Shown piece after piece: positions 1 through 64,000 of a stretch of DNA of 64,000 nt. The number at the start of each line of letters is the position of its first letter. Position 1 is the stretch's first letter. The DNA is from Pseudodesulfovibrio portus (GTDB taxonomy: Bacteria; Desulfobacterota; Desulfovibrionia; Desulfovibrionales; Desulfovibrionaceae): the NCBI RefSeq assembly GCF_026000375.1, contig NZ_AP026708.1, forward strand, positions 1,738,501-1,802,500, in the 5' to 3' direction. The notes beneath the pieces are model-generated. The model had not been told where the DNA came from. It ran no database searches and saw nothing but the letters and a program-made list of their open reading frames with translations. A program made the translations under genes and the position numbers.

Positions 1-753
1 CTCAACTCGCTTGGCTGCCACGAGTGCCGCCCGGCCTACAAGCAGGCCCTCATCGACTTCTACAGGTCCAAAGACAAGAGCAATTTCTGCGAGGACTGCC
101 AACGCCGCATGGAGACCAACCCCCTGCGCGTGCTGGATTGCAAGGTCCCGACCTGCAAGGAGCTGGTCACCGAAGCGCCGATCATCACCGACCACCTGTG
201 CGACGAGTGCGAGACCCATTTCACGGACGTCAAGACCATCCTGACCAGTGCAAACATCGACTTCACGCTCAACCCCCGGCTGGTGCGCGGCCTAGACTAC
301 TACGTCCGCACCTGCTTCGAGGTCACGAGCCAGGACATCGGCTCCCAGACGTCGGTGGCCGGCGGCGGCCGGTACGACGGGCTGATCAGGAACCTCGGCG
401 GCCCGGACTGCCCGGCCACGGGCTTTGCCTGCGGCATGGAGCGGCTGGCCCTGCTCCTGGACGGGCTGGAAGCGGATACGCCCGACTTCTACCTGGCCGT
501 GGTGGACGACGAGGCGGCCAACGAGGCCATGCTCTTTGCCCAGGAACTCCGAGGCAAGGGGCTTACGGGTGAAGTGAGCTTTTCCGGGGGGTCCATGAAG
601 TCCCGCATGCGCGCGGCCAACAAGTCAGGGGCAAAGGCCTGCCTGATCATGGGCGGCGAAGAGTTGGCGAACAAGACCATCACCGTCAAGGACATGGTCG
701 GCGACCGGGAACAGGAAACCCTGGACCGCTCCCTGTACCTGGCGAGCATATAG
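1..753 (+). CDS. hisS: Histidyl-tRNA synthetase, C-terminal part (5' end outside window)
   Basis: Charges tRNA-His with histidine in the cytoplasm. The frame is open from base 1, so only the last 250 residues are visible. They include both histidine-specific motifs, LVRGLDYYVRT and AGGGRYDGLI, and the class II motif 3 region GFACGMERL, followed by the anticodon-binding domain. Two CxxC pairs (CHEC and CEDC, then a third CDEC) precede the HisA motif; they look like a metal-binding insertion found in part of the HisRS family. It is followed after 260 bases by aspS, the common hisS-aspS order in bacteria. Identity is secure; only the 5' end is missing. Confidence 0.96.
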   Translation, partial: LNSLGCHECRPAYKQALIDFYRSKDKSNFCEDCQRRMETNPLRVLDCKVPTCKELVTEAPIITDHLCDECETHFTDVKTILTSANIDFTLNPRLVRGLDYYVRTCFEVTSQDIGSQTSVAGGGRYDGLIRNLGGPDCPATGFACGMERLALLLDGLEADTPDFYLAVVDDEAANEAMLFAQELRGKGLTGEVSFSGGSMKSRMRAANKSGAKACLIMGGEELANKTITVKDMVGDREQETLDRSLYLASI

Positions 754-1013
754 GGAAGCAGGGAAGCCGCTGCGCGGCGATGACGGGTGATTTCGCCTCC
801 GGCGGCCAAAGGCCGAGGGCCTTTGGAATCCCATCTGCGACTCCGTCGCGGGTTGGTTCCGTAAAGTGGCCATAACCGGGCGAAAGCCCCGCCGCAGGCG
901 CAACAAAAAGTTTTGGAAGATCCTTGAGAAGCCTGTTTAAAGAGGTTTCTTAAGCCGCCGGAGGCATCCCCCCAAAGGGACGCCGGGGCACAAATACATG
1001 ATACGGAGAGAGA
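754..1013. other. hisS-aspS intergenic region with hairpin and family repeat
   Basis: No gene is supported in these 260 bases. A perfect 9-bp hairpin lies at 806-814/818-826 (CCAAAGGCC, loop GAG), without a clear T tract. The segment 905-919 (AAAAAGTTTTGGAAG) resembles 2896-2910 on the opposite strand and 3084-3100. A GC-rich tail at 950-990 precedes the aspS ribosome binding site. This looks like a dispersed intergenic repeat family. It may also carry the aspS leader, but no riboswitch or T-box pattern was recognised. Confidence 0.45.
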
Positions 1014-2840
1014 ATGTCTGAACATCAGGAAGAACGGGATTACAACGAATTTCGCGTCATCGAGGACCTCGGCGGCTGGCGGCGCACGCACCACAACAAC
1101 GAGCTGACCGCGGCCAACATGGACGAGACCGTCTGCCTCATGGGCTGGGTCCAGTTCCGCCGCGACCACGGCGGCCTGATCTTTCTCGACCTGCGCGACC
1201 GCGAAGGGTTGACCCAGGTGGTGTTCAACCCCGAGTTGAACGCCGAGGTGCACGAGCGCGCCCACGCCATCCGCCCGGAATACGTCATCGCCATCAAGGG
1301 CATCGTCCGTCCCCGACCCGAGGGCATGGCCAACCCGAACATGGTCACCGGCGAAGTGGAGATCGAGGTCACCGAGTACAAGCTGCTCAACACCTCCGAG
1401 ACCCCTCCCTTCCCCATCGAGGACCGCGTCGAGGTGGGCGAGAACCTGCGCCTCAAGTACCGCTTCCTGGACCTGCGCCGTCCCTCCCTGGCCAAGAATT
1501 TCATCATCCGCAACAAGGCCGCGCAATCCGTGCGCCGCTACCTGGACTCGCTGGGCTTCCTCGAAATCGAGACCCCGGTGCTGACCAAGTCCACCCCCGA
1601 GGGCGCGCGCGACTTCCTGGTGCCCAGCCGCGTGAACCAGGGCGAGTTCTACGCCCTGCCGCAGTCCCCGCAGCTGTTCAAGCAGATGCTCATGGTCTCC
1701 GGCATGGACCGCTACTTCCAGATCGTGAAGTGCTTCCGCGACGAGGACCTGCGCGCCGACCGCCAGCCCGAGTTCACCCAGATCGACATCGAGATGTCCT
1801 TCCCGGACGAGCCGCTCATCCAGGACATGGCCGAAGGCATGGTCAAGACCCTCTTCAAAGAGACCATCGACGTGGATCTGCCCGCCACCTTCCCCCGCAT
1901 GACCTACAACGACGCCATGCGCGACTACGGCGTGGACAAGCCCGACCTGCGCTTCGAGCTCAAGCACATCGACATCACCGACGTGTTCAAGAACTCCGGC
2001 TTCAAAGTCTTCGCCTCCTCGGAGCTGGTCAAGGTCATGGTCGTGCCCGGCGGCGCCGAGCTGTCCCGCAAGGAGATCGACGAGTTCACCAAGTTCGTCG
2101 AGATTTACGGCTCCAAGGGCCTGGCCTGGATCAAGGTCAAGGAAGACGGCGAGTGGCAGTCGCCCATCGTCAAGTTCTTCTCCGAGGACGAGATCGCGGA
2201 GCTGCGCTCCCGCACCGGCTGCGAGCCCGGCGACATCCTGTTCTTCCAGGCCGGTCAGGCGGACATCGCCAACGCCGCGCTGGGCAACCTGCGCTGCGAG
2301 CTGGCCAAGCGGTTCGGCCTCATCAACGACAAGGAATTCAAGCCCGTCTGGATCACCGACTTCCCGCTGCTCGAGTACGACGCCGAGGAGAAACGGTTCG
2401 TTGCCCGCCACCATCCCTTCACCTCGGCCCGGCCCGAACAGATGGAGGTGCTCAAGGACAACCCCGGCGAGGCCATTGCCCGCGCCTACGACCTGGTCAT
2501 CAACGGCTACGAGGTCGGCGGCGGCTCCATCCGCATCCACACCCAGGAACAGCAGACCGCCATGTTCTCCGCGCTGGGCATCGACGACGACGAAGCCCAG
2601 GAAAAGTTCGGCTTCCTCATGGACGCCCTCAAGTTCGGCGCACCGCCCCACGGCGGCATCGCCTTCGGCCTGGACCGGCTGATCATGATCCTGACCGGCT
2701 CCAAGTCCATCCGCGACGTCATCGCCTTCCCCAAGACCCAGAAGGCCACCTGCCTCATGACCGAGGCCCCGTCCGAAGTGCCCAACAAACAGCTCCGCGA
2801 ACTCGGCATCCGCCTGCGCGAGAAGAAGAAAGAAGATTAG
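1014..2840 (+). CDS. aspS: Aspartyl-tRNA synthetase
   Basis: Class II aminoacyl-tRNA synthetase that attaches aspartate to tRNA-Asp. The 608 residues are the normal length for the bacterial type. An N-terminal OB-fold anticodon-binding domain (about residues 20-130, with GWVQFRRDHGGLIFLDLRD) is followed by the catalytic core. Motif 2 is FQIVKCFRDEDLRADRQPEF, a GAD insertion lies around residues 290-420, and motif 3 is GGIAFGLDRLIMILTG. GGAGAGAG just upstream of the ATG at 1014 supports this start. It is followed by a strong hairpin terminator. Whether the enzyme is tRNA-Asp specific or also charges tRNA-Asn cannot be told here. Confidence 0.98.
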   Translation: MSEHQEERDYNEFRVIEDLGGWRRTHHNNELTAANMDETVCLMGWVQFRRDHGGLIFLDLRDREGLTQVVFNPELNAEVHERAHAIRPEYVIAIKGIVRPRPEGMANPNMVTGEVEIEVTEYKLLNTSETPPFPIEDRVEVGENLRLKYRFLDLRRPSLAKNFIIRNKAAQSVRRYLDSLGFLEIETPVLTKSTPEGARDFLVPSRVNQGEFYALPQSPQLFKQMLMVSGMDRYFQIVKCFRDEDLRADRQPEFTQIDIEMSFPDEPLIQDMAEGMVKTLFKETIDVDLPATFPRMTYNDAMRDYGVDKPDLRFELKHIDITDVFKNSGFKVFASSELVKVMVVPGGAELSRKEIDEFTKFVEIYGSKGLAWIKVKEDGEWQSPIVKFFSEDEIAELRSRTGCEPGDILFFQAGQADIANAALGNLRCELAKRFGLINDKEFKPVWITDFPLLEYDAEEKRFVARHHPFTSARPEQMEVLKDNPGEAIARAYDLVINGYEVGGGSIRIHTQEQQTAMFSALGIDDDEAQEKFGFLMDALKFGAPPHGGIAFGLDRLIMILTGSKSIRDVIAFPKTQKATCLMTEAPSEVPNKQLRELGIRLREKKKED

Positions 2841-2850
2841 GATTGAAGAT

Positions 2851-2888
2851 GCGAGGGGGAAACCTTTTGAAAAAGGTTTCCCCCTCGC
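2851..2888 (+). terminator. Terminator after aspS
   Basis: A perfect 18-bp stem (2851-2868 with 2871-2888, loop GA) starts ten bases after the aspS stop codon. The loop end is A/T-rich and the base is GC-rich. A short T run follows only at 2906-2910, so it may act as an intrinsic terminator or an RNA-stabilising hairpin. Confidence 0.75.
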
Positions 2889-3130
2889 GCTCTCCCTTCC
2901 AAGACTTTTTATCTCCACGCCGCCCGGGGAGATGAAACGAACCTGATAAAACAACCGGCGGCGTGGGGGCGAGTAACGCAAAAACTCGCCTTTTGAATTT
3001 CAAGACTTATTCATATAGGTAGAAACGGACATCTACGCCGCTCACAACCTCCCCGACAACGCACCCTTTTCCTGCGGCGCGACAAAAAGTTTAGGAAAAG
3101 AAGGGGATGGGGGGCCGGAGGCAACAAAAT

Positions 3131-3628
3131 ATGCAAATGGAAATATGTACCTGGCCTGACGAGGTCCTGGCTGCCAAGGCCAAGGCCATCGACGAGGTCA
3201 CACCCGAGTTGGAAAAGCTCATCGAAGACATGATCGAGACCATGTACGAGTCCGACGGCGTGGGCTTGGCCGCGCCCCAGGTGGGCGAGTCCATCCGGCT
3301 CATATGCGTGGACCAGACCGGACCCAAGATCCGGGGCGAGCTGCGCGTGCTGATCAACCCCGAGATAGTGGAATGCGACGGCGAGGTGGACTCCGAGGAA
3401 GGCTGCCTGAGCTGCCCGGAGCTGACCGTGAAGGTCACGCGCAGGGAGCGGGTGGTGGTCAAGGCCCTGGACGAGAAGGGCAAGGAAGTGTGCATCGACG
3501 CCAAGGGGCTGCTGGCCATCATCCTGCAGCACGAGATCGATCACCTGGACGGCGTGACCCTGGCCGACAAGGCCGGACGGCTCAAGCAGGCCATGTACAG
3601 GAAGAAGGCGCTGAAGTGGAAGAAATAA
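3131..3628 (+). CDS. def: Peptide deformylase
   Basis: Removes the formyl group from the N-terminal methionine of nascent proteins. All three signature motifs are present in the 165-residue product: GVGLAAPQ (43-50), EGCLS (90-94, Cys metal ligand) and HEIDH (134-138, the two His ligands and catalytic Glu). The start at 3131 is chosen because GGAGG lies at 3117-3121, nine bases upstream, and because the product then begins like other deformylases (MQMEICTWPDEVL). It overlaps or directly abuts fmt, forming the usual def-fmt pair. Confidence 0.97.
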   Translation: MQMEICTWPDEVLAAKAKAIDEVTPELEKLIEDMIETMYESDGVGLAAPQVGESIRLICVDQTGPKIRGELRVLINPEIVECDGEVDSEEGCLSCPELTVKVTRRERVVVKALDEKGKEVCIDAKGLLAIILQHEIDHLDGVTLADKAGRLKQAMYRKKALKWKK

Positions 3629-4620
3629 GCACCAACAAGCCCGGCACCGCCGAGTCCTGGGGGGCCGTGGACCTGAAGCCCCTGCGCGTGGTGTTCATGG
3701 GCACGCCGGACTTCGCCGCCGAGGCGCTGACCATCCTGCTCAAGTTCGACGCCGCCGACGTGGTGGGCGTGTACACCCAGCCCGACCGGCCCTGCGGACG
3801 CGGCAGGCAGTGCAAGCCGTCAGCCGTCAAGGTGGTGGCGCTGGAAAACGGCATCCCGGTCTTCCAGCCGGAGAATTTCAAGGACCAGGCGGACATCGAC
3901 CAACTGGCCGCCCTCGCGCCGGACGTGCTGGTGGTGGCCGCCTACGGGCTGATCCTGCCCCAGGCCGTGCTCGACGTCCCGGCCGTCCAGCCGCTGAACA
4001 TCCACGCCTCGCTGCTGCCCAAGTACCGGGGCGCCGCACCCATCCAGCGGGCCATCGAGAACGGCGACGTGGTCACCGGCATCTCCATCATGAAGATGGA
4101 GGCGGGACTGGACACCGGCCCGGTGCTGGTCCAGCGGGCGCTGCGCATCGGCCACGACGACCACGCAGGCACCATCCACGACGAGTTGGCCAAACTCGGC
4201 GGCATCTGCATCTGCGAGGCCCTGGCCCGGCTCCAGACCGGTGCATACGATTTCAAGCCCCAGGACGATTCCCTGGCCACCTACGCCAAAAAGCTGGAAA
4301 AACAGGAAGGCGAGATAGACTGGAACCGGCCCGCACAGGCCATCCACAACCGGATCCGGGCCATGTACCCCTGGCCCGGCGCGTTCTTCGACTGGACCAA
4401 CCCGGACGGCAAGACCCTGCGCCTCAACGTCACCCCCGGCCGGATCGGCGAACAGGACTCGCCCGGAGCCGATCCCGGCACCGTGCTCGGCGAGATGGAC
4501 GACAGGCTGGCCATCGCCACGGCGGACAAGGTATACCTGACCCCGGAAGTCAAACCCCAGGGCAAGAAGGCCATGGACGCCACGGCCTTTGTCTGCGGCT
4601 ACATGAGGGAATGTTCATAA
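3616..4620 (+). CDS. fmt: Methionyl-tRNA formyltransferase
   Basis: Transfers a formyl group from 10-formyl-tetrahydrofolate to initiator Met-tRNA. The formyltransferase core carries VVFMGTPDFA near the N terminus, the catalytic stretch NIHASLLPKYRGAAPIQRAI, and the distal Asp in MEAGLDTGPVL. The C-terminal OB-like tRNA-binding domain is present. The start is uncertain. GTG 3616 overlaps def by 13 bases, has AGGAAG upstream and gives 334 residues. GTG 3667 gives 317 residues, closer to the usual length, but has a poorly spaced G run as its only ribosome site. It is cotranscribed with def and probably with the DUF116 gene. Confidence 0.95.
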   Translation: MEEISTNKPGTAESWGAVDLKPLRVVFMGTPDFAAEALTILLKFDAADVVGVYTQPDRPCGRGRQCKPSAVKVVALENGIPVFQPENFKDQADIDQLAALAPDVLVVAAYGLILPQAVLDVPAVQPLNIHASLLPKYRGAAPIQRAIENGDVVTGISIMKMEAGLDTGPVLVQRALRIGHDDHAGTIHDELAKLGGICICEALARLQTGAYDFKPQDDSLATYAKKLEKQEGEIDWNRPAQAIHNRIRAMYPWPGAFFDWTNPDGKTLRLNVTPGRIGEQDSPGADPGTVLGEMDDRLAIATADKVYLTPEVKPQGKKAMDATAFVCGYMRECS

Positions 4621-4660
4621 CAGGCGGCATGGCGGCGGCGCATCAGGACAAGGAGACCCG

Positions 4661-5482
4661 TTGAATCAGACCCGCTCCACACACAAGGCGCGCAAACGCC
4701 TTTTCATCGGACTCATCAGCATCACCTGTTTCGTGATCTGCGTGTTCCTGGCCGGGCTGTGGGTCATCCCCTACATCGGGCTGGAGAACATCCATCCCGC
4801 CGCGTCCTGGATTGTCGGCGTCATCGTGCTCGGTCTCATCGGCATCGTCAGCGTGGCCTACTGGGGGCTCTTCCTCAACATCCTGACCAAGAAGCCCCTG
4901 CCCGGCGCCAAGCGGTTCCGGGGACTGACCATCAAGCTCTTCCTGCCCCTCATGGTGCTCATCGGGCGCATCTTCGGCCTGGACAAGGAGCACATCCGCC
5001 TGTCCTTCATCTCGGTCAACAACGACCTGGTCCTGGCCGAGGCGGGCCGGTACGCGCCCAAGGACATCCTGCTGCTCATGCCGCACTGCTTGCAGAGCTC
5101 CCGCTGCGACAAGCGGCTGACCTACGACATCAACAACTGCGAACGGTGCGGCAAATGCCCCATCGCCGGGCTGCTCGAGCTGCACGACAAGTACGGCGTC
5201 AACCTGGCCGTGGCCACGGGCGGCACCATCGCCCGCCGCATCGTGGTCCAGCTGAAGCCGCGCCTGATCATCGCCGTGGCCTGCTACCGCGACCTGTCCA
5301 GCGGCATCCAGGACACCTACCCCCTGCCCGTCTACGGCGTGCTCAACGAACGCCCCCACGGGCCGTGCCTGGACACCACCGTGTCCATCGACCGCGTGGA
5401 GGAAATGCTCCACCGCTTCATCGACACCACCAAGATCGAAACCGGCCGGACCCTCTCCACAGGACAGTCTGCAGATTTGTAG
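4661..5482 (+). CDS. DUF116 domain membrane protein
   Basis: The 273-residue protein has two N-terminal membrane segments (about 13-37 and 46-68). A cytoplasmic domain with conserved cysteines follows: MPHCLQSSRC, then NNCERCGKCPIAGL, then CYRDL. This is the DUF116 pattern. The clustered cysteines could bind metal or an Fe-S cluster; function is unknown. The start is TTG, supported by AAGGAG at 4650-4655 five bases upstream. It sits 40 bases after fmt, an arrangement I associate with Desulfovibrio-type genomes, so it probably belongs to the def-fmt operon. It ends at a bidirectional terminator. Confidence 0.85.
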   Translation: MNQTRSTHKARKRLFIGLISITCFVICVFLAGLWVIPYIGLENIHPAASWIVGVIVLGLIGIVSVAYWGLFLNILTKKPLPGAKRFRGLTIKLFLPLMVLIGRIFGLDKEHIRLSFISVNNDLVLAEAGRYAPKDILLLMPHCLQSSRCDKRLTYDINNCERCGKCPIAGLLELHDKYGVNLAVATGGTIARRIVVQLKPRLIIAVACYRDLSSGIQDTYPLPVYGVLNERPHGPCLDTTVSIDRVEEMLHRFIDTTKIETGRTLSTGQSADL

Positions 5483-5554
5483 ACCTCCGGCAGGGACGGG
5501 GACGCATGGAATGCCCCGATGAATTCTTGGGAAACCGATCCACTATTTGGACAG

Positions 5555-5639
5555 AAAAAAACGCCGTACCATGTTGAAGGCATGGCCCGGCGTTTCTCGT
5601 TTTTTCTTGCCCGGATCGCCAACCGCCGCGACTGCACCC
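5555..5639. repeat. Copy 1 of an 85-bp convergent-end element
   Basis: These bases align without gaps to 55176-55260 at about 62 of 85 positions by hand count. Shared parts are the A7-ACGCCG left arm, the CATG...CATGG hairpin core, and an 11-base block ATCGCCAACCG at 5615-5625 that lies outside the hairpin at the same offset in both copies. Both copies lie between convergent genes. Confidence 0.65.
5559..5605. terminator. Bidirectional terminator between DUF116 gene and mobB
   Basis: An imperfect 15-bp stem (5559-5573 with 5581-5595, one two-base mismatch) is preceded by seven A and followed by a T run at 5600-5605. It lies between two convergent genes and can stop transcription from both sides. 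It is part of the repeated 85-bp element described at 5555-5639. Confidence 0.75.
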
Positions 5640-5640
5640 C

Positions 5641-6180
5641 TCAGTCCTGCCCGTCCCACATGCGGTTGTGGACCCAGCCGAGGTAGGACCGGGCTATGTG
5701 GGCGGCCACGCCTTTGGCGTCATCCAGTTCGAACTTGGGCACGTCCGCGTCCACGCCCCGGTCGGTGACCATGGCCACCAGCTTCTTCTCGGTCTGGTTG
5801 GCCCGGTTGCAGAGAGGGCGGTTGTGGGCGTCGCTGCGATGGATTTCGATCTTGGGGTGGTCGGAGTTGAAGTAGCCTTCCGTAATCATGAGATGCTTGT
5901 CCGCAAACAGGGACCGGGCCATCTCGTCGAGCGTCAGATCATGGTCCACACTCTTGATCATGGCGATGCGGTCCGGGGAGGACACGACCACGGTCTCGGC
6001 CCCGGCCTGTTTCAGCCGCCAGGAGTCCTTGCCCTTGCGGTCGATGTCGAATGAATGGGCGTCATGCTTGACCGCTCCCACTGATACGCCCAGGGCCTGC
6101 AGTTCAGGAATCAGTTTTTCCAGAAAAGTGGTTTTTCCCGCTTGTTTCTTGCCGACGATGCAGATGATTTGCGCTGCCAT
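5641..6180 (-). CDS. mobB: Molybdopterin-guanine dinucleotide biosynthesis protein MobB
   Basis: GTP-binding adaptor that assists attachment of GMP to molybdopterin, making the guanine-dinucleotide cofactor used by formate dehydrogenases and related enzymes. The 179-residue product starts with MAAQIICIVGKKQAGKTTFL, with a Walker A motif at about 10-17, and has VGAVKHDAH, typical of MobB, after it. The start at 6180 is chosen over upstream in-frame ATG codons because GAGAGGA lies at the right distance. It is divergent from moeA, so both cofactor genes share a 164-bp promoter region. mobA is not in the window. Confidence 0.92.
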   Translation of the reverse strand: MAAQIICIVGKKQAGKTTFLEKLIPELQALGVSVGAVKHDAHSFDIDRKGKDSWRLKQAGAETVVVSSPDRIAMIKSVDHDLTLDEMARSLFADKHLMITEGYFNSDHPKIEIHRSDAHNRPLCNRANQTEKKLVAMVTDRGVDADVPKFELDDAKGVAAHIARSYLGWVHNRMWDGQD

Positions 6181-6344
6181 GTATTCCTCTCGCATAAATA
6201 ACTTATCGGATTGTCGAGCATACGCCATAGAGCCTGTTCCTGTCACGGGCTGAGAGGGGGATTCAGGGCAAAAAATCACATACTTTACAACTGTCCGGAC
6301 GGGTGCCAGTATCATGCGCAAGACTAACCCCATAAGGACTGATC
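6181..6344. promoter_or_regulatory. Divergent mobB/moeA promoter region
   Basis: This 164-bp non-coding stretch separates the two divergent cofactor genes. It contains an A/T-rich patch (6194-6207) near mobB and another (6275-6290) closer to moeA. No exact sigma-70 pair or ModE palindrome could be fixed by eye, so only the location of the shared control region is claimed. Confidence 0.4.
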
Positions 6345-7556
6345 ATGCCCGCACCCGTTTCCCGCATCCAGGCCCTGCAGCTCCTCCTGGAAGCGGCCGC
6401 CCCTCATGATGCAACAGGTTGCCCCGCAGCTGATTCCATCGGCCTGGTGGCGGCCCGCGACATTGCAGCGGGTTGCGACGTGCCGGAGACCGCCTGCTCC
6501 GTGCGCGACGGCTATGCCCTGCGTGCCGACGACGTGAAAAAAGCGGGCTCCATGCGGCCGGTCCGGCTGGCGGTCAAGCAGTGCATCCGGGCCGAATCCA
6601 TGGACCCGGACCCCATCGGCCCGGGTGAAGCCGCCCGCGTGCTCACGGGCGGCACGGTGCCGCCGGGCGCGGACTGCGTGCTGGCCGAGGAAGACGTGGA
6701 AGCCGCCAACGGCGACATCCTCGTCACCGCCACGGTGCGTCCGGGGTGGTTTGTCCGGCCCGTGGGCGGGGAGATCGCCGACGGGACCGTCATCACCCAC
6801 GGCGGACGCGAGATCACCCCCCAGGCGGCGGCGGTCATGACCCGCACCCGGCTGGCGCACGTGCCGGTCCACCCGAGGCCGACCGCACGGATTCTGGCCC
6901 TGGGCAGCGAATTGGCCGCGCCGGGCGAGGCGGACTTCGCGCATTTCCCGGCGGACAATCTCGTGCTCACGAGCGGCCTGTTCGAGCGGGCCGGGGCAAC
7001 GGTGACGACGACCTCGGTGCTGCCGGACGAAAAGGCGCGGCTGGTGGATACATTGTCCCGGACAGACTTGCCGGACGTGGTGGTCACCACCGGCGGCACG
7101 GGCAACAGCGAGCGGGACTTCGCGCGCTCCGGGGCGTTGATGAGCGGGTTCGACATCCTTTTCGACACCGTGGACATGCGGCCCGGACGGAACGTGTTCG
7201 CGGCCCGGCGCGGCAGGACATTGCTCTTCGGGCTGCCCGGCCCGCCCGCTGCGGTGTTCACCTGCTTTCATGCCCTGATCCTGCCAGTGGTCCGCAGTCT
7301 GCGCGGCCTGCCGAACCCGGAAGAACCGGTCATGGCCCGTTTCACCAAGGGCATCAACGTCCGGCCCGGCTCCGAATGGCTGGTCCAGTGCGAACTGGTC
7401 ATTGACGGCTCGCAGCTCTCGGCCTCCCCGCTGGCAGGCAAGGAAGTCCCGCCCATGCTTGGCATGGGCCGGGCCACCGGCCTGGCCGTGATCCAGGGCG
7501 GCGACACGGTGCGACCCGGCGACGAAAGGGAAATCCTGACCACTTCATATAGATAA
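6345..7556 (+). CDS. moeA: Molybdopterin molybdenumtransferase MoeA
   Basis: Inserts molybdate (or tungstate) into adenylylated molybdopterin. The 403-residue protein has the MoeA order of domains: an N-terminal linker region with SVRDGYALRADD and VLTGGTVPPGADCVL, a MoCF-binding domain (about 180-320) with VVVTTGGTGNSERDF and FGLPGPPAAVF, and a C-terminal beta domain. The usual GGxSxG-D loop reads GGTGNSERD here, a modest deviation. ATG 6345 is preceded by AAGGA. Pairing with divergent mobB supports a molybdenum cofactor role. A Moco riboswitch was looked for upstream and not seen. Confidence 0.93.
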   Translation: MPAPVSRIQALQLLLEAAAPHDATGCPAADSIGLVAARDIAAGCDVPETACSVRDGYALRADDVKKAGSMRPVRLAVKQCIRAESMDPDPIGPGEAARVLTGGTVPPGADCVLAEEDVEAANGDILVTATVRPGWFVRPVGGEIADGTVITHGGREITPQAAAVMTRTRLAHVPVHPRPTARILALGSELAAPGEADFAHFPADNLVLTSGLFERAGATVTTTSVLPDEKARLVDTLSRTDLPDVVVTTGGTGNSERDFARSGALMSGFDILFDTVDMRPGRNVFAARRGRTLLFGLPGPPAAVFTCFHALILPVVRSLRGLPNPEEPVMARFTKGINVRPGSEWLVQCELVIDGSQLSASPLAGKEVPPMLGMGRATGLAVIQGGDTVRPGDEREILTTSYR

Positions 7557-7632
7557 AGGCAACACACTTTTCAAAATAATACAGACCGTTCCGACCACAT
7601 CTCCCTCCACCTCCCTCTCCCCTCTCCTCCGG

Positions 7633-7708
7633 CTGTAACGAAGATGGACCGAAAGTGTCACCGACCTTTCGAAACCTCGTCACGAAGCTGTAACATTGCG
7701 GGCATATC
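7633..7708 (+). promoter_or_regulatory. Tandem Pho-box array and promoter of pstS
   Basis: Seven-base units spaced 11 bases apart start at 7633 (CTGTAAC), 7644 (ATGGACC), 7655 (GTGTCAC), 7666 (CTTTCGA), 7677 (TCGTCAC) and 7688 (CTGTAAC). The last two, separated by GAAG, form a good Pho box of the PhoB type (two 7-bp direct repeats, 4-bp spacer). The 7644 and 7666 units are degenerate. A -10-like CATATC follows at 7703-7708, about ten bases after the last repeat, as expected when PhoB replaces the -35 contact. This fits phosphate-starvation control of the pst genes. Confidence 0.75.
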
Positions 7709-7769
7709 ACTACGCAACAAGTCAACGAGGACTGTGGGTTTTTCAAATACATTCAAGGAAGGTAACATC

Positions 7770-8579
7770 ATGAAAAAACTGTTGATCGCATTTATCGCAC
7801 TGGCTGTTCTGAGCGTTTCCGCACTGGCCAACGCCGCCGAAATCCGCGTCAAGGGCTCCACCACCGTGGACCCGGCCATGAAGAAACTGGTCGCCGCCTA
7901 CCAGACCAAGCACCCCGGCGTGAATTTCTCCATCTCCGCCACCGGCTCCGGTGACGGCGCCAAGGCCATCATCAACAAGACCGCCGACATCGGCATGATG
8001 TCCCGCGACATGAAGCCCGCCGAGATCGAAAAGTGCAAGGCAAACGGCATCGAGCCGGTCCAGTTCGTCATCGCCCTGGACTGCCTGGTCCCCATCGTTC
8101 ATCCTTCCAACCCCGTTTCCGAGATCACCACCGCCCAGCTCAAGGACATCTACCAGGACAAGATCCGCGACTGGAAGGACGTCGGCGGCGACAAGGGCAT
8201 GATCGCCCTGTTCTCCCGTGAGACCAACTCCGGCACCTACGAGGTCTGGCACGGCAAGGTCATGAAGAAGGAAGACGAGTTCGACCTGGTCTCCCGCATG
8301 CCCTCCAACGCCGCCATGGCCGCCAAGATCGCCGGCAACAAGAAGGGCATCGGCTACGTCGGCCTGGGCTTCCTGAACCCCAAAATCAAGCCCCTGAACG
8401 TGAACGGCGTGGTTCCCTCCGTCGAGACCGGCAAGTCCGGCGAGTACCCGCTGTCCCGCGGCCTGAACCTGTACACCGGCGGCCAGCCCACCGGCGAGAC
8501 CCAGAAGTTCATCGACTTCATCATGTCCGCCGAAGGCCAGAAGATCATTGCCGAGGTCGGCTTCGTCCCCATGCAGTAG
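7770..8579 (+). CDS. pstS: Phosphate ABC transporter, periplasmic binding protein PstS
   Basis: Binds phosphate in the periplasm for the PstSCAB importer. The 269-residue protein begins with a signal peptide (MKKLLIAFIALAVLSVSALANA, cleavage near residue 22). The PBP-like phosphate fold follows, with KGSTTVDPAMKKL, ISATGSGDGAKAI and the second anion-site segment FSRETNSGTYEVW. ATG 7770 is chosen because AAGGAAGG lies at 7755-7762 and because it begins the signal peptide. It is first gene of pstS-pstC-pstA and lies behind a Pho-box array. It is separated from pstC by a strong hairpin, which probably gives it a higher transcript level. Confidence 0.96.
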   Translation: MKKLLIAFIALAVLSVSALANAAEIRVKGSTTVDPAMKKLVAAYQTKHPGVNFSISATGSGDGAKAIINKTADIGMMSRDMKPAEIEKCKANGIEPVQFVIALDCLVPIVHPSNPVSEITTAQLKDIYQDKIRDWKDVGGDKGMIALFSRETNSGTYEVWHGKVMKKEDEFDLVSRMPSNAAMAAKIAGNKKGIGYVGLGFLNPKIKPLNVNGVVPSVETGKSGEYPLSRGLNLYTGGQPTGETQKFIDFIMSAEGQKIIAEVGFVPMQ

Positions 8580-8615
8580 CAGGGTCGCAGCGACATTCAA
8601 AACCAAGTTGAGAAT

Positions 8616-8644
8616 TCCCGCCGGGGCGCACAGCCCCGGCGGGA
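8616..8644 (+). other. Intercistronic hairpin between pstS and pstC
   Basis: A perfect 12-bp GC-rich stem (8616-8627 with 8633-8644, loop GCACA) without a following T run. Such hairpins after a binding-protein gene usually protect the upstream mRNA from 3' decay or cause partial termination, keeping the binding protein in excess over the membrane subunits. Confidence 0.7.
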
Positions 8645-8669
8645 TAACGCTTGAATAAACGGGGATTCA

Positions 8670-9593
8670 ATGCTTGCACGTTCCTTCAAGGAAAAAGCCA
8701 TCAAGACGGGCTTCCTGTTGTGCGCCAGCGCGTCCATCATCGCCCTCGGCCTGATCATGTATTTTTTGGTGAACGAGGCCCTGCCCACCTTCACCGGCTT
8801 CAACGCCATGGGCGAAAAGTTCAGCGGCATCGGCATAACCGACTTCATCTTCGGCAGCCAATGGAAACCGGTCTCGGAAACGCCCCAATGGGGCATCCTG
8901 CCGCTGATCATGGGCTCGGTCTGGGTCACCCTGATCTCCTCGATCATCGCCATCCCGCTCGGCATCATGACCGCCGTGTACCTGGCCGAGATCGCCCCCA
9001 ACAAGGTGCGCGAGATCGTCAAGCCCATGGTCGAGCTGCTGGCATCCCTGCCGTCCGTCGTCATCGGCTTCTTCGGCCTGGCCGTGGTCGCGCCCCTGAT
9101 GCTGGAGGTCTTCGACATCCGCTTCGGCGTGAACATGCTCAACGCCTCCATCATGCTCGCCTTCATGGCCGTGCCGACCATCACCTCCATCGCCGAGGAC
9201 TCCATCCACTCCGTACCCGCCGAATTGCGCGAGGGCTCCCTGGCCCTGGGCGCAACCCGGTTCGAGACCATCTGGCGCGTGGTGCTCCCGGCCTCCCTGT
9301 CTGGCCTGTCCACCGCCGTGATCCTGGGCATGTCCCGGTCCATCGGCGAGACCATGGTCGTGCTCATGGTGGCGGGCGGCGCGGCCCGCATCCCGGACTC
9401 CATATTCGACCCGGTCCGCCCCATGCCCGCCTCCATCGCGGCGGAGATGGGCGAGACCAGCTTCGGCCTGGAGATGCACTATTTTTCCCTTTTCGCCATC
9501 GCCATGGTCCTGTTCCTCATCACCTTTCTCTTCAACCTCCTGGCCGACCACATTGCCCACAAGTACAAGCAGGTCGGCTCGGCAAGCCTCTAG
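8670..9593 (+). CDS. pstC: Phosphate ABC transporter, permease PstC
   Basis: One of the two inner-membrane subunits of the phosphate importer. The 307 residues contain about six membrane segments. The first lies at about 14-36, then a periplasmic loop, and the permease core starts at ILPLIMGSVWVTLISSIIAIPLG. The coupling-helix region that contacts the ATPase is visible as LREGSLALGATRFETIWRVV (EAA loop). The C-terminal part ends in another membrane helix and a basic tail. Short spacing to pstA (9 bases) indicates one transcript. Confidence 0.96.
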   Translation: MLARSFKEKAIKTGFLLCASASIIALGLIMYFLVNEALPTFTGFNAMGEKFSGIGITDFIFGSQWKPVSETPQWGILPLIMGSVWVTLISSIIAIPLGIMTAVYLAEIAPNKVREIVKPMVELLASLPSVVIGFFGLAVVAPLMLEVFDIRFGVNMLNASIMLAFMAVPTITSIAEDSIHSVPAELREGSLALGATRFETIWRVVLPASLSGLSTAVILGMSRSIGETMVVLMVAGGAARIPDSIFDPVRPMPASIAAEMGETSFGLEMHYFSLFAIAMVLFLITFLFNLLADHIAHKYKQVGSASL

Positions 9594-9602
9594 GAAAGGA
9601 AT

Positions 9603-10535
9603 ATGTCAGAAATGGCCAGCAACGAAATGACCGTAAACGGTTCCCATATCCCGGACCCGGCCGGTTCCCGGCTCCGGCGGAAGCTGACCCAGGAAACCTG
9701 GTTCACCCTGTTCCGCGCGGCCGTGGCCATCAACGGCATGGCCCTGTTCATCATCATCGGCTACATGGTCTACTACGGGCTCCCGGCCATCTCCTGGGAG
9801 TTCCTGACCTCCCAGCCCACCGAAGGCGGGCTGGCGGGCGGCATCTTCCCCTGCATCGTGGGCACCTTCTACCTGTCCATCGGTTCCATGGCCCTGGCCC
9901 TGCCCCTTGGCGTGGCCGCCGCCATATACCTGCACGAATACGCCATGCCCGGCCTGTTCATGCGCATCGTCCGGCTGTGCATCAACAACCTGGCCGGCGT
10001 GCCCTCGGTGGTCTTCGGGTTGTTCGGCATGGCCTTCTTCGTGGCCGCACGCGACCTCGGCGGCCTGGGAATGGGCGTGTCCATCGCCGCAGGCTGCATG
10101 ACCCTGGCCGTGCTCATCCTGCCGGTCATCATCGGCACCTCCGAGGAAGCCCTCAGGAGCGTTCCCGACACCTACCGCGAGGCCTCACTGGGGCTGGGCG
10201 CCACCAAGTGGCAGACCATCTTCAGGGTCGTGCTTCCCTCGGCCATGCCCGGCATCCTGACCGGCTCCATCCTGTCCATTTCCCGCGCTGCGGGCGAGAC
10301 TGCGGCCATCATGTTCACTGCCGCGGCCAGCTACAACCCCACCCTTCCGGGCTCGATCTTCGACGAGGTCATGGCCCTGCCCTACCAGATCTATTCGCTG
10401 TCGGTTTCCTCCACCGACCCCGAAGCCACACTCCCCCTCCAGTACGGCACCTCTCTCGTGCTGGTGGCCCTGGTCCTGGGCATGAACCTCATCGCCATCC
10501 TGCTCCGGTCGCGCCTGCGCAAGAAGCTGACCTAG
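9603..10535 (+). CDS. pstA: Phosphate ABC transporter, permease PstA
   Basis: Second inner-membrane subunit of the phosphate importer, 310 residues with about six membrane helices. The EAA coupling loop reads YREASLGLGATKWQTIFRVV. An AAGGAAT ribosome site precedes ATG 9603. In most genomes pstB (the ATPase) and phoU follow directly. Here the operon ends at a strong terminator, so the ATPase must be supplied from elsewhere. Confidence 0.96.
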   Translation: MSEMASNEMTVNGSHIPDPAGSRLRRKLTQETWFTLFRAAVAINGMALFIIIGYMVYYGLPAISWEFLTSQPTEGGLAGGIFPCIVGTFYLSIGSMALALPLGVAAAIYLHEYAMPGLFMRIVRLCINNLAGVPSVVFGLFGMAFFVAARDLGGLGMGVSIAAGCMTLAVLILPVIIGTSEEALRSVPDTYREASLGLGATKWQTIFRVVLPSAMPGILTGSILSISRAAGETAAIMFTAAASYNPTLPGSIFDEVMALPYQIYSLSVSSTDPEATLPLQYGTSLVLVALVLGMNLIAILLRSRLRKKLT

Positions 10536-10541
10536 GACGCC

Positions 10542-10589
10542 CCACGAAAAAGGCCCCTGCACCGCTCGGTGCAGGGGCCTTTTTCGTGG
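10542..10589. terminator. Bidirectional terminator after pstA
   Basis: A perfect 22-bp stem (10542-10563 with 10568-10589, loop GCTC) contains an A5 run in the left arm and a T5 run in the right arm, so it reads as an intrinsic terminator in both directions. It sits between convergent pstA and the glycosyltransferase gene. Confidence 0.9.
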
Positions 10590-10605
10590 ACAGCCGAAAG
10601 GCGTT

Positions 10606-11694
10606 TCAGCCAAGGCGACCATACAGCTTCATGTAGTCCGCCACCATCCGCTCCACGGGAAACCGCTTCCGGCCCGACACAAAAGCCTCTCCGGACATCT
10701 GCCGGATCAACCCGGGGTCTTTCAAAAGCCGTGAGCCCGCCTCGACAAAGGACGCCTTGTCTCCGGGCTGGACGAGCAGGCCGGTCATCTGATCGGTCAC
10801 CTGCTCGGGCACGCCGCCCACGGAATAGGCCACCACGGGCAGGCCGCAGGACATGGCCTCCAGGATGACCAGGGAATGGTTGTCCGCCCTGGTGGGGTAG
10901 AGCAGCACATCCGAGGCGGCCATGAGCAGGGTAAGCTTTTCGCGCTCCACGTAGGGCCAGACAATGAGGTCGCCCACGCGCTCCTCGCGGTCCCCGCCCA
11001 CGGCAAAGCAGACCAGCTCGGGGACATGCGCCTTGAGCGCCACCCAGAGGTCCTGCCAGACGTCGCCGGACTTGTAGGCCGCGTCCATGCCGCCGTGGGC
11101 CGCGAACAAGGCGACGCGGGCCGCAGGGTGAATGCCCAGCGCCTGCCGCGCCTCGGGCTTGGACGGGGCGCGCTCCGGCCAGGGGATGCCGTTGGGGATG
11201 ACGGTCACGGGCTGGAACAGGTGGACCTTGGCAAGCCGGGCCAGCCACCGCGAAGGCGCTACCAAGGCCGGTTTCAACCGTCTCACCTGCTCGGCCTTGG
11301 CCTTGCGCAAAACAGACGATTCCGGGAAGACCCTGGGACACGGCTCTGCGCAGTCCGCGTCCACGTTGGCGCACCCCAGCGGATACGGGCAGCCGCCGGT
11401 GAACAGTTCGCAGTCGTGCAGGGTGATGACGAGCTTGTTCCGGGAACGTATGTTCCCCAGCAGGGCGGGCCAGTTGCCGGAACAGTGCACGTGGCCGATT
11501 GCCTGCCTGGGCAGATACCGCCCGAAGTCCTCCGGCAGGATTGCCGCACCATCCGCCTTCTCGGCCAGCTCGAAACTCAGGTTGGCCTCGCCCCCCGCTT
11601 CCACGAGCCCGTCCATGATCAGCCGGGCCACGCGCGTGGCCCCGCCCGAGGTCTCCAGGCCGGTGTGGTGATAAACCGGAAGAAGGTCGGTCAT
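10606..11694 (-). CDS. Glycosyltransferase family 4 (GT-B fold)
   Basis: The 362-residue protein looks like a retaining GT-B transferase that adds a sugar from a nucleotide donor to a glycan or lipid acceptor. The donor-binding C-terminal half has VAPSRWLARLAK, VIPNGIPWP, and the E-x7-E type segment SLVILEAMSCGLPVVAYSVGG followed by PEQV. The N-terminal half has an unusual cysteine-rich loop (HDCELFTGGCPYPLGC...DCAEPCPR). That loop is known from some WcaC/colanic-acid-type transferases. Its ATG directly follows the TAG of the upstream gene in the same frame, with GGAG six bases upstream. Acceptor and product are unknown. Confidence 0.85.
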   Translation of the reverse strand: MTDLLPVYHHTGLETSGGATRVARLIMDGLVEAGGEANLSFELAEKADGAAILPEDFGRYLPRQAIGHVHCSGNWPALLGNIRSRNKLVITLHDCELFTGGCPYPLGCANVDADCAEPCPRVFPESSVLRKAKAEQVRRLKPALVAPSRWLARLAKVHLFQPVTVIPNGIPWPERAPSKPEARQALGIHPAARVALFAAHGGMDAAYKSGDVWQDLWVALKAHVPELVCFAVGGDREERVGDLIVWPYVEREKLTLLMAASDVLLYPTRADNHSLVILEAMSCGLPVVAYSVGGVPEQVTDQMTGLLVQPGDKASFVEAGSRLLKDPGLIRQMSGEAFVSGRKRFPVERMVADYMKLYGRLG

Positions 11695-14400
11695 CTAGTT
11701 CTCCGCCTTCTCCATGTCCAGGGTCATGTCGACCAGGTCATCGTCGTGGGGGGCGGGAGTGATCACGAACCCGAACTTCCTGGACAGCCCCTGCATGGCC
11801 TTGTTCTCGACCATGGTCTGGCCGGTGAGCACCTTGGTGCCGCGCTCCCGGGTGTACCGGATGCCCTTGTGAAAGAGCATGGAACCGAGCCCCTCGCCCT
11901 TCATGTCCGAGCGGACCACGATGGCGAACTCGGCCTCGGTGTTGTCCGGGCGGGTGTTGGTGCGCATGACGCCCAGGGTTTCAGGCTCGCCCCGCTCGTC
12001 GGGAGCCGTGGCGATGAAGGCCATCTCCCTGTCGTAGTCGATCTGGGTGAACCGGGCGATGTCCTTGTGGCCGAAGTCGCGCGGGACCACGCCGAAGAAG
12101 CGCAGCCGGAGGTCTTCGTCGGAGAGGCTGGCCAGGAAGACGCGGTGGGTCTCCTCGTCCTCCGGACGGATGGGCCGGAGGGTGACCTGGCGGCCCGACC
12201 TGAGGACCACGCATTCCTCCAGCTCGCGCGGATAGGGACGGATGGCCAGCCGGGTCTCGCCGTGGCCGGAAAAGGGCGCAATGCCGATCTTGCCGCCCAG
12301 GGCCAGCACGCCCTCGGAGTCGGCGTACAGCGGGTTGATGTCGATGGAGCGAATCTGCGGCACGTCCACGATGAGTTGGGATATCTGGATGAGCGTCAGG
12401 CAGATGTCGTCGATATCCGTCGGCAGATGGGAGCGCGACCCCTTGAGCAGGGTGGAAATGCGCGTCCGGTTGACCAGTTCCTTGGCCAGGGACATGGACA
12501 GCGGGGGCAGGGTCAGGGCCTGGTCCTGGATCATCTCGCGGGCCATGCCGCCATGCCCGAAGTGGATGACCGGCCCGAAGACCGAGTCCACGGAGGCCGA
12601 CACGGACAGCTCGTGCGCGCCGGGCCTGCGCCCCATCTTCTGGACCGTGAATCCCTCGATGTAGGCGTCGGGCCGCTCACGGGTGCAGCGGGCCAGGATG
12701 GAGGCCGCCCCCTCCCAGACCCGTTCCGGGGTCTCCAGGTCGAGGAGCACGCCGCCCACGTCGAACGGCTGGGGAATCTGCGGGGAACGCAGCTTGAGGG
12801 CCACGGGGTAGCCCAGCTTGTCGGCGGCGATGACCGCCTCCTTGGCGGACACGGCTATGCGCGTCTCCACCACCGGGATGCCGTAGGCGGCCAGGATGTC
12901 CTTGGCCTCGGGCTCGGTCAGGGTCTTGCGCCCGTCCGAAAGGGCCTTGTTCACGACCTCGCGCGCCCTGGCGGTGTCCGGGAAGAAATCCGAAGGCAGG
13001 GAGTCCGGGGTCTCGATGAGCATCTCCTGGTTGCGCAGGTACTCGGCCATGTACAGGAAGGCCTGCACCGCCTGGGTGGGCGTCTCGTAGGTGGGGATGT
13101 CCGCCGCCCGGAACACGTCGCGGGATTTCTCGGCCGCGCCCGACCCCAGCCAGGCCGTGAGTACCATGCGCTTGACCCGCTTCAGGGAGTCGCGCAGTCC
13201 CTCGGCAATCTCGGTGTCGGGCTGGGCTGTCCAGGGCACGTGCATGACCAGGATGCCGTTGGAACCGCGATCCTTGACCAGCAGCTTGAGGACCTCGGAG
13301 TACGCCTTGCCGTCCGCGTTGAACGGGATATCCACCGGGTTGGCCCGCGACCAGTTTTCCTCGCCGAGCACGGCGTCGATGCTCTTGACGGTCTCCTCGG
13401 ACAGGGGGGCCAGCTTACCGCCCCCGGCCAGGAGCCGGTCTGCGGCCAGGATGCCGGCGGACGTGCCGTTGGTCAGGATGGCCAGCTTCCGGCCGAAGAC
13501 CGCCTTGGGCGTGCCGAGCGTCTGGGCCGCGTCGAACAACCCGTCGATGTCCTCCACCCGAAGCATGCCCGCCCGGCGAAAGGCCACATCGTAGACTTCG
13601 TCCTCCAACCGCTGGTCCCCCGTCTCCTTGAGCTTGAGGTCCGCCAGCACGGTGTCCAGCGCCTGGCCGGGCCGGATGACCAGCACCGGCTTGTTGCGCG
13701 AGGCGGCGCGGGCTGCGGACATGAACTCGCGGGCGTTCTTGATGGACTCGACGTAGAGCATGATGGACCGGGTCAGCGGGTCCGAACCGAGATAATCGAG
13801 GATGTCGGCAAAGGTGACGTCGATGCGGCTGCCCAGCGCGATCATGTGAGAGAAGCCCACGCCCTTGTCGATGGCCCAGTCCAGAACCGTGGCGAACAGG
13901 GAGTCGGACTGGGAGATGAAGGCCACCTTGCCCGGTCCTACTGCGGCGTGGGCCAGGGAGGCGTTCAGGTTCAGCGACGGCACCATGAAGCCCAGGGATT
14001 TGGGACCGATGATGCGGATCTCCGGCGGCCGGGCCACGGACAGGATGGTGGACTTGACGTCCTGGCGCTCCTCTTCGGACATGGAGGCGAACCCCGCGCC
14101 CATGAGCACAACGCCCCTGGTGCCCCGCTCCTTGAGGGAGTGGATGATCTCCGGCACCTCGTCCAGCGGCGAACAGACCACGGCCAGGTCGGGGGCCTTG
14201 GGCAGATGCTTGACGGACGGGTAGGTGAGCACGCCCGCGATGGCCTCGGCGGTGGCCGAGACAGGCATGACCGGCCCCATGAACCCGCCGGCCATGACGT
14301 TGCGCATGACGATATTGCCCGCATTCTGCGGGTCGTTGGTGGCACCGATGACGGCCACGGACGTTGGCTTGAAGAGATATTCGAGATTGGTGACGCTCAT
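11695..14400 (-). CDS. Pat-like protein: acyl-CoA synthetase (ADP-forming) domains fused to GNAT acetyltransferase
   Basis: A 901-residue fusion. Residues 1 to about 460 match the CoA-binding and ligase domains of ADP-forming acyl-CoA synthetase (VAVIGATNDPQNAGNIVMRN, GKVAFISQSDSLFATVLDWA). An ATP-grasp subunit covers about 470-690 and a GNAT domain the last 180 residues. The SHTG stretch with the catalytic histidine is not found where expected (RPGQALDTVLADLK follows instead). The synthetase part is therefore probably regulatory, as in the protein acetyltransferase Pat. A role in reversible lysine acetylation of metabolic enzymes is inferred. Start 14400 is set by GAGGAG; it is cotranscribed with the glycosyltransferase. 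Confidence 0.85.
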   Translation of the reverse strand: MSVTNLEYLFKPTSVAVIGATNDPQNAGNIVMRNVMAGGFMGPVMPVSATAEAIAGVLTYPSVKHLPKAPDLAVVCSPLDEVPEIIHSLKERGTRGVVLMGAGFASMSEEERQDVKSTILSVARPPEIRIIGPKSLGFMVPSLNLNASLAHAAVGPGKVAFISQSDSLFATVLDWAIDKGVGFSHMIALGSRIDVTFADILDYLGSDPLTRSIMLYVESIKNAREFMSAARAASRNKPVLVIRPGQALDTVLADLKLKETGDQRLEDEVYDVAFRRAGMLRVEDIDGLFDAAQTLGTPKAVFGRKLAILTNGTSAGILAADRLLAGGGKLAPLSEETVKSIDAVLGEENWSRANPVDIPFNADGKAYSEVLKLLVKDRGSNGILVMHVPWTAQPDTEIAEGLRDSLKRVKRMVLTAWLGSGAAEKSRDVFRAADIPTYETPTQAVQAFLYMAEYLRNQEMLIETPDSLPSDFFPDTARAREVVNKALSDGRKTLTEPEAKDILAAYGIPVVETRIAVSAKEAVIAADKLGYPVALKLRSPQIPQPFDVGGVLLDLETPERVWEGAASILARCTRERPDAYIEGFTVQKMGRRPGAHELSVSASVDSVFGPVIHFGHGGMAREMIQDQALTLPPLSMSLAKELVNRTRISTLLKGSRSHLPTDIDDICLTLIQISQLIVDVPQIRSIDINPLYADSEGVLALGGKIGIAPFSGHGETRLAIRPYPRELEECVVLRSGRQVTLRPIRPEDEETHRVFLASLSDEDLRLRFFGVVPRDFGHKDIARFTQIDYDREMAFIATAPDERGEPETLGVMRTNTRPDNTEAEFAIVVRSDMKGEGLGSMLFHKGIRYTRERGTKVLTGQTMVENKAMQGLSRKFGFVITPAPHDDDLVDMTLDMEKAEN

Positions 14401-14534
14401 GTGGCTCCTCGGCAAGACGAAAATTCAGGTGTTTCCAAGCCACGATAGCTTTTTTTTACGCAGTCAGGCAACCACCCAATACACTGTGGACTATACTGAA
14501 ATTCCATATATTGTTCGAATGCGTTCAAACACCC

Positions 14535-14561
14535 TAAAGTTTTCACCGCAGCGACCGATAA
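14535..14561 (+). promoter_or_regulatory. Sigma-28 (FliA) promoter of the FlxA-like gene
   Basis: TAAAGTTT (14535-14542), an 11-base spacer and ACCGATAA (14554-14561) match the flagellar sigma-28 consensus TAAAGTTT-N11-GCCGATAA at 15 of 16 positions with exact spacing. It points at the gene starting at 14605 and lies in a non-coding region divergent from the Pat-like gene. Confidence 0.85.
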
Positions 14562-14604
14562 GTCACTTGGGATAGGTATATTCTTTTTCCGAGGAGAGGT
14601 CGTT

Positions 14605-15060
14605 ATGGCTATCGAATCATTGGCGCAGCAGACATCGGTTTTCGTCGACTCGATGAACCTCAGGCTTTCGTCTGCGGAAAAAACCGCGGACGAGAACGCC
14701 CAGGAGGCCAAGACCCCGGCCCAGGGGGACACCGTGACCATCTCCGAGGAGGCCCGGGCGATCATTGCCATGGAAAAGCAGGATCAGTCCGGCCAGACCG
14801 ACGAGGAATCGGACATGGACCAGACCATCCAGACCCTCAAGGACCAGATCGAAAAGCTGGAGCAGGAGATCAAGGACCTGGAAGACAAGCCCATCCCCGA
14901 AGCGCAGAAGCGGACCCAGATACAGGACAAGGAGACCCGCCTCATGGAACTGCGCGACCAGCTCGTCAAAGCCCAGCAGACCAAGCTCAAGATCGATGGG
15001 CAGACCCTTGGCGGCGGCACCAGCGCAGAGGGCTTCGGCAACAGCGTGGCCAGCTTCTGA
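14605..15060 (+). CDS. FlxA-like coiled-coil protein
   Basis: The 151-residue protein has no signal peptide or membrane segment. A Ser/Thr/Gln-rich head is followed by a charged coiled coil at about 68-125 (heptads in TIQTLKDQIEKLEQEIKDLE). It ends in a flexible Gly/Ser tail. The composition and coil resemble the FlxA-like family; in E. coli flxA is a member of the FliA regulon. The near-perfect sigma-28 promoter upstream supports a link with late flagellar expression. Molecular function is unknown. GAGGAGAGG precedes the ATG, and an intrinsic terminator follows, so it is a single-gene unit. Confidence 0.7.
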   Translation: MAIESLAQQTSVFVDSMNLRLSSAEKTADENAQEAKTPAQGDTVTISEEARAIIAMEKQDQSGQTDEESDMDQTIQTLKDQIEKLEQEIKDLEDKPIPEAQKRTQIQDKETRLMELRDQLVKAQQTKLKIDGQTLGGGTSAEGFGNSVASF

Positions 15061-15090
15061 CGCTCCACCGGCCAGACAGGCGACACCAGG

Positions 15091-15118
15091 GCGGCAGGGA
15101 CGACCTGCCGCTTTTTTT
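15091..15118 (+). terminator. Intrinsic terminator after the FlxA-like gene
   Basis: An 8-bp GC stem (15091-15098 with 15104-15111, loop GACGA) is followed directly by seven T. This is a textbook Rho-independent terminator. Confidence 0.92.
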
Positions 15119-15235
15119 CGCCCGACAATTCACGACCGGACTTCCCCCCGGCAACCTTCCCCGCCTTGACTCTTTTCTCGAAATCCATCTAAGTGCAGCG
15201 TAGAAGGATAGCCCATAACCTGCTGCGAGAATGGC

Positions 15236-16894
15236 ATGTCGGACTCATACGCCTTTTCGGATCTTGTGGATTTCGACATCATCAAGGGACTGTTGGACCA
15301 GTTCCACGAGTTGACCGGAATGCCTCCCTCCATCACCGACGTCGACGGCAATCTGCTGCTCACGGTGGGTTTCAAGACCATCTGCAAGGACTACCACCGC
15401 GTCCACCCCGACACCCTGAAGCGTTGCGTCGAAAGCGACGTCCTGCTGTCCCGCGCGATGAACGCCCGGAGCGGCTATGCCTGTTACGAATGCCTCAACG
15501 GGCTGGTCGATCTGGCCATTCCCATCGTCATCGACGAGATCCACATGGCCACCCTGTTCATCGGACAGTTCTTCATGGACGCCCCGCCGCCCAGGGAGCG
15601 GTTCGTCAAACAGGCCGAGGAATTCGGCTTTGACATGGACGGCTACATGGACGCCCTGGACGAGATACCCCTCTTTTCCCGGAAGGAAGTGGAATTGGCC
15701 GCCAAATTCCTGTCCAAGCTGGCCCAGCTGATCGGGGAAATGGGACTGAGCCACAAACGGCTCGCCTCCTTCAACCGGACGCTGGAACAGACCGTCAGGG
15801 AGCGCACCGATCAGCTCCGGGAGGAAAGCGAACTGCGCCAGCGCGCCCTTGCCGAGATCGAAACCATTTTCAACACCGCCTCCGTGGCCATCGTCCTGGT
15901 CAAGGGAGACCGCCTCATATACAAGGTCAACCGGGAGTTCGAACGGCTCTCCGGCTACACGCGGGAGGAGGCCGTCGGCCGGAGCTCGCGCAGGGCCTTT
16001 GCCTCTGAAGAGGCTTTCGAAACCTTTGCCGCGTCCGTGTATCCGCGTCTGGCCAATGGCGAAAATGTGGAAATGGAGCACCAGTTCCTGTGCAGGGACG
16101 GAAAGGCTCTCTGGGTTTCCATGCACGGCAAGAGCCTCAACCCGCCCGACATCGAGGACGGAGTCATCTGGTTCATTACCGACATCACCGAGCGCAAGGA
16201 GCTGGAGCGGCTCAAGGAGGACGTGGAACGCATCACCCGGCACGACCTCAAGGTGCCGCTCAACGGCATCATCGGCATGTGCCAGTCCCTGCTCATCGAT
16301 TCCGGCCTGACCCCGGAACAACGCGAGGACATCAAGCTCATCGAGGAAGCGGGCTTCCGGATGAACGATCAGATCGTCCAGTCCCTTGAACTCTACAAGA
16401 TCGAGGCAGGGACCTACGAATTCACACCCGTCCCCGTGGATTTGGGCCACGGCGTCCGCAAGGTCATCCGCGACCTGAGCCACAGGGCGGCCATGAAGGT
16501 GGTGCAGTTCAATATCCTGATCAACGGCGTCCTGGACGACATGGTCGATCCGTTCATGGCCGGGGCCGACCCCATGCTGCTGCACACCCTGCTCTCCAAC
16601 CTGATCAGCAACGCGGTGGACGCCGCGCCGATGCACACCCCGATCACCATCAACATGGAGAGCCGGGGGGACATGGTCCTGGTCTCCATCCACAACCAGG
16701 GGGCGGTGCCCTGGGAAATACGGGAAGCCTTCTTCGACAAGTACGTGACCCACGGCAAGACCGGCGGCACGGGGCTCGGGACCTACACGGCCAAGCTCAT
16801 GGCGGACGCCCAGAACGGGCGCATCACCATGGAAACCGACGACTCCACCGGCACGACCGTGACCGTCTGGCTCCCGGCTGCAGAGAGCATATAG
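15236..16894 (+). CDS. PocR-PAS sensor histidine kinase
   Basis: A 552-residue soluble kinase. Residues about 5-175 form a PocR ligand-binding domain, with a Cys cluster (CYECLNGLVDLAIPI) and an unchanged FIGQFFM segment. PocR domains are thought to sense small hydrocarbon-type ligands such as 1,2-propanediol. A short coil and a PAS domain (about 200-320) follow. Then comes the dimerisation helix with phospho-acceptor His in RHDLKVPLNGIIG, and an ATPase domain with NLISNAVDAAP and GGTGLGTYTAKLMA. No partner response regulator is adjacent. No membrane segment is seen. The ribosome site is weak, so the exact start is less sure. Confidence 0.88.
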   Translation: MSDSYAFSDLVDFDIIKGLLDQFHELTGMPPSITDVDGNLLLTVGFKTICKDYHRVHPDTLKRCVESDVLLSRAMNARSGYACYECLNGLVDLAIPIVIDEIHMATLFIGQFFMDAPPPRERFVKQAEEFGFDMDGYMDALDEIPLFSRKEVELAAKFLSKLAQLIGEMGLSHKRLASFNRTLEQTVRERTDQLREESELRQRALAEIETIFNTASVAIVLVKGDRLIYKVNREFERLSGYTREEAVGRSSRRAFASEEAFETFAASVYPRLANGENVEMEHQFLCRDGKALWVSMHGKSLNPPDIEDGVIWFITDITERKELERLKEDVERITRHDLKVPLNGIIGMCQSLLIDSGLTPEQREDIKLIEEAGFRMNDQIVQSLELYKIEAGTYEFTPVPVDLGHGVRKVIRDLSHRAAMKVVQFNILINGVLDDMVDPFMAGADPMLLHTLLSNLISNAVDAAPMHTPITINMESRGDMVLVSIHNQGAVPWEIREAFFDKYVTHGKTGGTGLGTYTAKLMADAQNGRITMETDDSTGTTVTVWLPAAESI

Positions 16895-16936
16895 CGGGAT
16901 GCGAAAACCCCTCCGCCCGCCCTGGCAATCCGGGGG

Positions 16937-16966
16937 TTGACGGATAATTCCCCGGGCGTATATATT
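16937..16966 (+). promoter_or_regulatory. Likely sigma-70 promoter for the 17040 gene
   Basis: TTGACG at 16937-16942 and TATATT at 16961-16966 (18-base spacer), or TATATA at 16959-16964 (16-base spacer), lie about 75 bases upstream of the repeat-protein gene. The -10 area is a symmetric A/T run that could also be a binding site. Confidence 0.55.
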
Positions 16967-17039
16967 ATATATGCCAGATTGCCCGTTCGCGGGTTCTTTG
17001 CAGGCCAGGGAAGGCCCGCTTCTGGGGGGAGAGACACCC

Positions 17040-19220
17040 ATGTCCATGTCGAGCGTCACGGACTTCATCGTGGCCGGAGGTCCCGGCCAGGTGACGGCAG
17101 GTCCTGCGGGCTCGTTCCAAGCCGGCCCGCCCGGCCAGATCGCCATTGGCCAACCCGGCCACGTCCCCATAGACACCACACCGGCACGCGTCATGATCGA
17201 CACGTCGGTCGCGCGCATTCCCTATGCGCCCGGCGGCGGCGCGCCCATGATGGTCGAAGGCGGCGGCACCAGCGCGGGGCTGGGCGGCAGCGGCGGCGGG
17301 AGCGTGAGCGGCACGGGCGGTGGCGGCGGCTTTGCGGGCGGCGGTGGCGGCGGCATCGGCGGTGGCGGCGGTTCCGGCACTGGCGGCGGAGGCGTAAGCG
17401 GCGTGGGCGGTGGCGGCGGCATGAGCCAGGGCAACGGCACGCTGGCCCCCATCGGCGGAGCGGGCGGCCCGTTCATGCCACCCAACAACGGTGGCGGTGG
17501 CGGCGGCAGCCAAGGCAGCGGCACCCTCGCCCCCATCGGCGGCGACAAGGGACCGGGCACCCCGACCAGCAACACGGGCGAACTCGGCCCGGACAACCAG
17601 GGCACCCAGGGCGCCATCGGCGGCGGTGGCGGCGGCGGCGAACCGCGCGTCAACACGGGAAGCGCCCCCCCCGGCCAGGGTGCGGGCTACATCACTCCGC
17701 CGGGATCCGGCACTCCCACCGAGGCAACGGGCAGAACAGCGTCCATCCCGCCGCTGGGCATCCAGCCCATCACCCCCGGCGGCTCGGTTCCCATGACGCC
17801 CAAAGTCGGATTCTCCCTGCCGAGCCTGTCCGGCTTCGTGCCCATCTCCCCGGCCAGCCACGTCATAGCCCAGCGCATGACCAGCCCGCGCGGCATGTAT
17901 TTCGGCCACACCCAGCACTGGCCCAACGACGTGTTCCACCACACCCTGCATTCAGACGCCTTCACCCCGCCCAAGACCTCCATGGCGCCGTGGATTCCCA
18001 CCTCGGACGGATACGCCGAGCCCCTGAACTCGCCCGACCTGGACTTCTCCGGCATCGGCACCGGTCGCAGCGGCAACATGGACCTGAGCGCGGAGCACAA
18101 CGTCAATATCGACCAGGGCCGGAACGTGGAGAACAACTATACCGACCACACCACCCGGAACGTGGACAAGTCCCTGGACCAGTCCATGGACACGGTCATC
18201 AACCGCTCCGACCGGCAGACCAGCCAGAACACCTTTGACAACTCCTCGTCCACCAACCTGGACATGAGCTCCCACGACACCATCCAGGATGTGGAAAACG
18301 TCAGCCGGGAAACCAACCAGCAGACCGTCTACAGCCAGGAAACCAATACGGTGCACGAGCAGGACTACTCGCGGACCTACTCCAACCCGACCACCAACCA
18401 GACCACCAACGTGACCGAGAACACCGACATCCGCGAAATGGACGCCAGCCGGTCAGAGAGCGTGACCAACGTGGCCAACCGGGTGGAAAACGACAACTCG
18501 TCCGTCAGCTACCCCACCGAGCAGAAGATCACGGTGCAGAACGACAACTCCACCACCCGCGTCGAAGACCACTCCAGCCGCGAGCAGCACGTGTCCAACA
18601 CCGCGTTCAACCAGGTGGACAACTCCGAGACCTCCTACGCCTCGGACAACGACCTGACCTTCACCGAGAACCGGACCTTCAACCAGGACAACGCGGTCAA
18701 CACCGTCAACAACAACGACTGGTCGCGCACCATAGACCAGTCCACCAGCTACTCCTTCGTGGACCACGACAATTCGGTGAAGAACTACGTGGAGAACAAC
18801 GCCAACAACTTCATCGAAAACAATTCCATGGCCTTCGAGTACTCCACCAAGGTGACCAACAACACGGACAACTCCCGCAACATCGACCAGTCCACGGAAT
18901 ACACCTTCCTGGACCAGGACCAGTCGCGGACCACCTTCGTGGAGGACAACGACACCAACCTCACGGAGAACTACAACACCACCCTGGCCTTCCCGGAAAC
19001 GCGCGTGACCGAGGCCGACAACTCCACCCGCATCTCCAACGTCAACGAGTTCAAGACCGAAAACATCGACGACTCGGAGACCAACTACGTGGACGACCGG
19101 GAGCTGAACATCATCGACATCAGCCAGCCCACCTATCTCCTGGACAACTCGACCAACATCACCATGATCTTCGAGGCTGCGGAACGCGGCAGCGGCACCA
19201 TCGTCATGGGCAACGCATAG
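17040..19220 (+). CDS. Large Gly-rich / Asn-rich repeat protein of unknown function
   Basis: A 726-residue protein I do not recognise. Residues 1-60 carry short GPGQ/GPPGQ phrases. About 60-215 is low-complexity Gly-rich sequence. About 215-345 is Pro/Ser/Thr-rich, and about 350-715 is rich in Asn, Thr, Asp and Ser with almost no Lys. In the last part a unit of exactly 50 residues recurs (IDQST, Y-F-D, N-EN and TDN positions). That is compatible with a beta-solenoid or fibre. There is no signal peptide or membrane helix. GGGGAGAG before ATG 17040 supports the start. The neighbouring terminase and holin suggest a phage structural or fibre origin; a cell-surface role is the alternative. Confidence 0.75.
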   Translation: MSMSSVTDFIVAGGPGQVTAGPAGSFQAGPPGQIAIGQPGHVPIDTTPARVMIDTSVARIPYAPGGGAPMMVEGGGTSAGLGGSGGGSVSGTGGGGGFAGGGGGGIGGGGGSGTGGGGVSGVGGGGGMSQGNGTLAPIGGAGGPFMPPNNGGGGGGSQGSGTLAPIGGDKGPGTPTSNTGELGPDNQGTQGAIGGGGGGGEPRVNTGSAPPGQGAGYITPPGSGTPTEATGRTASIPPLGIQPITPGGSVPMTPKVGFSLPSLSGFVPISPASHVIAQRMTSPRGMYFGHTQHWPNDVFHHTLHSDAFTPPKTSMAPWIPTSDGYAEPLNSPDLDFSGIGTGRSGNMDLSAEHNVNIDQGRNVENNYTDHTTRNVDKSLDQSMDTVINRSDRQTSQNTFDNSSSTNLDMSSHDTIQDVENVSRETNQQTVYSQETNTVHEQDYSRTYSNPTTNQTTNVTENTDIREMDASRSESVTNVANRVENDNSSVSYPTEQKITVQNDNSTTRVEDHSSREQHVSNTAFNQVDNSETSYASDNDLTFTENRTFNQDNAVNTVNNNDWSRTIDQSTSYSFVDHDNSVKNYVENNANNFIENNSMAFEYSTKVTNNTDNSRNIDQSTEYTFLDQDQSRTTFVEDNDTNLTENYNTTLAFPETRVTEADNSTRISNVNEFKTENIDDSETNYVDDRELNIIDISQPTYLLDNSTNITMIFEAAERGSGTIVMGNA
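18573..19170 (+). repeat. Four tandem 150-bp units in the repeat-protein gene
   Basis: Units begin at 18573, 18723, 18873 and 19023, each starting with Ser and spaced by exactly 150 bases. The clearest pair is 18723 (SRTIDQSTSYSFVDHDNS) and 18873 (SRNIDQSTEYTFLDQDQS). The flanking units are more diverged but keep the TSY/TNY and acidic-Asn positions. DNA identity is much lower than protein similarity, so this is an old duplication, not a recent slippage. Confidence 0.65.
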
Positions 19221-19265
19221 CAGTCCATACAAGAAGGCCTGCGCACACATTCCCCGGGTAACGGG

Positions 19266-19292
19266 ACGCGCACCCGCATCGCGGGTGCGCGT
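19266..19292. terminator. Hairpin terminator between convergent genes
   Basis: A perfect 12-bp stem (19266-19277 with 19281-19292, loop ATC) is followed by CTTTC. It lies between the plus-strand repeat-protein gene and the minus-strand GNAT-like gene. Confidence 0.75.
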
Positions 19293-19298
19293 CTTTCA

Positions 19299-19655
19299 TC
19301 ACACATCCAGGCTGGCGGTCTGGAACACGTGCATTTCCGTGAATCCGAACAGCCGGGCAAAACGGAACAGCCGTCCGTCGAATTCGCCCTCGTCGTTCGC
19401 CCGGATGCCCATGATGCGGGTCTTGCCCAGCCGCCCGGCCTCCTGTTTCAGCCAGGCGAGGTCGCCCGCCAGGCCCCGGCGCACCCCGGCTCCCCAGCGA
19501 TGCAGGGAGAGGTGCAGCTCCAGCACGTCCCCGCGCTCGGCAAAGGCCGCGTGCCCGTAGACCGTGTCGCCGTGCAATTCCAGCCAGCGATAGACGCCGT
19601 TGTCCGGGAAGTGGGCGTAGGCCTCGGGCCGTGAGTCAAGTTCGCGAACGGCCAT
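19299..19655 (-). CDS. Small GNAT-like phage protein
   Basis: A 118-residue protein with the shape of a reduced GNAT acetyltransferase fold: GDTVYGHAAFAERGDVLELHL, then a Gly/Arg-rich turn, then RIMGIRANDEGEFDGRLFRFARLFGF. Similar small proteins occur in tailed phages beside the terminase, where their role is unclear. The start at 19655 follows GGGAG and overlaps the terminase 3' end by 20 bases, so it is translated with the terminase. Enzymatic activity is not established; the usual pyrophosphate-binding loop is only weakly visible. Confidence 0.6.
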   Translation of the reverse strand: MAVRELDSRPEAYAHFPDNGVYRWLELHGDTVYGHAAFAERGDVLELHLSLHRWGAGVRRGLAGDLAWLKQEAGRLGKTRIMGIRANDEGEFDGRLFRFARLFGFTEMHVFQTASLDV

Positions 19656-20928
19656 GGGGTCTCCCGAAGGGATCGTAGTCGTTGGCCGTGGCCCTGGGCC
19701 GGGCCGAGCCGCTCGGCGGCCGGAAGCCCACGGCAAAGTAGCGGAAGCCGTCCACCGCGTGGCTGGTCCAGTCGTGCACGGGCCGGGCGGAGAAGTGGGC
19801 GGTGCGGTCGTTGAACGACCTGCGGTAGTGCCTGAGGGCCTCGATGCCCGGTCCGCACTTCTCCGCGTCGAACCAGCATCCGGGAAGGATGGTGCGGACC
19901 GCGTTGATGCCGTCCTGGATGGGGATGTTGGGCGCTATCACGAACCGGATGCCCAGACTTCGGGCCACCTCCAGACGCGACTTGCCGGTGCCCAGCTCGC
20001 GGACCCGGATGTCGTGGGGCGCGATGTGCACCCCGTACTTGTAGCCCTTGCGGTCCAGGGCCTTGGCGTAATGGTCCAGCCCCTCGCCGTTGGCCTCGTA
20101 ATAGTCGACCACCGCATAGGTCCCGCCGGGACGGGCCTGCACGAACCAGATGGACGTGGAGTCGGACATTCCCAGGTCCCAGGCCGTGTGCACGGGCATG
20201 GACGGGTCGTGCGCCACGCGCGTGATCCGCCCCTCCCGGTCCGCGTCGCTCATGAGCTGGCCGAAGTAGGCCCCCCGGATGGCGGCGGTGAACGAACACT
20301 CGAACTCCTGCTCATACTCCTCGGGCGACATCTCGCGCCCGTTGGCGGCCAGCTCGTCCGGGTGGATTATGCCGGTCTCGGAGGCGCGGTACATGGCCGT
20401 GAACCAGTCCGGGTCGACCCTGGCCTTCTCCCATATCTCGTACAGGGCGTTCTTGCCTCGCGGAGTGCCTATGAACATGGCCCAGCCGTTCCGGTCGGAC
20501 AGGGCGGGCCTGATGACCTCGGTCCAGACGCGATGGGGCATCTGGGCCACCTCGTCGAAGACCACGCCGTCCAGGTACATGCCGCGCAGGGAATCCGGGT
20601 TGTTGGCCCCGAAGAGCCGCACTCGCGCGCCGTTGTCGAAATCAGCACGCAACTCGGTTTCGTTGAACCTGACCGTGCACCCGTCCGTGCCCACGCCGCA
20701 ATACCGCTTCAATTCGTCCCAGACCACGGTCTTGGCCTGGCGGTACAGCGGCGCGATATAGGCCCCGCGCCAGTCCGGGCGGCGAGTCTCACGGGCCGCA
20801 CGGATCAGCCGGTTGACGGACAGCACGGTCTTGCCGAACCGCCGGTGGCAGACCAGGACCGAAAACCGGGCCAGACAGGCCTCGATCTCGGCCTGGTGCC
20901 TTCGTGGCGTATAAAACTCTTGTGTCAT
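19636..20928 (-). CDS. Phage terminase large subunit
   Basis: The ATPase/nuclease motor that packages DNA into phage heads. The 430-residue protein appears complete: Walker A variant HRRFGKT (28-34), Walker B VVFDE (122-126), coupling motif FIGTPRGKN (152-160), and a C-terminal RNase H-like nuclease beginning with HTAWDLGMSDSTSIW (about 248). A later acidic segment ends in HDWTSHAVDGFRYFAVG. No stop or frameshift interrupts it. No portal, capsid or protease gene is adjacent, so this is an isolated packaging gene. It is divergent from the TPR lipoprotein, with 50 bases between the two starts. Confidence 0.92.
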   Translation of the reverse strand: MTQEFYTPRRHQAEIEACLARFSVLVCHRRFGKTVLSVNRLIRAARETRRPDWRGAYIAPLYRQAKTVVWDELKRYCGVGTDGCTVRFNETELRADFDNGARVRLFGANNPDSLRGMYLDGVVFDEVAQMPHRVWTEVIRPALSDRNGWAMFIGTPRGKNALYEIWEKARVDPDWFTAMYRASETGIIHPDELAANGREMSPEEYEQEFECSFTAAIRGAYFGQLMSDADREGRITRVAHDPSMPVHTAWDLGMSDSTSIWFVQARPGGTYAVVDYYEANGEGLDHYAKALDRKGYKYGVHIAPHDIRVRELGTGKSRLEVARSLGIRFVIAPNIPIQDGINAVRTILPGCWFDAEKCGPGIEALRHYRRSFNDRTAHFSARPVHDWTSHAVDGFRYFAVGFRPPSGSARPRATANDYDPFGRPHGRSRT

Positions 20929-20978
20929 TTATGTTCCTTATGTTGACGGGCGGGACGGGCAGGAGGTATCCCCGTGCC

Positions 20979-21896
20979 ATGCGCATCTCCGCCCTGCTTA
21001 TTCTTGTTGCCTTGAGCCTGTTTGCATCAGGCTGCCCAAAGGACGTTCCGCCCGCCGTGTCGCTGACGCCGGAGCAGAAGGCCGAACAGGAGCGCGAGGC
21101 AACCGCAGCCGCGGCCCTGGATCACGCCATGCAACTCATGCATGACGGCCAGTTCCTGGACCCGGAAACGGCCCTCGACTACCTCGACCAGGCCCTGGAC
21201 CTCGACCCGACGCTGACCACCGCCCGCTACCAGAGGGCGGGCATCCTGATCACCAAAGAGCGGTATGACGAAGCGCTGGCCGATCTCGACTACATAGTGG
21301 AGCACAGACCGGACTACATGCAGGCGCATTACACGCGCGGTTTTCTCATGCTCCAGCGCAACGACTTTCGCGAGGCGGCCAGGGAATACACCAAGGTCAT
21401 CAAGGCGGACTCCACCATGGCCGAGGCGTATGTCCGCCGGGGCCTGAGCTACCTCAACCTGGACAGGGCGGACGAAGCCGTGGACGACTTCACCAACGCC
21501 CTTGCCCTGGACCCGGCCAACCTGGATGCCAACTACAACCGGGGCATGGCCTACATGCGCATCCGCGAGTTCGAATTGGCCCTCAAGGACCTGAGCCAGG
21601 CGTTCATCCTGGATTCGGACAACAGCCGGATCATCATGGCCCGCGCCAGGGCGGCCATGGAGCTCAAGCTCTTCACCCGAGCCGCCGCCGACCTGCAGCG
21701 GGCCATTGCCATGGAGCCGTCCCGCAACGCGCTCTACGCGCTCCTGGCCGAGGCCCTCAAGGGCACGGACGACATGGACGGGGCCATCGAGGCCCTGCGC
21801 AAGGCGAGCGCCCTGGCCCAGGCTTCGGGCGACGAGGGCATGGCCGAAACCTACCGACGCCAGCTCGAAGAATACCTGGACCAGACCTACCCCTGA
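20979..21896 (+). CDS. TPR-repeat lipoprotein
   Basis: A 305-residue exported lipoprotein: signal peptide MRISALLILVALSLFASGC with the lipidated Cys at residue 19. About seven TPR helix pairs follow (for example ALDYLDQALDLDPTLTTARY, EAVDDFTNALALDPANLDANYNRG). TPR lipoproteins usually scaffold outer-membrane or envelope complexes. AGGAGG lies at 20961-20966, twelve bases before the only suitable ATG. It lies on the opposite strand between phage-derived genes and has no phage character itself. Function is unknown. Confidence 0.85.
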   Translation: MRISALLILVALSLFASGCPKDVPPAVSLTPEQKAEQEREATAAAALDHAMQLMHDGQFLDPETALDYLDQALDLDPTLTTARYQRAGILITKERYDEALADLDYIVEHRPDYMQAHYTRGFLMLQRNDFREAAREYTKVIKADSTMAEAYVRRGLSYLNLDRADEAVDDFTNALALDPANLDANYNRGMAYMRIREFELALKDLSQAFILDSDNSRIIMARARAAMELKLFTRAAADLQRAIAMEPSRNALYALLAEALKGTDDMDGAIEALRKASALAQASGDEGMAETYRRQLEEYLDQTYP

Positions 21897-21901
21897 CCGG
21901 C

Positions 21902-22114
21902 TCACCGCAGGGCCTCGAGGACCATGTTGGCCCCCAGGGCGGACATGCCCGCCAGGCAGCCCCAGGCGATGCGTTCCAGGGATCGTATCTTCACGTCGTG
22001 GCTGGCGCACCGCCGGACCTCGTTGATCTCGCGGATGTCCTCCTGGATGGCCTTGACCCGCTCGTCGATGCGGACCAGCAGGCTTTGCAGGTCCTCCCGT
22101 TCCAGGGCGGTCAT
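21902..22114 (-). CDS. XhlA-like small phage protein
   Basis: A 70-residue protein: an N-terminal amphipathic coil (LEREDLQSLLVRIDERVKAI, then QEDIREINE) and a C-terminal membrane helix (IAWGCLAGMSALGANMVLEAL). This is the layout of XhlA/haemolysin-type phage proteins that work with holins in lysis. Its ATG overlaps the holin stop codon as ATGA, so the two are translationally coupled. Confidence 0.7.
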   Translation of the reverse strand: MTALEREDLQSLLVRIDERVKAIQEDIREINEVRRCASHDVKIRSLERIAWGCLAGMSALGANMVLEALR

Positions 22115-22518
22115 TTGGTCCCCCCCAGGGCATCCTTGAGGCCGCGCACGGCACCGGGCAGGTAGTCGCCGATCTTCTTGACCCCGAGCACGGCGGCCAC
22201 GATCCAGAAGGTGACCTGCAGAAACCAGTCGGGCAGGTTTTCCCAGGACTCGATCACCCGGCCCGCGCCCTCGGGGTCCACCCCGGACCAGATGAAGAAG
22301 CCGATCCAGGCGAAAAAGAGCACGTCGTCCTTCCAGCCCGCGTTTTCCAGCTGCTTCATTTCCCACTCATGATTGAATTCCTGATCCGAGCGGGCCAGCC
22401 GCATGCGGTTCTCCATGACCGTTTTCTTCAGTTCCTGCTTGCGCTTCACATGGTCGGCCACGCCGTCCACGATGGAAGACAGCAAACCGGCCACGGCGCC
22501 GATGATGGGTATCGCCAT
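22111..22518 (-). CDS. Phage holin, three-transmembrane type
   Basis: A 135-residue protein. A short hydrophobic N terminus (MAIPIIGAVAGLLSSIVDGV) is followed by a charged helical stretch and two membrane segments (DDVLFFAWIGFFIW and WFLQVTFWIVAAVLGV). The arrangement resembles the 3TM holins linked to gene-transfer-agent release; this is pattern recognition, not a search result. Holins form pores that let endolysin reach the cell wall. The start at 22518 follows GGAGA. No endolysin is adjacent; the NlpC/P60 gene at 29128 is 7 kb away and has a lipoprotein signal, so it is not an obvious partner. Confidence 0.72.
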   Translation of the reverse strand: MAIPIIGAVAGLLSSIVDGVADHVKRKQELKKTVMENRMRLARSDQEFNHEWEMKQLENAGWKDDVLFFAWIGFFIWSGVDPEGAGRVIESWENLPDWFLQVTFWIVAAVLGVKKIGDYLPGAVRGLKDALGGTK

Positions 22519-22697
22519 TTTGTTGTTTCTCCTTTCCCCCGAAGGGTTCGGGCACGCCACATCCAGTCATGCGAAAGACCATACACCCGGTTTTCGCCCG
22601 ACCCCGGTTTTGCGAAAGAATGTATAGTGAAAACAGGCTATAGGATAAAATTTGCACTTGACAGGCTGCGCGGGCCGGGACGGCCCGAACCCTCCCG

Positions 22698-22728
22698 CGT
22701 CCCGTCTCCGCACGGTTGTGACGGGACG
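22698..22728. promoter_or_regulatory. Inverted repeat upstream of the CBS gene
   Basis: CGTCCCGTC (22698-22706) and GACGGGACG (22720-22728) are perfect 9-bp inverted arms separated by 13 bases. It lies in the 320-bp region between the divergent holin and CBS genes. No T tract follows, so a protein-binding or RNA-structure role is more likely than termination. Confidence 0.5.
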
Positions 22729-22796
22729 ACAAAAAGGTCTGGATTGGACTAGCCAAATGTGTTTGGAGTGGGTATGTGATAGTCACGAATAATGAA

Positions 22797-22810
22797 CACA
22801 ACCGGTTGTG
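22797..22810. promoter_or_regulatory. Palindrome CACAACCGGTTGTG upstream of the CBS gene
   Basis: A perfect 14-bp palindrome 28 bases upstream of the CBS start codon. Its 12-bp core ACAACCGGTTGT recurs at 24242-24253. Position and symmetry suggest a repressor operator. Confidence 0.5.
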
Positions 22811-22838
22811 ATGGCCGGACAATCAGGAGGAAATACAC

Positions 22839-23513
22839 ATGCTGGTAGCCAACTGGATGACAAAAGACGTCATCACCATCACCCCCGACCGTTCCATGAT
22901 GAAGTGCTCCAAGCTCATGAAGGATCACGGCATCAGCCGCGTTCCCGTGGTGGACGAGGAAGGCAAAATCCTGGGCATCGTCTCGGACAGGGACATCAAG
23001 GACGCATCGCCGTCCAAAGCCACCACCCTGGACATGCACGAGCTTTACTATCTGCTCTCGGAAATCAAGATCAAGGACATCATGACCAAGAAGGTCATGA
23101 CCATCAAAGAGACCGAGACCGTGGAAAAGGCGGCGGTCATCATGCTGGAGAACAACTTCGGCGGCCTGCCCGTGGTGGACGACGACAACAAGGTCGTGGG
23201 CATCATCACGGACACGGACATCTTCAAGGTGCTGGTCGAGATCTCGGGCGTGTACGAAGGCGGCGCACAGGTCTGCCTGCACATCCCCACCGCTGCGGGC
23301 AGCCTGGCCCCGATCATCAACTTCCTCAAGGACCAGGGCGCACGGGTCATGTCCATCCTGACCCAGAACGTGCCCGAGGACGTGGAGACCAAGGACATCT
23401 TCATCCGCATCCGCGACATGGAAAAGCCCGAATTCAAGCGCCTCCAGCAGGCCATGGCCGAAAAATTCGACGTCAAATACTGGGCCATCGACTCCGTGCA
23501 CAAGGTCCTTTAG
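22839..23513 (+). CDS. CBS-pair protein with C-terminal ACT-like domain (AcuB-like)
   Basis: A 224-residue soluble protein. Two CBS motifs (about 1-55 and 75-135: WMTKDVITITPDRSM...VSDRDI and IMTKKVMTIKETETV...ITDTDI) form a Bateman module that usually binds adenosine nucleotides. An ACT-like region (about 145-224) follows. The layout matches AcuB-type proteins, whose role in acetoin or acetyl-CoA metabolism is only partly understood. AGGAGG precedes the ATG. A paralogue with the same layout is at 41381-42058. Two palindromes lie upstream and a terminator follows, so it is a single regulated gene. Confidence 0.85.
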   Translation: MLVANWMTKDVITITPDRSMMKCSKLMKDHGISRVPVVDEEGKILGIVSDRDIKDASPSKATTLDMHELYYLLSEIKIKDIMTKKVMTIKETETVEKAAVIMLENNFGGLPVVDDDNKVVGIITDTDIFKVLVEISGVYEGGAQVCLHIPTAAGSLAPIINFLKDQGARVMSILTQNVPEDVETKDIFIRIRDMEKPEFKRLQQAMAEKFDVKYWAIDSVHKVL

Positions 23514-23529
23514 CAACCGCACACGCCAT

Positions 23530-23563
23530 GACGGGCCGGGTTCCTCCCCGGCCCGTCTCTTTT
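23530..23563 (+). terminator. Intrinsic terminator after the CBS gene
   Basis: An 11-bp GC stem (23530-23540 with 23547-23557, loop TTCCTC) followed by TCTTTTTC. Confidence 0.88.
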
Positions 23564-23578
23564 TCTTCTTTGAACATA

Positions 23579-23819
23579 TTCTAGACTTTTTCTAGAAACA
23601 GTCGAAATATCGACAGCTTATCGATAGCCTTATCTTGTCTTAACTGATCGATTTAAAAAGACAAACAACCTACCGATCCCGTTCAGTTCATCGGTTGCTC
23701 CCCCCTTGCCTTCCAGCCCGCAGCACATCCCTTTCAGGACACCAAACCGTGCACGCCGTCTAAAGCGTTTGTGAAAATCGGTCGAAAAGGCAGTGACGGC
23801 CGGCCGTCAGGGAGTTTTC
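23579..23819. other. A/T-rich intergenic region with stacked palindromes
   Basis: No gene. TTCTAGA-N5-TCTAGAA (23579-23597) and GTCGA-N4-TCGAC (23601-23614) are perfect inverted repeats, followed by TATCGATA-like sequence. The base composition is more A/T-rich than the flanks. A weak sigma-28-like pair (TAAAGCGT at 23761, GTCGAAAA at 23781) has a 12-base spacer and is not claimed as a promoter. The region probably controls the gene at 23820. Confidence 0.4.
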
Positions 23820-24206
23820 ATGGGAAGCGTCGTTGCACTGAATGAATTCAAACGCGCACTCGGCAAGAGGGCGCGCCGCCCGAGCGTACCGGAGCGGCCC
23901 TCCATTCGCGGCAGCGAGATATGGGGCCGGGACTACACCGACGTCGAGGCCATGGTCTTCGGCCTGCTCAAGGTCAGGGACATCGCGGCCCACCATGCCG
24001 GGAGAAAGGACGCCGAATTCGACCAGCTCTGCTTGAACGCCCTGGACGCGGCCTACCGGGTCGAGGACCACGGCCTGCCCAACCTCAAGGAGGCGGTCAA
24101 GCCGCTCAAGGAAGCCCTCCTCGACATGCTGACCGAAGACAATAAGCGGGACATTTCCTGGGCCCTGGTGCTGTGCGACCTGATCGAAAAATCACCCGCC
24201 AGGTAG
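23820..24206 (+). CDS. Hypothetical protein, 128 residues
   Basis: Not recognised. The product has a basic N terminus (EFKRALGKRARRPSVPERPS), then an acidic/helical body with GSEIWGRDYTDVEAMVFGLL and a regular helix pattern to the end. There is no signal peptide, membrane helix or cysteine motif. GGGAG before ATG 23820 and normal codon use support a real gene. It stands alone behind a palindrome-rich intergenic region. Confidence 0.6.
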   Translation: MGSVVALNEFKRALGKRARRPSVPERPSIRGSEIWGRDYTDVEAMVFGLLKVRDIAAHHAGRKDAEFDQLCLNALDAAYRVEDHGLPNLKEAVKPLKEALLDMLTEDNKRDISWALVLCDLIEKSPAR

Positions 24207-24241
24207 TCACACCGCAGCTTCACCCCTCATTTCCAATATCC

Positions 24242-24253
24242 ACAACCGGTTGT
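24242..24253. promoter_or_regulatory. Second ACAACCGGTTGT palindrome
   Basis: A perfect 12-bp palindrome identical to the core at 22798-22809, also preceded by C. It lies 144-155 bases upstream of the isomerase start at 24397, in a 190-bp intergenic region. Confidence 0.45.
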
Positions 24254-24396
24254 CCGATTTTTTGCCCCGGATGGACCGCAAACCCGGAGCAACACCGTTG
24301 CTGCGAGTACAGGCCGGGCCGCCGTTTACCTCCCGGAAAGCACCCTTCCCCGAATTATTGCTTGCCGTTTTCCCGACCTGCCATAATGTATATGAC

Positions 24397-25263
24397 ATGG
24401 GCAAAGACGTTCCCGGCCAGGCCGGTCCACAAATCCTGCTCTCCGCAGGCTGCCTCTTCCACCTCCCCCTGAAGCTTATCGCGCGCATCGGGCGGGACGC
24501 CGGTTTTGCGGGCATGGAACTGATCATGAACTCGCCCAAGCTCACGCCCGAGGCCGGGCTGGAAAAGGTCAACGACGTCCTGCCCATCCGCAGCATCCAC
24601 GCCCCCTTCCGCGACTGGGCCGCCTGGGGCGGCCACCTCAACTCCTGGAAGGCGACCACGGCCCTGGCCAACTCCCTGCCCGAAGCCGACCACATCACCA
24701 TGCATCCGCCCGGCTCCCGGTTGGCCAACATGATCCAGAACCGCTGGTTCGAGAAAGCCTACGACCTGCCCCTGCTCCTCGACGCCATGGGCCGCATCCG
24801 TTTCTCCCTGGAAAACATGCCCTGGGCCGAGGGATCGCCCTTTGCCAGGGACCCGCTGGAGCGCCTCATGGCCCAGTGCCGGGACAAGAACGTGGGCCTG
24901 ACCTTCGACGTCTGCCACATGGGCGTATCCGGGCGCGATGTATTACACGCCATCGACAAGGTGGACGACAAATTGTTATACAACGTCCACTACTCCGACG
25001 CCGTGGGCTATACCGAACACCTGACCCCGGGGTCCGGGGCTCTGCCCCTCGACAAATTCCTGCGGCGGCTTGGCAAGCGGGGCTATGACCGCTACATTAC
25101 CCTCGAACTCGAGCCCGGGGCCTTCCCGGACGACCTGGACGGGACCGTCGCGATGCTTGTCGCCATCCGGGAAGACATGGAAACGCAGCTGGCCGAAGGA
25201 AGAAAACAGAAACCATGCCCAGACAATACCTCGAAGCCGTCAAACACCCCGAACAATCCGTGA
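24397..25263 (+). CDS. TIM-barrel sugar phosphate isomerase / AP endonuclease family 2 protein
   Basis: A 288-residue xylose-isomerase-like barrel. Visible elements are HAPFRDWAAW (first metal site region), HITMHPPGSR, FSLENMPW (Glu ligand), LTFDVCHMG (Asp and His ligands), NVHYSDAVG and YITLELEPGAF (last Glu). The metal-binding residues of the family therefore appear intact. Members include sugar isomerases and endonuclease IV; context does not decide. The start is uncertain because no good ribosome site precedes ATG 24397, and the frame is open further upstream. Its 3' end overlaps the next gene by 49 bases. Confidence 0.72.
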   Translation: MGKDVPGQAGPQILLSAGCLFHLPLKLIARIGRDAGFAGMELIMNSPKLTPEAGLEKVNDVLPIRSIHAPFRDWAAWGGHLNSWKATTALANSLPEADHITMHPPGSRLANMIQNRWFEKAYDLPLLLDAMGRIRFSLENMPWAEGSPFARDPLERLMAQCRDKNVGLTFDVCHMGVSGRDVLHAIDKVDDKLLYNVHYSDAVGYTEHLTPGSGALPLDKFLRRLGKRGYDRYITLELEPGAFPDDLDGTVAMLVAIREDMETQLAEGRKQKPCPDNTSKPSNTPNNP

Positions 25264-25625
25264 ACCCCCTTTTCGCCTTTCTCGGCCTGGAGGTGGAGAC
25301 TTTCGAGCCCGACCGCGCCGTGCTCCGCCTGGTATGCAGGCCGGAACTGGTCCAGGGAGCGGGGCTCGTGGCCGGAGGCGTCCTGGCAACCCTGCTGGAC
25401 GAGACCATGGCCCACGCCGTGCTGGCGGGCAATCAGCCGGGGCAGAAAACGACAACCGTCGACATGTCGGTCAGCTATCTGCGCCCCGTCAATCCCTGCG
25501 ACGTCCTCGTTTGCGAGGCGGAGGTTATAAAACGCGGCGGTCGGGTGCTTTTTGTCGAGGCGTGTGCTAGGGTCGCCGCAAAGGAAGTCGCCCGGGCCAC
25601 CGCCTCCTTCCTCCTCTTCGCCTGA
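25215..25625 (+). CDS. PaaI-family hotdog thioesterase
   Basis: A 136-residue hotdog-fold protein that probably hydrolyses acyl-CoA or aryl-CoA thioesters. The core helix and active-site stretch AGGVLATLLDETMAHAVL contains the expected Asp/Glu. TTTVDMSVSYLRPV and VLVCEAEVIKRGGRVLFVEA are the strands that follow in PaaI proteins. It overlaps the upstream isomerase gene by 49 bases in another frame, which argues for coexpression. The substrate is unknown. Confidence 0.85.
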   Translation: MPRQYLEAVKHPEQSVNPLFAFLGLEVETFEPDRAVLRLVCRPELVQGAGLVAGGVLATLLDETMAHAVLAGNQPGQKTTTVDMSVSYLRPVNPCDVLVCEAEVIKRGGRVLFVEACARVAAKEVARATASFLLFA

Positions 25626-25754
25626 ACCTCCTCTCCAGAACACGAGCTTCCACGCTCTCCCGTTCGCCTTCCAAAATAAGACTTGCCTTGATCGACAATA
25701 GTGTATAAATCCCTCGTTCCCCGCTCAAAACGGGCCTTTCCGGAGGATTTTTTA

Positions 25755-26858
25755 ATGAACAAGCATGTCGCATCCATAATAATAGTTCTTTCTCTCTTTT
25801 TTTCGGGAGGTTGTGCCGTGGTCCCCGCGCTGATCACCACCGGCGCATCCATGGCCGTACCGCAGACCGCTTCCATGATCATCACCGCCGCCAGCACGGT
25901 GCACAAGACCGTTCTCTTCGCCGCAGACGAACGCAACGCCGACGACATGTTGGCGGACAAGTTCCTGACCTTCCAGGCCCAGGCCATGCTCATGACCGAG
26001 CCCCAGGCCAACATGGACGCCTCCTGCTACAACGGCGACATCTACCTGGTGGGCGAGTTCGCCACCCCCGAGGACCGCGACCGGATCATCACCCGGTTGC
26101 AGGGCATCAAGGGCGTCCGGTCCGTCAAGGGCGTGGTCAAGCAGTTGCCCACCGACATGCTGGCCGCCATCAAGCCCGCAGTCACCGACGGCCATGCAGA
26201 GGCGGTCATAGAGACCGGCCTGTTCAACAAACTCCACATCCGCTCCGCCAACGTGGACGTGGAAGTGGTCCAGGGCGAAGCCGTGGTCATGGGCGTTGTC
26301 CGCGATCGCGACGAAGCGGAACGCGTCATCGACATCGTCAGGGACCTGCGCCCCGAATCCAGCTGGGACATCAAGGTGACCTCGCTGCTCGCCTGCCAGG
26401 ACGCCTACGAGGCGGACATCGTGCAGGACAACGAGACCTACGCCCTGCTGACCCGCCAGCAGATGCTGGACGAGGCGGCCCCGGCCCTCGCCGAGGTGGA
26501 GGAAGAGGCCGACTCCCGGTTGGCCGTGGAAACCGGCGGCAACGAGCCGTCCCCGGCCCTGGAGAAACTCTACGCCCGCTACTTTCCGGAAAAGCCGTCC
26601 GCCTGGCAGACGGCGCGGCGCAAGATGAAGACCCGCATCCTCGACCTGGCCAAGGCCGAGCAGGACCCCCGGGCCAAGATGGAGCTCATCACCCTCTCCT
26701 CCAAGGTCCTCAAGGACAAGCACACCTCCATCGAGCGCAGGTTGATCAAGACGCTGACCACCACGTCCAACGCTTCGGTCTGGAACCATGTGGACAAGAT
26801 CCTGGACGACATCGCTCCGGAACGCGTGGAGCGCATCCAGACCCTTGCCATGAATTAG
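25755..26858 (+). CDS. BON-domain lipoprotein
   Basis: A 367-residue exported lipoprotein: signal peptide ending in FFSGGC, then two BON-like segments (about 70-140 and 145-215, with CYNGDIYLVGEFATPEDRDR and VDVEVVQGEAVVMGVVRDRD). A long, highly charged helical C-terminal extension completes it. BON domains bind phospholipid or associate with the outer membrane and peptidoglycan in OsmY/DolP-type proteins. GGAGG at 25741-25745 sets ATG 25755. The C-terminal half is not recognised. Confidence 0.85.
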   Translation: MNKHVASIIIVLSLFFSGGCAVVPALITTGASMAVPQTASMIITAASTVHKTVLFAADERNADDMLADKFLTFQAQAMLMTEPQANMDASCYNGDIYLVGEFATPEDRDRIITRLQGIKGVRSVKGVVKQLPTDMLAAIKPAVTDGHAEAVIETGLFNKLHIRSANVDVEVVQGEAVVMGVVRDRDEAERVIDIVRDLRPESSWDIKVTSLLACQDAYEADIVQDNETYALLTRQQMLDEAAPALAEVEEEADSRLAVETGGNEPSPALEKLYARYFPEKPSAWQTARRKMKTRILDLAKAEQDPRAKMELITLSSKVLKDKHTSIERRLIKTLTTTSNASVWNHVDKILDDIAPERVERIQTLAMN

Positions 26859-26944
26859 GACGAACGCCGTCCTTGCCCTCCGGGGTATCGTGATTATCCT
26901 CTTCTGACGATCACTCACGACCCTGCCATCCCCGGAGGAACACC

Positions 26945-27379
26945 ATGACCGCCGATACCCGACTCATCGTCTGTCCCGACTGCCAGGCCGTCAACCGCGT
27001 CGTCACCGACCGCGCGAGCGAGGCCGTGTGCGGCAAATGCCGATCCAAGGTCTTTCCGCCCTCACCGCTGGAACTGATCGGTTCCACGTTCGACCGCCAC
27101 ATCGCCAGGAACGAAATCCCGGTGCTGGTGGACTTCTATTCACCCACCTGCGGCCCGTGCCTGATGATGGGCCCACAGTTCGAGGAAGCGGCCCGGACGC
27201 TCCACCCCAAGGTACGGTTCGCCAAGATCGACACCTCGGCGGACCAGAACGTGGCCGCCCGCTTCAACATCCAGGCCGTGCCCACGCTCATCCTGTTCAA
27301 GGACGGCAGGGAGATAGCCCGCCAGCCCGGCGCACTGGGCAGCAACGACATCGTGCGGTGGGTCAGCCCCCACCTCTAG
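26945..27379 (+). CDS. trxC: Thioredoxin 2-like protein (zinc-binding N terminus)
   Basis: A 144-residue cytoplasmic thioredoxin. An N-terminal zinc ribbon (Cys10, Cys13, Cys29, Cys32) precedes the thioredoxin fold, as in TrxC. The active site is CGPC at 69-72, but the residue before it is Thr68 instead of the usual Trp. The cis-Pro loop (QAVPTLILFKDG) is intact. TrxC proteins reduce disulfides, often under oxidative stress. GGAGGA lies just upstream. Pairing with the downstream U32-like gene (45 bases apart) may be an operon. Confidence 0.88.
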   Translation: MTADTRLIVCPDCQAVNRVVTDRASEAVCGKCRSKVFPPSPLELIGSTFDRHIARNEIPVLVDFYSPTCGPCLMMGPQFEEAARTLHPKVRFAKIDTSADQNVAARFNIQAVPTLILFKDGREIARQPGALGSNDIVRWVSPHL

Positions 27380-27424
27380 CCCGCTTTTCCTTGACGGGAA
27401 AAGCCCGACCGGTGACAACGGGGT

Positions 27425-28483
27425 ATGCTCCTGGACGTCCCCTTCATTGCCGAAGGCGGTTATCCCGCCTTCCTGGCCGATCGCCTCGACCGCGTGCGCT
27501 CGGTCCATTTCTCCCTGTCCTCTCCCTTGCTCCAGGACGCCCGACAGCGGTTGGCCGAGGGTGACACCGCCCGCATCATCAAGGAGTTGAACCGGCTCGA
27601 CGGCGTGCGCAGGTACGTGCTCATGAACGGTCGGCTGCACGACCCCGCCCGCTATTTCGACACCCGGGGGCTGGACCGGACAGCGGACCTGCTCAGGCGG
27701 CTGCTGGACGAGGCCGGGCTCCACGGCGTGATCTTTGCGGACGGCTACTTCCTGACCGCCCTGTCGGACCGGTGCCCGGACGTGGCCGACCGGCTGGAAG
27801 GCGTCCCCAGCATCAACTGCATGCTCGACACGCCGACCAAGGTGTTCGCCACCCTGGCCATGATCGGGGAGACCGGCTTCCGCCTCCCGTCCAGGCTGGT
27901 CCTGGACCGTTCCCTGAACCGCGACGCGAACCGTCTCGAAGCCGTGGCCGGAGAAATCCGCCGGGTCCACCCGGACATTGAGCTGCTGCTCATGGCCAAC
28001 GAGGGCTGCCTTTACCAATGCCCTTACAAGGCCGCCCACGACGCGCACATCAGCCTGGTCAACGAGGGGCTGTGCCCTGAGCGGACCTTTGCCATGAACC
28101 GTGACTTCGGCTGCGTTCGCCGGATGCTGGCCGAACCCGGGGCCATGCTCGCCTCGCCCTTTATCCGGCCCGAGGACCTGGCCCGCTTCGAGGGACTCGC
28201 GGACGGCGTCAAGGTCTGCGGTCGCAACCGGGGCACGGACTTCCTCATGCGCGCGGTGACCGCCTATTCGGAGGAGCGCCATGACGGCAACCTCCTGGAT
28301 ATCATGGACGCCATGGGAGATCTGAGCGACCATGTCCACATCCCCAACCCGGCCCTGCCCCCCGACTTTGCGGACCGGGTGACGGCCTGCGACAAGCGAT
28401 GCGGGGCCTGCGGCTGGTGCGCAGGGGTCATGGATCGGATCGCCACCCGGACCGCTCCCGGCCTGGCCGACCTGTCCGGATGA
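27425..28483 (+). CDS. U32-peptidase-like cysteine-rich protein
   Basis: A 352-residue soluble protein. The middle contains NEGCLYQCPYKAAHDAHISL, a Cys/His arrangement like the Fe-S-binding U32 proteins (UbiU/UbiV, RlhA). The C terminus has CDKRCGACGWCAGV, four more cysteines with 4Fe-4S spacing. The N-terminal part is alpha/beta, consistent with a barrel (GVIFADGYFLTALSDR). A role in tRNA or rRNA hydroxylation, or in quinone hydroxylation, would fit the family, but no substrate is indicated. It follows a thioredoxin gene closely, so redox-related function is plausible. Confidence 0.6.
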   Translation: MLLDVPFIAEGGYPAFLADRLDRVRSVHFSLSSPLLQDARQRLAEGDTARIIKELNRLDGVRRYVLMNGRLHDPARYFDTRGLDRTADLLRRLLDEAGLHGVIFADGYFLTALSDRCPDVADRLEGVPSINCMLDTPTKVFATLAMIGETGFRLPSRLVLDRSLNRDANRLEAVAGEIRRVHPDIELLLMANEGCLYQCPYKAAHDAHISLVNEGLCPERTFAMNRDFGCVRRMLAEPGAMLASPFIRPEDLARFEGLADGVKVCGRNRGTDFLMRAVTAYSEERHDGNLLDIMDAMGDLSDHVHIPNPALPPDFADRVTACDKRCGACGWCAGVMDRIATRTAPGLADLSG

Positions 28484-28542
28484 CATTTCCCATCCGTCCG
28501 GATTTGCCGTAGGCTGCAACCATATCAATACAAAGGAGCGTA

Positions 28543-29121
28543 ATGATGAAGATATCTCTCGGAGCCAAGACCCTGGCCCAACCCACCCCGGTCTGGGCAG
28601 TGGGCGCCTTTGACGAGCAGGGCAAGCCCAACGCCATGATCGCGGCCTGGGGCGGCATCTGCAGCTCGGACCCGGCCTCGTTGACCGTATCCCTGCGGCC
28701 TTCGCGCCACACCTATGCGGGCATCATGAAGCACAGGGCGTTCACCGTGTCCGTGTGCCCCGCGAACCTCGCCGCCGAGGCCGACTACCTGGGCATGGTC
28801 TCGGGCAAGAAGGAAGACAAATTCGCGGCCACCGGGCTAACCCCCGTGACCAGCGACATGGTCAAGGCCCCGTACGTGGGCGAATTTCCCCTGATCATCG
28901 AGTGCGAGCTGTCCAACACCCTGGAACTGGGCATCCACACGCTGTTTGTCGGCAAGATCATCGACGTCAAGTGCGACGAGGACAAGCTCGTGGACGGCAA
29001 GCACCCGGACCCGGAAAAAATCCTGCCCCTGATCTTCTCCCCCGGCACCCGCGCCTACCACACCGTGGGCCAAAAGGTCGGCCAGGGGTTCGACATGGGC
29101 AAAAAATACATGAAGAAATAG
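28543..29121 (+). CDS. Flavin reductase family protein
   Basis: A 192-residue FMN-binding split-barrel protein. PVWAVGAFDEQGKPNAMIAA, WGGICSSDPASLTVSLRP and HRAFTVSVCPANL give the usual flavin-binding strands and loops. CANL-like and GKKEDKF segments follow at the expected place. Such proteins in anaerobes often act with rubredoxin or flavodoxin-type partners or reduce flavins. AAAGGAG precedes the start. The gene ends with TAG directly before the in-frame GTG/ATG of the next gene. Confidence 0.88.
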   Translation: MMKISLGAKTLAQPTPVWAVGAFDEQGKPNAMIAAWGGICSSDPASLTVSLRPSRHTYAGIMKHRAFTVSVCPANLAAEADYLGMVSGKKEDKFAATGLTPVTSDMVKAPYVGEFPLIIECELSNTLELGIHTLFVGKIIDVKCDEDKLVDGKHPDPEKILPLIFSPGTRAYHTVGQKVGQGFDMGKKYMKK

Positions 29122-29127
29122 GTGGGC

Positions 29128-30456
29128 ATGTTCCGTCTCGCCGCACGCATTCTCGTCCCGCTCCTGTTCCTCGCCCTGATCGGGTGCGGAACCACGAACC
29201 CGTACGCTCCCATCCTGGACCTGACCGAACTGGCCCAGGACGCAGGGGCGTACCACGGGTTGCCGCCCGATGAGCGGCTGCTCGGCGAAGCAGCGCAGCA
29301 GGCGGCCTGGGACCGGTTCATCGAGGCCCATTTCGACCCCTGGGTACGGACCTCGGCGAAACACACGGCCGAGGAAGTCTTCTGGGGACTCTCCTCGTAT
29401 GCGGGCAAGGAGCTCTTCGGCGAGAACACCCTGCCCCGCGATCCGGGCTGGCTTGACCGCATGCGCGCGGCCTCCCGGACAGAAGACTACCCGAGCCTGC
29501 ACCGCAGGGCCGTGACCGTGGTCAACGCCCACATGCGGGTGTTGCCCACGCTCCACCCCGCCTTCCAGGATTTCCGCAAGGCGGGCGAAGGCTTTCCCTT
29601 CGATTACATGCAGAATTCACTGGTCCTGGCGGGCACGCCGCTGTTGGCCACCCACGTCAGCGCGGACCGGGCCTGGGTGCTGGTGGAGTCCCGCTTCGCC
29701 TACGGCTGGGTCCGGGCCACGGACATCGGCTGGGTGGACGACGGCTTTGTCGCGGCATACAGGACCAACGCCTACGCCGCCGTGACGCGCGACCGCGTCC
29801 CGGTGGTGGACCGCGACGGGCAGTACTGTTTCACGGCTCAGGTGGGCGCGATCCTGCCCGTGGCCGAAACCGCGGACGACGGACGCATGACGACGCTGGT
29901 CCCGGTGCGGGACGACCGGGGCAACGCGGTCATCCACCGGGCCGATCTGGCCGAGGCGGCGGCCCGACCGGCGCCTGTCCCGGCCACGCCCCATGATTTC
30001 GCCAGGGTGGCCAACGAAATGATGGGACGCCAATACGGCTGGGGCGGCCTCTTCGAGAACAGGGACTGCTCGGCCATGACCATGGACCTGATGGCCGCTT
30101 TCGGCATCCTGCTCCCGCGCAACTCTTCCAAGCAGATCGAAACCGGCGCCAGGGTGTCCCTTGAAGGGCTCAACCGGGACGAGAAGAAGCGGGCCATCAT
30201 CGAACGCTCCACGCCCTTCCTGACCCTGGTGCGCAAGCCGGGCCACATCATGCTCTACGTGGGCAGCCGGGAGGGCGACCCCATCGTGCTCCACGCCACC
30301 TGGGGCGTGAAGACCGAGACCGGCGACGGCTTTGGCCGCAAGGTCATCGGGGCCACGGTCATCACCACCCTGGAGCCGGGCCTGGAACTGGACGACCTGG
30401 CGCGGCACGGCGGCGTGCTGCTGGACAGCGTCCTGGCGGTGACCACGCTCCCCTAA
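29128..30456 (+). CDS. NlpC/P60 peptidoglycan hydrolase lipoprotein with SH3b domains
   Basis: A 442-residue lipoprotein: signal peptide with lipobox LALIGC, an N-terminal helical region (about 30-140), SH3b-like domains (about 170-285) and a C-terminal NlpC/P60 cysteine peptidase. The triad appears complete: Cys314 in NRDCSAMTMD, His373 in PGHIMLYVG and His389 in VLHATWG. It should cleave peptide stems in peptidoglycan from the periplasmic side. ATG 29128 is preferred; GTG 29122, directly after the upstream TAG, is in the same frame and possible. It ends four bases into the convergent gene. Confidence 0.87.
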   Translation: MFRLAARILVPLLFLALIGCGTTNPYAPILDLTELAQDAGAYHGLPPDERLLGEAAQQAAWDRFIEAHFDPWVRTSAKHTAEEVFWGLSSYAGKELFGENTLPRDPGWLDRMRAASRTEDYPSLHRRAVTVVNAHMRVLPTLHPAFQDFRKAGEGFPFDYMQNSLVLAGTPLLATHVSADRAWVLVESRFAYGWVRATDIGWVDDGFVAAYRTNAYAAVTRDRVPVVDRDGQYCFTAQVGAILPVAETADDGRMTTLVPVRDDRGNAVIHRADLAEAAARPAPVPATPHDFARVANEMMGRQYGWGGLFENRDCSAMTMDLMAAFGILLPRNSSKQIETGARVSLEGLNRDEKKRAIIERSTPFLTLVRKPGHIMLYVGSREGDPIVLHATWGVKTETGDGFGRKVIGATVITTLEPGLELDDLARHGGVLLDSVLAVTTLP

Positions 30457-30692
30457 TTCTCCTCTTCAAGCCCCTCCCACCGGTCGCGGAACATGTAGTT
30501 GCTGATGTGCCGGTCCCGCTGTTCGCGTATCCAGCGGTGCAGGTCCTCGGGCAGGGCGCGCCAGGCCCCCTTGTCGTCCCGCTTCCAGGCGGGCAGGCCG
30601 CGGTCGCGCACCAGCTCGATGATGTTTCGCGGGTTTTCCCCCACGGCCTCGCAAATTTCCCGGGCTCCCTTCAAACAGATATCCGTGATCAT
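30453..30692 (-). CDS. Small helix-turn-helix (excisionase/Nu1-like) protein
   Basis: A 79-residue protein with a winged-HTH pattern at the N terminus (GAREICEAVGENPRNIIELV, RDRGLPAWKRDDKG AWRALPEDLHRWIREQ split here). That is the layout of MerR-like excisionases and of Nu1-type terminase small subunits. It lies eight bases after the DUF5675 gene in the same direction, so the two form one transcript. A DNA-binding role is likely. Whether it is a terminase small subunit that serves the distant terminase at 19636 cannot be decided. Confidence 0.65.
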   Translation of the reverse strand: MITDICLKGAREICEAVGENPRNIIELVRDRGLPAWKRDDKGAWRALPEDLHRWIREQRDRHISNYMFRDRWEGLEEEN

Positions 30693-30700
30693 GGCTCCCC

Positions 30701-31102
30701 CTAGCTTTGGTCTTGGATGGATACGGTGAAACGACGGGCATCGCCGCATCGGTCGAGAAACTCCCGGAAGGTGGGCCGGGACTGCACCACGGCCCGTTCC
30801 GCCCCGAGCATCCCGAAGCTCCGCCCCAGCAGCACACATCCCCTGGTGTCCGAAACCACGTTCCCCTGATGGAACAGGATATGGTCCCGGCCGGGCACCC
30901 CTCCGATCTCGAAGGTGGTGCCGAAGGAAGGCGACTCCACGCGGCGGCAAACATACTCCCCGGCAGGGATGCAGGATACCTCGGGCAGGTTCCCCAGGTC
31001 AGGCGGCTCAAGGGTCACGCAAAAGACCTCACCGTCCATGCGCAGCACGCCGAAAGTCCCCGAGCGGCTCTTTTCCAATCTGAAAATATCCAATTTTTCC
31101 AT
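30701..31102 (-). CDS. DUF5675 family phage protein
   Basis: A 133-residue protein with the family pattern: SRSGTFGVLRMDGEVFCVTL, then EPP, NLPEVSCIPAGEYVCRR, FGTTFEIGGVPGRDHILFHQ GN (split), and GCVLLGRSFG. DUF5675 proteins occur mainly in phages and prophages; function is unknown, and I only note the conserved Cys and His. It is divergent from the S24-like repressor across a 158-bp region with inverted repeats. That is a phage-style control region. Confidence 0.78.
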   Translation of the reverse strand: MEKLDIFRLEKSRSGTFGVLRMDGEVFCVTLEPPDLGNLPEVSCIPAGEYVCRRVESPSFGTTFEIGGVPGRDHILFHQGNVVSDTRGCVLLGRSFGMLGAERAVVQSRPTFREFLDRCGDARRFTVSIQDQS

Positions 31103-31260
31103 ACGTTACATCTCCTGAATTAGTCATTTATACACATGCACCTGTGTGTACATTGTCAAATGACTATTTGTTAGTCAACCAATACTCGCATATTTATTTA
31201 GACATTTGTCCATATTCCTGTATAACACCTGCAAGCACCAACCATGAAAAAGGGGCAGCC
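31103..31260. promoter_or_regulatory. Divergent control region with inverted repeats
   Basis: An A/T-rich region between the DUF5675 gene and the repressor gene. TAGTCATTT (31131-31139) is inverted as AAATGACTA (31158-31166), and a third TTAGTCA lies at 31171-31177. TACACA-N8-TGTGTA spans 31130-31150 approximately, and GACA-TT-TGTC is at 31201-31210. These are good candidates for operators of the adjacent repressor. Confidence 0.55.
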
Positions 31261-32007
31261 ATGGGATTTACCGACGACGTGCGCCAGGCGCTCATCGACC
31301 GTATCGGCCCGGGAAAGCGGTACCCGAACAACAAGCGGATGGCGGACGATCTGGAGATCGACCCTTCGCAACTCAATCGTTTCCTGAAAAAGGAACGGGG
31401 ACTCAACACCGAGTCCCTGGGACACATACTCGACAAGATGGGCGTTTCCGTGCTCTTCGGCGACGAACCCGAGGACGCGGTCCGCGAGGTCTGCTTCCGA
31501 CCACCGGGAAAGACCCAGGCCGGAGCCGCCGCCTCCAACCCGCAGCCCGACGAATACATGGCCGTCCCCCTGACCCGGGCAGCCGAGGCCGCCCGCCCGG
31601 GGACCGTGCCCGAGGATGCGGTGGAGGGTTGGGTGCTGGTATGGCGGCACCAGGAGTCCCTCCGGTTCCGCAGCAATCTGGTGGCCGTGGCCGTGCCCCC
31701 CGGCGACATGTCCATGGCGCCGGCCCTGCACCCCGGCGACATCGTCATCGTGGACCGCAACGACCGGGACCCCGGGCCCACCGGAAGGATCATGCTCGTC
31801 CGCGAGCCCGGCGAACCGGGCCAGACCCTGATCAGGCGCGTGGGGACGCGACGGCTGGAGGATGACCTTGAATTCGTCTTCTACCCCGACAACAGCCGGG
31901 AATACCCGCCTGTCGCCTACCGCCTGAAACGAGACTATAACGGCGACGTCAACCGGGCCATCTCGGGCGCGGTGGTCTGGGCCTGGAACGACATGTCACA
32001 GAAATAG
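31261..32007 (+). CDS. S24/LexA-like phage repressor
   Basis: A 248-residue protein: an N-terminal HTH (about 1-65: NNKRMADDLEIDPSQLNRFL) and a C-terminal S24-like domain (about 130-245: PPGDMSMAPALHPGDIVIVD). The Ser in GDMSM matches the peptidase nucleophile position. At the place of the general-base Lys the sequence is TLIRRVGTR, so Lys seems replaced by Arg, and self-cleavage is doubtful. ATG 31261 is preceded by AAAAGGGG. It is divergent from phage-type genes, suggesting that it represses them. Confidence 0.78.
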   Translation: MGFTDDVRQALIDRIGPGKRYPNNKRMADDLEIDPSQLNRFLKKERGLNTESLGHILDKMGVSVLFGDEPEDAVREVCFRPPGKTQAGAAASNPQPDEYMAVPLTRAAEAARPGTVPEDAVEGWVLVWRHQESLRFRSNLVAVAVPPGDMSMAPALHPGDIVIVDRNDRDPGPTGRIMLVREPGEPGQTLIRRVGTRRLEDDLEFVFYPDNSREYPPVAYRLKRDYNGDVNRAISGAVVWAWNDMSQK

Positions 32008-32032
32008 CCACATATCACAAGGCGGTTTCACC

Positions 32033-33004
32033 ATGATGGATATTCGACAAATTCACTCCCGGAACAGGTTTGTCCCCGTGCTCCTGGCCTTGGCCGTGCT
32101 CCTGGCTTCCGGGCCGTGCCTGGCCCGGGACGCAGCGCACACGGCCGACTTGCTGGTCAGTGCGGATCGTGTGGATCGCGCAAAAGGCCTGGCCGAGCTC
32201 GAGGAACAGGGCCAGGACATCATGCCCGGCCTGTCCAGGGCGCTGCAATCCGGCGGACTTGCAACGCGGCGGGGCGCGGCCATCGGCCTTTCCCTCATGC
32301 CCGTGCCCGGCCTGAGCGTGGAGCCCCTTGTTCTCGGCCTGAGCGACGACGACCAGGTGGTGAGAAGCCTGTGCGCCCACGGACTGGGGAAGATCGGGAA
32401 GCAGGCCGCGCCGCGAACGGCCCAGCTCCTGACGCATTCGGACAACCGGGTCCGGGTGGGGGCCGCCCTGGCCCTGAGCAAGATGGGCGCGGACGCGGTT
32501 CCGGCCCTGATCGCCATGCTCGACCTCCAGGACCCCGACGTCACGGCCAGGGCAGCCTGGCTGCTCGGCATCCTGGGACGCGACGCCCTGCCCGCCGTAC
32601 CGGCCCTGATCCGGGCGCTGGAGACCGACGACATGCGCGTGCTCCACGTGGTGGCCGAGACCATCGACGTCATCGGGCCCGACCCGGCCATGGCATACTT
32701 CGAGCTGACCATGCTGGGCCACGACCGGACAAACTGCCCCGCGACCCGGATCGGCGGGAACGCCGCCTTCACCCTGGTCAAGCTCCTGGCCCGGCCCGGC
32801 ACGCCCTTGGCCAACATCGCACTCTACACGCTGGCCCGCATGGGTCCGGTGGCCGAACCTGCCCTCAGGCAAATCCTTTCCACCGGCAATGAGAGCCAGC
32901 GCACCGCAGCGGCCCTGCTCATGACGGGCATCGATCCCAAGCTGGCCCGCACCCTGCCCGAAGACCTGCGCCGCACCCTGTCAGGGGCCCTGAAAAACCA
33001 ATAA
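32033..33004 (+). CDS. Exported HEAT-repeat protein
   Basis: A 323-residue protein with a signal peptide (FVPVLLALAVLLASGPCLAR). About seven HEAT/PBS-like helical repeats follow, such as VRVGAALALSKMGADAVPAL and DVTARAAWLLGILGRDALPA. HEAT repeats form protein-binding solenoids. Its position 25 bases after the repressor gene may be chance. No catalytic motif is visible, and the partner is unknown. ATG 32033 or 32036 may be used. Confidence 0.78.
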   Translation: MMDIRQIHSRNRFVPVLLALAVLLASGPCLARDAAHTADLLVSADRVDRAKGLAELEEQGQDIMPGLSRALQSGGLATRRGAAIGLSLMPVPGLSVEPLVLGLSDDDQVVRSLCAHGLGKIGKQAAPRTAQLLTHSDNRVRVGAALALSKMGADAVPALIAMLDLQDPDVTARAAWLLGILGRDALPAVPALIRALETDDMRVLHVVAETIDVIGPDPAMAYFELTMLGHDRTNCPATRIGGNAAFTLVKLLARPGTPLANIALYTLARMGPVAEPALRQILSTGNESQRTAAALLMTGIDPKLARTLPEDLRRTLSGALKNQ

Positions 33005-33017
33005 CAACGGAGTCATC

Positions 33018-33419
33018 ATGCCCGAACTCATCTATGCGCTCATCTGCGCGGACCTGATAATCGACAAGGATTCGAATTCCACCTCGTTCATCCGCACCAT
33101 CGAACACGCCGTGGTGCCGGAACTGCCTGCAACGCTGCCGCCCATCTACTTCGGCAGTCTGTGGAACCTTGAGGAGGCCGGGGAAGAGCCCTTCACCGTG
33201 TCCCTGAACATGATCCCGCCGCAAGGGGAATCCATTACCCTCGGCCTCCAGGAGATCACCCCCTCCGGAACCATGCTTCACAAGATGAACTTCCAGTTGC
33301 CCGGATTGCAGGTCAAGGAAGAGGGCAAACACGAACTGACCGTCGGACTGAGAAACGGCGAGGGCTGGGAGATCATGGCCCGTCTTCCCCTCTACGTGTT
33401 CCGCAACGTCAAACAATAA
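33018..33419 (+). CDS. DUF6941-like protein, 133 residues
   Basis: A soluble 133-residue protein, mostly beta strands, starting MPELIYALICADLIIDKDSN. It resembles the DUF6941 family by its MPELIYALIC start and the immunoglobulin-like strand pattern (FTVSLNMIPP, HELTVGLRNGEGWEIMARLP). Function is unknown. It lies 13 bases after the HEAT gene, so the two are likely cotranscribed. A long hairpin follows. Confidence 0.65.
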   Translation: MPELIYALICADLIIDKDSNSTSFIRTIEHAVVPELPATLPPIYFGSLWNLEEAGEEPFTVSLNMIPPQGESITLGLQEITPSGTMLHKMNFQLPGLQVKEEGKHELTVGLRNGEGWEIMARLPLYVFRNVKQ

Positions 33420-33445
33420 CCCCTTGCGGGCGACACCGCCCGATG

Positions 33446-33494
33446 CAAACGGCCATGGCATGCCTGCCTTCACAGGACATGCCATGGCCGTTTG
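33446..33494 (+). terminator. Long hairpin after the DUF6941-like gene
   Basis: A perfect 17-bp stem (33446-33462 with 33478-33494; loop of 15). The right arm ends in TTTG followed by TTGTATTATA, a weak T-rich tail. A terminator for the HEAT-DUF6941 pair is likely. Confidence 0.72.
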
Positions 33495-33496
33495 TT

Positions 33497-33760
33497 GTAT
33501 TATAACTGCAAGTTCAAGCAATACGACATATGTGGCATTGCAACTCTCCCCCAACACAAAAACCATCTAATGCAAACTGCAAAACTTATAATTTTATTTT
33601 ACAATTTTTTCAAAGTAAAATAGTAGGTTACATAGAAAATTAGCCAGTTATAACTGGACATTTCCTACCTCTTGGTCTATTTCTGCATCGTGTTAGCTAT
33701 ATTTATAGATTGGCCGATCAATGGTGTTCGGTCCGAACATCATTCAAGGAGAGGGGCTTC
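33497..33760. other. A/T-rich island with palindromes
   Basis: About 260 bases, far more A/T-rich than the flanks. It contains the perfect palindrome CCAGTTATAACTGG (33644-33657) and GTTCG-GTC-CGAAC (33726-33738). No coding frame is supported until 33761. The composition change suggests a promoter/operator region or a remnant of transferred DNA. Confidence 0.45.
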
Positions 33761-33949
33761 ATGCAACACGTCGTGCTCATTCTGCCGGACAGCAAAAACC
33801 GGCTGCCGGACGCGGGCGCTCTCAGGAAGGCCGGGTTCCGGGTATCCGCCGCCCTGGGCGGCAGCGCAGGAAAAGACGCAGGGAAGCCGGGTGAGTATCG
33901 GGCCGAGGGACGAAACCGGGATGACGCGCCGCACACGGCCGACCGCTGA
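33761..33949 (+). CDS. Small hypothetical protein, 62 residues
   Basis: AAGGAG (33746-33751) lies nine bases upstream of ATG 33761, good support for translation. The product begins MQHVVLILPDSKNRLPDAGA and ends with a polar Arg/Asp-rich tail. It has no recognised motif, signal peptide or membrane helix. It sits between an A/T-rich island and a bidirectional terminator, so it would be its own unit. It could be a real small protein or the start of a decayed gene. Confidence 0.4.
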   Translation: MQHVVLILPDSKNRLPDAGALRKAGFRVSAALGGSAGKDAGKPGEYRAEGRNRDDAPHTADR

Positions 33950-33957
33950 AAAGACAA

Positions 33958-33989
33958 ACGCCCCCGGGCCTCGGAAGGGCCGGGGGCGT
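33958..33989. terminator. Terminator between small ORF and ADH synthase gene
   Basis: A GC stem of ten perfect pairs (33958-33967 with 33980-33989), extended past one mismatch around a short loop, with A-rich sequence on its left side. It functions best for the minus-strand gene, where the read-out ends in TTTGTCTTTTC. Confidence 0.75.
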
Positions 33990-34011
33990 CAAAGCCTCGG
34001 AGATGATCGGA

Positions 34012-34815
34012 TCAGAGGATGTCGGCGTATCCGTCAAGGGCGTCGTCCACGGACCGGCCCTCGTGGACGATGCGGTTGAGCACTTCCACGAGGCGCGTGG
34101 GGTCCCTGTGCTGGAACACGTTGCGGCCCACGGACAGGCCCGCGCCGCCAGCGTCGATGGAGGTGCGGACAACGTCGAGAAATTCCCGGGTGGAATCCAT
34201 CTTGGCCCCGCCGGCGATGACCACGGGAACGCACGTGCATTCGACCACGCGGGCAAAACTCTCGGCACTGCCCGGGTAATTGACCTTGACCACGTCCGCT
34301 CCCAGCTCCGCGCCCACCCGGGCGCAGTGGGCCACGATGTCCGGATCATATTCGTCGCCGACCTTGGGCCCGCGGGCGTAGATCATGGCCAGGAGCGGCA
34401 TGCCCCATTCCGCAGCCGAAGCCGCCACCCGACCGAAATCGCTGAGCATCTGGCCCTCGGTCTCGTCACCCAGGTTGACGTGGACGCTGACGCCGTCCGC
34501 GCCCAGGCGGATGGCCTCCTCCACCGTGGTCACCAGCCGCTTCACATTGGGGAACGGCGACAGGCAGGTCCCGGCGGACAGATGGACGATGCAGCCGAAA
34601 TCCCGGCCCTGCATTCGGTGCCCGAGCTTGACCTGCCCCTTGTGGACCAGTCCCGCGTTGGCACCGCCGGCCACCAGGCTGGTGACGGTGTCGCGCATCT
34701 TCTCCAGGCCGGCGATGGGTCCCACGGTCACGCCGTGGTCCATGGGCACGATGATGGTGCGGCCCGTGTTGCGATTGAAAATCCTCTCCAAGCGAATGGC
34801 TTTACCGATATGCAT
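34012..34815 (-). CDS. 2-amino-3,7-dideoxy-D-threo-hept-6-ulosonate synthase
   Basis: A 267-residue class I aldolase of the DhnA/AroA' type. In the archaeal-style shikimate pathway it makes the precursor of 3-dehydroquinate from aspartate semialdehyde and a deoxy-ketohexose phosphate. Evidence: [20 protein letters not shown] at the N terminus, the Schiff-base Lys region VVKVNYPGS, and [12 protein letters not shown] followed by [12 protein letters not shown] at the phosphate site. AAAGAGGTGAAGG precedes the ATG. Desulfovibrio-type bacteria are known to use this route. The usual partner, type II 3-dehydroquinate synthase, is not adjacent. A fructose-bisphosphate aldolase role is the alternative. 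Confidence 0.82.
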
Positions 34816-35008
34816 CCTTCACCTCTTTCATGGCTGTTACAGTCTTTCCGAGTGTCCCGCATGACATAATACACTCGCACGAAAGAGGAAAGTGGAAACA
34901 CCCCCGGCACGGCGGACCGCAGGACAAAGTGTATCGACAAGTTGATTGCATTTCGCAGATTGCACAGAAAAATAAATCGGGTATAGTGGCCTTCAAGGGA
35001 GCAATCCG

Positions 35009-36256
35009 ATGAGCGACGAACACACCTACGAATCCATATATGTAGCCAGACAACCCATCCTGGACGCCGACGACGAGACATGGGGCTACATGATGCTCTT
35101 CCGGGACAGCGGCAACGCCGAACGGGCCATATTTTCGAGCAACTCCGAAGCCACGATGAACCTGGTCGCCAATCTTCCCCTGTGCGGCGGGGCCTGCGGC
35201 AACCAGGCCTGCCTGCTGATCCACTTCACCCCCGAAGACATCATCAGGGGCACGCCCCACGCCATCCCCTGCGACAACACGGTCATCATCCTCGAAGAGA
35301 TGGTCGACCCGGACGAAACCCTGATCGTGGCCCTCGGCGACCTGATCATCGACGGCTTCCGTCTGGCCATCAACAACTTCGAGGGCAAACCCGGCTGCGA
35401 AAGGCTGGCGGACCTGGCCGACACCCTGATCGTGGACATCAGCGGGAAAAGCGAAGAGGACCTCAAGACCATCGTCGACAAGGCCGGAAAATTCGACATC
35501 CCCCGCCTGGTGGCCAAGCGCGTTGAGACCATAGAGGACCTGAAGCGGGCCAAGGCCACGGGGTTCTCCCTGTTCAACGGGTATTATTTCAAACGGCCCC
35601 AGATCGAGGGAGGCCGCAAGATCAGCTCGGTCAAGGCGACCCGCCTCAAGCTGTTCGAAATCATCGAAAAGGACGAGCCGGACTTCGACGCCCTGGCCCC
35701 GGCCATCGAGGCGGACGTGGCCATCAGCTACCGGCTGCTCAATTTTCTCAACACGGCCAACTTCAGCTTCGCCACCAAGGTCACGTCCATCAAACAGGCG
35801 GTGGTCCTGGCCGGATGGAAGCCCATCCGCAATTGGCTCAGGCTGATCATTCTCACGGACCTGACCCCCTCGGAAAAAACCCTGGAGCTCTCCTACACCT
35901 CGGCCCACAGGGCCAAGCTCTTCGAGACTGCGGCCCTGGGCAGCGGCTATGAAGAGGAGTCGGACCGGCTGTTCATCATCGGCCTTTTCTCCCTGCTGGA
36001 CGCCATGCTGGACACCAAGATGGAAGAAATCACCGACCACCTGCCCGTGGACAGCGAGATCAAGAACACCCTGTGCGGGAAAAAGACCAAATACACCCCG
36101 TGGCTCGAACTGGCCCAGGCCATCGAGGAATCCGATTGGGACAAAGTCAGCGACCGGGCCAAGGCGCTCAATCTCCTGCCCGGGACCGTGGCCGTCAGCT
36201 ATCAGCACGCCTTCTCCTGGGTTGACGCATTCTTCGCCGCCAAGCCCGGCGTGTGA
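35009..36256 (+). CDS. EAL/HDOD signalling protein (YuxH-like), probably no phosphodiesterase activity
   Basis: A 415-residue protein. The N-terminal half (about 10-200) is a degenerate EAL domain: it starts with VARQPILDADDETWGYMMLF, and the signature Glu-Ala-Leu is not present (YMMLFRDS instead). Later acidic metal ligands are mostly lost. The C-terminal half (about 210-405) is an HDOD domain (EADVAISYRLLNFLNTANFS, SIKQAVVLAGWKPIRNWLRL). Such proteins bind or relay c-di-GMP-related or other signals without hydrolysis. AAGGGAG precedes ATG 35009. It probably acts as a scaffold for motility or stress signalling. Confidence 0.85.
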   Translation: MSDEHTYESIYVARQPILDADDETWGYMMLFRDSGNAERAIFSSNSEATMNLVANLPLCGGACGNQACLLIHFTPEDIIRGTPHAIPCDNTVIILEEMVDPDETLIVALGDLIIDGFRLAINNFEGKPGCERLADLADTLIVDISGKSEEDLKTIVDKAGKFDIPRLVAKRVETIEDLKRAKATGFSLFNGYYFKRPQIEGGRKISSVKATRLKLFEIIEKDEPDFDALAPAIEADVAISYRLLNFLNTANFSFATKVTSIKQAVVLAGWKPIRNWLRLIILTDLTPSEKTLELSYTSAHRAKLFETAALGSGYEEESDRLFIIGLFSLLDAMLDTKMEEITDHLPVDSEIKNTLCGKKTKYTPWLELAQAIEESDWDKVSDRAKALNLLPGTVAVSYQHAFSWVDAFFAAKPGV

Positions 36257-36277
36257 TCGCTCCGCAGCCTCCCGACC

Positions 36278-37477
36278 ATGGTGCTCACCCGCCGCCAATT
36301 CCTCGCATCACTGGCCGGGGTGGCCGCGCTATCAGGGACAGCCTCCGCCACACCGTCGTCCCCCGGGACCTATGCCCTGGCCGGGCGCATCGTAACCGGC
36401 CAGGACGAACACCCCCTCACGGGACACGCGGTCCTGGTCCGGGGAGGCTTCATCGAGGGCATCGTCCCGGCCCGGACAGTGGCCGACAGGCCCGTAATCG
36501 CCCCGCGCGACGCCACCATCCTGCCCGGCATCATCAACGCCCACTGCCATGGAGTCCACACCCCCGAGGCGAGAAGGGAACGCTGGCTCTCCAGCGGCGT
36601 CACCTCCATCGGCGACCCGGGCGCACCGCTTTCGGCCATGGCCCTGCTCGCACAAGCCCCGACCGGTGCCACGGCCACGGCGGCCTTTTCCGGCCCCATG
36701 CTGGCCGCGCCCGGCGGGTACCCCCTGCCCGTGCACGACCCGAAATTCGCCATGGTCATCCGCTCCCCGCAAGAGGCCGCTGACGCGGTCGGGATGCTGG
36801 CCGACCGGGGCGCTACCATGATCAAGATGGCCTTTGAACCGGGCGTCATGCCCGAACCGTGGCCCGTGCCGGACCAGCCCGCTGCGGAGGCCGCCTGCAA
36901 CGCCGCCCGAAAACTCGGGCTCACCGTCCGCTGCCACGTGCAGGACCTTTCGGGCCTCAGGCCCGCACTGGATGCCGGGGCGCACACCATCGAGCACGTC
37001 CCGCATCGCTGGATCAGGCACGGCGAACATCGCCCCGTGCTCGACGAAGACGGAAGCGTGATCCCCTGTTATCGCGATTTGCTGGAACGCATGGTGCGCG
37101 AAGGCGTGATCCTCACCCCCACCCTGGACGTGCTCTCCCGCACCCCCTGGAACGGCCCGGAACTGTATGAGCCGGTACGCGCATTCAACAAGATGGGCGG
37201 ACGGTTGGCGGCAGGCAACGATTTCCCCTACCGGCGCACCGGAGCGGGCATGATCCTTGATGAATTCCGGCTGCTCGGCCGGGCCGGATTGACGGGGGAA
37301 GAGATACTCCGGGCGGCCACGAGCGGTTCCGCCTCGGCCTGCGGATTCACGGACCGGGGCGTCATTGCGCCGGGGATGGCCGCGGACCTGCTGGTGACGG
37401 CGGGCGATCCCGCCACCGATCCGGACGTGCTGGCCGCGCCCCTGCACATCGTCAAGCACGGCCTTTTCATCGCTTAG
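36278..37477 (+). CDS. Tat-exported amidohydrolase
   Basis: A 399-residue metal hydrolase with a twin-arginine signal (LTRRQFLASLAGVAALSG) ending near residue 25, so it is exported folded. The amidohydrolase barrel has the HCH metal pair in IINAHCHGVH, a Lys in TMIKMAFEPG (possible carbamate bridge), His in VRCHVQDL, HTIEHV, and the catalytic Asp in AAGNDFPYR. Substrate could be a cyclic amide, peptide or organophosphate-like compound; nothing in the context decides. It starts 21 bases after the EAL/HDOD gene. Confidence 0.83.
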   Translation: MVLTRRQFLASLAGVAALSGTASATPSSPGTYALAGRIVTGQDEHPLTGHAVLVRGGFIEGIVPARTVADRPVIAPRDATILPGIINAHCHGVHTPEARRERWLSSGVTSIGDPGAPLSAMALLAQAPTGATATAAFSGPMLAAPGGYPLPVHDPKFAMVIRSPQEAADAVGMLADRGATMIKMAFEPGVMPEPWPVPDQPAAEAACNAARKLGLTVRCHVQDLSGLRPALDAGAHTIEHVPHRWIRHGEHRPVLDEDGSVIPCYRDLLERMVREGVILTPTLDVLSRTPWNGPELYEPVRAFNKMGGRLAAGNDFPYRRTGAGMILDEFRLLGRAGLTGEEILRAATSGSASACGFTDRGVIAPGMAADLLVTAGDPATDPDVLAAPLHIVKHGLFIA

Positions 37478-37480
37478 GGC

Positions 37481-38335
37481 TCACAGGCGGCGGGCCGACT
37501 CCGCCTTGAGCGGAGCGTGCCCGGCCAGGGCGGCGTCGATCTCGGCCAGGGCCCGGTCCTTGCCCGACGGCAGCCGGACCTTGAGGGGCAGATAGTTGGA
37601 GGCGTGGTTGGCCAGGAACAGGCCGCGCGTCAGGTGCAGACCGGAGAGCATCTCCCGGATTTCCGCCAGCAGCCCCGGCGCGTCGAGCAGCTCGAACTCA
37701 CCGCGCTCACGGCGGTCGTGCAGGGGAGTGCCCGGGACCAGCATCAGGCTGAGCGCCCCGACCTGTTCCGGGTCCATGGAATTCAGGGCTGCGGCGGTTG
37801 CCCGGGCGTGTTCCATGGACCGTGCGGTCCCGCCCAACCCGTTGATGACCGTGACGTTGAGCTTGAGCCCGGCGTCGCGCACGCGGTGCCCCTGCCGAAC
37901 GATGAAGGCGCTGTCGCCGTTCTTGCCCATGGACCGCAAGATCTCGTCGTCCCCGGACTCCAGCCCCATGTACACGATCCCCAGCCCCAGCTCCCGCAGG
38001 TCCCTGAGCTCGACGTCGGACTTGCGCGCCAGACTCTTTGCGTTGGCGTAGGTGCCCACGCGGGTCACCCACGGAAGGCGGTCCCGGACCCGTTCGAGGA
38101 TGTCGACGAGCTTTGGCTGCGGCAGGATCATGGCGTCGCCGTCGCACAGGAAGACCCGCCGCTGCCCCACGCAGTTGCGGGCCGCGAACTCTATGTCGGC
38201 CATGACCGTTTCCCGATCCTTGATGGCGAACCGCTTGTCCAGGTAGGCGCCGCAGAACGCGCACTTGCCGTGCGAACAACCGAGGGTCACCTGCAGCAGG
38301 ATGGACCCGGCCTCGCTCGGCGGACGTATGATCAT
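37481..38335 (-). CDS. Radical SAM protein
   Basis: A 284-residue radical SAM enzyme. The cluster motif is CSHGKCAFC (C-x4-C-x2-C, one residue longer than the usual C-x3-C). SAM-binding elements follow: VFLCDGDAMILPQPKLVDIL and IVYMGLESGDDEIL (GGE-like and Ser/Glu-rich turns). The end lacks a further Fe-S domain. The layout resembles the Elp3/HemN-like B12-free radical SAM group of unknown function. The start at 38335 is set by the first residues (MIIRPPSEAGSILLQVTLGC) directly before the motif; the ribosome site is weak. It ends convergent with the amidohydrolase gene, three bases apart. Confidence 0.82.
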   Translation of the reverse strand: MIIRPPSEAGSILLQVTLGCSHGKCAFCGAYLDKRFAIKDRETVMADIEFAARNCVGQRRVFLCDGDAMILPQPKLVDILERVRDRLPWVTRVGTYANAKSLARKSDVELRDLRELGLGIVYMGLESGDDEILRSMGKNGDSAFIVRQGHRVRDAGLKLNVTVINGLGGTARSMEHARATAAALNSMDPEQVGALSLMLVPGTPLHDRRERGEFELLDAPGLLAEIREMLSGLHLTRGLFLANHASNYLPLKVRLPSGKDRALAEIDAALAGHAPLKAESARRL

Positions 38336-38496
38336 TCCCCTGTGGTCCAAAAACGCGCTCCCTCGGCCGAACCGCCAAAACGGCCCTTTGCCGATTTTTC
38401 CTCTTTGCCATTGACCCCCGGACGGGGATTTTCTACACTTTTCAACTAGTAAGCCAGCCCCGGTCGTGATGCCGGGCAATTCCAGGCGCGGACACC

Positions 38497-40932
38497 ATGA
38501 CGATCAAGAAAAAACCGGCACGGCCCACATCCTATGTCGCATTGGACGAAACATCCAGAGCGCTCATGGACTCTTCCATGGAATCCGCCTTTGTCATGGA
38601 CGTCAGCGGATACGTCCTGGCCGCCAACAAGGCGGCGGCCAGCCTGTTCGACCTGAAATCCAACGACACGCTGCAGCAATACAACATTTACGACCTCCTG
38701 CCCCAAGATGCCGCCGACTCCCGCCGGGCCAAGATCGCCGAGGCCATCCGGGACGTGCGCGCGGTTCGGTTCGAGGAGGAGATAGACGGGCGCTCCCTGG
38801 TCCATTCCATCGTCCCGGTAGCCAACCCCTGGGGAGAGGTGGCCCGGCTGGCGGTGCACACCCTGGACCTGACCAAGCTGAGGAGAACGGACGAAGACCT
38901 GCGGCGGGAGCAACAGCGCCAGATCTTCTTCATGGAGTCCCTGCCCGGAATCGTCTACCACCTCTATCCCGACAACACCATCCGCTACGCCAACCGCTAT
39001 TTCCGGCGCTACTTCGGCAGCCCGAGGGACAAGACCTGCCGCGAAGCCCTCAATTGCTCCGACCTTTCCTGCGAGGCCTGCCCGCCCATGGAGTCCATGA
39101 AAACGGACCGCGCCCTGGAATGGGACTGGACGGACGCCCAGGGCAGGACCTTCCACCTCCAGTGCAGCCCCATGACCGACTCCGCCGGGGAACGGATGAT
39201 CATGGTCCTGGGCATCGACATCACGGCCAGGCAAAAGGCCGAAGACGCCCTGAAACAGGCCCGGGACAAATTGGAAGAGCGCGTCCGCCAGCGCACCGAG
39301 GAACTGGAACAGGCCAATCTGAAGCTGACCAACAAATCCGTGCGCCTGGTCAATGCCATGAAAAAGGCGGACGAGGCCACCCGGGCGAAATCATCGTTCC
39401 TGGCCAACATGAGCCACGAGATACGCACCCCGCTCAACGCCGTGCTCGGCATGGCGGAACTGGCCATGTCGGTGACCGATCCCGACAGGAAGAACCACTA
39501 CCTCGGCCGGATCATGGATGCGGGCAACTCCCTCCTGGCCATCATCAACGACATCCTGGACTTCTCCAAGATCGAAGCGCACAAGCTGGCCCTGGAAGCG
39601 ATAGACTTCGACATCCGACGGACCATGGAAGCCACCCTGGACCTGTACATGCTCCCGGCCGGGAAGAAGGGACTCGACCTGACCTTCTCCGTGGACGACG
39701 ACGTGCCCCAGGTGCTGATGGGCGACCCCTCCCGCCTGGGCCAGATTCTCATCAACCTGGTCAGCAATGCCATCAAGTTCACCGAGACCGGAGGAGTGGA
39801 CGTCCGGGTGTCCCTGGTGGAAGGCCCGGAGGATGTGGTCCCCGAAGCCCCGGTCAAGCTCCTGTTCAGCGTCAGCGACACGGGTGTGGGCATTGCCGAG
39901 GATAAGCAGAAAGACGTTTTCGAATCCTTTCTCCAGGCGGACGACTCCATCACCCGGAAACACGGCGGCACAGGACTGGGCCTGACCATCTGCACGCTGC
40001 TGGTGGAACTCATGGGCGGCGAAATCGGCCTGGAAAGCGAGGAGGGCAAGGGGTCCACCTTCCGGTTCTCGGCCCGACTCAAGGTCGGCGATGCGGACAA
40101 GGTGGAAGCCGAGATGGTCCGTTTCGCATCCAGAAACATACCCGACATGCCCCGGCTCAAGGTCCTGCTCGCGGACGACAACGCCTTGAACAGGGAGCTG
40201 GCCACCACCCTCCTCACGGAACAGGGGCACGAAGTCCTGGACGTGACCAACGGCGTCAAGGCCCTGGACGCGCTCAAAGAGAGACATTTCGACATGGTGC
40301 TCATGGACGTGCAGATGCCGGTCATGGACGGCATCTCGGCCACACGGGCCATCCGCGACCCCAACTCCGGCGTCCTCGACCCGGACATCCCGATCATCGC
40401 CCTGACCGCCCACGCCCTCAAGGGGGACCGTGAGCGGTTCCTGGAAGCCGGGATGAACGATTACATTTCCAAGCCCATCACCATGCGGGGCTTCTACGAC
40501 ACCATCGCCCGCGCAGCGGCCGGAGCCCCGCCCGCACCGTCGACGGGGGCTTCCGCCAAGCCGGCGCAGACGGGCGGCAGCACTCTTTTCGACCGGCAAT
40601 CCGCCCTGGACATGCTCGGCGGTCGCGAGGCCCTCCTGAGGCGCATGGATGAAATCTTCATCCGGGACGTTCCCGAGGACCTGAAGCAACTCACCGAATC
40701 GCTGGAAACACATGATTGGGATACGGCGCGTCGGCTGGCCCATTCCATCAAGGGCGCGGCGCGCACGGTGGGCGCCCTGCGCACCGGGGCCATCGCAGAA
40801 CAGCTCGAATACCTGTGCAAGCAGAAAGATGTTTCCACTGCCGGCAAGGAACTTAAAATCCTTGAATGCGAAACGGAATACGCGCTAAAGTACGTTACAA
40901 AAGAATTGGGCGATAAACCGGAAACCCCCTGA
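38497..40932 (+). CDS. Hybrid sensor histidine kinase (PAS-PAS-HK-REC-HPt)
   Basis: An 811-residue cytoplasmic hybrid kinase with no membrane segment. Two PAS domains (about 18-130 and 150-250), a coiled coil, the His phospho-acceptor in ANMSHEIRTPLNAVLGMAEL, and an ATPase domain (NLVSNAIKFTETGG, GGTGLGLTICTLLVELM) come first. A receiver domain (ADDNALNREL, phospho-Asp in MVLMDVQMPVMDG) and a C-terminal HPt domain with AHSIKGAARTVGA follow. All relay residues (His, Asp, His) are present. A single-domain response regulator follows 19 bases later, the likely output of the relay. Confidence 0.93.
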   Translation: MTIKKKPARPTSYVALDETSRALMDSSMESAFVMDVSGYVLAANKAAASLFDLKSNDTLQQYNIYDLLPQDAADSRRAKIAEAIRDVRAVRFEEEIDGRSLVHSIVPVANPWGEVARLAVHTLDLTKLRRTDEDLRREQQRQIFFMESLPGIVYHLYPDNTIRYANRYFRRYFGSPRDKTCREALNCSDLSCEACPPMESMKTDRALEWDWTDAQGRTFHLQCSPMTDSAGERMIMVLGIDITARQKAEDALKQARDKLEERVRQRTEELEQANLKLTNKSVRLVNAMKKADEATRAKSSFLANMSHEIRTPLNAVLGMAELAMSVTDPDRKNHYLGRIMDAGNSLLAIINDILDFSKIEAHKLALEAIDFDIRRTMEATLDLYMLPAGKKGLDLTFSVDDDVPQVLMGDPSRLGQILINLVSNAIKFTETGGVDVRVSLVEGPEDVVPEAPVKLLFSVSDTGVGIAEDKQKDVFESFLQADDSITRKHGGTGLGLTICTLLVELMGGEIGLESEEGKGSTFRFSARLKVGDADKVEAEMVRFASRNIPDMPRLKVLLADDNALNRELATTLLTEQGHEVLDVTNGVKALDALKERHFDMVLMDVQMPVMDGISATRAIRDPNSGVLDPDIPIIALTAHALKGDRERFLEAGMNDYISKPITMRGFYDTIARAAAGAPPAPSTGASAKPAQTGGSTLFDRQSALDMLGGREALLRRMDEIFIRDVPEDLKQLTESLETHDWDTARRLAHSIKGAARTVGALRTGAIAEQLEYLCKQKDVSTAGKELKILECETEYALKYVTKELGDKPETP

Positions 40933-40951
40933 CGCGGGAAGGAGTTGGTTC

Positions 40952-41317
40952 ATGAAGACGATTTTGGTTGTGGATGACGCCCCCATGATTCGCGAACTCC
41001 TGAAGTCCGTGCTTGAGGCGGAGGGCTACAATGTGATTGAGGCCGCAGATGGAGAAGAGGCCGTCCACATATGCCGCGACAACGCCATCGATCTCTCCAT
41101 CATCGACATTTTCCTGCCCAAGAAGGGCGGGCTGCAAGTCATGGGCGAGCTGATCAAATCCGACAGTTCTCACAAGTTCATCGCCATCTCCGGGGGCGAA
41201 GCCTTCAACCCGGAGGCCATCGTCGAGCTGGCCAAGGTCTTCGACGTGGTGGACACCTTCACCAAACCCATCGACACCAGGAAGCTGGTGGATTCGGTAA
41301 AAAAGGCCTTGGATTAG
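40952..41317 (+). CDS. Single-domain response regulator (CheY-like)
   Basis: A 121-residue receiver domain without an output domain. The acidic pocket (VVDDAPM), phospho-Asp in DLSIIDIFLPKKGG, Ser/Thr in HKFIAISGG and Lys in DTFTKPIDT are all present. GGAAGGAG lies just before ATG 40952. It is cotranscribed with the hybrid kinase, so it probably receives phosphate from the HPt domain and signals by protein contact. Confidence 0.93.
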   Translation: MKTILVVDDAPMIRELLKSVLEAEGYNVIEAADGEEAVHICRDNAIDLSIIDIFLPKKGGLQVMGELIKSDSSHKFIAISGGEAFNPEAIVELAKVFDVVDTFTKPIDTRKLVDSVKKALD

Positions 41318-41325
41318 CCCGCAGC

Positions 41326-41373
41326 CAGGCAAAAAGGGCCCGCCGGAGTGATCCGGCGGGCCCTTTTTGCCTG
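41326..41373. terminator. Bidirectional terminator
   Basis: A perfect 22-bp stem (41326-41347 with 41352-41373, loop GTGA) contains A5 in the left arm and T5 in the right arm. It separates the convergent response regulator and CBS genes. Confidence 0.92.
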
Positions 41374-41380
41374 TGTCGGG

Positions 41381-42058
41381 CTACATCAGATCAACCGTCA
41401 CGCCTTCGTTGAGATAGAAGAGCAGTTCGTATTTCTCCTGAAGCCTCCCGACCACCTCTTCGACGGAAAGGTCGCCCATGTCCTCCACCGTGACGTAGGC
41501 GTTGCTGAACCCCGTCTGCGTGGGGTCATGGGCAGTGAACACGCTGGTGAAGATCACACCCAACTCCTTGAGATCGCAGAGCAGGGCGGGCAGGAGCCCG
41601 GGACGGCCGTCCATGCGGACGGCAAACTGGGCTCCGCCACGGGCCGAACCCGAGGCCGTACACAGGAAACGGAGCACGTCGGCCTGGGTAATGATGCCGA
41701 CCAGCTGACCGGAGTCCACCACGGGCAATCCCCCGACCTTGTGCTTGACCAGGATTTCGGCAACTTCGGTCATGGCCGTGTCCGAGGCAACGGAAATGGG
41801 TTCCAGGGTCATGATGTCCCCGGCCGTAAGAGTATACAGGCCGCCGCCCTTTTCGGAAGCGAAGTCCCCGGGAATGAACTTGGACGGCATGGCGTCGCGA
41901 ACATCGCGGTCGGAGACGATGCCCACCAGCTTGCCGTCGCCGTCGATGACCGGAAACTGCCGGATATTCTTTTCCCGCAGTATCTCGGCGGCGTCCAGCA
42001 CCGACGAATTGACGCCCAGGGACATGACATTGACGGTCATCCAGTCTCTGACCAGCAT
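41381..42058 (-). CDS. CBS-pair protein with C-terminal ACT-like domain (second copy)
   Basis: A 225-residue paralogue of the protein at 22839. Two CBS motifs (WMTVNVMSLGVNSSV...VSDRDV; IMTLEPISVASDTAM...ITQADV) and an ACT-like end are in the same order. It differs in the linker after the first CBS motif (a Gly-rich KGGGLYTL stretch). GGAGGT precedes ATG 42058. The same fold suggests a nucleotide-sensing role in another pathway. Located between kinase genes, but no partner is proven. Confidence 0.84.
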   Translation of the reverse strand: MLVRDWMTVNVMSLGVNSSVLDAAEILREKNIRQFPVIDGDGKLVGIVSDRDVRDAMPSKFIPGDFASEKGGGLYTLTAGDIMTLEPISVASDTAMTEVAEILVKHKVGGLPVVDSGQLVGIITQADVLRFLCTASGSARGGAQFAVRMDGRPGLLPALLCDLKELGVIFTSVFTAHDPTQTGFSNAYVTVEDMGDLSVEEVVGRLQEKYELLFYLNEGVTVDLM

Positions 42059-42140
42059 CCTACACCTCCTGCTCCTCGAATTGCCGGTCGGCAAGTTGTC
42101 CGCATTACGTACCCACTCGCAACCCAAAAAGCAACGGGGA

Positions 42141-44996
42141 TCACAGTTTCACCACTTCGGCCTCCACTGCCCGCACCAACTCAAGAAGCCGGGACTTCAG
42201 CCCCCCGACCTCTTCGATCACCAATTCCAACTCACCGAGATAGCACCGCTTTTCCAAATCCCTCGACCGCCGGACCACGTCCATGGCCAACACGTGGCTG
42301 GCGATATTGGTGATGGAGTGCAGGGCGGCCCCCACTTCCTTGGCATCCAGATCCTCGACGCTTTTGTCGAGTTTCGCGATCTTGTCGAACGCCTCGACGA
42401 GAAACAGGTCCAGAATATCCTTGAACAGTTCCGTGTTCCCCTGGAACCGCTGCATGAGCGCGTCCATATCGAGCGGCTCGGCGGGCGGCTCGGCGGGCGG
42501 CGGCGCAGCCAGGGGCTTGCCGCGCTCCCCCTTCCTGGCGGCCATGCTCCGGACAATGACCGCAGACAGCTCCTGCATGTCCACGGGCTTGCTCACGTAG
42601 TCGTCCATGCCCGCATTGATCATCCGCTCACGGTCGCCCTTCATGGCATATGCGGTCAGGGCGATGACCGGGACGGACCGGTCGAAGAGCCTGCCGTCGG
42701 ACTCGCGGATGGCGCGGGTGGCCTCGATGCCGCTCATCTCGGGCATCTGGATATCCATGAGCACGAGGTCGATCTCCCGGCCCTGGGACTTGAGAATGTC
42801 CAGGGTCTCGATGCCGTTCTCCGCCGTGACTATGGTGTGGCCGAACATGGTCAGGAAATGCGTCAGGTATTTCCGGTTCATGGGATTGTCTTCGGCCAAC
42901 AGGATTTGCAGGTGCAGGGCCTCCGGCGCCCGGCCCCTTTTCTCCTCGGCCACGGGTTCCCCGGCCTGGGTCCGATCGAACCAGGCCGTGAAATGGAACG
43001 TGCTGCCGTGGCCCGGTTCGCTCTCCACGCCGATCTCGCCGCCCATCATGTGGACCAGCTCACGGCTGATGGCCAGGCCCAGTCCGGTGCCCTTGTGCTT
43101 TTTGCGGAGCGAGCAGTCCGCCTGGATGAACTCGTCGAAAATGGAGTCGAGCTTGTCTGCGGCAATACCCTCGCCCGTGTCGCTGACCCGGAAAAGCAGA
43201 CAGAAACGATCCCCCTCCCGCTTGGACATGCTGACGTTCAGCTCCACAAGCCCGTGCTCCGTGAACTTGAGCGCGTTGCCGATGAGGTTGCGCAGTATCT
43301 GGCCCAGCTTGGCCGCGTCGCCACGCACCATTTTCGGCACGTCCTCGGCCACGCTGTAGCGGAAGACGAGTCCCGCAGCCGACGCCTGCGGGCCGAAGGA
43401 CCGGACGCAGGTCTTCAGCTCTTTGCGGAAAACGAAGTCCTCCGGCTGCAGTTCCATCTTGCCCGCCTCGATCTTGGAAATGTCGAGGACGTCGTTGACG
43501 ATCTCGAGGAGGGCGTTGGATGCGTCGCGGATCATGTCCACGTGCTCCCGCTGGTCCTCCTTGAGGCCCGTGGTGACAAGCATCTCCGCCATGCCCAGAA
43601 TGCCGCTGATGGGAGTCCTGATCTCGTGGCTCATGTTTGCCAGGAACATGGACTTGGCCATGTTCGCCTCCAGGGCGGCCGAGGACGCCTCCTCGGCAGT
43701 CCTGTTCGCCTCCCTGAGCTGCTCGGCCATGGTCGTGTAATGAATGGCCGAGCCGAAAATGTTGGCCGCCAGGACCAGGGATTCGATCTCGACCGGCAGC
43801 CAGTCCCGTTCGCGGCGATGTTCCGAGAGACCGAGAAATCCCCACCAGGCCGCCCCGGCAAAGACGGGCACGATGATCACGGACTTGGCCCCGGTGGCCT
43901 CGAACATCTCCCGCTCATCCTTATGGAAATCCCTGGTGTGGCCGGTGATCACCTTTCCCCTGATCAGGGCCGTCCGCCACGCCGCGAACCGGGCGGCAAG
44001 GTCCTGGATCCGGAACCCGGGCCCGGCCAGGATGGGCTCGATGCCTTCCGCCGTCCATTCGTACTGCAGATCAAAGGTCTCCCCTTCCTCCAGCTCGCCG
44101 GTCTTGTTGAAAAGATACACACGGGTGACGTCCGTGGATTTGCCCAGTTCGCCCAGAGCCCTTCCGAACCCCTCTTCCCAGTTCGAATGGTGCAGGAACC
44201 GGCTGGCAAAGACGGTCAGCACCTGGAGGATGGAGTCACGCCGGGAAAGCAGCTCTTCAAATTCCTTGTACAGGGAGACGTCGCGCGCGATGCCCCATGC
44301 CCGGGCCACGTTGCCGCCGGAATCCAGTTCCACCTCGCGGTTGACGTGCAGATGACGCACCTTGCCGCCCTCGGCCAGGACCCGATACTCGAAATCCAGC
44401 GGCCACCCCTGGTCGAAAGTGGCCTCGTTGGCCCTGTCGAAGATATCCAGGTCGTCGGGGTGCACGAATTCGCGCAGGTCCTTGAAACCCCGCTCAAGGC
44501 CTATATTCTCCCTGCCCAATACGCGGCGGAACCCTTCGGACCACTTGAACCGTCCCTCGCCGTCCATTTCCCAACTGCCGAACTTGTCGGTCCGTTCCAT
44601 CCAGTCGAGCATCTCCCGATTCCCGACGAGCCGGTGTTCCAGGCAGAGGATATCCTCCAGATGGTGCAGGCTCCGGGTCAGGCACCCCCTTGTCCCCTTA
44701 TTGAAGTCGAAACAGTCATGGGCACCGAGTTCCAGGGCCTTCCGTTGGGACGGTTCTTCTTGGGTGAGCATGATCACATGGAGCCGGTATTCTTCCCGAA
44801 TGCGCGTGATGGCCCGCGGCCATGAAGAATCGTCATCGTTGGGAACCAGCACGACGCAGTCCGCGTTCTCCTTTTCCAGACGCCTGACACCGCGGGAGAC
44901 CATGGACAGACGGACCTCCACGACTTCATGCTCCCCGGACAGCATCGCCGCGACGTCCAGATCCACGCTCTTTCCTGCCAAGATCAATATTTTCAC
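42141..44996 (-). CDS. Hybrid sensor kinase with degenerate N-terminal receiver and HPt-like C terminus
   Basis: A 951-residue protein. The N-terminal region (about 1-115) has a receiver fold, but the phospho-Asp site reads DCVVLVPND, so it is probably not phosphorylated. PAS (about 125-245) and GAF-like (about 270-420) domains follow, then the His helix ANMSHEIRTPISGILGMAEM. An ATPase domain (NLIGNALKFTEHG, GTGLGLAISRELVHMM), an intact receiver (LVLMDIQMPEMSG) and an HPt-like end complete it. The HPt His is present (LHSITNIAS), but the usual Lys-Gly that follow are Thr-Asn. No membrane segment is seen. Signal and output are unknown. Confidence 0.9.
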   Translation of the reverse strand: MKILILAGKSVDLDVAAMLSGEHEVVEVRLSMVSRGVRRLEKENADCVVLVPNDDDSSWPRAITRIREEYRLHVIMLTQEEPSQRKALELGAHDCFDFNKGTRGCLTRSLHHLEDILCLEHRLVGNREMLDWMERTDKFGSWEMDGEGRFKWSEGFRRVLGRENIGLERGFKDLREFVHPDDLDIFDRANEATFDQGWPLDFEYRVLAEGGKVRHLHVNREVELDSGGNVARAWGIARDVSLYKEFEELLSRRDSILQVLTVFASRFLHHSNWEEGFGRALGELGKSTDVTRVYLFNKTGELEEGETFDLQYEWTAEGIEPILAGPGFRIQDLAARFAAWRTALIRGKVITGHTRDFHKDEREMFEATGAKSVIIVPVFAGAAWWGFLGLSEHRRERDWLPVEIESLVLAANIFGSAIHYTTMAEQLREANRTAEEASSAALEANMAKSMFLANMSHEIRTPISGILGMAEMLVTTGLKEDQREHVDMIRDASNALLEIVNDVLDISKIEAGKMELQPEDFVFRKELKTCVRSFGPQASAAGLVFRYSVAEDVPKMVRGDAAKLGQILRNLIGNALKFTEHGLVELNVSMSKREGDRFCLLFRVSDTGEGIAADKLDSIFDEFIQADCSLRKKHKGTGLGLAISRELVHMMGGEIGVESEPGHGSTFHFTAWFDRTQAGEPVAEEKRGRAPEALHLQILLAEDNPMNRKYLTHFLTMFGHTIVTAENGIETLDILKSQGREIDLVLMDIQMPEMSGIEATRAIRESDGRLFDRSVPVIALTAYAMKGDRERMINAGMDDYVSKPVDMQELSAVIVRSMAARKGERGKPLAAPPPAEPPAEPLDMDALMQRFQGNTELFKDILDLFLVEAFDKIAKLDKSVEDLDAKEVGAALHSITNIASHVLAMDVVRRSRDLEKRCYLGELELVIEEVGGLKSRLLELVRAVEAEVVKL

Positions 44997-45266
44997 CGAT
45001 TACTCCAAAGCTCGATATAGCGCCTATTGTATCTCCATTTGACATGCCTACGCTCTATGAACCCAGCGTACAAGTATTAACAGCCGGTTATAAAACCACT
45101 TGCCCGGCTCCCGGCACCCCCGTCGGGCAAAATTGGACTGCAAGCGTGTGAAAAGACTGTTCATCCTTTCTTTTCCACGCCCTTGCTTTCTCGCCAGCCG
45201 GGGTTTACAGAATCAAGGAAGGCGCCGGTCGCCCGAACTACCGCAAAAAAACAACCAGGTGATATC

Positions 45267-45965
<699 letters not shown>

Positions 45966-45968
45966 CCC

Positions 45969-46382
45969 ATGGCCATAAAAACCGGCGGCGGCTTCCTCAA
46001 CGAAATCAACGTCACGCCTTTCGTGGACGTGATGCTGGTGTTGCTGATCATCTTCATGGTCACGGCCCCGCTCATGACCCAGGGCGTGGAGGTGGATTTG
46101 CCCACCACGCGGACGGTCAAGAACCTGCCCCAGGATTCCGAGCATCTGATCCTGTCGGTGAAGAAGGACGGCACCCTGTTCCTGGACGAATACCAGGTGG
46201 GACTGGACGAGCTGCAGGCTCACCTCAAGCAGTTGGTGGCCAAGCAGAAGAAGCAGCTGTTCCTGCGCGCCGACAAGGAGGTCGCCTACGGCACGGTGGT
46301 CCGCGTCATGGGCGAAATCAAGTCTGCGGGCATCGACCGGCTCGGCATCGTGGCCGAGCAGGAAAAGGACAAGAAGAAGTAA
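45969..46382 (+). CDS. tolR: TolR/ExbD-type protein
   Basis: A 137-residue protein with one N-terminal membrane helix. The helix contains the essential Asp in [17 protein letters not shown], followed by a periplasmic domain ending in [17 protein letters not shown]. It forms the proton-conducting core together with TolQ. It starts three bases after tolQ and precedes the TonB-like fusion gene by six bases. Confidence 0.93.
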
Positions 46383-46388
46383 CGGACC

Positions 46389-47834
46389 ATGCGAAACGCG
46401 CTGAGCTGGCTCCTCTCCATCCTCCTGCACGTCGCCATGGCGTTGTTCCTGCTGCATTCCGTGCAGCTGGAGCCCCTGTTCCTGGAAAAAATCCTGGAAG
46501 TGGACCTGACCCAGGTGGAGGAGCCCGAGCCCATCATCCCCATGCCCGTGCCGGAACCGGTCCCCATGGAGCAGCCCGTGGCCGAGGCCGCCGAGGAACT
46601 GCCGGCAGCCGCGCCCCTGCCCATGGACAAGACCGTGGTCCTGGACGACTCGCCGCCCCTGCCGCCGGAGCCGGAACCCCTGGCCGAGCCAGAACCAGAG
46701 CCCGAGGCCGTGGAGATCAGCACGCAGAAAACCCTGCCGCCCGAGGAAGAGCTAGCCGAGGACGGCAAGCCCAAAAAGATCGTCGTCCGCAAGGACATCA
46801 CGGTCCATCGCGGCCATGAGGCCCGGTTCGGACGGGCCATGATGGGCGACTACTTCTCCTACTCGTCAAAGGAGTTCTCCGGCCACTTCAAGACCAAGGA
46901 CAACCGGACCATCTCCATCATCGACGCCCGCGACACCCAGTACGGGCGGTTCCTGATCTACGATTCCAAGAACAAGACCCTGCGTCGGCTCAAGCAGGCG
47001 TTCGGCAAATACGTCTACACCATCGGCCCTTCCCTGTACGCCGACGAACCGGTCCAGGGATCAGTCACCTTCCTGGCCAAGAACGACCGCATCGAGCGGT
47101 TCATCCTGATGACCGACGACGACCGCATCGCCCACTACCCGCGCAAGGTCCACGTCCGGGAACAGGACACCTCCTTCCCCGGCCCGGCGGGCGACATCGA
47201 CGGCTCGCTGACCCGCCCGCCCTACGGCGACGGCCATCCGGGAGTGGTGGTCGTCCACGGTACGGCCTGCGTGGACCGGGGACTGGTCCAGGGTTTCACC
47301 CGCTCCCTGTCCATGTTCAACCTGGCCACCCTGTCCTTCACCCCCAGGGGATGCTCGGGGGATGACCCGAAACCGGCCACGGAAGCGGACCTGATCGAAG
47401 ACGCCGTGGCCGCCCGCGCCCACATGGCCGGCCTGAGCCAGCTCGACGCCGCCCGGGTGGGCCTCTGGGGCAACGGGCAGGGCGTCCCCGCAGCCCTCCG
47501 CGCAGCGGCACCGGCCAAGGCTCCTTTCGTGGTCTGCCTGATCTCCGACTCCCTGAATCCCGACGCCATGCCGGACGACGAAACCCTGGCCGCGCTGGAC
47601 ATGCCCGTATTGTGGTTCATCACCGGCAGGGATACGGCCCGTTGGCGTTCACTGATCGCCACCCTGGAAGCACTCCGCGACAAGGACAAGAAACCCTTCA
47701 CCATCATCGTGGCCCCGCTCAAGGCGAGCCAGGAAGTGCTTTCAGCCGAAGGCGACCAGTCGGGCTGGGTGGAACAGGTAGCCGACAACCACGCCTCCCT
47801 GGCCGTATCCTGGATCGGGAATCTGAAGCCGTAG
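46389..47834 (+). CDS. TonB/TolA-like membrane anchor fused to a degenerate alpha/beta hydrolase
   Basis: A 481-residue protein. Residues 1-25 form a membrane anchor (NALSWLLSILLHVAMALFLL), and about 35-125 is Pro/Glu-rich, like the periplasmic spacer of TonB and TolA. A beta-rich domain (about 140-250) is not recognised. About 255-475 has an alpha/beta hydrolase pattern (GVVVVHGTACVDRG; GLWGNGQGVPAAL; LWFITGRD). The nucleophile elbow, normally G-H-S-x-G, reads G-N-G-Q-G, so Gly363 replaces Ser and catalysis is unlikely. It takes the place of TolA/TonB in the operon, so it is presumably driven by TolQR. No tolB or pal follows. The assignment of the middle domain is open. Confidence 0.75.
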   Translation: MRNALSWLLSILLHVAMALFLLHSVQLEPLFLEKILEVDLTQVEEPEPIIPMPVPEPVPMEQPVAEAAEELPAAAPLPMDKTVVLDDSPPLPPEPEPLAEPEPEPEAVEISTQKTLPPEEELAEDGKPKKIVVRKDITVHRGHEARFGRAMMGDYFSYSSKEFSGHFKTKDNRTISIIDARDTQYGRFLIYDSKNKTLRRLKQAFGKYVYTIGPSLYADEPVQGSVTFLAKNDRIERFILMTDDDRIAHYPRKVHVREQDTSFPGPAGDIDGSLTRPPYGDGHPGVVVVHGTACVDRGLVQGFTRSLSMFNLATLSFTPRGCSGDDPKPATEADLIEDAVAARAHMAGLSQLDAARVGLWGNGQGVPAALRAAAPAKAPFVVCLISDSLNPDAMPDDETLAALDMPVLWFITGRDTARWRSLIATLEALRDKDKKPFTIIVAPLKASQEVLSAEGDQSGWVEQVADNHASLAVSWIGNLKP

Positions 47835-47928
47835 CCCCTCCGCCCTCCCTTCCATTTGTGTTGCAAATACGCTACGCTCGGCACAATATTGAATCGCCCA
47901 TTGCCGCATATCCAACACACTGGCCGGA

Positions 47929-50781
47929 ATGAAAAAAGAGTCGACAGGCAACACGCATGGCGGGCCGCTTGCCGCAGATTCAAGCGGAAACGTCAACCCT
48001 CACCTCTTCGAGCAGATGCTCGACGCTTCGGGCGTGGCCATGGCCATCCGGGACTCCCGGCTCTCGCCGCTCTTCGCCAACCAGGCGTTCCGGGATTTTT
48101 ACGGCCACACCCTGGAGTACATCTTGACCACGCCCAAGGAGGTCGCTCTCCCGGCGGACACCATCTCCCTGTACTCGGATGATATCCAGCCCGCCATGGC
48201 CGCAGGGCTGACCTGGGAAGGCACCTATGACATCCGCACCCTGGCCGGAGAAACACGCAAGGTGTGGGGCCGCTTCACCCCGGTCCTGGACGACGACGCC
48301 GCGCTGACACACGTCATCTCGATCATGCGGGACGCCACGGATTTCGAGCGGATGCGCAAGACCCTGACCCAGACCGAGCGCCACTTCAGCTTCCTGGCCG
48401 AAAACCCCAGCGACTGCCTGTTCCGCGTCCGGCTGTCCAACGGCCGTTGCGACTACATCAGCCCTGCCATCGAGTCCATCACCGGATACCGCCCGCAGGA
48501 ATTCTACGACACGCCCAAGCTGTTTCGCCGACTTTTCCCCGATGCCTGGCGGGGCACCATCGGCCAGTGGTGGCAGGAACTCAGGCAGGGCATCTCCCGA
48601 TATGATTACGAACTCCCCCTTATCCACCGGGACGGAACCCGCAAATGGGTTCACCAGCGCATCAAGGTCATCTTCGACGATCAGGGGGACCCGGTCGCCG
48701 TTGAGGGCATCATCACGAACATCACGGACCGACACAAGACCGAAGAGGCCCTGGCCGCCGCGCGCAAGAGCCTCAACTTCATCTCCAACTCAACCAGCGA
48801 CATCTTCTTCCGCCTCAGGATTCCCGAAGGAACATACGACTACCTGAGCCCCTCGGTGGAACGGTTTTCCGGGTACACCATGGAGGAATACGAAGCCGAT
48901 CCGCGACTCATCAAGAACATCTTCCATCCTGACTGGAAGGGCTACTTTCAGGAAACATGGGGAGAGCTGCTCAGAGGGGAAGTCCGCCCGGTATATGAAT
49001 TCCAGTTCATCCATAAGTCCGGGGAAATCCGCTGGGCCAGCCAGCGCGTCGTCCTGCACAAGGACGAGCACGGCAATCCCATAGCCATCGAAGGCATCGC
49101 CACGGACATCACCGAGAGGAGGATGGCCGAAGAGGCGGCCAGGGAGAGCGAGAGCCGGTTCCGCGCCCTGTTCGAAGAAGCGCCCATATCCCTGTGGGAA
49201 GAGGACCTGACCGATCTCAAGGCCTATTTCGACGAACTCAAGGACCGGGGGATCGCCAACTTCCGGCAGTTCTTCTACGACAATCCGGACGCCCTGGCCC
49301 ACTGTGCCGGGCTGGTAAAGGTGGTGGACGTCAACAAGGCCACCCTGGACCTGCTCGGCGCACGGGACAAGGACGAGCTCTTCGGCAACCTGGAAAAGGT
49401 CCTGACCGAAAGCTCCATGGCCGCCTTCACCGAGGAAATGATCCTGCTCGCCTCGGGCGGGTGCGAGTACTGCGGCGAGATCACGCACCGCACCCTGGAC
49501 GGCGAGACCATCTGGGTGATGGTCCACTTTTTCGTGCCGCCGGAATACGCGGATTCCCTTTCCCGCGTCATCGTCTCGCTGCTGGACGTGACCCCGAGGA
49601 AGAAGGCCGAAGAAGCCCTCATGGATTCCGAGGAGCGATACCGCATCCTGGCCGAGAACTCGCGGGAAGGCGTGATCGTGGTCCAGGGGGAGGAAGTCAA
49701 GTACATCAATGAAAGGATGTCCGAGATTATCGAACGGGACATCAGGGAGCTGGACAGGGCCACCCTCATCAAGGCGATCCACCCCGAGGACAGGGACCGG
49801 GTTTTGTCCCAGCTGGAAGGACTTTTGTCGGGCTCGAGGAATGAAGCCTTCGCCTCGCTCAGGGCCGTGACCTCACGCGGCGCGACGAGGTGGCTGACCC
49901 TAACGGCCAGGCCGATCATGTGGGACGGGAATGAAGCCCGGCTGGAAATCCTCACCGACGTCACCCATCACAAGACCCTGGAAACGGAACTGCTCCGCGC
50001 CCACGCGGAAATGGAAGACCGTATCAGGAAGCGCACGGCCGAGCTCTCCGAAGCCAACGTCCGGCTCAAGGCCGTGGCCGAGGAACGGGGCAAGGCGCAG
50101 GAACGCATCCTGTCCCTGACGCAACAGCTCATCCGCATCCAGGAAGACGAACGGCAGCGCATTTCCCGCGACCTGCACGACAACGTGGCCCAGGACCTCT
50201 CCTCGATCATGCTCAAGATGGAAACCCTGTTTGACGACCAGGGAGACGTGAACAACGAGCTCCGGGGCAGGAGAAAAAACGTCACCGACATCCTGCACAA
50301 GGCCATCGCCTCGGTCCGGGACATCGCCTACGGCCTCCGCCCGCCCGCGCTGGAGCAGCTCGGACTGGCGGGCGCGCTGAAAAATCTTTGCAAAGACGTG
50401 GCCTCCAAACACAGCTGCAACGTTGACTTTTTTGCCACGGGAATCGAGGATATCCCCATGGACTTCGATGCGGAGATCAACATCTACCGCATGATTCAGG
50501 AGGCCGTGCGCAACATCACCCGGCATGCCGAAGCCACCAGGGCCACCATCCGCATGGTTGCCAGCCACCCCGATATCCTCATCCGAATCGAGGACAACGG
50601 CTGCGGGTTCGACCTCAATCGACGACTGGAGCAGGCTGTGAGGGAAAAGAGGATGGGCGTGCGGAGCATGGAAGAGCGGTCGCGCCTCGTCGGCGGCACA
50701 CTGGAAATTCAATCCCTGCCCGGAACGGGCACGAGGGTACTTTTTAAAATACCCATAGAAACCGCCAGGAGGCGCGACTAA
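47929..50781 (+). CDS. Multi-PAS sensor histidine kinase (NarX-like kinase core)
   Basis: A 950-residue soluble kinase with about five PAS domains in tandem (about 25-130, 140-260, 275-395, 410-540, 550-665). Two of them have clear PAS-C motifs with NITDRHKTEEAL and ATDITERRMAEEA. A coiled coil leads to a HisKA_3 domain (RISRDLHDNVAQDLSSIMLK with the acceptor His) and an ATPase domain (IRIEDNGCGFDL, GVRSMEERSRLVGG). The ribosome site is weak, so the start may vary. TAATG overlap with the next gene ties it to its response regulator. Confidence 0.9.
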   Translation: MKKESTGNTHGGPLAADSSGNVNPHLFEQMLDASGVAMAIRDSRLSPLFANQAFRDFYGHTLEYILTTPKEVALPADTISLYSDDIQPAMAAGLTWEGTYDIRTLAGETRKVWGRFTPVLDDDAALTHVISIMRDATDFERMRKTLTQTERHFSFLAENPSDCLFRVRLSNGRCDYISPAIESITGYRPQEFYDTPKLFRRLFPDAWRGTIGQWWQELRQGISRYDYELPLIHRDGTRKWVHQRIKVIFDDQGDPVAVEGIITNITDRHKTEEALAAARKSLNFISNSTSDIFFRLRIPEGTYDYLSPSVERFSGYTMEEYEADPRLIKNIFHPDWKGYFQETWGELLRGEVRPVYEFQFIHKSGEIRWASQRVVLHKDEHGNPIAIEGIATDITERRMAEEAARESESRFRALFEEAPISLWEEDLTDLKAYFDELKDRGIANFRQFFYDNPDALAHCAGLVKVVDVNKATLDLLGARDKDELFGNLEKVLTESSMAAFTEEMILLASGGCEYCGEITHRTLDGETIWVMVHFFVPPEYADSLSRVIVSLLDVTPRKKAEEALMDSEERYRILAENSREGVIVVQGEEVKYINERMSEIIERDIRELDRATLIKAIHPEDRDRVLSQLEGLLSGSRNEAFASLRAVTSRGATRWLTLTARPIMWDGNEARLEILTDVTHHKTLETELLRAHAEMEDRIRKRTAELSEANVRLKAVAEERGKAQERILSLTQQLIRIQEDERQRISRDLHDNVAQDLSSIMLKMETLFDDQGDVNNELRGRRKNVTDILHKAIASVRDIAYGLRPPALEQLGLAGALKNLCKDVASKHSCNVDFFATGIEDIPMDFDAEINIYRMIQEAVRNITRHAEATRATIRMVASHPDILIRIEDNGCGFDLNRRLEQAVREKRMGVRSMEERSRLVGGTLEIQSLPGTGTRVLFKIPIETARRRD

Positions 50782-51446
50782 TGGAAATCATGATCGTGGA
50801 CGACCACCCCCTGTTCAGGGAAGGGCTCAAGACCATTGTCAGCCGGGACAAGAAATACTCCGTCTGCGCCGAAGCGGGAAGCGGCCGGGAAGGCCTGGAA
50901 ATGGCCAGGAAACACCGCCCGGACATCATGCTCGTGGACATCTCCATGCCCGACAAAAGCGGCATCCAGATGATACGCGAGCTCAAGGAGGCCCTGCCGG
51001 ACACCCGTTTCGTCATCATATCCATGCATTCCGAAGCCGACTACATCGTCGAAGCATTCAGGGCCGGGGCCACCGGCTACATGGTCAAGGAGTCCGCCGC
51101 CGCCCAACTGCTCAAGGGGCTGGACACCGTGGCTTCCGGCGAACTCTTCCTGGACAACGCGCTGTCCCAGGAGGTGGTCTTCCGGCTGCTGCAAAACAAC
51201 TCGGATTCCCCGAAAGGGGCCAACGACCCCTATTCCTCCCTGACCCCCCGCGAACAGGAGGTCATGCGCATGCTGGCCGAGGGGCTCTCCCCCAAGGACG
51301 TGGCCAAGCAACTCTTCATCAGCCCGAAGACCGTGGAAAACCACCGCACCAACCTGATGAAGAAGCTCGAGCTGAAAAGCACGGTGGAACTGCTGCGTTA
51401 TGCGGCCCGCCTCGGCCTCATCGACCTGGAAACCTGGGCCATCTGA
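50781..51446 (+). CDS. NarL/FixJ-family response regulator
   Basis: A 221-residue regulator. Receiver domain (about 1-120) has IVDDHPLFREG and the phospho-Asp in IMLVDISMPDKSG. A LuxR-type HTH (about 150-215) has LTPREQEVMRMLAEGLSPKD and ISPKTVENHRTNLM. It overlaps the kinase stop by one base (TAATG), with AGGAGG inside the kinase 3' end. A transcriptional target is not visible; a terminator follows. Confidence 0.93.
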   Translation: MEIMIVDDHPLFREGLKTIVSRDKKYSVCAEAGSGREGLEMARKHRPDIMLVDISMPDKSGIQMIRELKEALPDTRFVIISMHSEADYIVEAFRAGATGYMVKESAAAQLLKGLDTVASGELFLDNALSQEVVFRLLQNNSDSPKGANDPYSSLTPREQEVMRMLAEGLSPKDVAKQLFISPKTVENHRTNLMKKLELKSTVELLRYAARLGLIDLETWAI

Positions 51447-51469
51447 AAAAACGATTTGCCCTTGCAAAT

Positions 51470-51508
51470 GAGAACACCCCCGAAGGCGAGGCCTCCGGGG
51501 GTGTTCTC
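51470..51508. terminator. Terminator between response regulator and Hsp20 genes
   Basis: A 13-bp perfect stem (51470-51482 with 51496-51508) around a 13-base loop with further internal pairing. It lies between convergent genes and is followed by only a weak T/A run. Confidence 0.78.
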
Positions 51509-51540
51509 ATATAGGGAATGGTTCTATTGACAGTCGTCGG

Positions 51541-51906
51541 CTACCCCTGTGCGATGGATATCCGCTTGGGCTGGACCTTTTCGACCTTGGGCAGGTGCAG
51601 TTGGAGCACGCCGCCCTCCAGGCTGGCCTTGATCCGCTCCCTGTCCACGATGTCGGAGATGGAGATGGACCGGACGTATTCGCAGTCGCCGAACTGCATT
51701 TCCAGGAACTTTTCACCCTCAGCCGGGGCAAGGGTTGTCTTGCCGGACACGGTCAGTTCGTCCTCCTGCAGGTCGATGACCATGTCCTCCTTCCTCACGC
51801 CGGGCATGTCGATGTAGATGTAGAAGCCATCCTCTCGCTCAAGGATGTCCGTGGCCGGACGATACTTGGGCAGACTCTTTTCGTTGGTCTTGGCTATTTC
51901 ACTCAT
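51541..51906 (-). CDS. Small heat shock protein Hsp20
   Basis: A 121-residue alpha-crystallin-domain chaperone that holds unfolded proteins. Alpha-crystallin core: DGFYIYIDMPGVRKEDMVID, LTVSGKTTL and the C-terminal LEGGVLQLHLPKVE (G-x-L motif). The last residues RISIAQ give the short IxI-like anchor for oligomers. It lies 15 bases after the second Hsp20 gene in the same direction, so the two are one operon. Confidence 0.9.
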   Translation of the reverse strand: MSEIAKTNEKSLPKYRPATDILEREDGFYIYIDMPGVRKEDMVIDLQEDELTVSGKTTLAPAEGEKFLEMQFGDCEYVRSISISDIVDRERIKASLEGGVLQLHLPKVEKVQPKRISIAQG

Positions 51907-51921
51907 TGCTTCTCCCTCCGG

Positions 51922-52335
51922 TTAACCCACGTCGATGCTGATGGTGCGCGGCTTGATCTCCTCGGACTTGGGCAGGGTCACGGTCAGAACGCCGTCCTTC
52001 ATGGAGGCGGAAACCTTGTCCCTGTCAACCGGGACGCCGATGTTGACAACCCTGTGGAAAACGCCGCTGGGGCGCTCCTGCCGGTAGTACTTTCCCTGAG
52101 GTGCACCGCGCTCGCCCTTGAGCACCAGCGTCTTGTCCGTCAGGGTCAGCTCCACGTCGTCGATGGACATTCCGGGAATCTCCGCCCGCACATAAATGTG
52201 TTCGTCGTCGCTGCTCAGATTGAGCGGAGGGTAGGCCAGACGGCGATCATCACCCATGGGCGAACGCAAAAATTCCTCGAATACCCTGTCGAGCCTTGAC
52301 GGGAAATTGTACAGCGTATTGAAGTCTATAACCAT
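51922..52335 (-). CDS. Small heat shock protein Hsp20
   Basis: A 137-residue alpha-crystallin-domain protein. The core has EHIYVRAEIPGMSIDDVELT, a short charged insert (APQGKYYRQERPSG) and MKDGVLTVTLPKSE, with RTISID at the C terminus. ATG 52335 is set by AAGGAGG. It is the first gene of the Hsp20 pair. Paired Hsp20 proteins often form mixed or class A/B partners. A -35-like TTGACG lies upstream. Confidence 0.92.
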   Translation of the reverse strand: MVIDFNTLYNFPSRLDRVFEEFLRSPMGDDRRLAYPPLNLSSDDEHIYVRAEIPGMSIDDVELTLTDKTLVLKGERGAPQGKYYRQERPSGVFHRVVNIGVPVDRDKVSASMKDGVLTVTLPKSEEIKPRTISIDVG

Positions 52336-52367
52336 GACTGGTACCTCCTTTTCTCTTGTTCGACAAA

Positions 52368-52395
52368 AAGGTAGACACGTTTTTTTTCTCGTCAA
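52368..52395 (-). promoter_or_regulatory. Possible promoter of the Hsp20 pair
   Basis: On the minus strand TTGACG (52395-52390) and a poor -10 TACCTT (52373-52368) are 16 bases apart, about 35 bases before the first Hsp20 start. The -35 CTTGACG also resembles heat-shock sigma elements. The call is weak because the -10 is poor. Confidence 0.3.
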
Positions 52396-52412
52396 GACCG
52401 CTGTGGAAAAAA

Positions 52413-52447
52413 AATGCTCCGCACCCGATTTTCGGGTGCGGAGCATT
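52413..52447 (-). terminator. Terminator after the Trm112-like gene
   Basis: A perfect 16-bp stem (52413-52428 with 52432-52447, loop TTT). In the minus direction it is followed by a run of T, as required for an intrinsic terminator of the gene at 52470. Confidence 0.9.
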
Positions 52448-52469
52448 GCGTGCAAGCTTGGCCGAACAG

Positions 52470-52658
52470 CTATTTCGAACCGGTCCAGTCCTTTTCCGGG
52501 ACGGCCTGGTCCGTGAGCATGACCGGGATGTCGTCCTTGACCGGGTAGACCACCTTGCAGGCCGGGCAGGCAAGGCCGTCACCGGCGGGCTTCAGGGCCA
52601 CCTTGCCCTTGCATTTGGGACAGGCCAGAATATCCAGCAGTTCTTTCTTCATGGTCAT
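52470..52658 (-). CDS. Trm112-family zinc-ribbon protein
   Basis: A 62-residue protein: KKELLDILACPKCKGKVALK and GLACPACKVVYPVKDDIPVM give the two Cys pairs and the Trm112/YcaR fold. In other organisms Trm112 activates methyltransferases; bacterial YcaR-like proteins are less understood. ATG 52658 is preferred because AGGAGG lies six bases upstream, and a second ATG is two codons later. It stands alone before a terminator. Confidence 0.88.
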   Translation of the reverse strand: MTMKKELLDILACPKCKGKVALKPAGDGLACPACKVVYPVKDDIPVMLTDQAVPEKDWTGSK

Positions 52659-52794
52659 TGGTTCCCTCCTTGGGTGAATCAGGCTACAACCAACCCTCAC
52701 ACCGGTCAACCGCCCCTTTACCGGAAGGCCCGGAAACTGTACCTTCGTGATTCGGCAAGCCCTGAACCCGCAACCAACCGGACGGCCTGATACC

Positions 52795-53655
52795 ATGAGC
52801 ATAGACCTTCACACCCATTCCACCGCTTCCGACGGCACCCTGTCCCCCACCGAACTGGTCAAGCTGGCCAAGGATTCCGGCCTGGACGCCATCGCCATCA
52901 CCGACCACGACACCTTCCAGGGCGTCCCCGAGGCGCTGGCGGCAGGGGAAAAATACGGCATCGAAGTCATTCCCGGCACCGAACTCAGCCTGGAATCCCC
53001 CGAGGGCGCCGGCTGGATTCACGTGGTCGGCCTGTGGCTGCCCGAAGAGGCCCCGGAACTCCAAAAAGCCCTGGATTGGGTCATCGAGGGACGGGCCAAC
53101 CGCAACCACGAGATCGTGGACAAGCTCCGCAAGCTTGGCGTGAATACCACCTACGAAGCCATCGCCGCCCGGGCCAAAGGAACCGTGGGCCGTCCCCACT
53201 TCGCCCAGGAGCTGCTGGCGCTGGGCGTGGTCTCGTCCATCGACGAGGCCTTCAAGGTCTGGCTCGGCGACCACGGCCGCGCCTACGTGCCCAAACGCAA
53301 GCTCACCCCGGAACAGGCCTTGCCCATCCTGAACAACATAGGGGCCACCTCCATCCTGGCCCACCCGTTTGCCCTGAATCTCAATCATGCCGAGACCGAA
53401 AGGGTCGTCAAGGACCTGATGGGACTCGGCCTGGACGGCATCGAGGTCTACTACTCCGAGCATTCGGACGCCGACACCAAGGCCTACGGCGAAATGGCCG
53501 AACGCCTCGGACTGCTCAAATCCGGCGGGTCCGACTTCCACGGCACCAACAAACCCAAGATCTCCCTGGGCAAGGGCAAGGGTGCGCTCCACGTCCCCTA
53601 CGAAATCCTTGAAAAGATGAAAGAAAACCGCCGGGCCAAGGGGCTGCCCGTCTAG
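52795..53655 (+). CDS. PHP-domain phosphoesterase (YciV/RNase AM-like)
   Basis: A 286-residue metal-dependent phosphoesterase. It has the four PHP motifs: DLHTHSTASDG at the start, ITDHDTFQGV, PGTELSL, and GGSDFHGTNKP near the C terminus, with ILAHPFALN between them. The product class includes 3',5'-nucleotide phosphatase and 5'-3' RNase AM. ATG 52795 is chosen because it begins directly with the first motif; the ribosome site is weak. Confidence 0.88.
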   Translation: MSIDLHTHSTASDGTLSPTELVKLAKDSGLDAIAITDHDTFQGVPEALAAGEKYGIEVIPGTELSLESPEGAGWIHVVGLWLPEEAPELQKALDWVIEGRANRNHEIVDKLRKLGVNTTYEAIAARAKGTVGRPHFAQELLALGVVSSIDEAFKVWLGDHGRAYVPKRKLTPEQALPILNNIGATSILAHPFALNLNHAETERVVKDLMGLGLDGIEVYYSEHSDADTKAYGEMAERLGLLKSGGSDFHGTNKPKISLGKGKGALHVPYEILEKMKENRRAKGLPV

Positions 53656-53737
53656 CCGCCGAAGCACGGTCCCGACCGCCGGGAAAGCCCTGTTTTTCTG
53701 TTTGGCTATCCGCAAGGGTTTGTTATAGTCTGCCGCC

Positions 53738-55138
53738 ATGCCCGACGTTCGCCCGTATACACCCGAGTTGCTCGCCCCGGCAGGGGACATGGAGAAACTG
53801 GAGACCGCCATCCTCTACGGCGCGGACGCCGTGTATCTGGGCGGCGAAGGGTTGAACCTCCGGGCCGGAGCCGGGGGGTTCGACAAGGAAGGCCTCGCAA
53901 AGGCCATCGAAAAGGCGCACAAGGCGAACGTCAAGGTGTATTACACCCTCAACGTCTACCCCCGCCAGTCGCACATGAAAGAGGTGCACAGGCAGATCGA
54001 CATGCTCGGCGAGCTGCGCCCCGACGGCGTCATCGCCGCCGACCCCGGCGTGATCCGGCTGCTCAGACGCGAACTGACGGACATCCCGGTACACGTCTCA
54101 ACCCAGGCCAACACCTCCAACAGCGAAGCGGTCCGGTTCTGGCGCGAGGCCGGGGCCAAGCGCGTCAACGTGGCCCGCGAACTGCGGTCCGGCGAACTGG
54201 TCGAGATGCTGAAGACCGTGCGCAAGCAGATGCCCACCATGGAGCTCGAGGTGTTCGTGCACGGGTCAATGTGCATGGCCGTGTCCGGCCGCTGCTACAT
54301 GTCCGCCCTGCTCAACGACCGGCCCGGCAACCTCGGCGAATGCTCCCACCCCTGCCGGTACGAATACCGGCCCTCGGCCATCACCTTCGAGGAACGCACC
54401 CGGCCCGGGCAACCGCTCTGGGAAATCCGCGAATACGGCACGGACGCGGCTGACGAGTTCACCTTCGACACCCCGGACGAAGACTTCACCTTTGCTCCGC
54501 TCGGCGACGACGAGCCCACGCCCGGCCCCGTTGCCGACCCGGCCCTGTCCATGGCGCTGGACTCCGGCGGCTGGACCAAATTCTTCGCCGCCGAAGACCT
54601 CTGCCTGCTCCACTACCTGGAATGGCTGTCGCGCATGAAGGTGGCGTCCGTAAAGCTTGAGGGCAGGACCAAAAGCTCGGCCTACCTCGCCCAGGTGGTG
54701 GACGGCTACCGGACCGCGCTCAACGATATCGCCCACTCCCGGTTCCAGCCCGAAAAATACCTGTCCGAACTGGTCAACGCCGCGTCCCGTCCCCTGACCA
54801 CCGGCTTCTTCGACCCGGACAACCGGGGAGCCATCGCCGAGCCGCCCGCGCCCGGCGAAAAACGCCCGGTCCTGGCCCGCGTGCTCACCGCCCTGGCCGC
54901 CGGTCGCTGGCTCATCCAGACAAAATCCCGCTGGGACACCTCCCGGGACATGGAACTGCTCATCCCCGGCCTCATCCGACCCCGCATCTCCCCCGAAGAC
55001 TACGGCCTGGAAAACGACCAGCGCGTGGGCATCGACGTCTCCCATCCCGGACAGAAGGGCATCCTCATCTGCGACCACCCCGAGATCAAACCGGGCATGT
55101 TCATCAGAAAAACCTGGGATATGGACGAGATAGATTAA
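53738..55138 (+). CDS. U32-family peptidase-like protein (RlhA/TrhP type)
   Basis: A 466-residue U32 protein. It contains ELLAPAGDMEKLETAI, STQANTSNSEAVRFWREAGA, and the family signature ELEVFVHGSMCMAVSGRCYM, followed by LGECSHPCRYEY. The Cys residues bind an Fe-S cluster or metal in related enzymes. An acidic insertion (about 220-275) is unusual, and an extra C-terminal domain (about 380-460) is present. RlhA and TrhP hydroxylate rRNA or tRNA bases; that role is the likely one. A terminator follows. Confidence 0.85.
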   Translation: MPDVRPYTPELLAPAGDMEKLETAILYGADAVYLGGEGLNLRAGAGGFDKEGLAKAIEKAHKANVKVYYTLNVYPRQSHMKEVHRQIDMLGELRPDGVIAADPGVIRLLRRELTDIPVHVSTQANTSNSEAVRFWREAGAKRVNVARELRSGELVEMLKTVRKQMPTMELEVFVHGSMCMAVSGRCYMSALLNDRPGNLGECSHPCRYEYRPSAITFEERTRPGQPLWEIREYGTDAADEFTFDTPDEDFTFAPLGDDEPTPGPVADPALSMALDSGGWTKFFAAEDLCLLHYLEWLSRMKVASVKLEGRTKSSAYLAQVVDGYRTALNDIAHSRFQPEKYLSELVNAASRPLTTGFFDPDNRGAIAEPPAPGEKRPVLARVLTALAAGRWLIQTKSRWDTSRDMELLIPGLIRPRISPEDYGLENDQRVGIDVSHPGQKGILICDHPEIKPGMFIRKTWDMDEID

Positions 55139-55175
55139 CGGATTCCCGCTGCCGAATGCCCTGAAGGATTCCCGC

Positions 55176-55260
55176 AAAAAAACGCCGCGCCATGCTTCAC
55201 GCATGGCGCGGCGCTCCTCATTGCATCCTATGCGAATCGCCAACCGGCACGACAGGCCCT
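55176..55260. repeat. Copy 2 of the 85-bp convergent-end element
   Basis: Aligns without gaps to 5555-5639 (about 62 of 85 identical). It includes the ATCGCCAACCG block at 55236-55246. It lies between the convergent U32 and RND genes. Confidence 0.65.
55184..55212. terminator. Terminator hairpin inside copy 2
   Basis: A perfect 12-bp GC stem (55184-55195 with 55201-55212, loop TTCAC), preceded by seven A. It would terminate the minus-strand RND gene best, because its T run is on that side. Confidence 0.75.
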
Positions 55261-55263
55261 TCC

Positions 55264-58200
55264 CTACTCCTTCCCCCCGTACAAAGCATAATAGCCGCTC
55301 GGCACGACCACCAGGGTGAACAGGGTGGAGGCCACCAGCCCGAAGATGAGCGCCCAGGCCAAACCGGAGAAGATCGGGTCCAGGGTGATGGGCCAGGCCC
55401 CCAGGGCGGTGGTCAGGGCGGTGAGCACGATGGGCCGCATGCGCACGGCGCCGGACAGGGTAATGGCCTCTTTCATGGGCTTGCCGCTTTTGACCTCGGA
55501 CTGGATGAACTCGATGAGCACCAGGGAGTTGCGGATGACGATGCCGCCCAGCGCGATCATGCCGATCATGGACGTGGCGGTGAAGAACACCGGGTCGTTG
55601 TAGCCGCCCACGGTAGTCCCGGCCATGAGATTGAGCAGCCAGAACCCGGGCAGGATGCCGAGCAGGGTCAGCGGGATGGCGGACATGATCAAAAGGGGCA
55701 TGACGAACGAGCCGGTCTGGGCCACCAGCAGGATGAAGATGCCGAGCAGGGCTGCGGCATTGGCCAGACCCAGGTCGCGGAACACGTCCAGGGTGATCTT
55801 CCATTCGCCCTCGCCCGCCCACTCGGCGCTGGTTCCGGGCGGCATGGGGTCGTCGTTGAGCTTGGATTGCAGGTCGATGACCGCCTCTCCCGGCGGAACG
55901 CCCGCAGTGTCGGCGAACACGTAGGCCACGCGCTTGAGATTCTTGTGGTAGATGGGCTGCGGGGCCGGGACCGTGTGAAACGTGCCCAACTCGGCCAGGG
56001 GCACCATGGCACCGGCCGAGGTCTTCATGCGTAGGGACCCCAGAGACTCGGGGCCGCTCCTGAGGCCGACCGGCAGCACCACGCGCACCGGCAGGGGTTG
56101 GCGTTCCCGTGACCTGTGCACGGACGCGGGCACACTGCCGGACAACGCCAGGCGCAGGGTCTCCACCACGTCAGCGGCGGTGACGCCGTGCAGGGCGGCC
56201 TTTTCCTTGTCCAGCACGAAGTCGACCATGTCGCGTTCGGTGTCGGCCGAGTCGTCCAAGTCCACCAGACCGTGGTATTCAGCCATCTGTGCGCCGACAT
56301 GTTTTGCGCCGAGAATCAGGGTGGAGTAGTCCAGATCCGGACGGCCGTAAATCTCCGTCGTCAGCGTGGCTATGACCGGCGGGCCGGGCGGCAGTTCCAC
56401 CAGCTTGAGGGCGGCACCATGCTTGGCGGCGATGGCCGCCAGGTCATTGCGCAGCCGCAATCCGATGGCGTGGGATTGGGTATCCCGGTCGTCCTTGTGC
56501 AGCAGGTTGACCCGGATGTCCGCCAGGTTGGGCTGTTCTCGCCAGTAATAGTGGCGGACCATTCCGTTGAAATCCATGGGCGACGGCGTACCGGCAAAGG
56601 TTATGAAATTGGTCACTTCTGGCACGGTGCGCAGATAGGTTTCGAAATCGCGCACCACCCTGTCCGTGCGCTCCAGCGTCGCTCCTTCGGGCATGTCGAT
56701 GAGAATTTGGAACTCGTTCTTGTTGTCGAACGGCAGCATCTTGAGCGGCACCAGACGCAGGAGCACCAACCCGCAACACAACAGCAGCCCGCCGAGGATA
56801 CCGTAAAGGAGCAGCTTGCGGTTGCGCGCCTTGTCCAGCAGCGGCGTGATCGCCCTGGTGTAGACGGCCAGCAGGCGCGGGTTGACGTTCGGCGTCCCCT
56901 CCTGCGCGGATGGCCCGGACTTGAAGCGGTCCTTGAGCAGCAGATAGGCCAGCCAGGGGACGACGGTCAGCGAAGCCACGGTGGAAAAGGTCACGGTCAG
57001 GGGGACGTTGGCGGCCATGGGGGCCATATACGGTCCCATCATGCCGGTGATGAAGAACAGCGGCGTGAAGGACACGATGATGGCCAGGCTGGACAGAATG
57101 ACCGGCGGCAGGACTTCCTGCACGGCAGCCAGGGTGGCCTCCATAGGCACCCGCAGCCCCATGCGGATGTGACGCTGGATGTTGTCCACGTTGGTGATGG
57201 GATCGTCCACCACCATGCCCAGTGACAGGATCAGGGCGAACAGGGTCACCCTGTTGATGGTGTAGCCGAGGAAGAGGTTGACCACCAGTGCCAGGGCAAA
57301 GCTGATGGGCACGGACAGGGCCACCACCATGGCCTCGCGCCAGCCCATGGTCAGAGCGAGCAGGACGACCACGGTGATGATGGCGAACGTCAGGGACGAG
57401 AGCAGCTCGTTGACCTTGGCCTGGGCGGTTTCACCATAATTGCGGGTCACGGTCACGGACAAGCCCTCAGGCAGGACCGTGCGCTCAAGTTCCTTGGCCT
57501 TTTCCAGCACGGTGTCCGCCACATTCACGGCATTGACGCCCTTTTTCTTTGACAGCCCTATGGTCACCGAAGGCCGTGAGATTGCTTCGGGCTTGCCGCC
57601 CATACCGGTCATGTACAGGTCGGAGAAGCCGATTCGCGAATAGCTGGTCGGCTCCTGGGGGCCGTCGACGATGTCGGCCACGTCGCGCAGGTACACGGGT
57701 TTGCCGTCGAACACGCCCACCACCAGGGAGGCAGCGTCATCGGCGGACAGAAGAAAAGATTGGGAGACCACCGGCGTAACCTGGTCGTGGCGCACGAAGT
57801 CGCCGGCGGCCAGGGAGCGGTCCGCTCCCTTGAGGGCGCGGTACACTTCCATGGGCGAGACGTGGAACCCGGCCAGGCGTTCGGGGCGGATCTCCACCCG
57901 CACCTCCCGAGAACGGCCGGAATGCAGGGTAACCCGAGACACGTCCTCAACCTCGGCCAGCCGGTGGAACAGTTCTTCGGCCATGCGGCGCAGGTCGTGA
58001 TCGGAATAGGCGTCCTCGAAGCCGTGATCCGCGTGCAAGGTCAAGGCCACGATGGGCACATCGTCGATCTCCACCGGCTTGACCACCCACCCGGCCACGA
58101 TGGCCGGAGCCAGATCCTGATTCTTGAGAATGGTGTTGTGCAGCTTGATGAGAGAATCTTCGCGGTCCTCGCCCACAAAGAAGCGGACCGTGACAGCCGT

Positions 58201-58497
58201 CATGTCCTTGCGCGAAATGGAGTAGACGTACTCCACGCCGTCGATCTGCCACAGCAGCCGCTCAAGTGGGGCGGTGACAAGCTTCTCCACCTCCTCGGCG
58301 GACGCCCCCGGCACCTGGACCATGACGTCGGCCATGGGCACCACGATCTGCGGTTCCTCTTCTCGCGGAGTGACCAGAACTGCAGCCACGCCGAAAACGA
58401 TGGAGGCCATGATCAGAATGACCGACATCTGGGAAGTCAGAAAGACACGGACAAAGGAGGGCAGAATGCCCTTGACGGGAGTATCGTCGGCACTCAT
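55264..58497 (-). CDS. RND efflux transporter, inner-membrane pump
   Basis: A 1077-residue RND pump. Twelve membrane helices in two groups of six are visible. The porter loops are large, and the proton-relay helix has LILSLGMVVDDPITNVDNIQ (two adjacent Asp residues). IALGGIVIRNSLVLIEFIQS is the second-half counterpart. It uses proton flow to export drugs, metals or lipids. The best-matching class cannot be fixed from the sequence alone. The start overlaps the adaptor stop codon (TGATG), so both are one operon. No outer-membrane channel gene is in the window. Confidence 0.93.
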   Translation of the reverse strand: MSADDTPVKGILPSFVRVFLTSQMSVILIMASIVFGVAAVLVTPREEEPQIVVPMADVMVQVPGASAEEVEKLVTAPLERLLWQIDGVEYVYSISRKDMTAVTVRFFVGEDREDSLIKLHNTILKNQDLAPAIVAGWVVKPVEIDDVPIVALTLHADHGFEDAYSDHDLRRMAEELFHRLAEVEDVSRVTLHSGRSREVRVEIRPERLAGFHVSPMEVYRALKGADRSLAAGDFVRHDQVTPVVSQSFLLSADDAASLVVGVFDGKPVYLRDVADIVDGPQEPTSYSRIGFSDLYMTGMGGKPEAISRPSVTIGLSKKKGVNAVNVADTVLEKAKELERTVLPEGLSVTVTRNYGETAQAKVNELLSSLTFAIITVVVLLALTMGWREAMVVALSVPISFALALVVNLFLGYTINRVTLFALILSLGMVVDDPITNVDNIQRHIRMGLRVPMEATLAAVQEVLPPVILSSLAIIVSFTPLFFITGMMGPYMAPMAANVPLTVTFSTVASLTVVPWLAYLLLKDRFKSGPSAQEGTPNVNPRLLAVYTRAITPLLDKARNRKLLLYGILGGLLLCCGLVLLRLVPLKMLPFDNKNEFQILIDMPEGATLERTDRVVRDFETYLRTVPEVTNFITFAGTPSPMDFNGMVRHYYWREQPNLADIRVNLLHKDDRDTQSHAIGLRLRNDLAAIAAKHGAALKLVELPPGPPVIATLTTEIYGRPDLDYSTLILGAKHVGAQMAEYHGLVDLDDSADTERDMVDFVLDKEKAALHGVTAADVVETLRLALSGSVPASVHRSRERQPLPVRVVLPVGLRSGPESLGSLRMKTSAGAMVPLAELGTFHTVPAPQPIYHKNLKRVAYVFADTAGVPPGEAVIDLQSKLNDDPMPPGTSAEWAGEGEWKITLDVFRDLGLANAAALLGIFILLVAQTGSFVMPLLIMSAIPLTLLGILPGFWLLNLMAGTTVGGYNDPVFFTATSMIGMIALGGIVIRNSLVLIEFIQSEVKSGKPMKEAITLSGAVRMRPIVLTALTTALGAWPITLDPIFSGLAWALIFGLVASTLFTLVVVPSGYYALYGGKE

Positions 58498-59630
58498 CAC
58501 TGGCCTCCGTCGCCGCTGAAGCCGATGCCCAGGGTCTCGCCACCGGACAGCCCGGACAGGACCTCGACCCTGCCGTCAAGATTTTTTCCGGTCCGCACGT
58601 ACACGGGCAGCCAGTTGTCGCCGTCCCTGACCATGACCGTTTCCAGCTGGCCCACGCGGGTGATGGCCCGCTCGGGCACGAGCACGGCCTCCTCCTGTCC
58701 CAGGGGCACCAGAAGGCGGCCGAACATGCCGGGATACAGGCCGGGCACCTCGGGCAGCCGGACCTTGACCAGGAAGGAGCGGGTCACCGGGTCGGCCAGG
58801 GGCTCGATCTCGGCCACTTCGCCTGCCAGGACCTCGCCTCCGAGGGCGGTCACCTTGACCGAAAGCTTGTCATGCAGGGAAATTCTGCCGATGAGCGACT
58901 CGCGGACCATGGCCTCCAGTTGCAGGGAGCCCCCGGTCTGCAGGGAAAGCAATTCCTTGCCGGGAAAGGCGAGGTCTCCGGGCTCCACGAGACGCCTGGC
59001 CACTTCTCCGGACTCCTGGGCCGTGATGGTGGTGTAGCCCAGCCCTATCTCGGCCTCCTCGACCACCTTGCCCGCCTCGCGGACGCGGGCCTCGGCAGCG
59101 GCCACGCCCTGTTCGGCCTGGCCCAACCCGGCCTTGGCCTGCAGAAAGGCGGACTCCGACTTTTCCATCTCCTCGGCCGTGACCACCTTCTGCTCGAACA
59201 GGGTGTTCATGCGCTTGTACGTGGACTCGGCCTTGGCAAAGGCGGCCTTGGCAGCGGCCAGCACGTCGCGGGCCTGCCTGGTCATGGAAGCGGCGGAAGA
59301 CTTGGCCTGTATGGAGCGCTCCAACTGGGCCTGGGAGGCCTGGCTGTCCAAAACCAGCAACGTTTCGCCCGCGTTGACCTTGTCACCGGGCCTGACCAGC
59401 ACCTTGAGCACCCGGCCCGTGACCTGGGCCTCGACGCGGGTGTCGGTCTTGGCCTTGACCGTGCCCACGGCCTCGTGCAGCCGGGGAAGGGGGACCCGCT
59501 CGGCCATGGCCGTTGCCGACGGCTTGAAGGAAGGAACGGACGCGTCCCGGGACGGCGTGTCGGACCCGCAGGCCGTCAGGATGAACACGGCCAGCACGAC
59601 AAGAAACGGTGAAAGGAATTTTGTCATCAT
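58497..59630 (-). CDS. RND efflux adaptor (membrane fusion protein), lipoprotein
   Basis: A 377-residue periplasmic adaptor. The signal peptide ends with lipobox LTACGS, and a lipidated Cys follows. A barrel-sandwich pair (GTVKAKTDTRVEAQVTGRVL and VRPGDKVNAGETLL) flanks an alpha-hairpin of about 100 residues rich in Ala/Glu. The beta-barrel and C-terminal domains are present. It links the pump to an outer-membrane channel. Start 59630 or 59627 (two ATG in a row). Confidence 0.92.
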   Translation of the reverse strand: MMTKFLSPFLVVLAVFILTACGSDTPSRDASVPSFKPSATAMAERVPLPRLHEAVGTVKAKTDTRVEAQVTGRVLKVLVRPGDKVNAGETLLVLDSQASQAQLERSIQAKSSAASMTRQARDVLAAAKAAFAKAESTYKRMNTLFEQKVVTAEEMEKSESAFLQAKAGLGQAEQGVAAAEARVREAGKVVEEAEIGLGYTTITAQESGEVARRLVEPGDLAFPGKELLSLQTGGSLQLEAMVRESLIGRISLHDKLSVKVTALGGEVLAGEVAEIEPLADPVTRSFLVKVRLPEVPGLYPGMFGRLLVPLGQEEAVLVPERAITRVGQLETVMVRDGDNWLPVYVRTGKNLDGRVEVLSGLSGGETLGIGFSGDGGQ

Positions 59631-59779
59631 GGGCCCTGCATAGCACAAGACGGCAACAATCCGCTACGGGGTTTGTTCCCGAACCGCGCACCGTTACGCA
59701 ATATCGACAAACAAAATTGCACCCAACGGAAATACGCGGTATTCATTGTCATCACAAACCTCCTGCCGACGAGGACCCC

Positions 59780-60730
59780 ATGGACCACGCAACAGCCACG
59801 CTCAACCAGGTTCTGCCCATCCTGCTGCTCATCGTGCTCGGCCACCAGATGCGTTCGCGCGGCTGGTTCCGCGAGTCGCACATGGAAGGGCTCAAGTGGC
59901 TGGTCATCAACGTGGCCCTGCCCTCGGTCCTGTTCCTCTCGTTCCTCAGCCTGGAGCTCAAGGTCTCCTACCTGGCGGTCATGGTCATGATGTTCGTGCT
60001 CTGCATCGCCCTTTACGGCGCGGGCGTGATCATCCAGCGGGTGTTCTCCATCGACCACCCGTATTTCCCGCTGCTCATCACCGGGTTCGAGTTCGGCATG
60101 CTCGGCGTGTCCCTGTTCGGGGCCACCTACGGGCTGGAGCAGATCGGCTACATCGCGGTCATCGGCCTGGGGCACGAGTTCTTCATCTGGTTCCCGTTCC
60201 TGTCCCTGCTGCTCATCCGGCGCGACGGCATCCGCGACGTGACCACCCTGGCCACGGCCTTTCTCAAGGCCCCGCCCATCATCGCCATCATCTGCGGCAT
60301 CGCCCTGAACCTGCTCGGCCTGAACCAGGGGCTGCACGCCTGGCCCGTTACCGGCGGGATGCTGGCCACCCTCAAGTTCGCGGGCAACATGATCATCCCG
60401 CTGATCCTGGTCATCGTGGGCTTCGGCTTCAAGCTGGACGCCCACGGCATCAAGGACGTGCTCGTGGCGGTGGGCGTGCGCATGGCCATCCTCATCCCCA
60501 CGGCCCTGATCCTGGGCAGAGTGGTCCTGCACGGCATGCTCGGCCTGGAACGCGGCTTCGAGGCCGGCCTGTTCGTCATGCTCATCCTGCCCCCGCCCTT
60601 CATCATCCCCCTGTTCATGAAGGCCGAAGACCGCGAGGAGCGGCGCTACGTGAACAACGTGCTGACCGTGAACACCGCCTTTTCCCTGCTCGCCTTCGGG
60701 ATATACCTGGCCTTCAACCCGGGCTTGTAG
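59780..60730 (+). CDS. AEC-family transporter (auxin efflux carrier-like)
   Basis: A 316-residue protein with about ten membrane helices in two five-helix halves. The first helix pair is LNQVLPILLLIVLGHQMRSR, and the halves are joined by a cytoplasmic loop near residue 155. The family includes MdcF-type malonate/malate and other weak-acid transporters. GAGGA precedes ATG 59780. The substrate is unknown. It is divergent from the RND adaptor. Confidence 0.85.
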   Translation: MDHATATLNQVLPILLLIVLGHQMRSRGWFRESHMEGLKWLVINVALPSVLFLSFLSLELKVSYLAVMVMMFVLCIALYGAGVIIQRVFSIDHPYFPLLITGFEFGMLGVSLFGATYGLEQIGYIAVIGLGHEFFIWFPFLSLLLIRRDGIRDVTTLATAFLKAPPIIAIICGIALNLLGLNQGLHAWPVTGGMLATLKFAGNMIIPLILVIVGFGFKLDAHGIKDVLVAVGVRMAILIPTALILGRVVLHGMLGLERGFEAGLFVMLILPPPFIIPLFMKAEDREERRYVNNVLTVNTAFSLLAFGIYLAFNPGL

Positions 60731-61247
60731 CCCGCGCCTCGGACCGGACCGGCGGTTCCCCGCGAGGAACCGCGGCACTTCCAGGTGCCTTCTTGTCTTC
60801 GGCATGGGGTCGGGTACGCTCCACGGGCGCACCCACGGGTACACCGCGATCAGCGGTCGCCCGAATCCGCCCCGAAACCCCGTGCGGGCAGACTGACTGT
60901 AGCCACCGGCGGCACGGTCTCTCCGACTTCCCGACAGGGAGGGGCCCCCGCCTTTTCAAAGTCGCAGGACACACCATGCCGGAATTCAGGCGCAAAAAAA
61001 GTGCGCTGACCGGTTTGCCCGGCGGTCCCCGATCGTTTTCCCTCGATCACGGGCTTCATGCGCACACTATTTTGTGATGAATCGCGACTCGTTTCGCTGA
61101 TATATGGTTGACTGGCTTTTAACGGGGAGCACCCTCCGTTCGGGTTGCTGAAAATCTATGTCATGGGCAGTGCCCTCATGGCCTTCTTTGGTACTCTATA
61201 AATAAGCATCAAAAGCGGATTGTCCAGTGGCCGGAGCCGGAAATTCC
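60731..61247. other. 517-bp gap with no supported gene
   Basis: No convincing coding frame. An 8-bp hairpin (60752-60759 with 60766-60773) follows the AEC gene. 60780-61000 is GC-rich with several short inverted repeats. 61075-61215 is A/T-richer, with TTGACT near 61108. No known RNA family (6S, SRP, RNase P, tmRNA, tRNA) was recognised. It separates two convergent transcription units, so it may simply hold terminators. Confidence 0.35.
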
Positions 61248-61901
61248 CTACTTGACGCTCCTGACCACGGCCCCTTTCTCGCGGTCCGGGACCAACTCGT
61301 AGATGCGGTCCGCGCTGCCCGCGAACAGGTCCAGGGGGTGGTGGCTGATGATCAGCAACTGAAGTTTCAGGCGGCGGGCGATCTCGTTGATGAGCTGCAT
61401 GAATTTCGGGATGAGCGCGGGCCGGAGCCAGCAATCCTGCTCGTCCAGCACCAGGAAGGGCCGGTGGCGTTCCTCGGGCAGTTGGGAAAGGGCGATGAGC
61501 CGCAGCCCCACGGACAGGATGTTGCAGACCGATCCGCCCTGGCCGGACATGATGTCCTCGATCTCCTCCTCCCTGCCCTGGTTGCGGATCTGGAAATGGA
61601 TCTGAAGCCGGTTGGACTTGACCTCGCGTTCGGTGACCACCACCCGGTCCTGGCCCAATATCTCGCGAATGGCGTGGGTCAGGTTGGCCTCCACCTCGTC
61701 CAGGATCTTGCCGAACAGGGCGGTGGACAGCTCCTCGAGCCTGTCCCGGGCCTTGGGCGCGAGTACCAGGAACTCCTCCGCATCCGCAAGCTTGGCGCGC
61801 ACGCGACTGTGCTCGGAATGCAGCCCTTCGGCCAGGGCCGAGAGCCTGTGGCAACGTCTCTCGATGAGGCGCAGGGTTTCCCGCTCTTCGTGCAGGGACA
61901 C
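61248..61901 (-). CDS. Rad50/SbcC-like ATPase, C-terminal (Walker B) half
   Basis: A 217-residue protein. A short helical head (about 1-80) leads to an ABC-type ATPase lobe. It has a signature-like SGQGGSVCNILSVGLRLIAL, Walker B LVLDEQDCWLRPALI and the switch His in LLIISHHPLDLFAG. There is no Walker A, so it cannot bind ATP alone and needs the N-terminal half. It starts with GTG directly after the TAG of the 106-residue coil gene, in the same frame, with GGAGG eight bases upstream. In Rad50/SbcC these parts are one chain. Confidence 0.85.
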   Translation of the reverse strand: MSLHEERETLRLIERRCHRLSALAEGLHSEHSRVRAKLADAEEFLVLAPKARDRLEELSTALFGKILDEVEANLTHAIREILGQDRVVVTEREVKSNRLQIHFQIRNQGREEEIEDIMSGQGGSVCNILSVGLRLIALSQLPEERHRPFLVLDEQDCWLRPALIPKFMQLINEIARRLKLQLLIISHHPLDLFAGSADRIYELVPDREKGAVVRSVK

Positions 61902-62222
61902 CTACTCGCCCTCCACCCCGTTCTCGACCTTGGCCAGGTCGGCCTGGATGGTGGTGATGTGCTCGCGGTATCCGGCGACCATCTCCTCGTTCTGCCGTCG
62001 CTTTTGTTCAAGCAACGCTTGAAGTTCTTCCATGTCGCTGGTGCCGTACTCGGCCTCTGCCTGGCGCTTGAGCGATTCGAGCTGCTCGGTCAGGTTGGCC
62101 ACGTCCTGCTCGGTGCGGACCTTGCGGTCGCGCAACTGCTCGTACTGCTGCCTGAGTTCGTTCAACTCCCGCTCGACCAGGTTGTCCCGGGCCGCATCGG
62201 CCTGATTGGCTTGATTATTCAC
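61902..62222 (-). CDS. Coiled-coil protein, probable return coil of the split Rad50
   Basis: A 106-residue protein made almost entirely of charged heptads (ERELNELRQQYEQLRDRKVR, EDVANLTEQLESLKRQAEAE). It starts with GTG, with AGGAGG nine bases upstream, and overlaps the nuclease gene by eight bases. It ends in TAG, and the Walker B gene continues in the same frame. A single stop codon therefore divides what would be one 324-codon coil-plus-ATPase frame. Alternatives are two separate subunits, a nonsense mutation, or stop-codon read-through. Confidence 0.75.
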   Translation of the reverse strand: MNNQANQADAARDNLVERELNELRQQYEQLRDRKVRTEQDVANLTEQLESLKRQAEAEYGTSDMEELQALLEQKRRQNEEMVAGYREHITTIQADLAKVENGVEGE

Positions 62223-63174
62223 TGCGTGTGACCTCCTCGTACAGTCCCCAGATCAACTTGCCCTCCGGGGTCTTTTTGCTCAGATTCTCTTCCAGGAACT
62301 GCCTCAGCCCGGTGCCCTCGCGGGTGCGCTGCCAGGCCAGCCGCTCCAGTCCCTTGATGAAATTGGATTCCCCGTCCACTTCCTGCTCCTCGGGCGGCAG
62401 GTCCTGATCCGGGAAGACCTCGGTAAACGGCAGGTACGGCACCACCCACGTTTCCAGCTCCTCGCAGCCCGGTGTCCAGATGGCGGCAGCGGGTTCGCGG
62501 ACCATGGACCGTCGGGTGAAGGTCAGCCGGGTGATGTTGCCGGGATTGGCCCAGGTCGTCTGCCCCTTGACCACGGTGGGCTGGGGCCGGTGGATGTGGC
62601 CGTTGATGAGCCAGTCGATGCCGGGCAGTTCGCGGATGGAATAGGCGCGTTCCTCGAACTCAGGAAATTGTATGTTGTGGTGGGTCAGCCAGACCACGGT
62701 GTCCGGATCGCCCTCCGCGCGCTCGTACCCTTTGGGCAGGGGCACGCCGTCCGGGCTGGCGCAGACCAGGACCTCTCCGTCCGGGGTGTCCAGGATGAAC
62801 TGCGGGCCGTCCTCCTTCATGAGAATGACCGCGTTTGCGGTCTCCAGCACCGCAAGGGACACGTCGTCCGTAAACCGGGACTGGTACTTGTCGTGGTTGC
62901 CGACCAGCACCCGGACCTTTGCGTCGCCGGTGCGGGAGCCGAACAGCCGGATCAGATCCACAAGCATCTTGTTGGAGTTGTCGCGGGGCCAGTGGAACAG
63001 GTCGCCGAGGATGACCGGGACCATGCCCAACGCATCGGCGCGGTCCAGGCAGGCAGTCAGTTTGCTCATGATCTGATCAATATATCCGTCCAGCCGCTGT
63101 CCCGGCGGAGTGTCCGCCAGATGCGGGTCTGCGACCATGAAGAGTCCGTTTCCGCGCACGTGATCAAGAGTCAT
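62215..63174 (-). CDS. Mre11/SbcD-like metallophosphoesterase
   Basis: A 319-residue nuclease-like protein. It contains the five phosphoesterase motifs: ADPHLAD, ILGDLFHWPRD, LVGNHDKYQS, WLTHHNIQ and INGHIHRPQ. The two-metal site therefore looks intact. A C-terminal capping part (about 235-319) would contact the ATPase coil. In Mre11/SbcD it cleaves DNA ends with Rad50/SbcC. The ATG at 63174 overlaps the upstream gene by 11 bases. It is placed between the two halves of the ATPase, which is unusual. Confidence 0.9.
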   Translation of the reverse strand: MTLDHVRGNGLFMVADPHLADTPPGQRLDGYIDQIMSKLTACLDRADALGMVPVILGDLFHWPRDNSNKMLVDLIRLFGSRTGDAKVRVLVGNHDKYQSRFTDDVSLAVLETANAVILMKEDGPQFILDTPDGEVLVCASPDGVPLPKGYERAEGDPDTVVWLTHHNIQFPEFEERAYSIRELPGIDWLINGHIHRPQPTVVKGQTTWANPGNITRLTFTRRSMVREPAAAIWTPGCEELETWVVPYLPFTEVFPDQDLPPEEQEVDGESNFIKGLERLAWQRTREGTGLRQFLEENLSKKTPEGKLIWGLYEEVTRSE

Positions 63175-64000
63175 GGCACCCCCCGTGATCAAGGAATTCG
63201 GCGGCGGTCATGTCCCGCCCGCAGGTGGGGCAGCGGCCAAGCTCGTCGATCCTCGCGGTGAGCTGTTCCACAATGTTCCGCAAATCCGTCTCCAAACCCG
63301 AAAGGGATGTTTCCTGCGTCCGAATCCGGCCCGTCAGGTCGGCCATCCGGGCCAACAGCGAACGCAGCCCTTCCCCTGATTCGAGGACCGGCGGCTCAAT
63401 CACACCTCGCAGGACACCGTGCCAGCGACCGAGGCGGGCACCCCGGTATTGCAGGGCGATGTATTCGTCCAGCAACCCGGAAAGCCCGGCGGTCTTCTCC
63501 GGCTCGGGCGGGGCGAACAGATCGGCCAAGGCCCCGGCCTGGGCCTCCACCCTGCGCAGGGTGCGGTCCGTCGAAAACAGCGTATCCGCCAACCGGGCCA
63601 GGGAGGGCGCGTCTTCGGTCCTTGGCGGTGATTCAAGAGGCTGGAGCGCGCCGGACGCGCCCTGCGCCGTGCCAAGTTGCCGGGCCGCACGGTCCAGCAG
63701 GGTCAGGGTTTCGGCCAATTCCCGGGTCTCGGACGGTTGCGGCGGGGCCGACGCCTTTTCGAGCACAGTGGCCGCCATCCCTCTGGCCTTCAAGGTTCCT
63801 GCCAGGTTCCTGCCCTGCGCCAGCACCCCTTCCAGGGCAGGGATTTCCCGCTCGTAACGGATCGTCTCGGTCTCCATTTCGCGGGCCGCTTCGATCTTCA
63901 ACTCCAGCGACGGCAAAGACTCCAGGCAATCCAGTTCCCTTTCGATCCGCCCGAGATCGGCGCTCAGCGCCTCGCTCTCCCGCTTGCGGTCCCGGACCTG
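63164..64000 (-). CDS. Rad50/SbcC-like protein, N-terminal half ending at zinc hook (5' end outside window)
   Basis: The frame is open to base 64000, so the start is not seen. The visible 278 residues are mostly charged coil (for example LKIEAAREMETETIRYEREI). It ends with RIDELGRCPTCGRDMTAAEF and a 14-residue tail. CPTC (codons at 63221-63232) matches the CxxC zinc hook at the tip of Rad50/SbcC coils. The polypeptide stops just past the hook and has no return coil. Walker A should lie upstream of the window and cannot be checked here. Confidence 0.8.
   Translation of the reverse strand, partial: QVRDRKRESEALSADLGRIERELDCLESLPSLELKIEAAREMETETIRYEREIPALEGVLAQGRNLAGTLKARGMAATVLEKASAPPQPSETRELAETLTLLDRAARQLGTAQGASGALQPLESPPRTEDAPSLARLADTLFSTDRTLRRVEAQAGALADLFAPPEPEKTAGLSGLLDEYIALQYRGARLGRWHGVLRGVIEPPVLESGEGLRSLLARMADLTGRIRTQETSLSGLETDLRNIVEQLTARIDELGRCPTCGRDMTAAEFLDHGGCHDS

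Follow-up and report, generated by a model that had tools for sequence, protein, structure and literature searches.

Rad50/SbcC is normally made as one chain, in which Walker A is followed by a coil, a CxxC hook, a second coil and Walker B, and Rad50, like SMC proteins, is pictured as ascending one arm, making a turn at the hook or hinge, and descending again. A related pairing is that of YhaN with the phosphoesterase YhaO. Here, we analyze a locus of Pseudodesulfovibrio portus in which Rad50 appears to be cut at this turn: the minus strand of a 64,000-nucleotide stretch (the window) encodes, in the order RadN, Mre11, coil and RadC, an Mre11-like nuclease and three proteins that together would make up a Rad50. 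We consider it likely that these four genes specify a housekeeping Mre11-Rad50 (SbcCD-type) complex for DNA-end processing, and we find the hook-broken design again in further bacteria and on large plasmids and phages, in some cases as a fusion of the two halves in exchanged order.

The four open reading frames lie where the initial annotation placed them, and its junctions of -11, -8 and 0 bases were reproduced with Mre11 starting at the ATG at 63174 (319 residues), which relatives favor over a TTG at 63192 (325 residues). RadN, the hook-bearing frame, occupies positions 63164 to 64000 and runs on past the window edge to 64510 (4665-6011 of the extended locus, L002), placing the 278 C-terminal residues of its 448, which comprise the arm and the hook, inside the window and the Walker A lobe outside it. 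Mre11 (62215 to 63174) overlaps RadN by 11 bases, and the 106-residue coil protein (61902 to 62222), seen in 40/40 family loci, overlaps Mre11 by 8 bases. The GTG start of RadC (61248 to 61901, 217 residues) directly abuts the coil stop; a stretch of about 60 residues at its N-terminus, probably a helix, precedes a Rad50 C-lobe.

Past position 64000, where the initial annotation had pointed for a Walker A motif, the complete 448-residue RadN begins at an ATG with MIKKVTIDNFMAH...GPNNTGKS, a P-loop at the protein's N-terminus. A GxNNxGKS Walker A is present in 40/40 family RadN proteins, and in a broader set G29, G34, K35 and Q134 are invariant (32/32), with Q134 the probable Q-loop residue. 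In PDB profile searches, RadN matches Rad50 N-lobes over residues 1-42 and, separately, the Rad50 zinc-hook chains 6zff and 1l8d over residues 368-437. The hook motif itself, CPTC (63221 to 63232), stands 18 residues ahead of the C-terminus; each of the 40 fetched family loci with RadN has exactly one CPxC in that protein, 14-31 residues from its end, and CxxC is found in 18 of 19 outgroup RadN proteins, L113 being the only one without any. The arm preceding the hook consists of 39-residue tandem repeats (63278 to 63745; PP at residues 256, 295, 334 and 373), whose composition we judge responsible for a match to the repeat protein YopM (1.8e-5). The number of repeats differs between RadN proteins while the lengths of coil and RadC hardly change, so that a simple antiparallel pairing of the arm with a returning coil, as canonical Rad50 has it, is excluded.

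RadC carries the complementary half of the ATPase. The ABC signature GQGGS (61530 to 61544), the Walker B LVLDE (61440 to 61454) and the H-loop SHH (61338 to 61346) are invariant in 25/25 aligned RadC proteins, and GQGGS, LVLDE and ISHH are all found, without any Walker A, in 38/38 family loci. No precomputed Pfam domain falls on RadC among the 120 homologs listed, and the best PDB matches of a broad RadC profile are Rad50 C-terminal segments, 3qkr_B (2.7e-8), 1ii8_B, 1us8_B and 1f2t_B, in entries where the C-terminal chains are separate from the N-lobe chains. Judging from these matches, the likeness of RadN and RadC to the two Rad50 lobes is not due to chance. The lobes, their motifs, the break point, its conservation, the repeat arm and the alternative fusions described below are all evident at the level of sequence.

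The initial annotation had concluded that the two coils are necessarily held together by the zinc hook, a view that the distribution of cysteines does not bear out. Cysteine is absent from all 40 family coils, and the first 55 residues of RadC are Cys-free in 35/38 family loci, the RadC of the window having one; among plasmid and phage coils, 4/13 contain Cys. With no cysteine in the family coils and nearly none in the start of RadC, each CPxC would have to find its partner in a second CPxC, RadN with RadN. The coil protein carries a central YGTSDxxEL, which suggests a helical hairpin.

The nuclease is recognizable as a member of its family, with a Metallophos match of 2.8e-7 and a profile (A2) match to T. 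maritima Mre11/SbcD in the PDB (1.2e-4), the alignment to known Mre11 covering profile positions 12-222 only and thus not the C-terminal part, in which Mre11 has the helices that bind the root of the Rad50 arm. Its metal motifs DxH, GDxF, GNHD, HH and GHxH are present in 40/40 family loci, four of which have DVH or DAH where the others have DPH.

We propose that RadN would supply the Walker A lobe and a repeat arm whose free C-terminal end bears the zinc hook, while RadC would supply the signature/Walker B lobe and a short root helix, the two lobes co-folding into one ABC head. The coil protein, of about 105 residues, may pack on the arm or on the root. Two such heads would close on ATP and gate an Mre11 dimer, and a single zinc would hold two RadN chains together at the tips of their arms. 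We infer the assembly, the RadN-RadN zinc clasp, the nuclease activity and the role at DNA ends from sequence comparison.

The distribution of the set agrees with such a role. Across 199 genomes of the order Desulfovibrionales, RadC and Mre11 occur in an identical 66; two of 68 genomes first listed were left out before exclusivity was counted, namely G070, with a weak match only (E 8.6e-4), and G003, with a lone Mre11 relative, where tblastn found no RadN, coil or RadC and profiles no RadN or RadC. In genome counts uncorrected for shared ancestry, YhaN occurs in 0/66 split-set genomes versus 94/133 others, and the SbcD family in 8/66 versus 118/133; G115 combines the split set with a full SbcD. 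The P. portus genome (G000) has no SbcD match (TIGR00619, E <= 1) and no YhaN match (AAA_27, PF13514, E <= 1e-10), and its best SbcC match, at 13.8 bits, is below the NCBIfam TIGR00618 cut-off of 478.5. In the split-set genomes, the set may take the place of YhaN/YhaO-type or SbcCD complexes. RadN, Mre11 and coil follow the window order in 40/40 fetched family loci with RadN, and 38 of these have RadC further downstream in the same orientation. Of 21 distinct outgroup loci, 19 have all four genes adjacent and in window order. RadN was not found in G123, where Mre11 sits near a contig start. The initial annotation's central claim, a four-frame Mre11-Rad50 with Rad50 broken at the hook, is supported by an order conserved in relatives and by the lack of SbcD, SbcC and YhaN matches in the genome at these thresholds, and the two findings that it had named as fatal did not appear: Walker A is present upstream, and relatives keep the order with no decay.

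Related sets outside these genomes raise the possibility that the locus is a plasmid or phage replication-recombination module (T4 gp46/47-like) taken up by the lineage and now serving recombination linked to replication, not the repair of breaks in general. A 485-kb phage carries the four genes in window order. A Bacillus phage has a related set, as do large plasmids, close to helicase, RecQ, RecJ or topoisomerase genes. In Bacillota plasmids, Mre11 and RadN are fused (Mre11·RadN). Other plasmid loci are circularly permuted, with the order coil, RadC·RadN, Mre11 in 9/9 analyzed and a CxxC 7-58 residues from the C-end in 9/9; this fusion joins the lobes at the head end and leaves the hook end open, as a composite head predicts. 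The Mre11-like partner in five of the nine (L154, L155, L156, L158 and L177) matches weakly and lacks, by pattern, three to five of the five metal motifs, so nuclease activity is not universal. A coil profile (coil_bac) made from L172-L175 matches those loci and L180, from the same phage as L172, by construction, and matches L179, L181 and L182 independently. No RadC relatives were found in the viral contigs scanned. Phage Magritte (L161) was rejected as a carrier of all four genes: RadC gives the sole match within the 5.9 kb examined, the first gene is not the coil, and gene 4 resembles, by eye, a clamp-loader ATPase. The loci compared did not include L160, from Methylorubrum. Against recent uptake, a branch with support 100 in an unrooted tree of the lobes separates the window family and the species-level genome loci from the mobile forms; MAG contigs could themselves be plasmids. 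Records of Desulfobacterota, Sumerlaeia and Planctomycetota are among these genome loci, which means that the set did not arrive there recently. We regard the module as unlikely.

A role in defense, raised in the initial annotation, is less probable still. Lamassu LmuB is a short Rad50-like ATPase, in many cases with a CPxCG hook (PMC10586767), and an anti-phage or anti-plasmid complex of the Lamassu, Gabija or DndD kind would use a similar ATPase. RadN matches models of LmuB (its best match, at only 1.2e-11, over residues 2-436), AriA, AbiLi and GajA, RadC matches mad3 (1.2e-7), and there are relatives on plasmids and phages. Besides LmuB, however, the listed defense matches of RadN cover its first ~50-70 residues, the P-loop region common to such ATPases; PADLOC gave no specific full-length model match accompanied by partner genes, its matches being weak and mainly in this region, and none at E <= 1e-3 in the five neighboring proteins scanned. 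Moreover, the set is present in all 25 same-genus genomes listed, P. portus included, at a locus whose upstream neighborhood is conserved, and it never occurs alongside YhaN in the 199 genomes. This pattern does not favor defense.

That the locus is a decaying or frameshifted one-piece SbcC, or that coil and RadC are rejoined by read-through or frameshifting, is highly improbable and was rejected on frames, distances and strands: in the window the coil's TAG is followed immediately and in frame by the GTG of RadC, but of 30 loci with a coil-RadC gap under 60 bp, 8 share a frame and 22 do not, RadC is 0.85-2.6 kb away in five loci, is encoded on the opposite strand in G116 and G089 and falls on a different contig in G036 and G123, the frames are intact, and no one-piece form is found among the best 120 of 138 matches to the joined chain, none of which covers more than 60% of it. 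In 8/38 family loci, over 30 bp separate RadC from the coil, and this, with the strand and contig cases just named, also makes the initial annotation's proposal of dosage set by coupling doubtful.

A split housekeeping Mre11-Rad50 bears on how such machines work. A cut at the turn that selection has kept in chromosomes, plasmids and phages, even in permuted form, implies that the covalent return path is dispensable. The set would be a natural system for finding out which of the links (head, arm or hook) pass the ATP-driven signal on to Mre11, and offers biochemistry short parts that can each be mutated separately. Genomes in which SbcC, SbcD and YhaN models give no match would also gain an identified end-processing complex, and RadC a function. 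More tentatively, and with somewhat less than even confidence, we suggest that the set represents a distinct major branch of SMC-like ATPases whose Rad50 is invariably cut after the hook: the arm would be a self-standing rod from one chain, with two chains parallel and zinc-clasped at their free C-termini, the head would form in trans from RadN and RadC, the coil would be an exchangeable clip or regulator, and the RadC·RadN and Mre11·RadN fusions would be other wirings of the same quaternary structure.

Among known systems, YhaN-YhaO shares a Rad50-like ATPase with the split set, but YhaN is one open frame, mostly of more than 1,000 residues, and is absent from the 66 split-set genomes. Two-chain Rad50 structures (PDB 1f2t, 1f2u and 3qkr) share N- and C-lobes that form the head as separate chains; these we take to be laboratory constructs cut by experimenters, not natural genes. 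We found no report of a split, two-gene or permuted Rad50/SbcC in a literature search that left most subscription papers and all of bioRxiv outside its scope. Mre11/Rad50 fusion proteins have been described together with plasmid and phage homologs (Yoshida et al. 2011, PMC3175470); the main text of that paper does not contain the word "split", and it is not known to describe a detached C-lobe, separate coil or permuted chain. Mre11 joined to the N-lobe is common to those fusions and the Bacillota plasmids found here. With Mre11-Rad50/SbcCD proper (E. coli SbcCD, P. furiosus Mre11-Rad50), the set shares the Mre11 metal motifs, the Rad50 Walker A, probable Q-loop, signature, Walker B and H-loop, the CPxC hook and the adjacency of the genes. 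It differs in that the two lobes are not on one polypeptide linked by coil, hook and coil: across three frames, none of them joined among the 120 listed proteins, Rad50 here is three chains cut just past the hook, with the hook near a free C-terminus, a 39-residue repeat arm and a separate coil protein.

The minus-strand open reading frame cut by the window edge is complete once the locus is extended past position 64000 (fetched locus L002), where it encodes a 448-residue protein beginning MIKKVTIDNFMAH. The Walker A motif sought upstream of the edge is present (GPNNTGKS, residues 29-36), and 18 residues follow the CPTC hook at the C-terminus. This chain, which we term RadN, is followed by Mre11 (11-base overlap), by a 106-residue protein that we call the coil (8-base overlap), and then by a chain labeled RadC here, whose start abuts the coil's stop and which carries the signature, Walker B and H-loop motifs. 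The genome is a single contig of 3.40 Mb, and the closely matching Mre11 records that carry a name are from Pseudodesulfovibrio and other Desulfovibrionaceae. Immediately upstream of RadN (L002:6015-6920, window 64514 onward) lies a 301-aa gene with C_GCAxxG_C_C (PF09719) and DUF3795 (PF12675) domains, and 21/40 other loci have a homolog of it upstream.

The set is Rad50 in pieces. A Pfam scan assigns AAA_23 to RadN (6.6e-11) and Metallophos to Mre11 (2.8e-7), and finds no family above cut-off for RadC; the 120 listed RadC homologs, out of 2013, all lack a precomputed Pfam domain, and a broad set of 34 RadC sequences yields SMC_N in two and AAA_15 in one (E <= 1e-3). In structure-database searches, the first ~42 positions of a 26-sequence RadN profile match SMC6 best (2.5e-8), followed by Rad50 N-lobes (from 4e-6), with separate matches, over positions 368-437 and 382-437, to the Rad50 zinc-hook chains 6zff (2e-4) and 1l8d (9.5e-4), respectively; a broader N-lobe profile of 32 sequences likewise finds SMC6 (9.4e-14) and then Rad50 (9.7e-11). 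The sole match of a family-only RadC profile is an SMC head (0.0043), and the best matches of the 34-sequence profile are the Rad50 C-terminal chains 3qkr_B (2.7e-8), 1ii8_B, 1us8_B and 1f2t_B. The Mre11 profile matches T. maritima Mre11/SbcD (1.2e-4).

The split is conserved. Besides L002 we fetched 40 loci, from 39 of the family's 65 other positive genomes and from G003, a genome of another family with a lone Mre11. The gene order, sought in other Desulfovibrionaceae, recurs: RadN-Mre11-coil is kept in 40 loci including L002, and 38 of these also contain RadC within the stretch fetched; in two genomes (G116, G089) RadC lies on the opposite strand and in two (G036, G123) on another contig. 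Every family RadN has GxNNxGKS and a single CPxC that lies 14-31 residues before the C-terminus (40/40), every Mre11 has its metal motifs (40/40), and every RadC has signature, Walker B and H-loop (38/38); Walker A is absent from all 38 RadC and 40 coil proteins, and no coil contains a cysteine (0/40). RadN and Mre11 overlap in 36/40 loci and Mre11 and coil in 39/40, while coil and RadC overlap in 17 of 38 and are separated by 0-30 bp in 13 and by 94-2624 bp in eight. One genome has an additional, incomplete RadC match (G086:C3:305730-305975, 73.9 bits) that contains two in-frame stops and is probably a remnant copy.

At E <= 1e-10 the Mre11 profile finds 19 of 395 genomes across the phylum; 15 of these belong to other families. 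Among 21 distinct outgroup loci (L138 and L139, from the same genomes as L110 and L109, are not counted twice), 19 have the four genes adjoining in the window's order, including records of Desulfacinum, Sumerlaeia and Planctomycetota. The remaining two (L150, L151) have RadN on a separate contig, in the case of G270 with a stop within its second matched piece. Outgroup coils also lack cysteine, and 18/19 outgroup RadN carry a CxxC near the end, at a distance of 15-28 residues. The exception, from a Planctomycetota MAG (L113:3670-5940), has no CxxC and is the longest RadN (754 aa).

We found no one-piece form. A joined RadN+coil+RadC query, scored against 7999 candidates (eligible length 0.55-1.75 times the query), matched 138 proteins at E <= 1e-20, and none of the 120 listed covers more than 60% of it. 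Among them, P0133 is a 750-aa protein from a eukaryote transcriptome, probably derived from contaminating bacteria, with PF09719 and PF12675 beside RadN domains; since these are exactly the domains of the upstream gene, it represents RadN joined to that gene. The other 119 are 437-492 aa long.

Among 199 genomes of the order, 68 match the Mre11 profile, and 66 remain after dropping G003 and the weak match G070. All 66 belong to one family, and RadC matches exactly the same 66. Every one of the 25 listed genomes of the same genus is positive, counting the window's own; the negatives listed include members of the same family (111 further negatives lie outside this list). SbcD (TIGR00619, E <= 1e-3; 13/14 control genomes) matches 8/66 split genomes vs 118/133 others, and YhaN, a Rad50-like ATPase (PF13514, E <= 1e-10), 0/66 vs 94/133, although the Fisher p-values (3.8e-27 and 2.4e-25) overstate the evidence because shared ancestry is uncorrected. 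PF13514 matches only 2/14 controls because YhaN is not general. In the window's own genome TIGR00619 has no match at E <= 1, a search that matches 14/14 controls, 8 above cut-off. G115 carries the split set plus a full SbcD (216 bits). The lone Mre11 of G003 (L041:4115-5035), related to the split type, occurs alongside YhaN in a genome where neither RadN nor RadC finds a match.

The RadN arm is a 39-residue tandem repeat, with PP at 256, 295, 334 and 373 in the window's protein. For 59 RadN, the self-comparison score is highest at a lag of 39 (0.29 vs mean -0.69, s.d. 0.17, lags 15-69); 129/163 PP spacings are 38-40, 79 of them exactly 39, and the final PP precedes the hook by 54-55 residues in 43/59 proteins and by 93-94 in 7/59. 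RadN length (404-754 aa, CV 0.14) clusters near 39-residue steps, and coil (CV 0.05), RadC (0.05) and Mre11 (0.02) are nearly constant; therefore the arm grows without growth of its supposed partner. RadN length is negatively correlated with coil length (rho -0.43, n=57) and uncorrelated with RadC length (rho -0.05); the negative sign may arise because outgroup lengths were taken from the profile match to the end of the ORF, so that outgroup coils come out shortened. We infer that each module forms one helix and that the arm self-folds or pairs with another RadN, and that the coil and RadC root helix would pack on a fixed part of the arm.

Plasmids and phages wire these parts differently. RadC matches 21/72,556 plasmid records. 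Ten such plasmid loci were fetched, of which nine (L154-L159, L176-L178) were scanned with profiles. In each of the nine a large ORF places the RadC lobe N-terminal to the RadN lobe, making the protein a circularly permuted Rad50; its CxxC lies 7-18 residues before the C-end in eight loci and 58 before it in L159. Upstream is a coil-like ORF, which matches at E 0.012 in L154 and between 2.6e-17 and 2.1e-7 in the other eight loci, and is separated from the permuted ORF by a small ORF in L155; downstream is a Mre11-like ORF, a strong match in four loci (E <1e-46) and a weaker one in five (between 4.8e-13 and 2e-4). By pattern, the weakly matching partners (L154, L155, L156, L158, L177) lack 3-5 of five metal motifs, which hints at ATPase complexes without nuclease activity; the L176 partner lacks GDxF. 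Geobacillus, Jeotgalibacillus, Paenibacillus and Brevibacillus plasmids encode a Mre11-RadN fusion (801-851 aa), then coil, then RadC, the last not found within the fetched Jeotgalibacillus stretch. Cetobacterium plasmid p3 (L174) has RadN divided over two overlapping ORFs, followed by coil, RadC, iscB and Mre11, so that a gene for IscB, an RNA-guided endonuclease, sits between RadC and Mre11. Uncultured phage LR745208 (485 kb; LR745208.1, unannotated, fetched as 446000-460000) keeps the window's order, RadN, Mre11, coil (2.5e-6) and RadC, over 8.3 kb. Bacillus phage vB_BboS-125 (L180) has RadN, an AP2 ORF, coil, RadC, one ORF and then Mre11; this 326-aa Mre11 homolog (L180:4424-5404, E 1.6e-37) falls where the deposited record has no annotation and completes a split Mre11-Rad50 set. 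Microbacterium phage Magritte encodes a stand-alone RadC-like protein annotated as exonuclease (L161:284-934); neither RadN nor coil occurs over the record's first 5.9 kb. In an unrooted two-lobe tree (32 loci, 374 columns) the permuted forms group (support 86), and a support-100 branch has the genome loci of family and outgroup on one side and the permuted, phage and Bacillota forms on the other.

Within the flanks covered for the 40 other loci, a MurJ-like gene is near the split locus in 25 and a TrmN6-like methyltransferase gene in 29. A PADLOC scan of five neighboring proteins gave no match. We propose a role in repair rather than defence, based on presence in all listed genus genomes, conserved neighbors, the absence of a PADLOC match in those five proteins and the fact that the set never occurs with YhaN. 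The initial annotation had allowed an end-processing or defence complex; these observations disfavor the defence half.

By analogy with known complexes, the RadN and RadC lobes would together form one head, and ATP would close two such heads, which would control Mre11. The composite head is supported by the permuted forms because they tie the two lobes at the head end and leave the hook end open. A zinc link between ascending and descending coils, as initially suggested, fails in the family, where the coil has no cysteines; zinc would instead be shared between two RadN hooks, in keeping with hooks as a stable dimerisation module (PMC6969161). The end-processing half of the original suggestion would follow by analogy with SbcCD, an ATP-dependent endo/exonuclease at DNA ends (PMC6265447).
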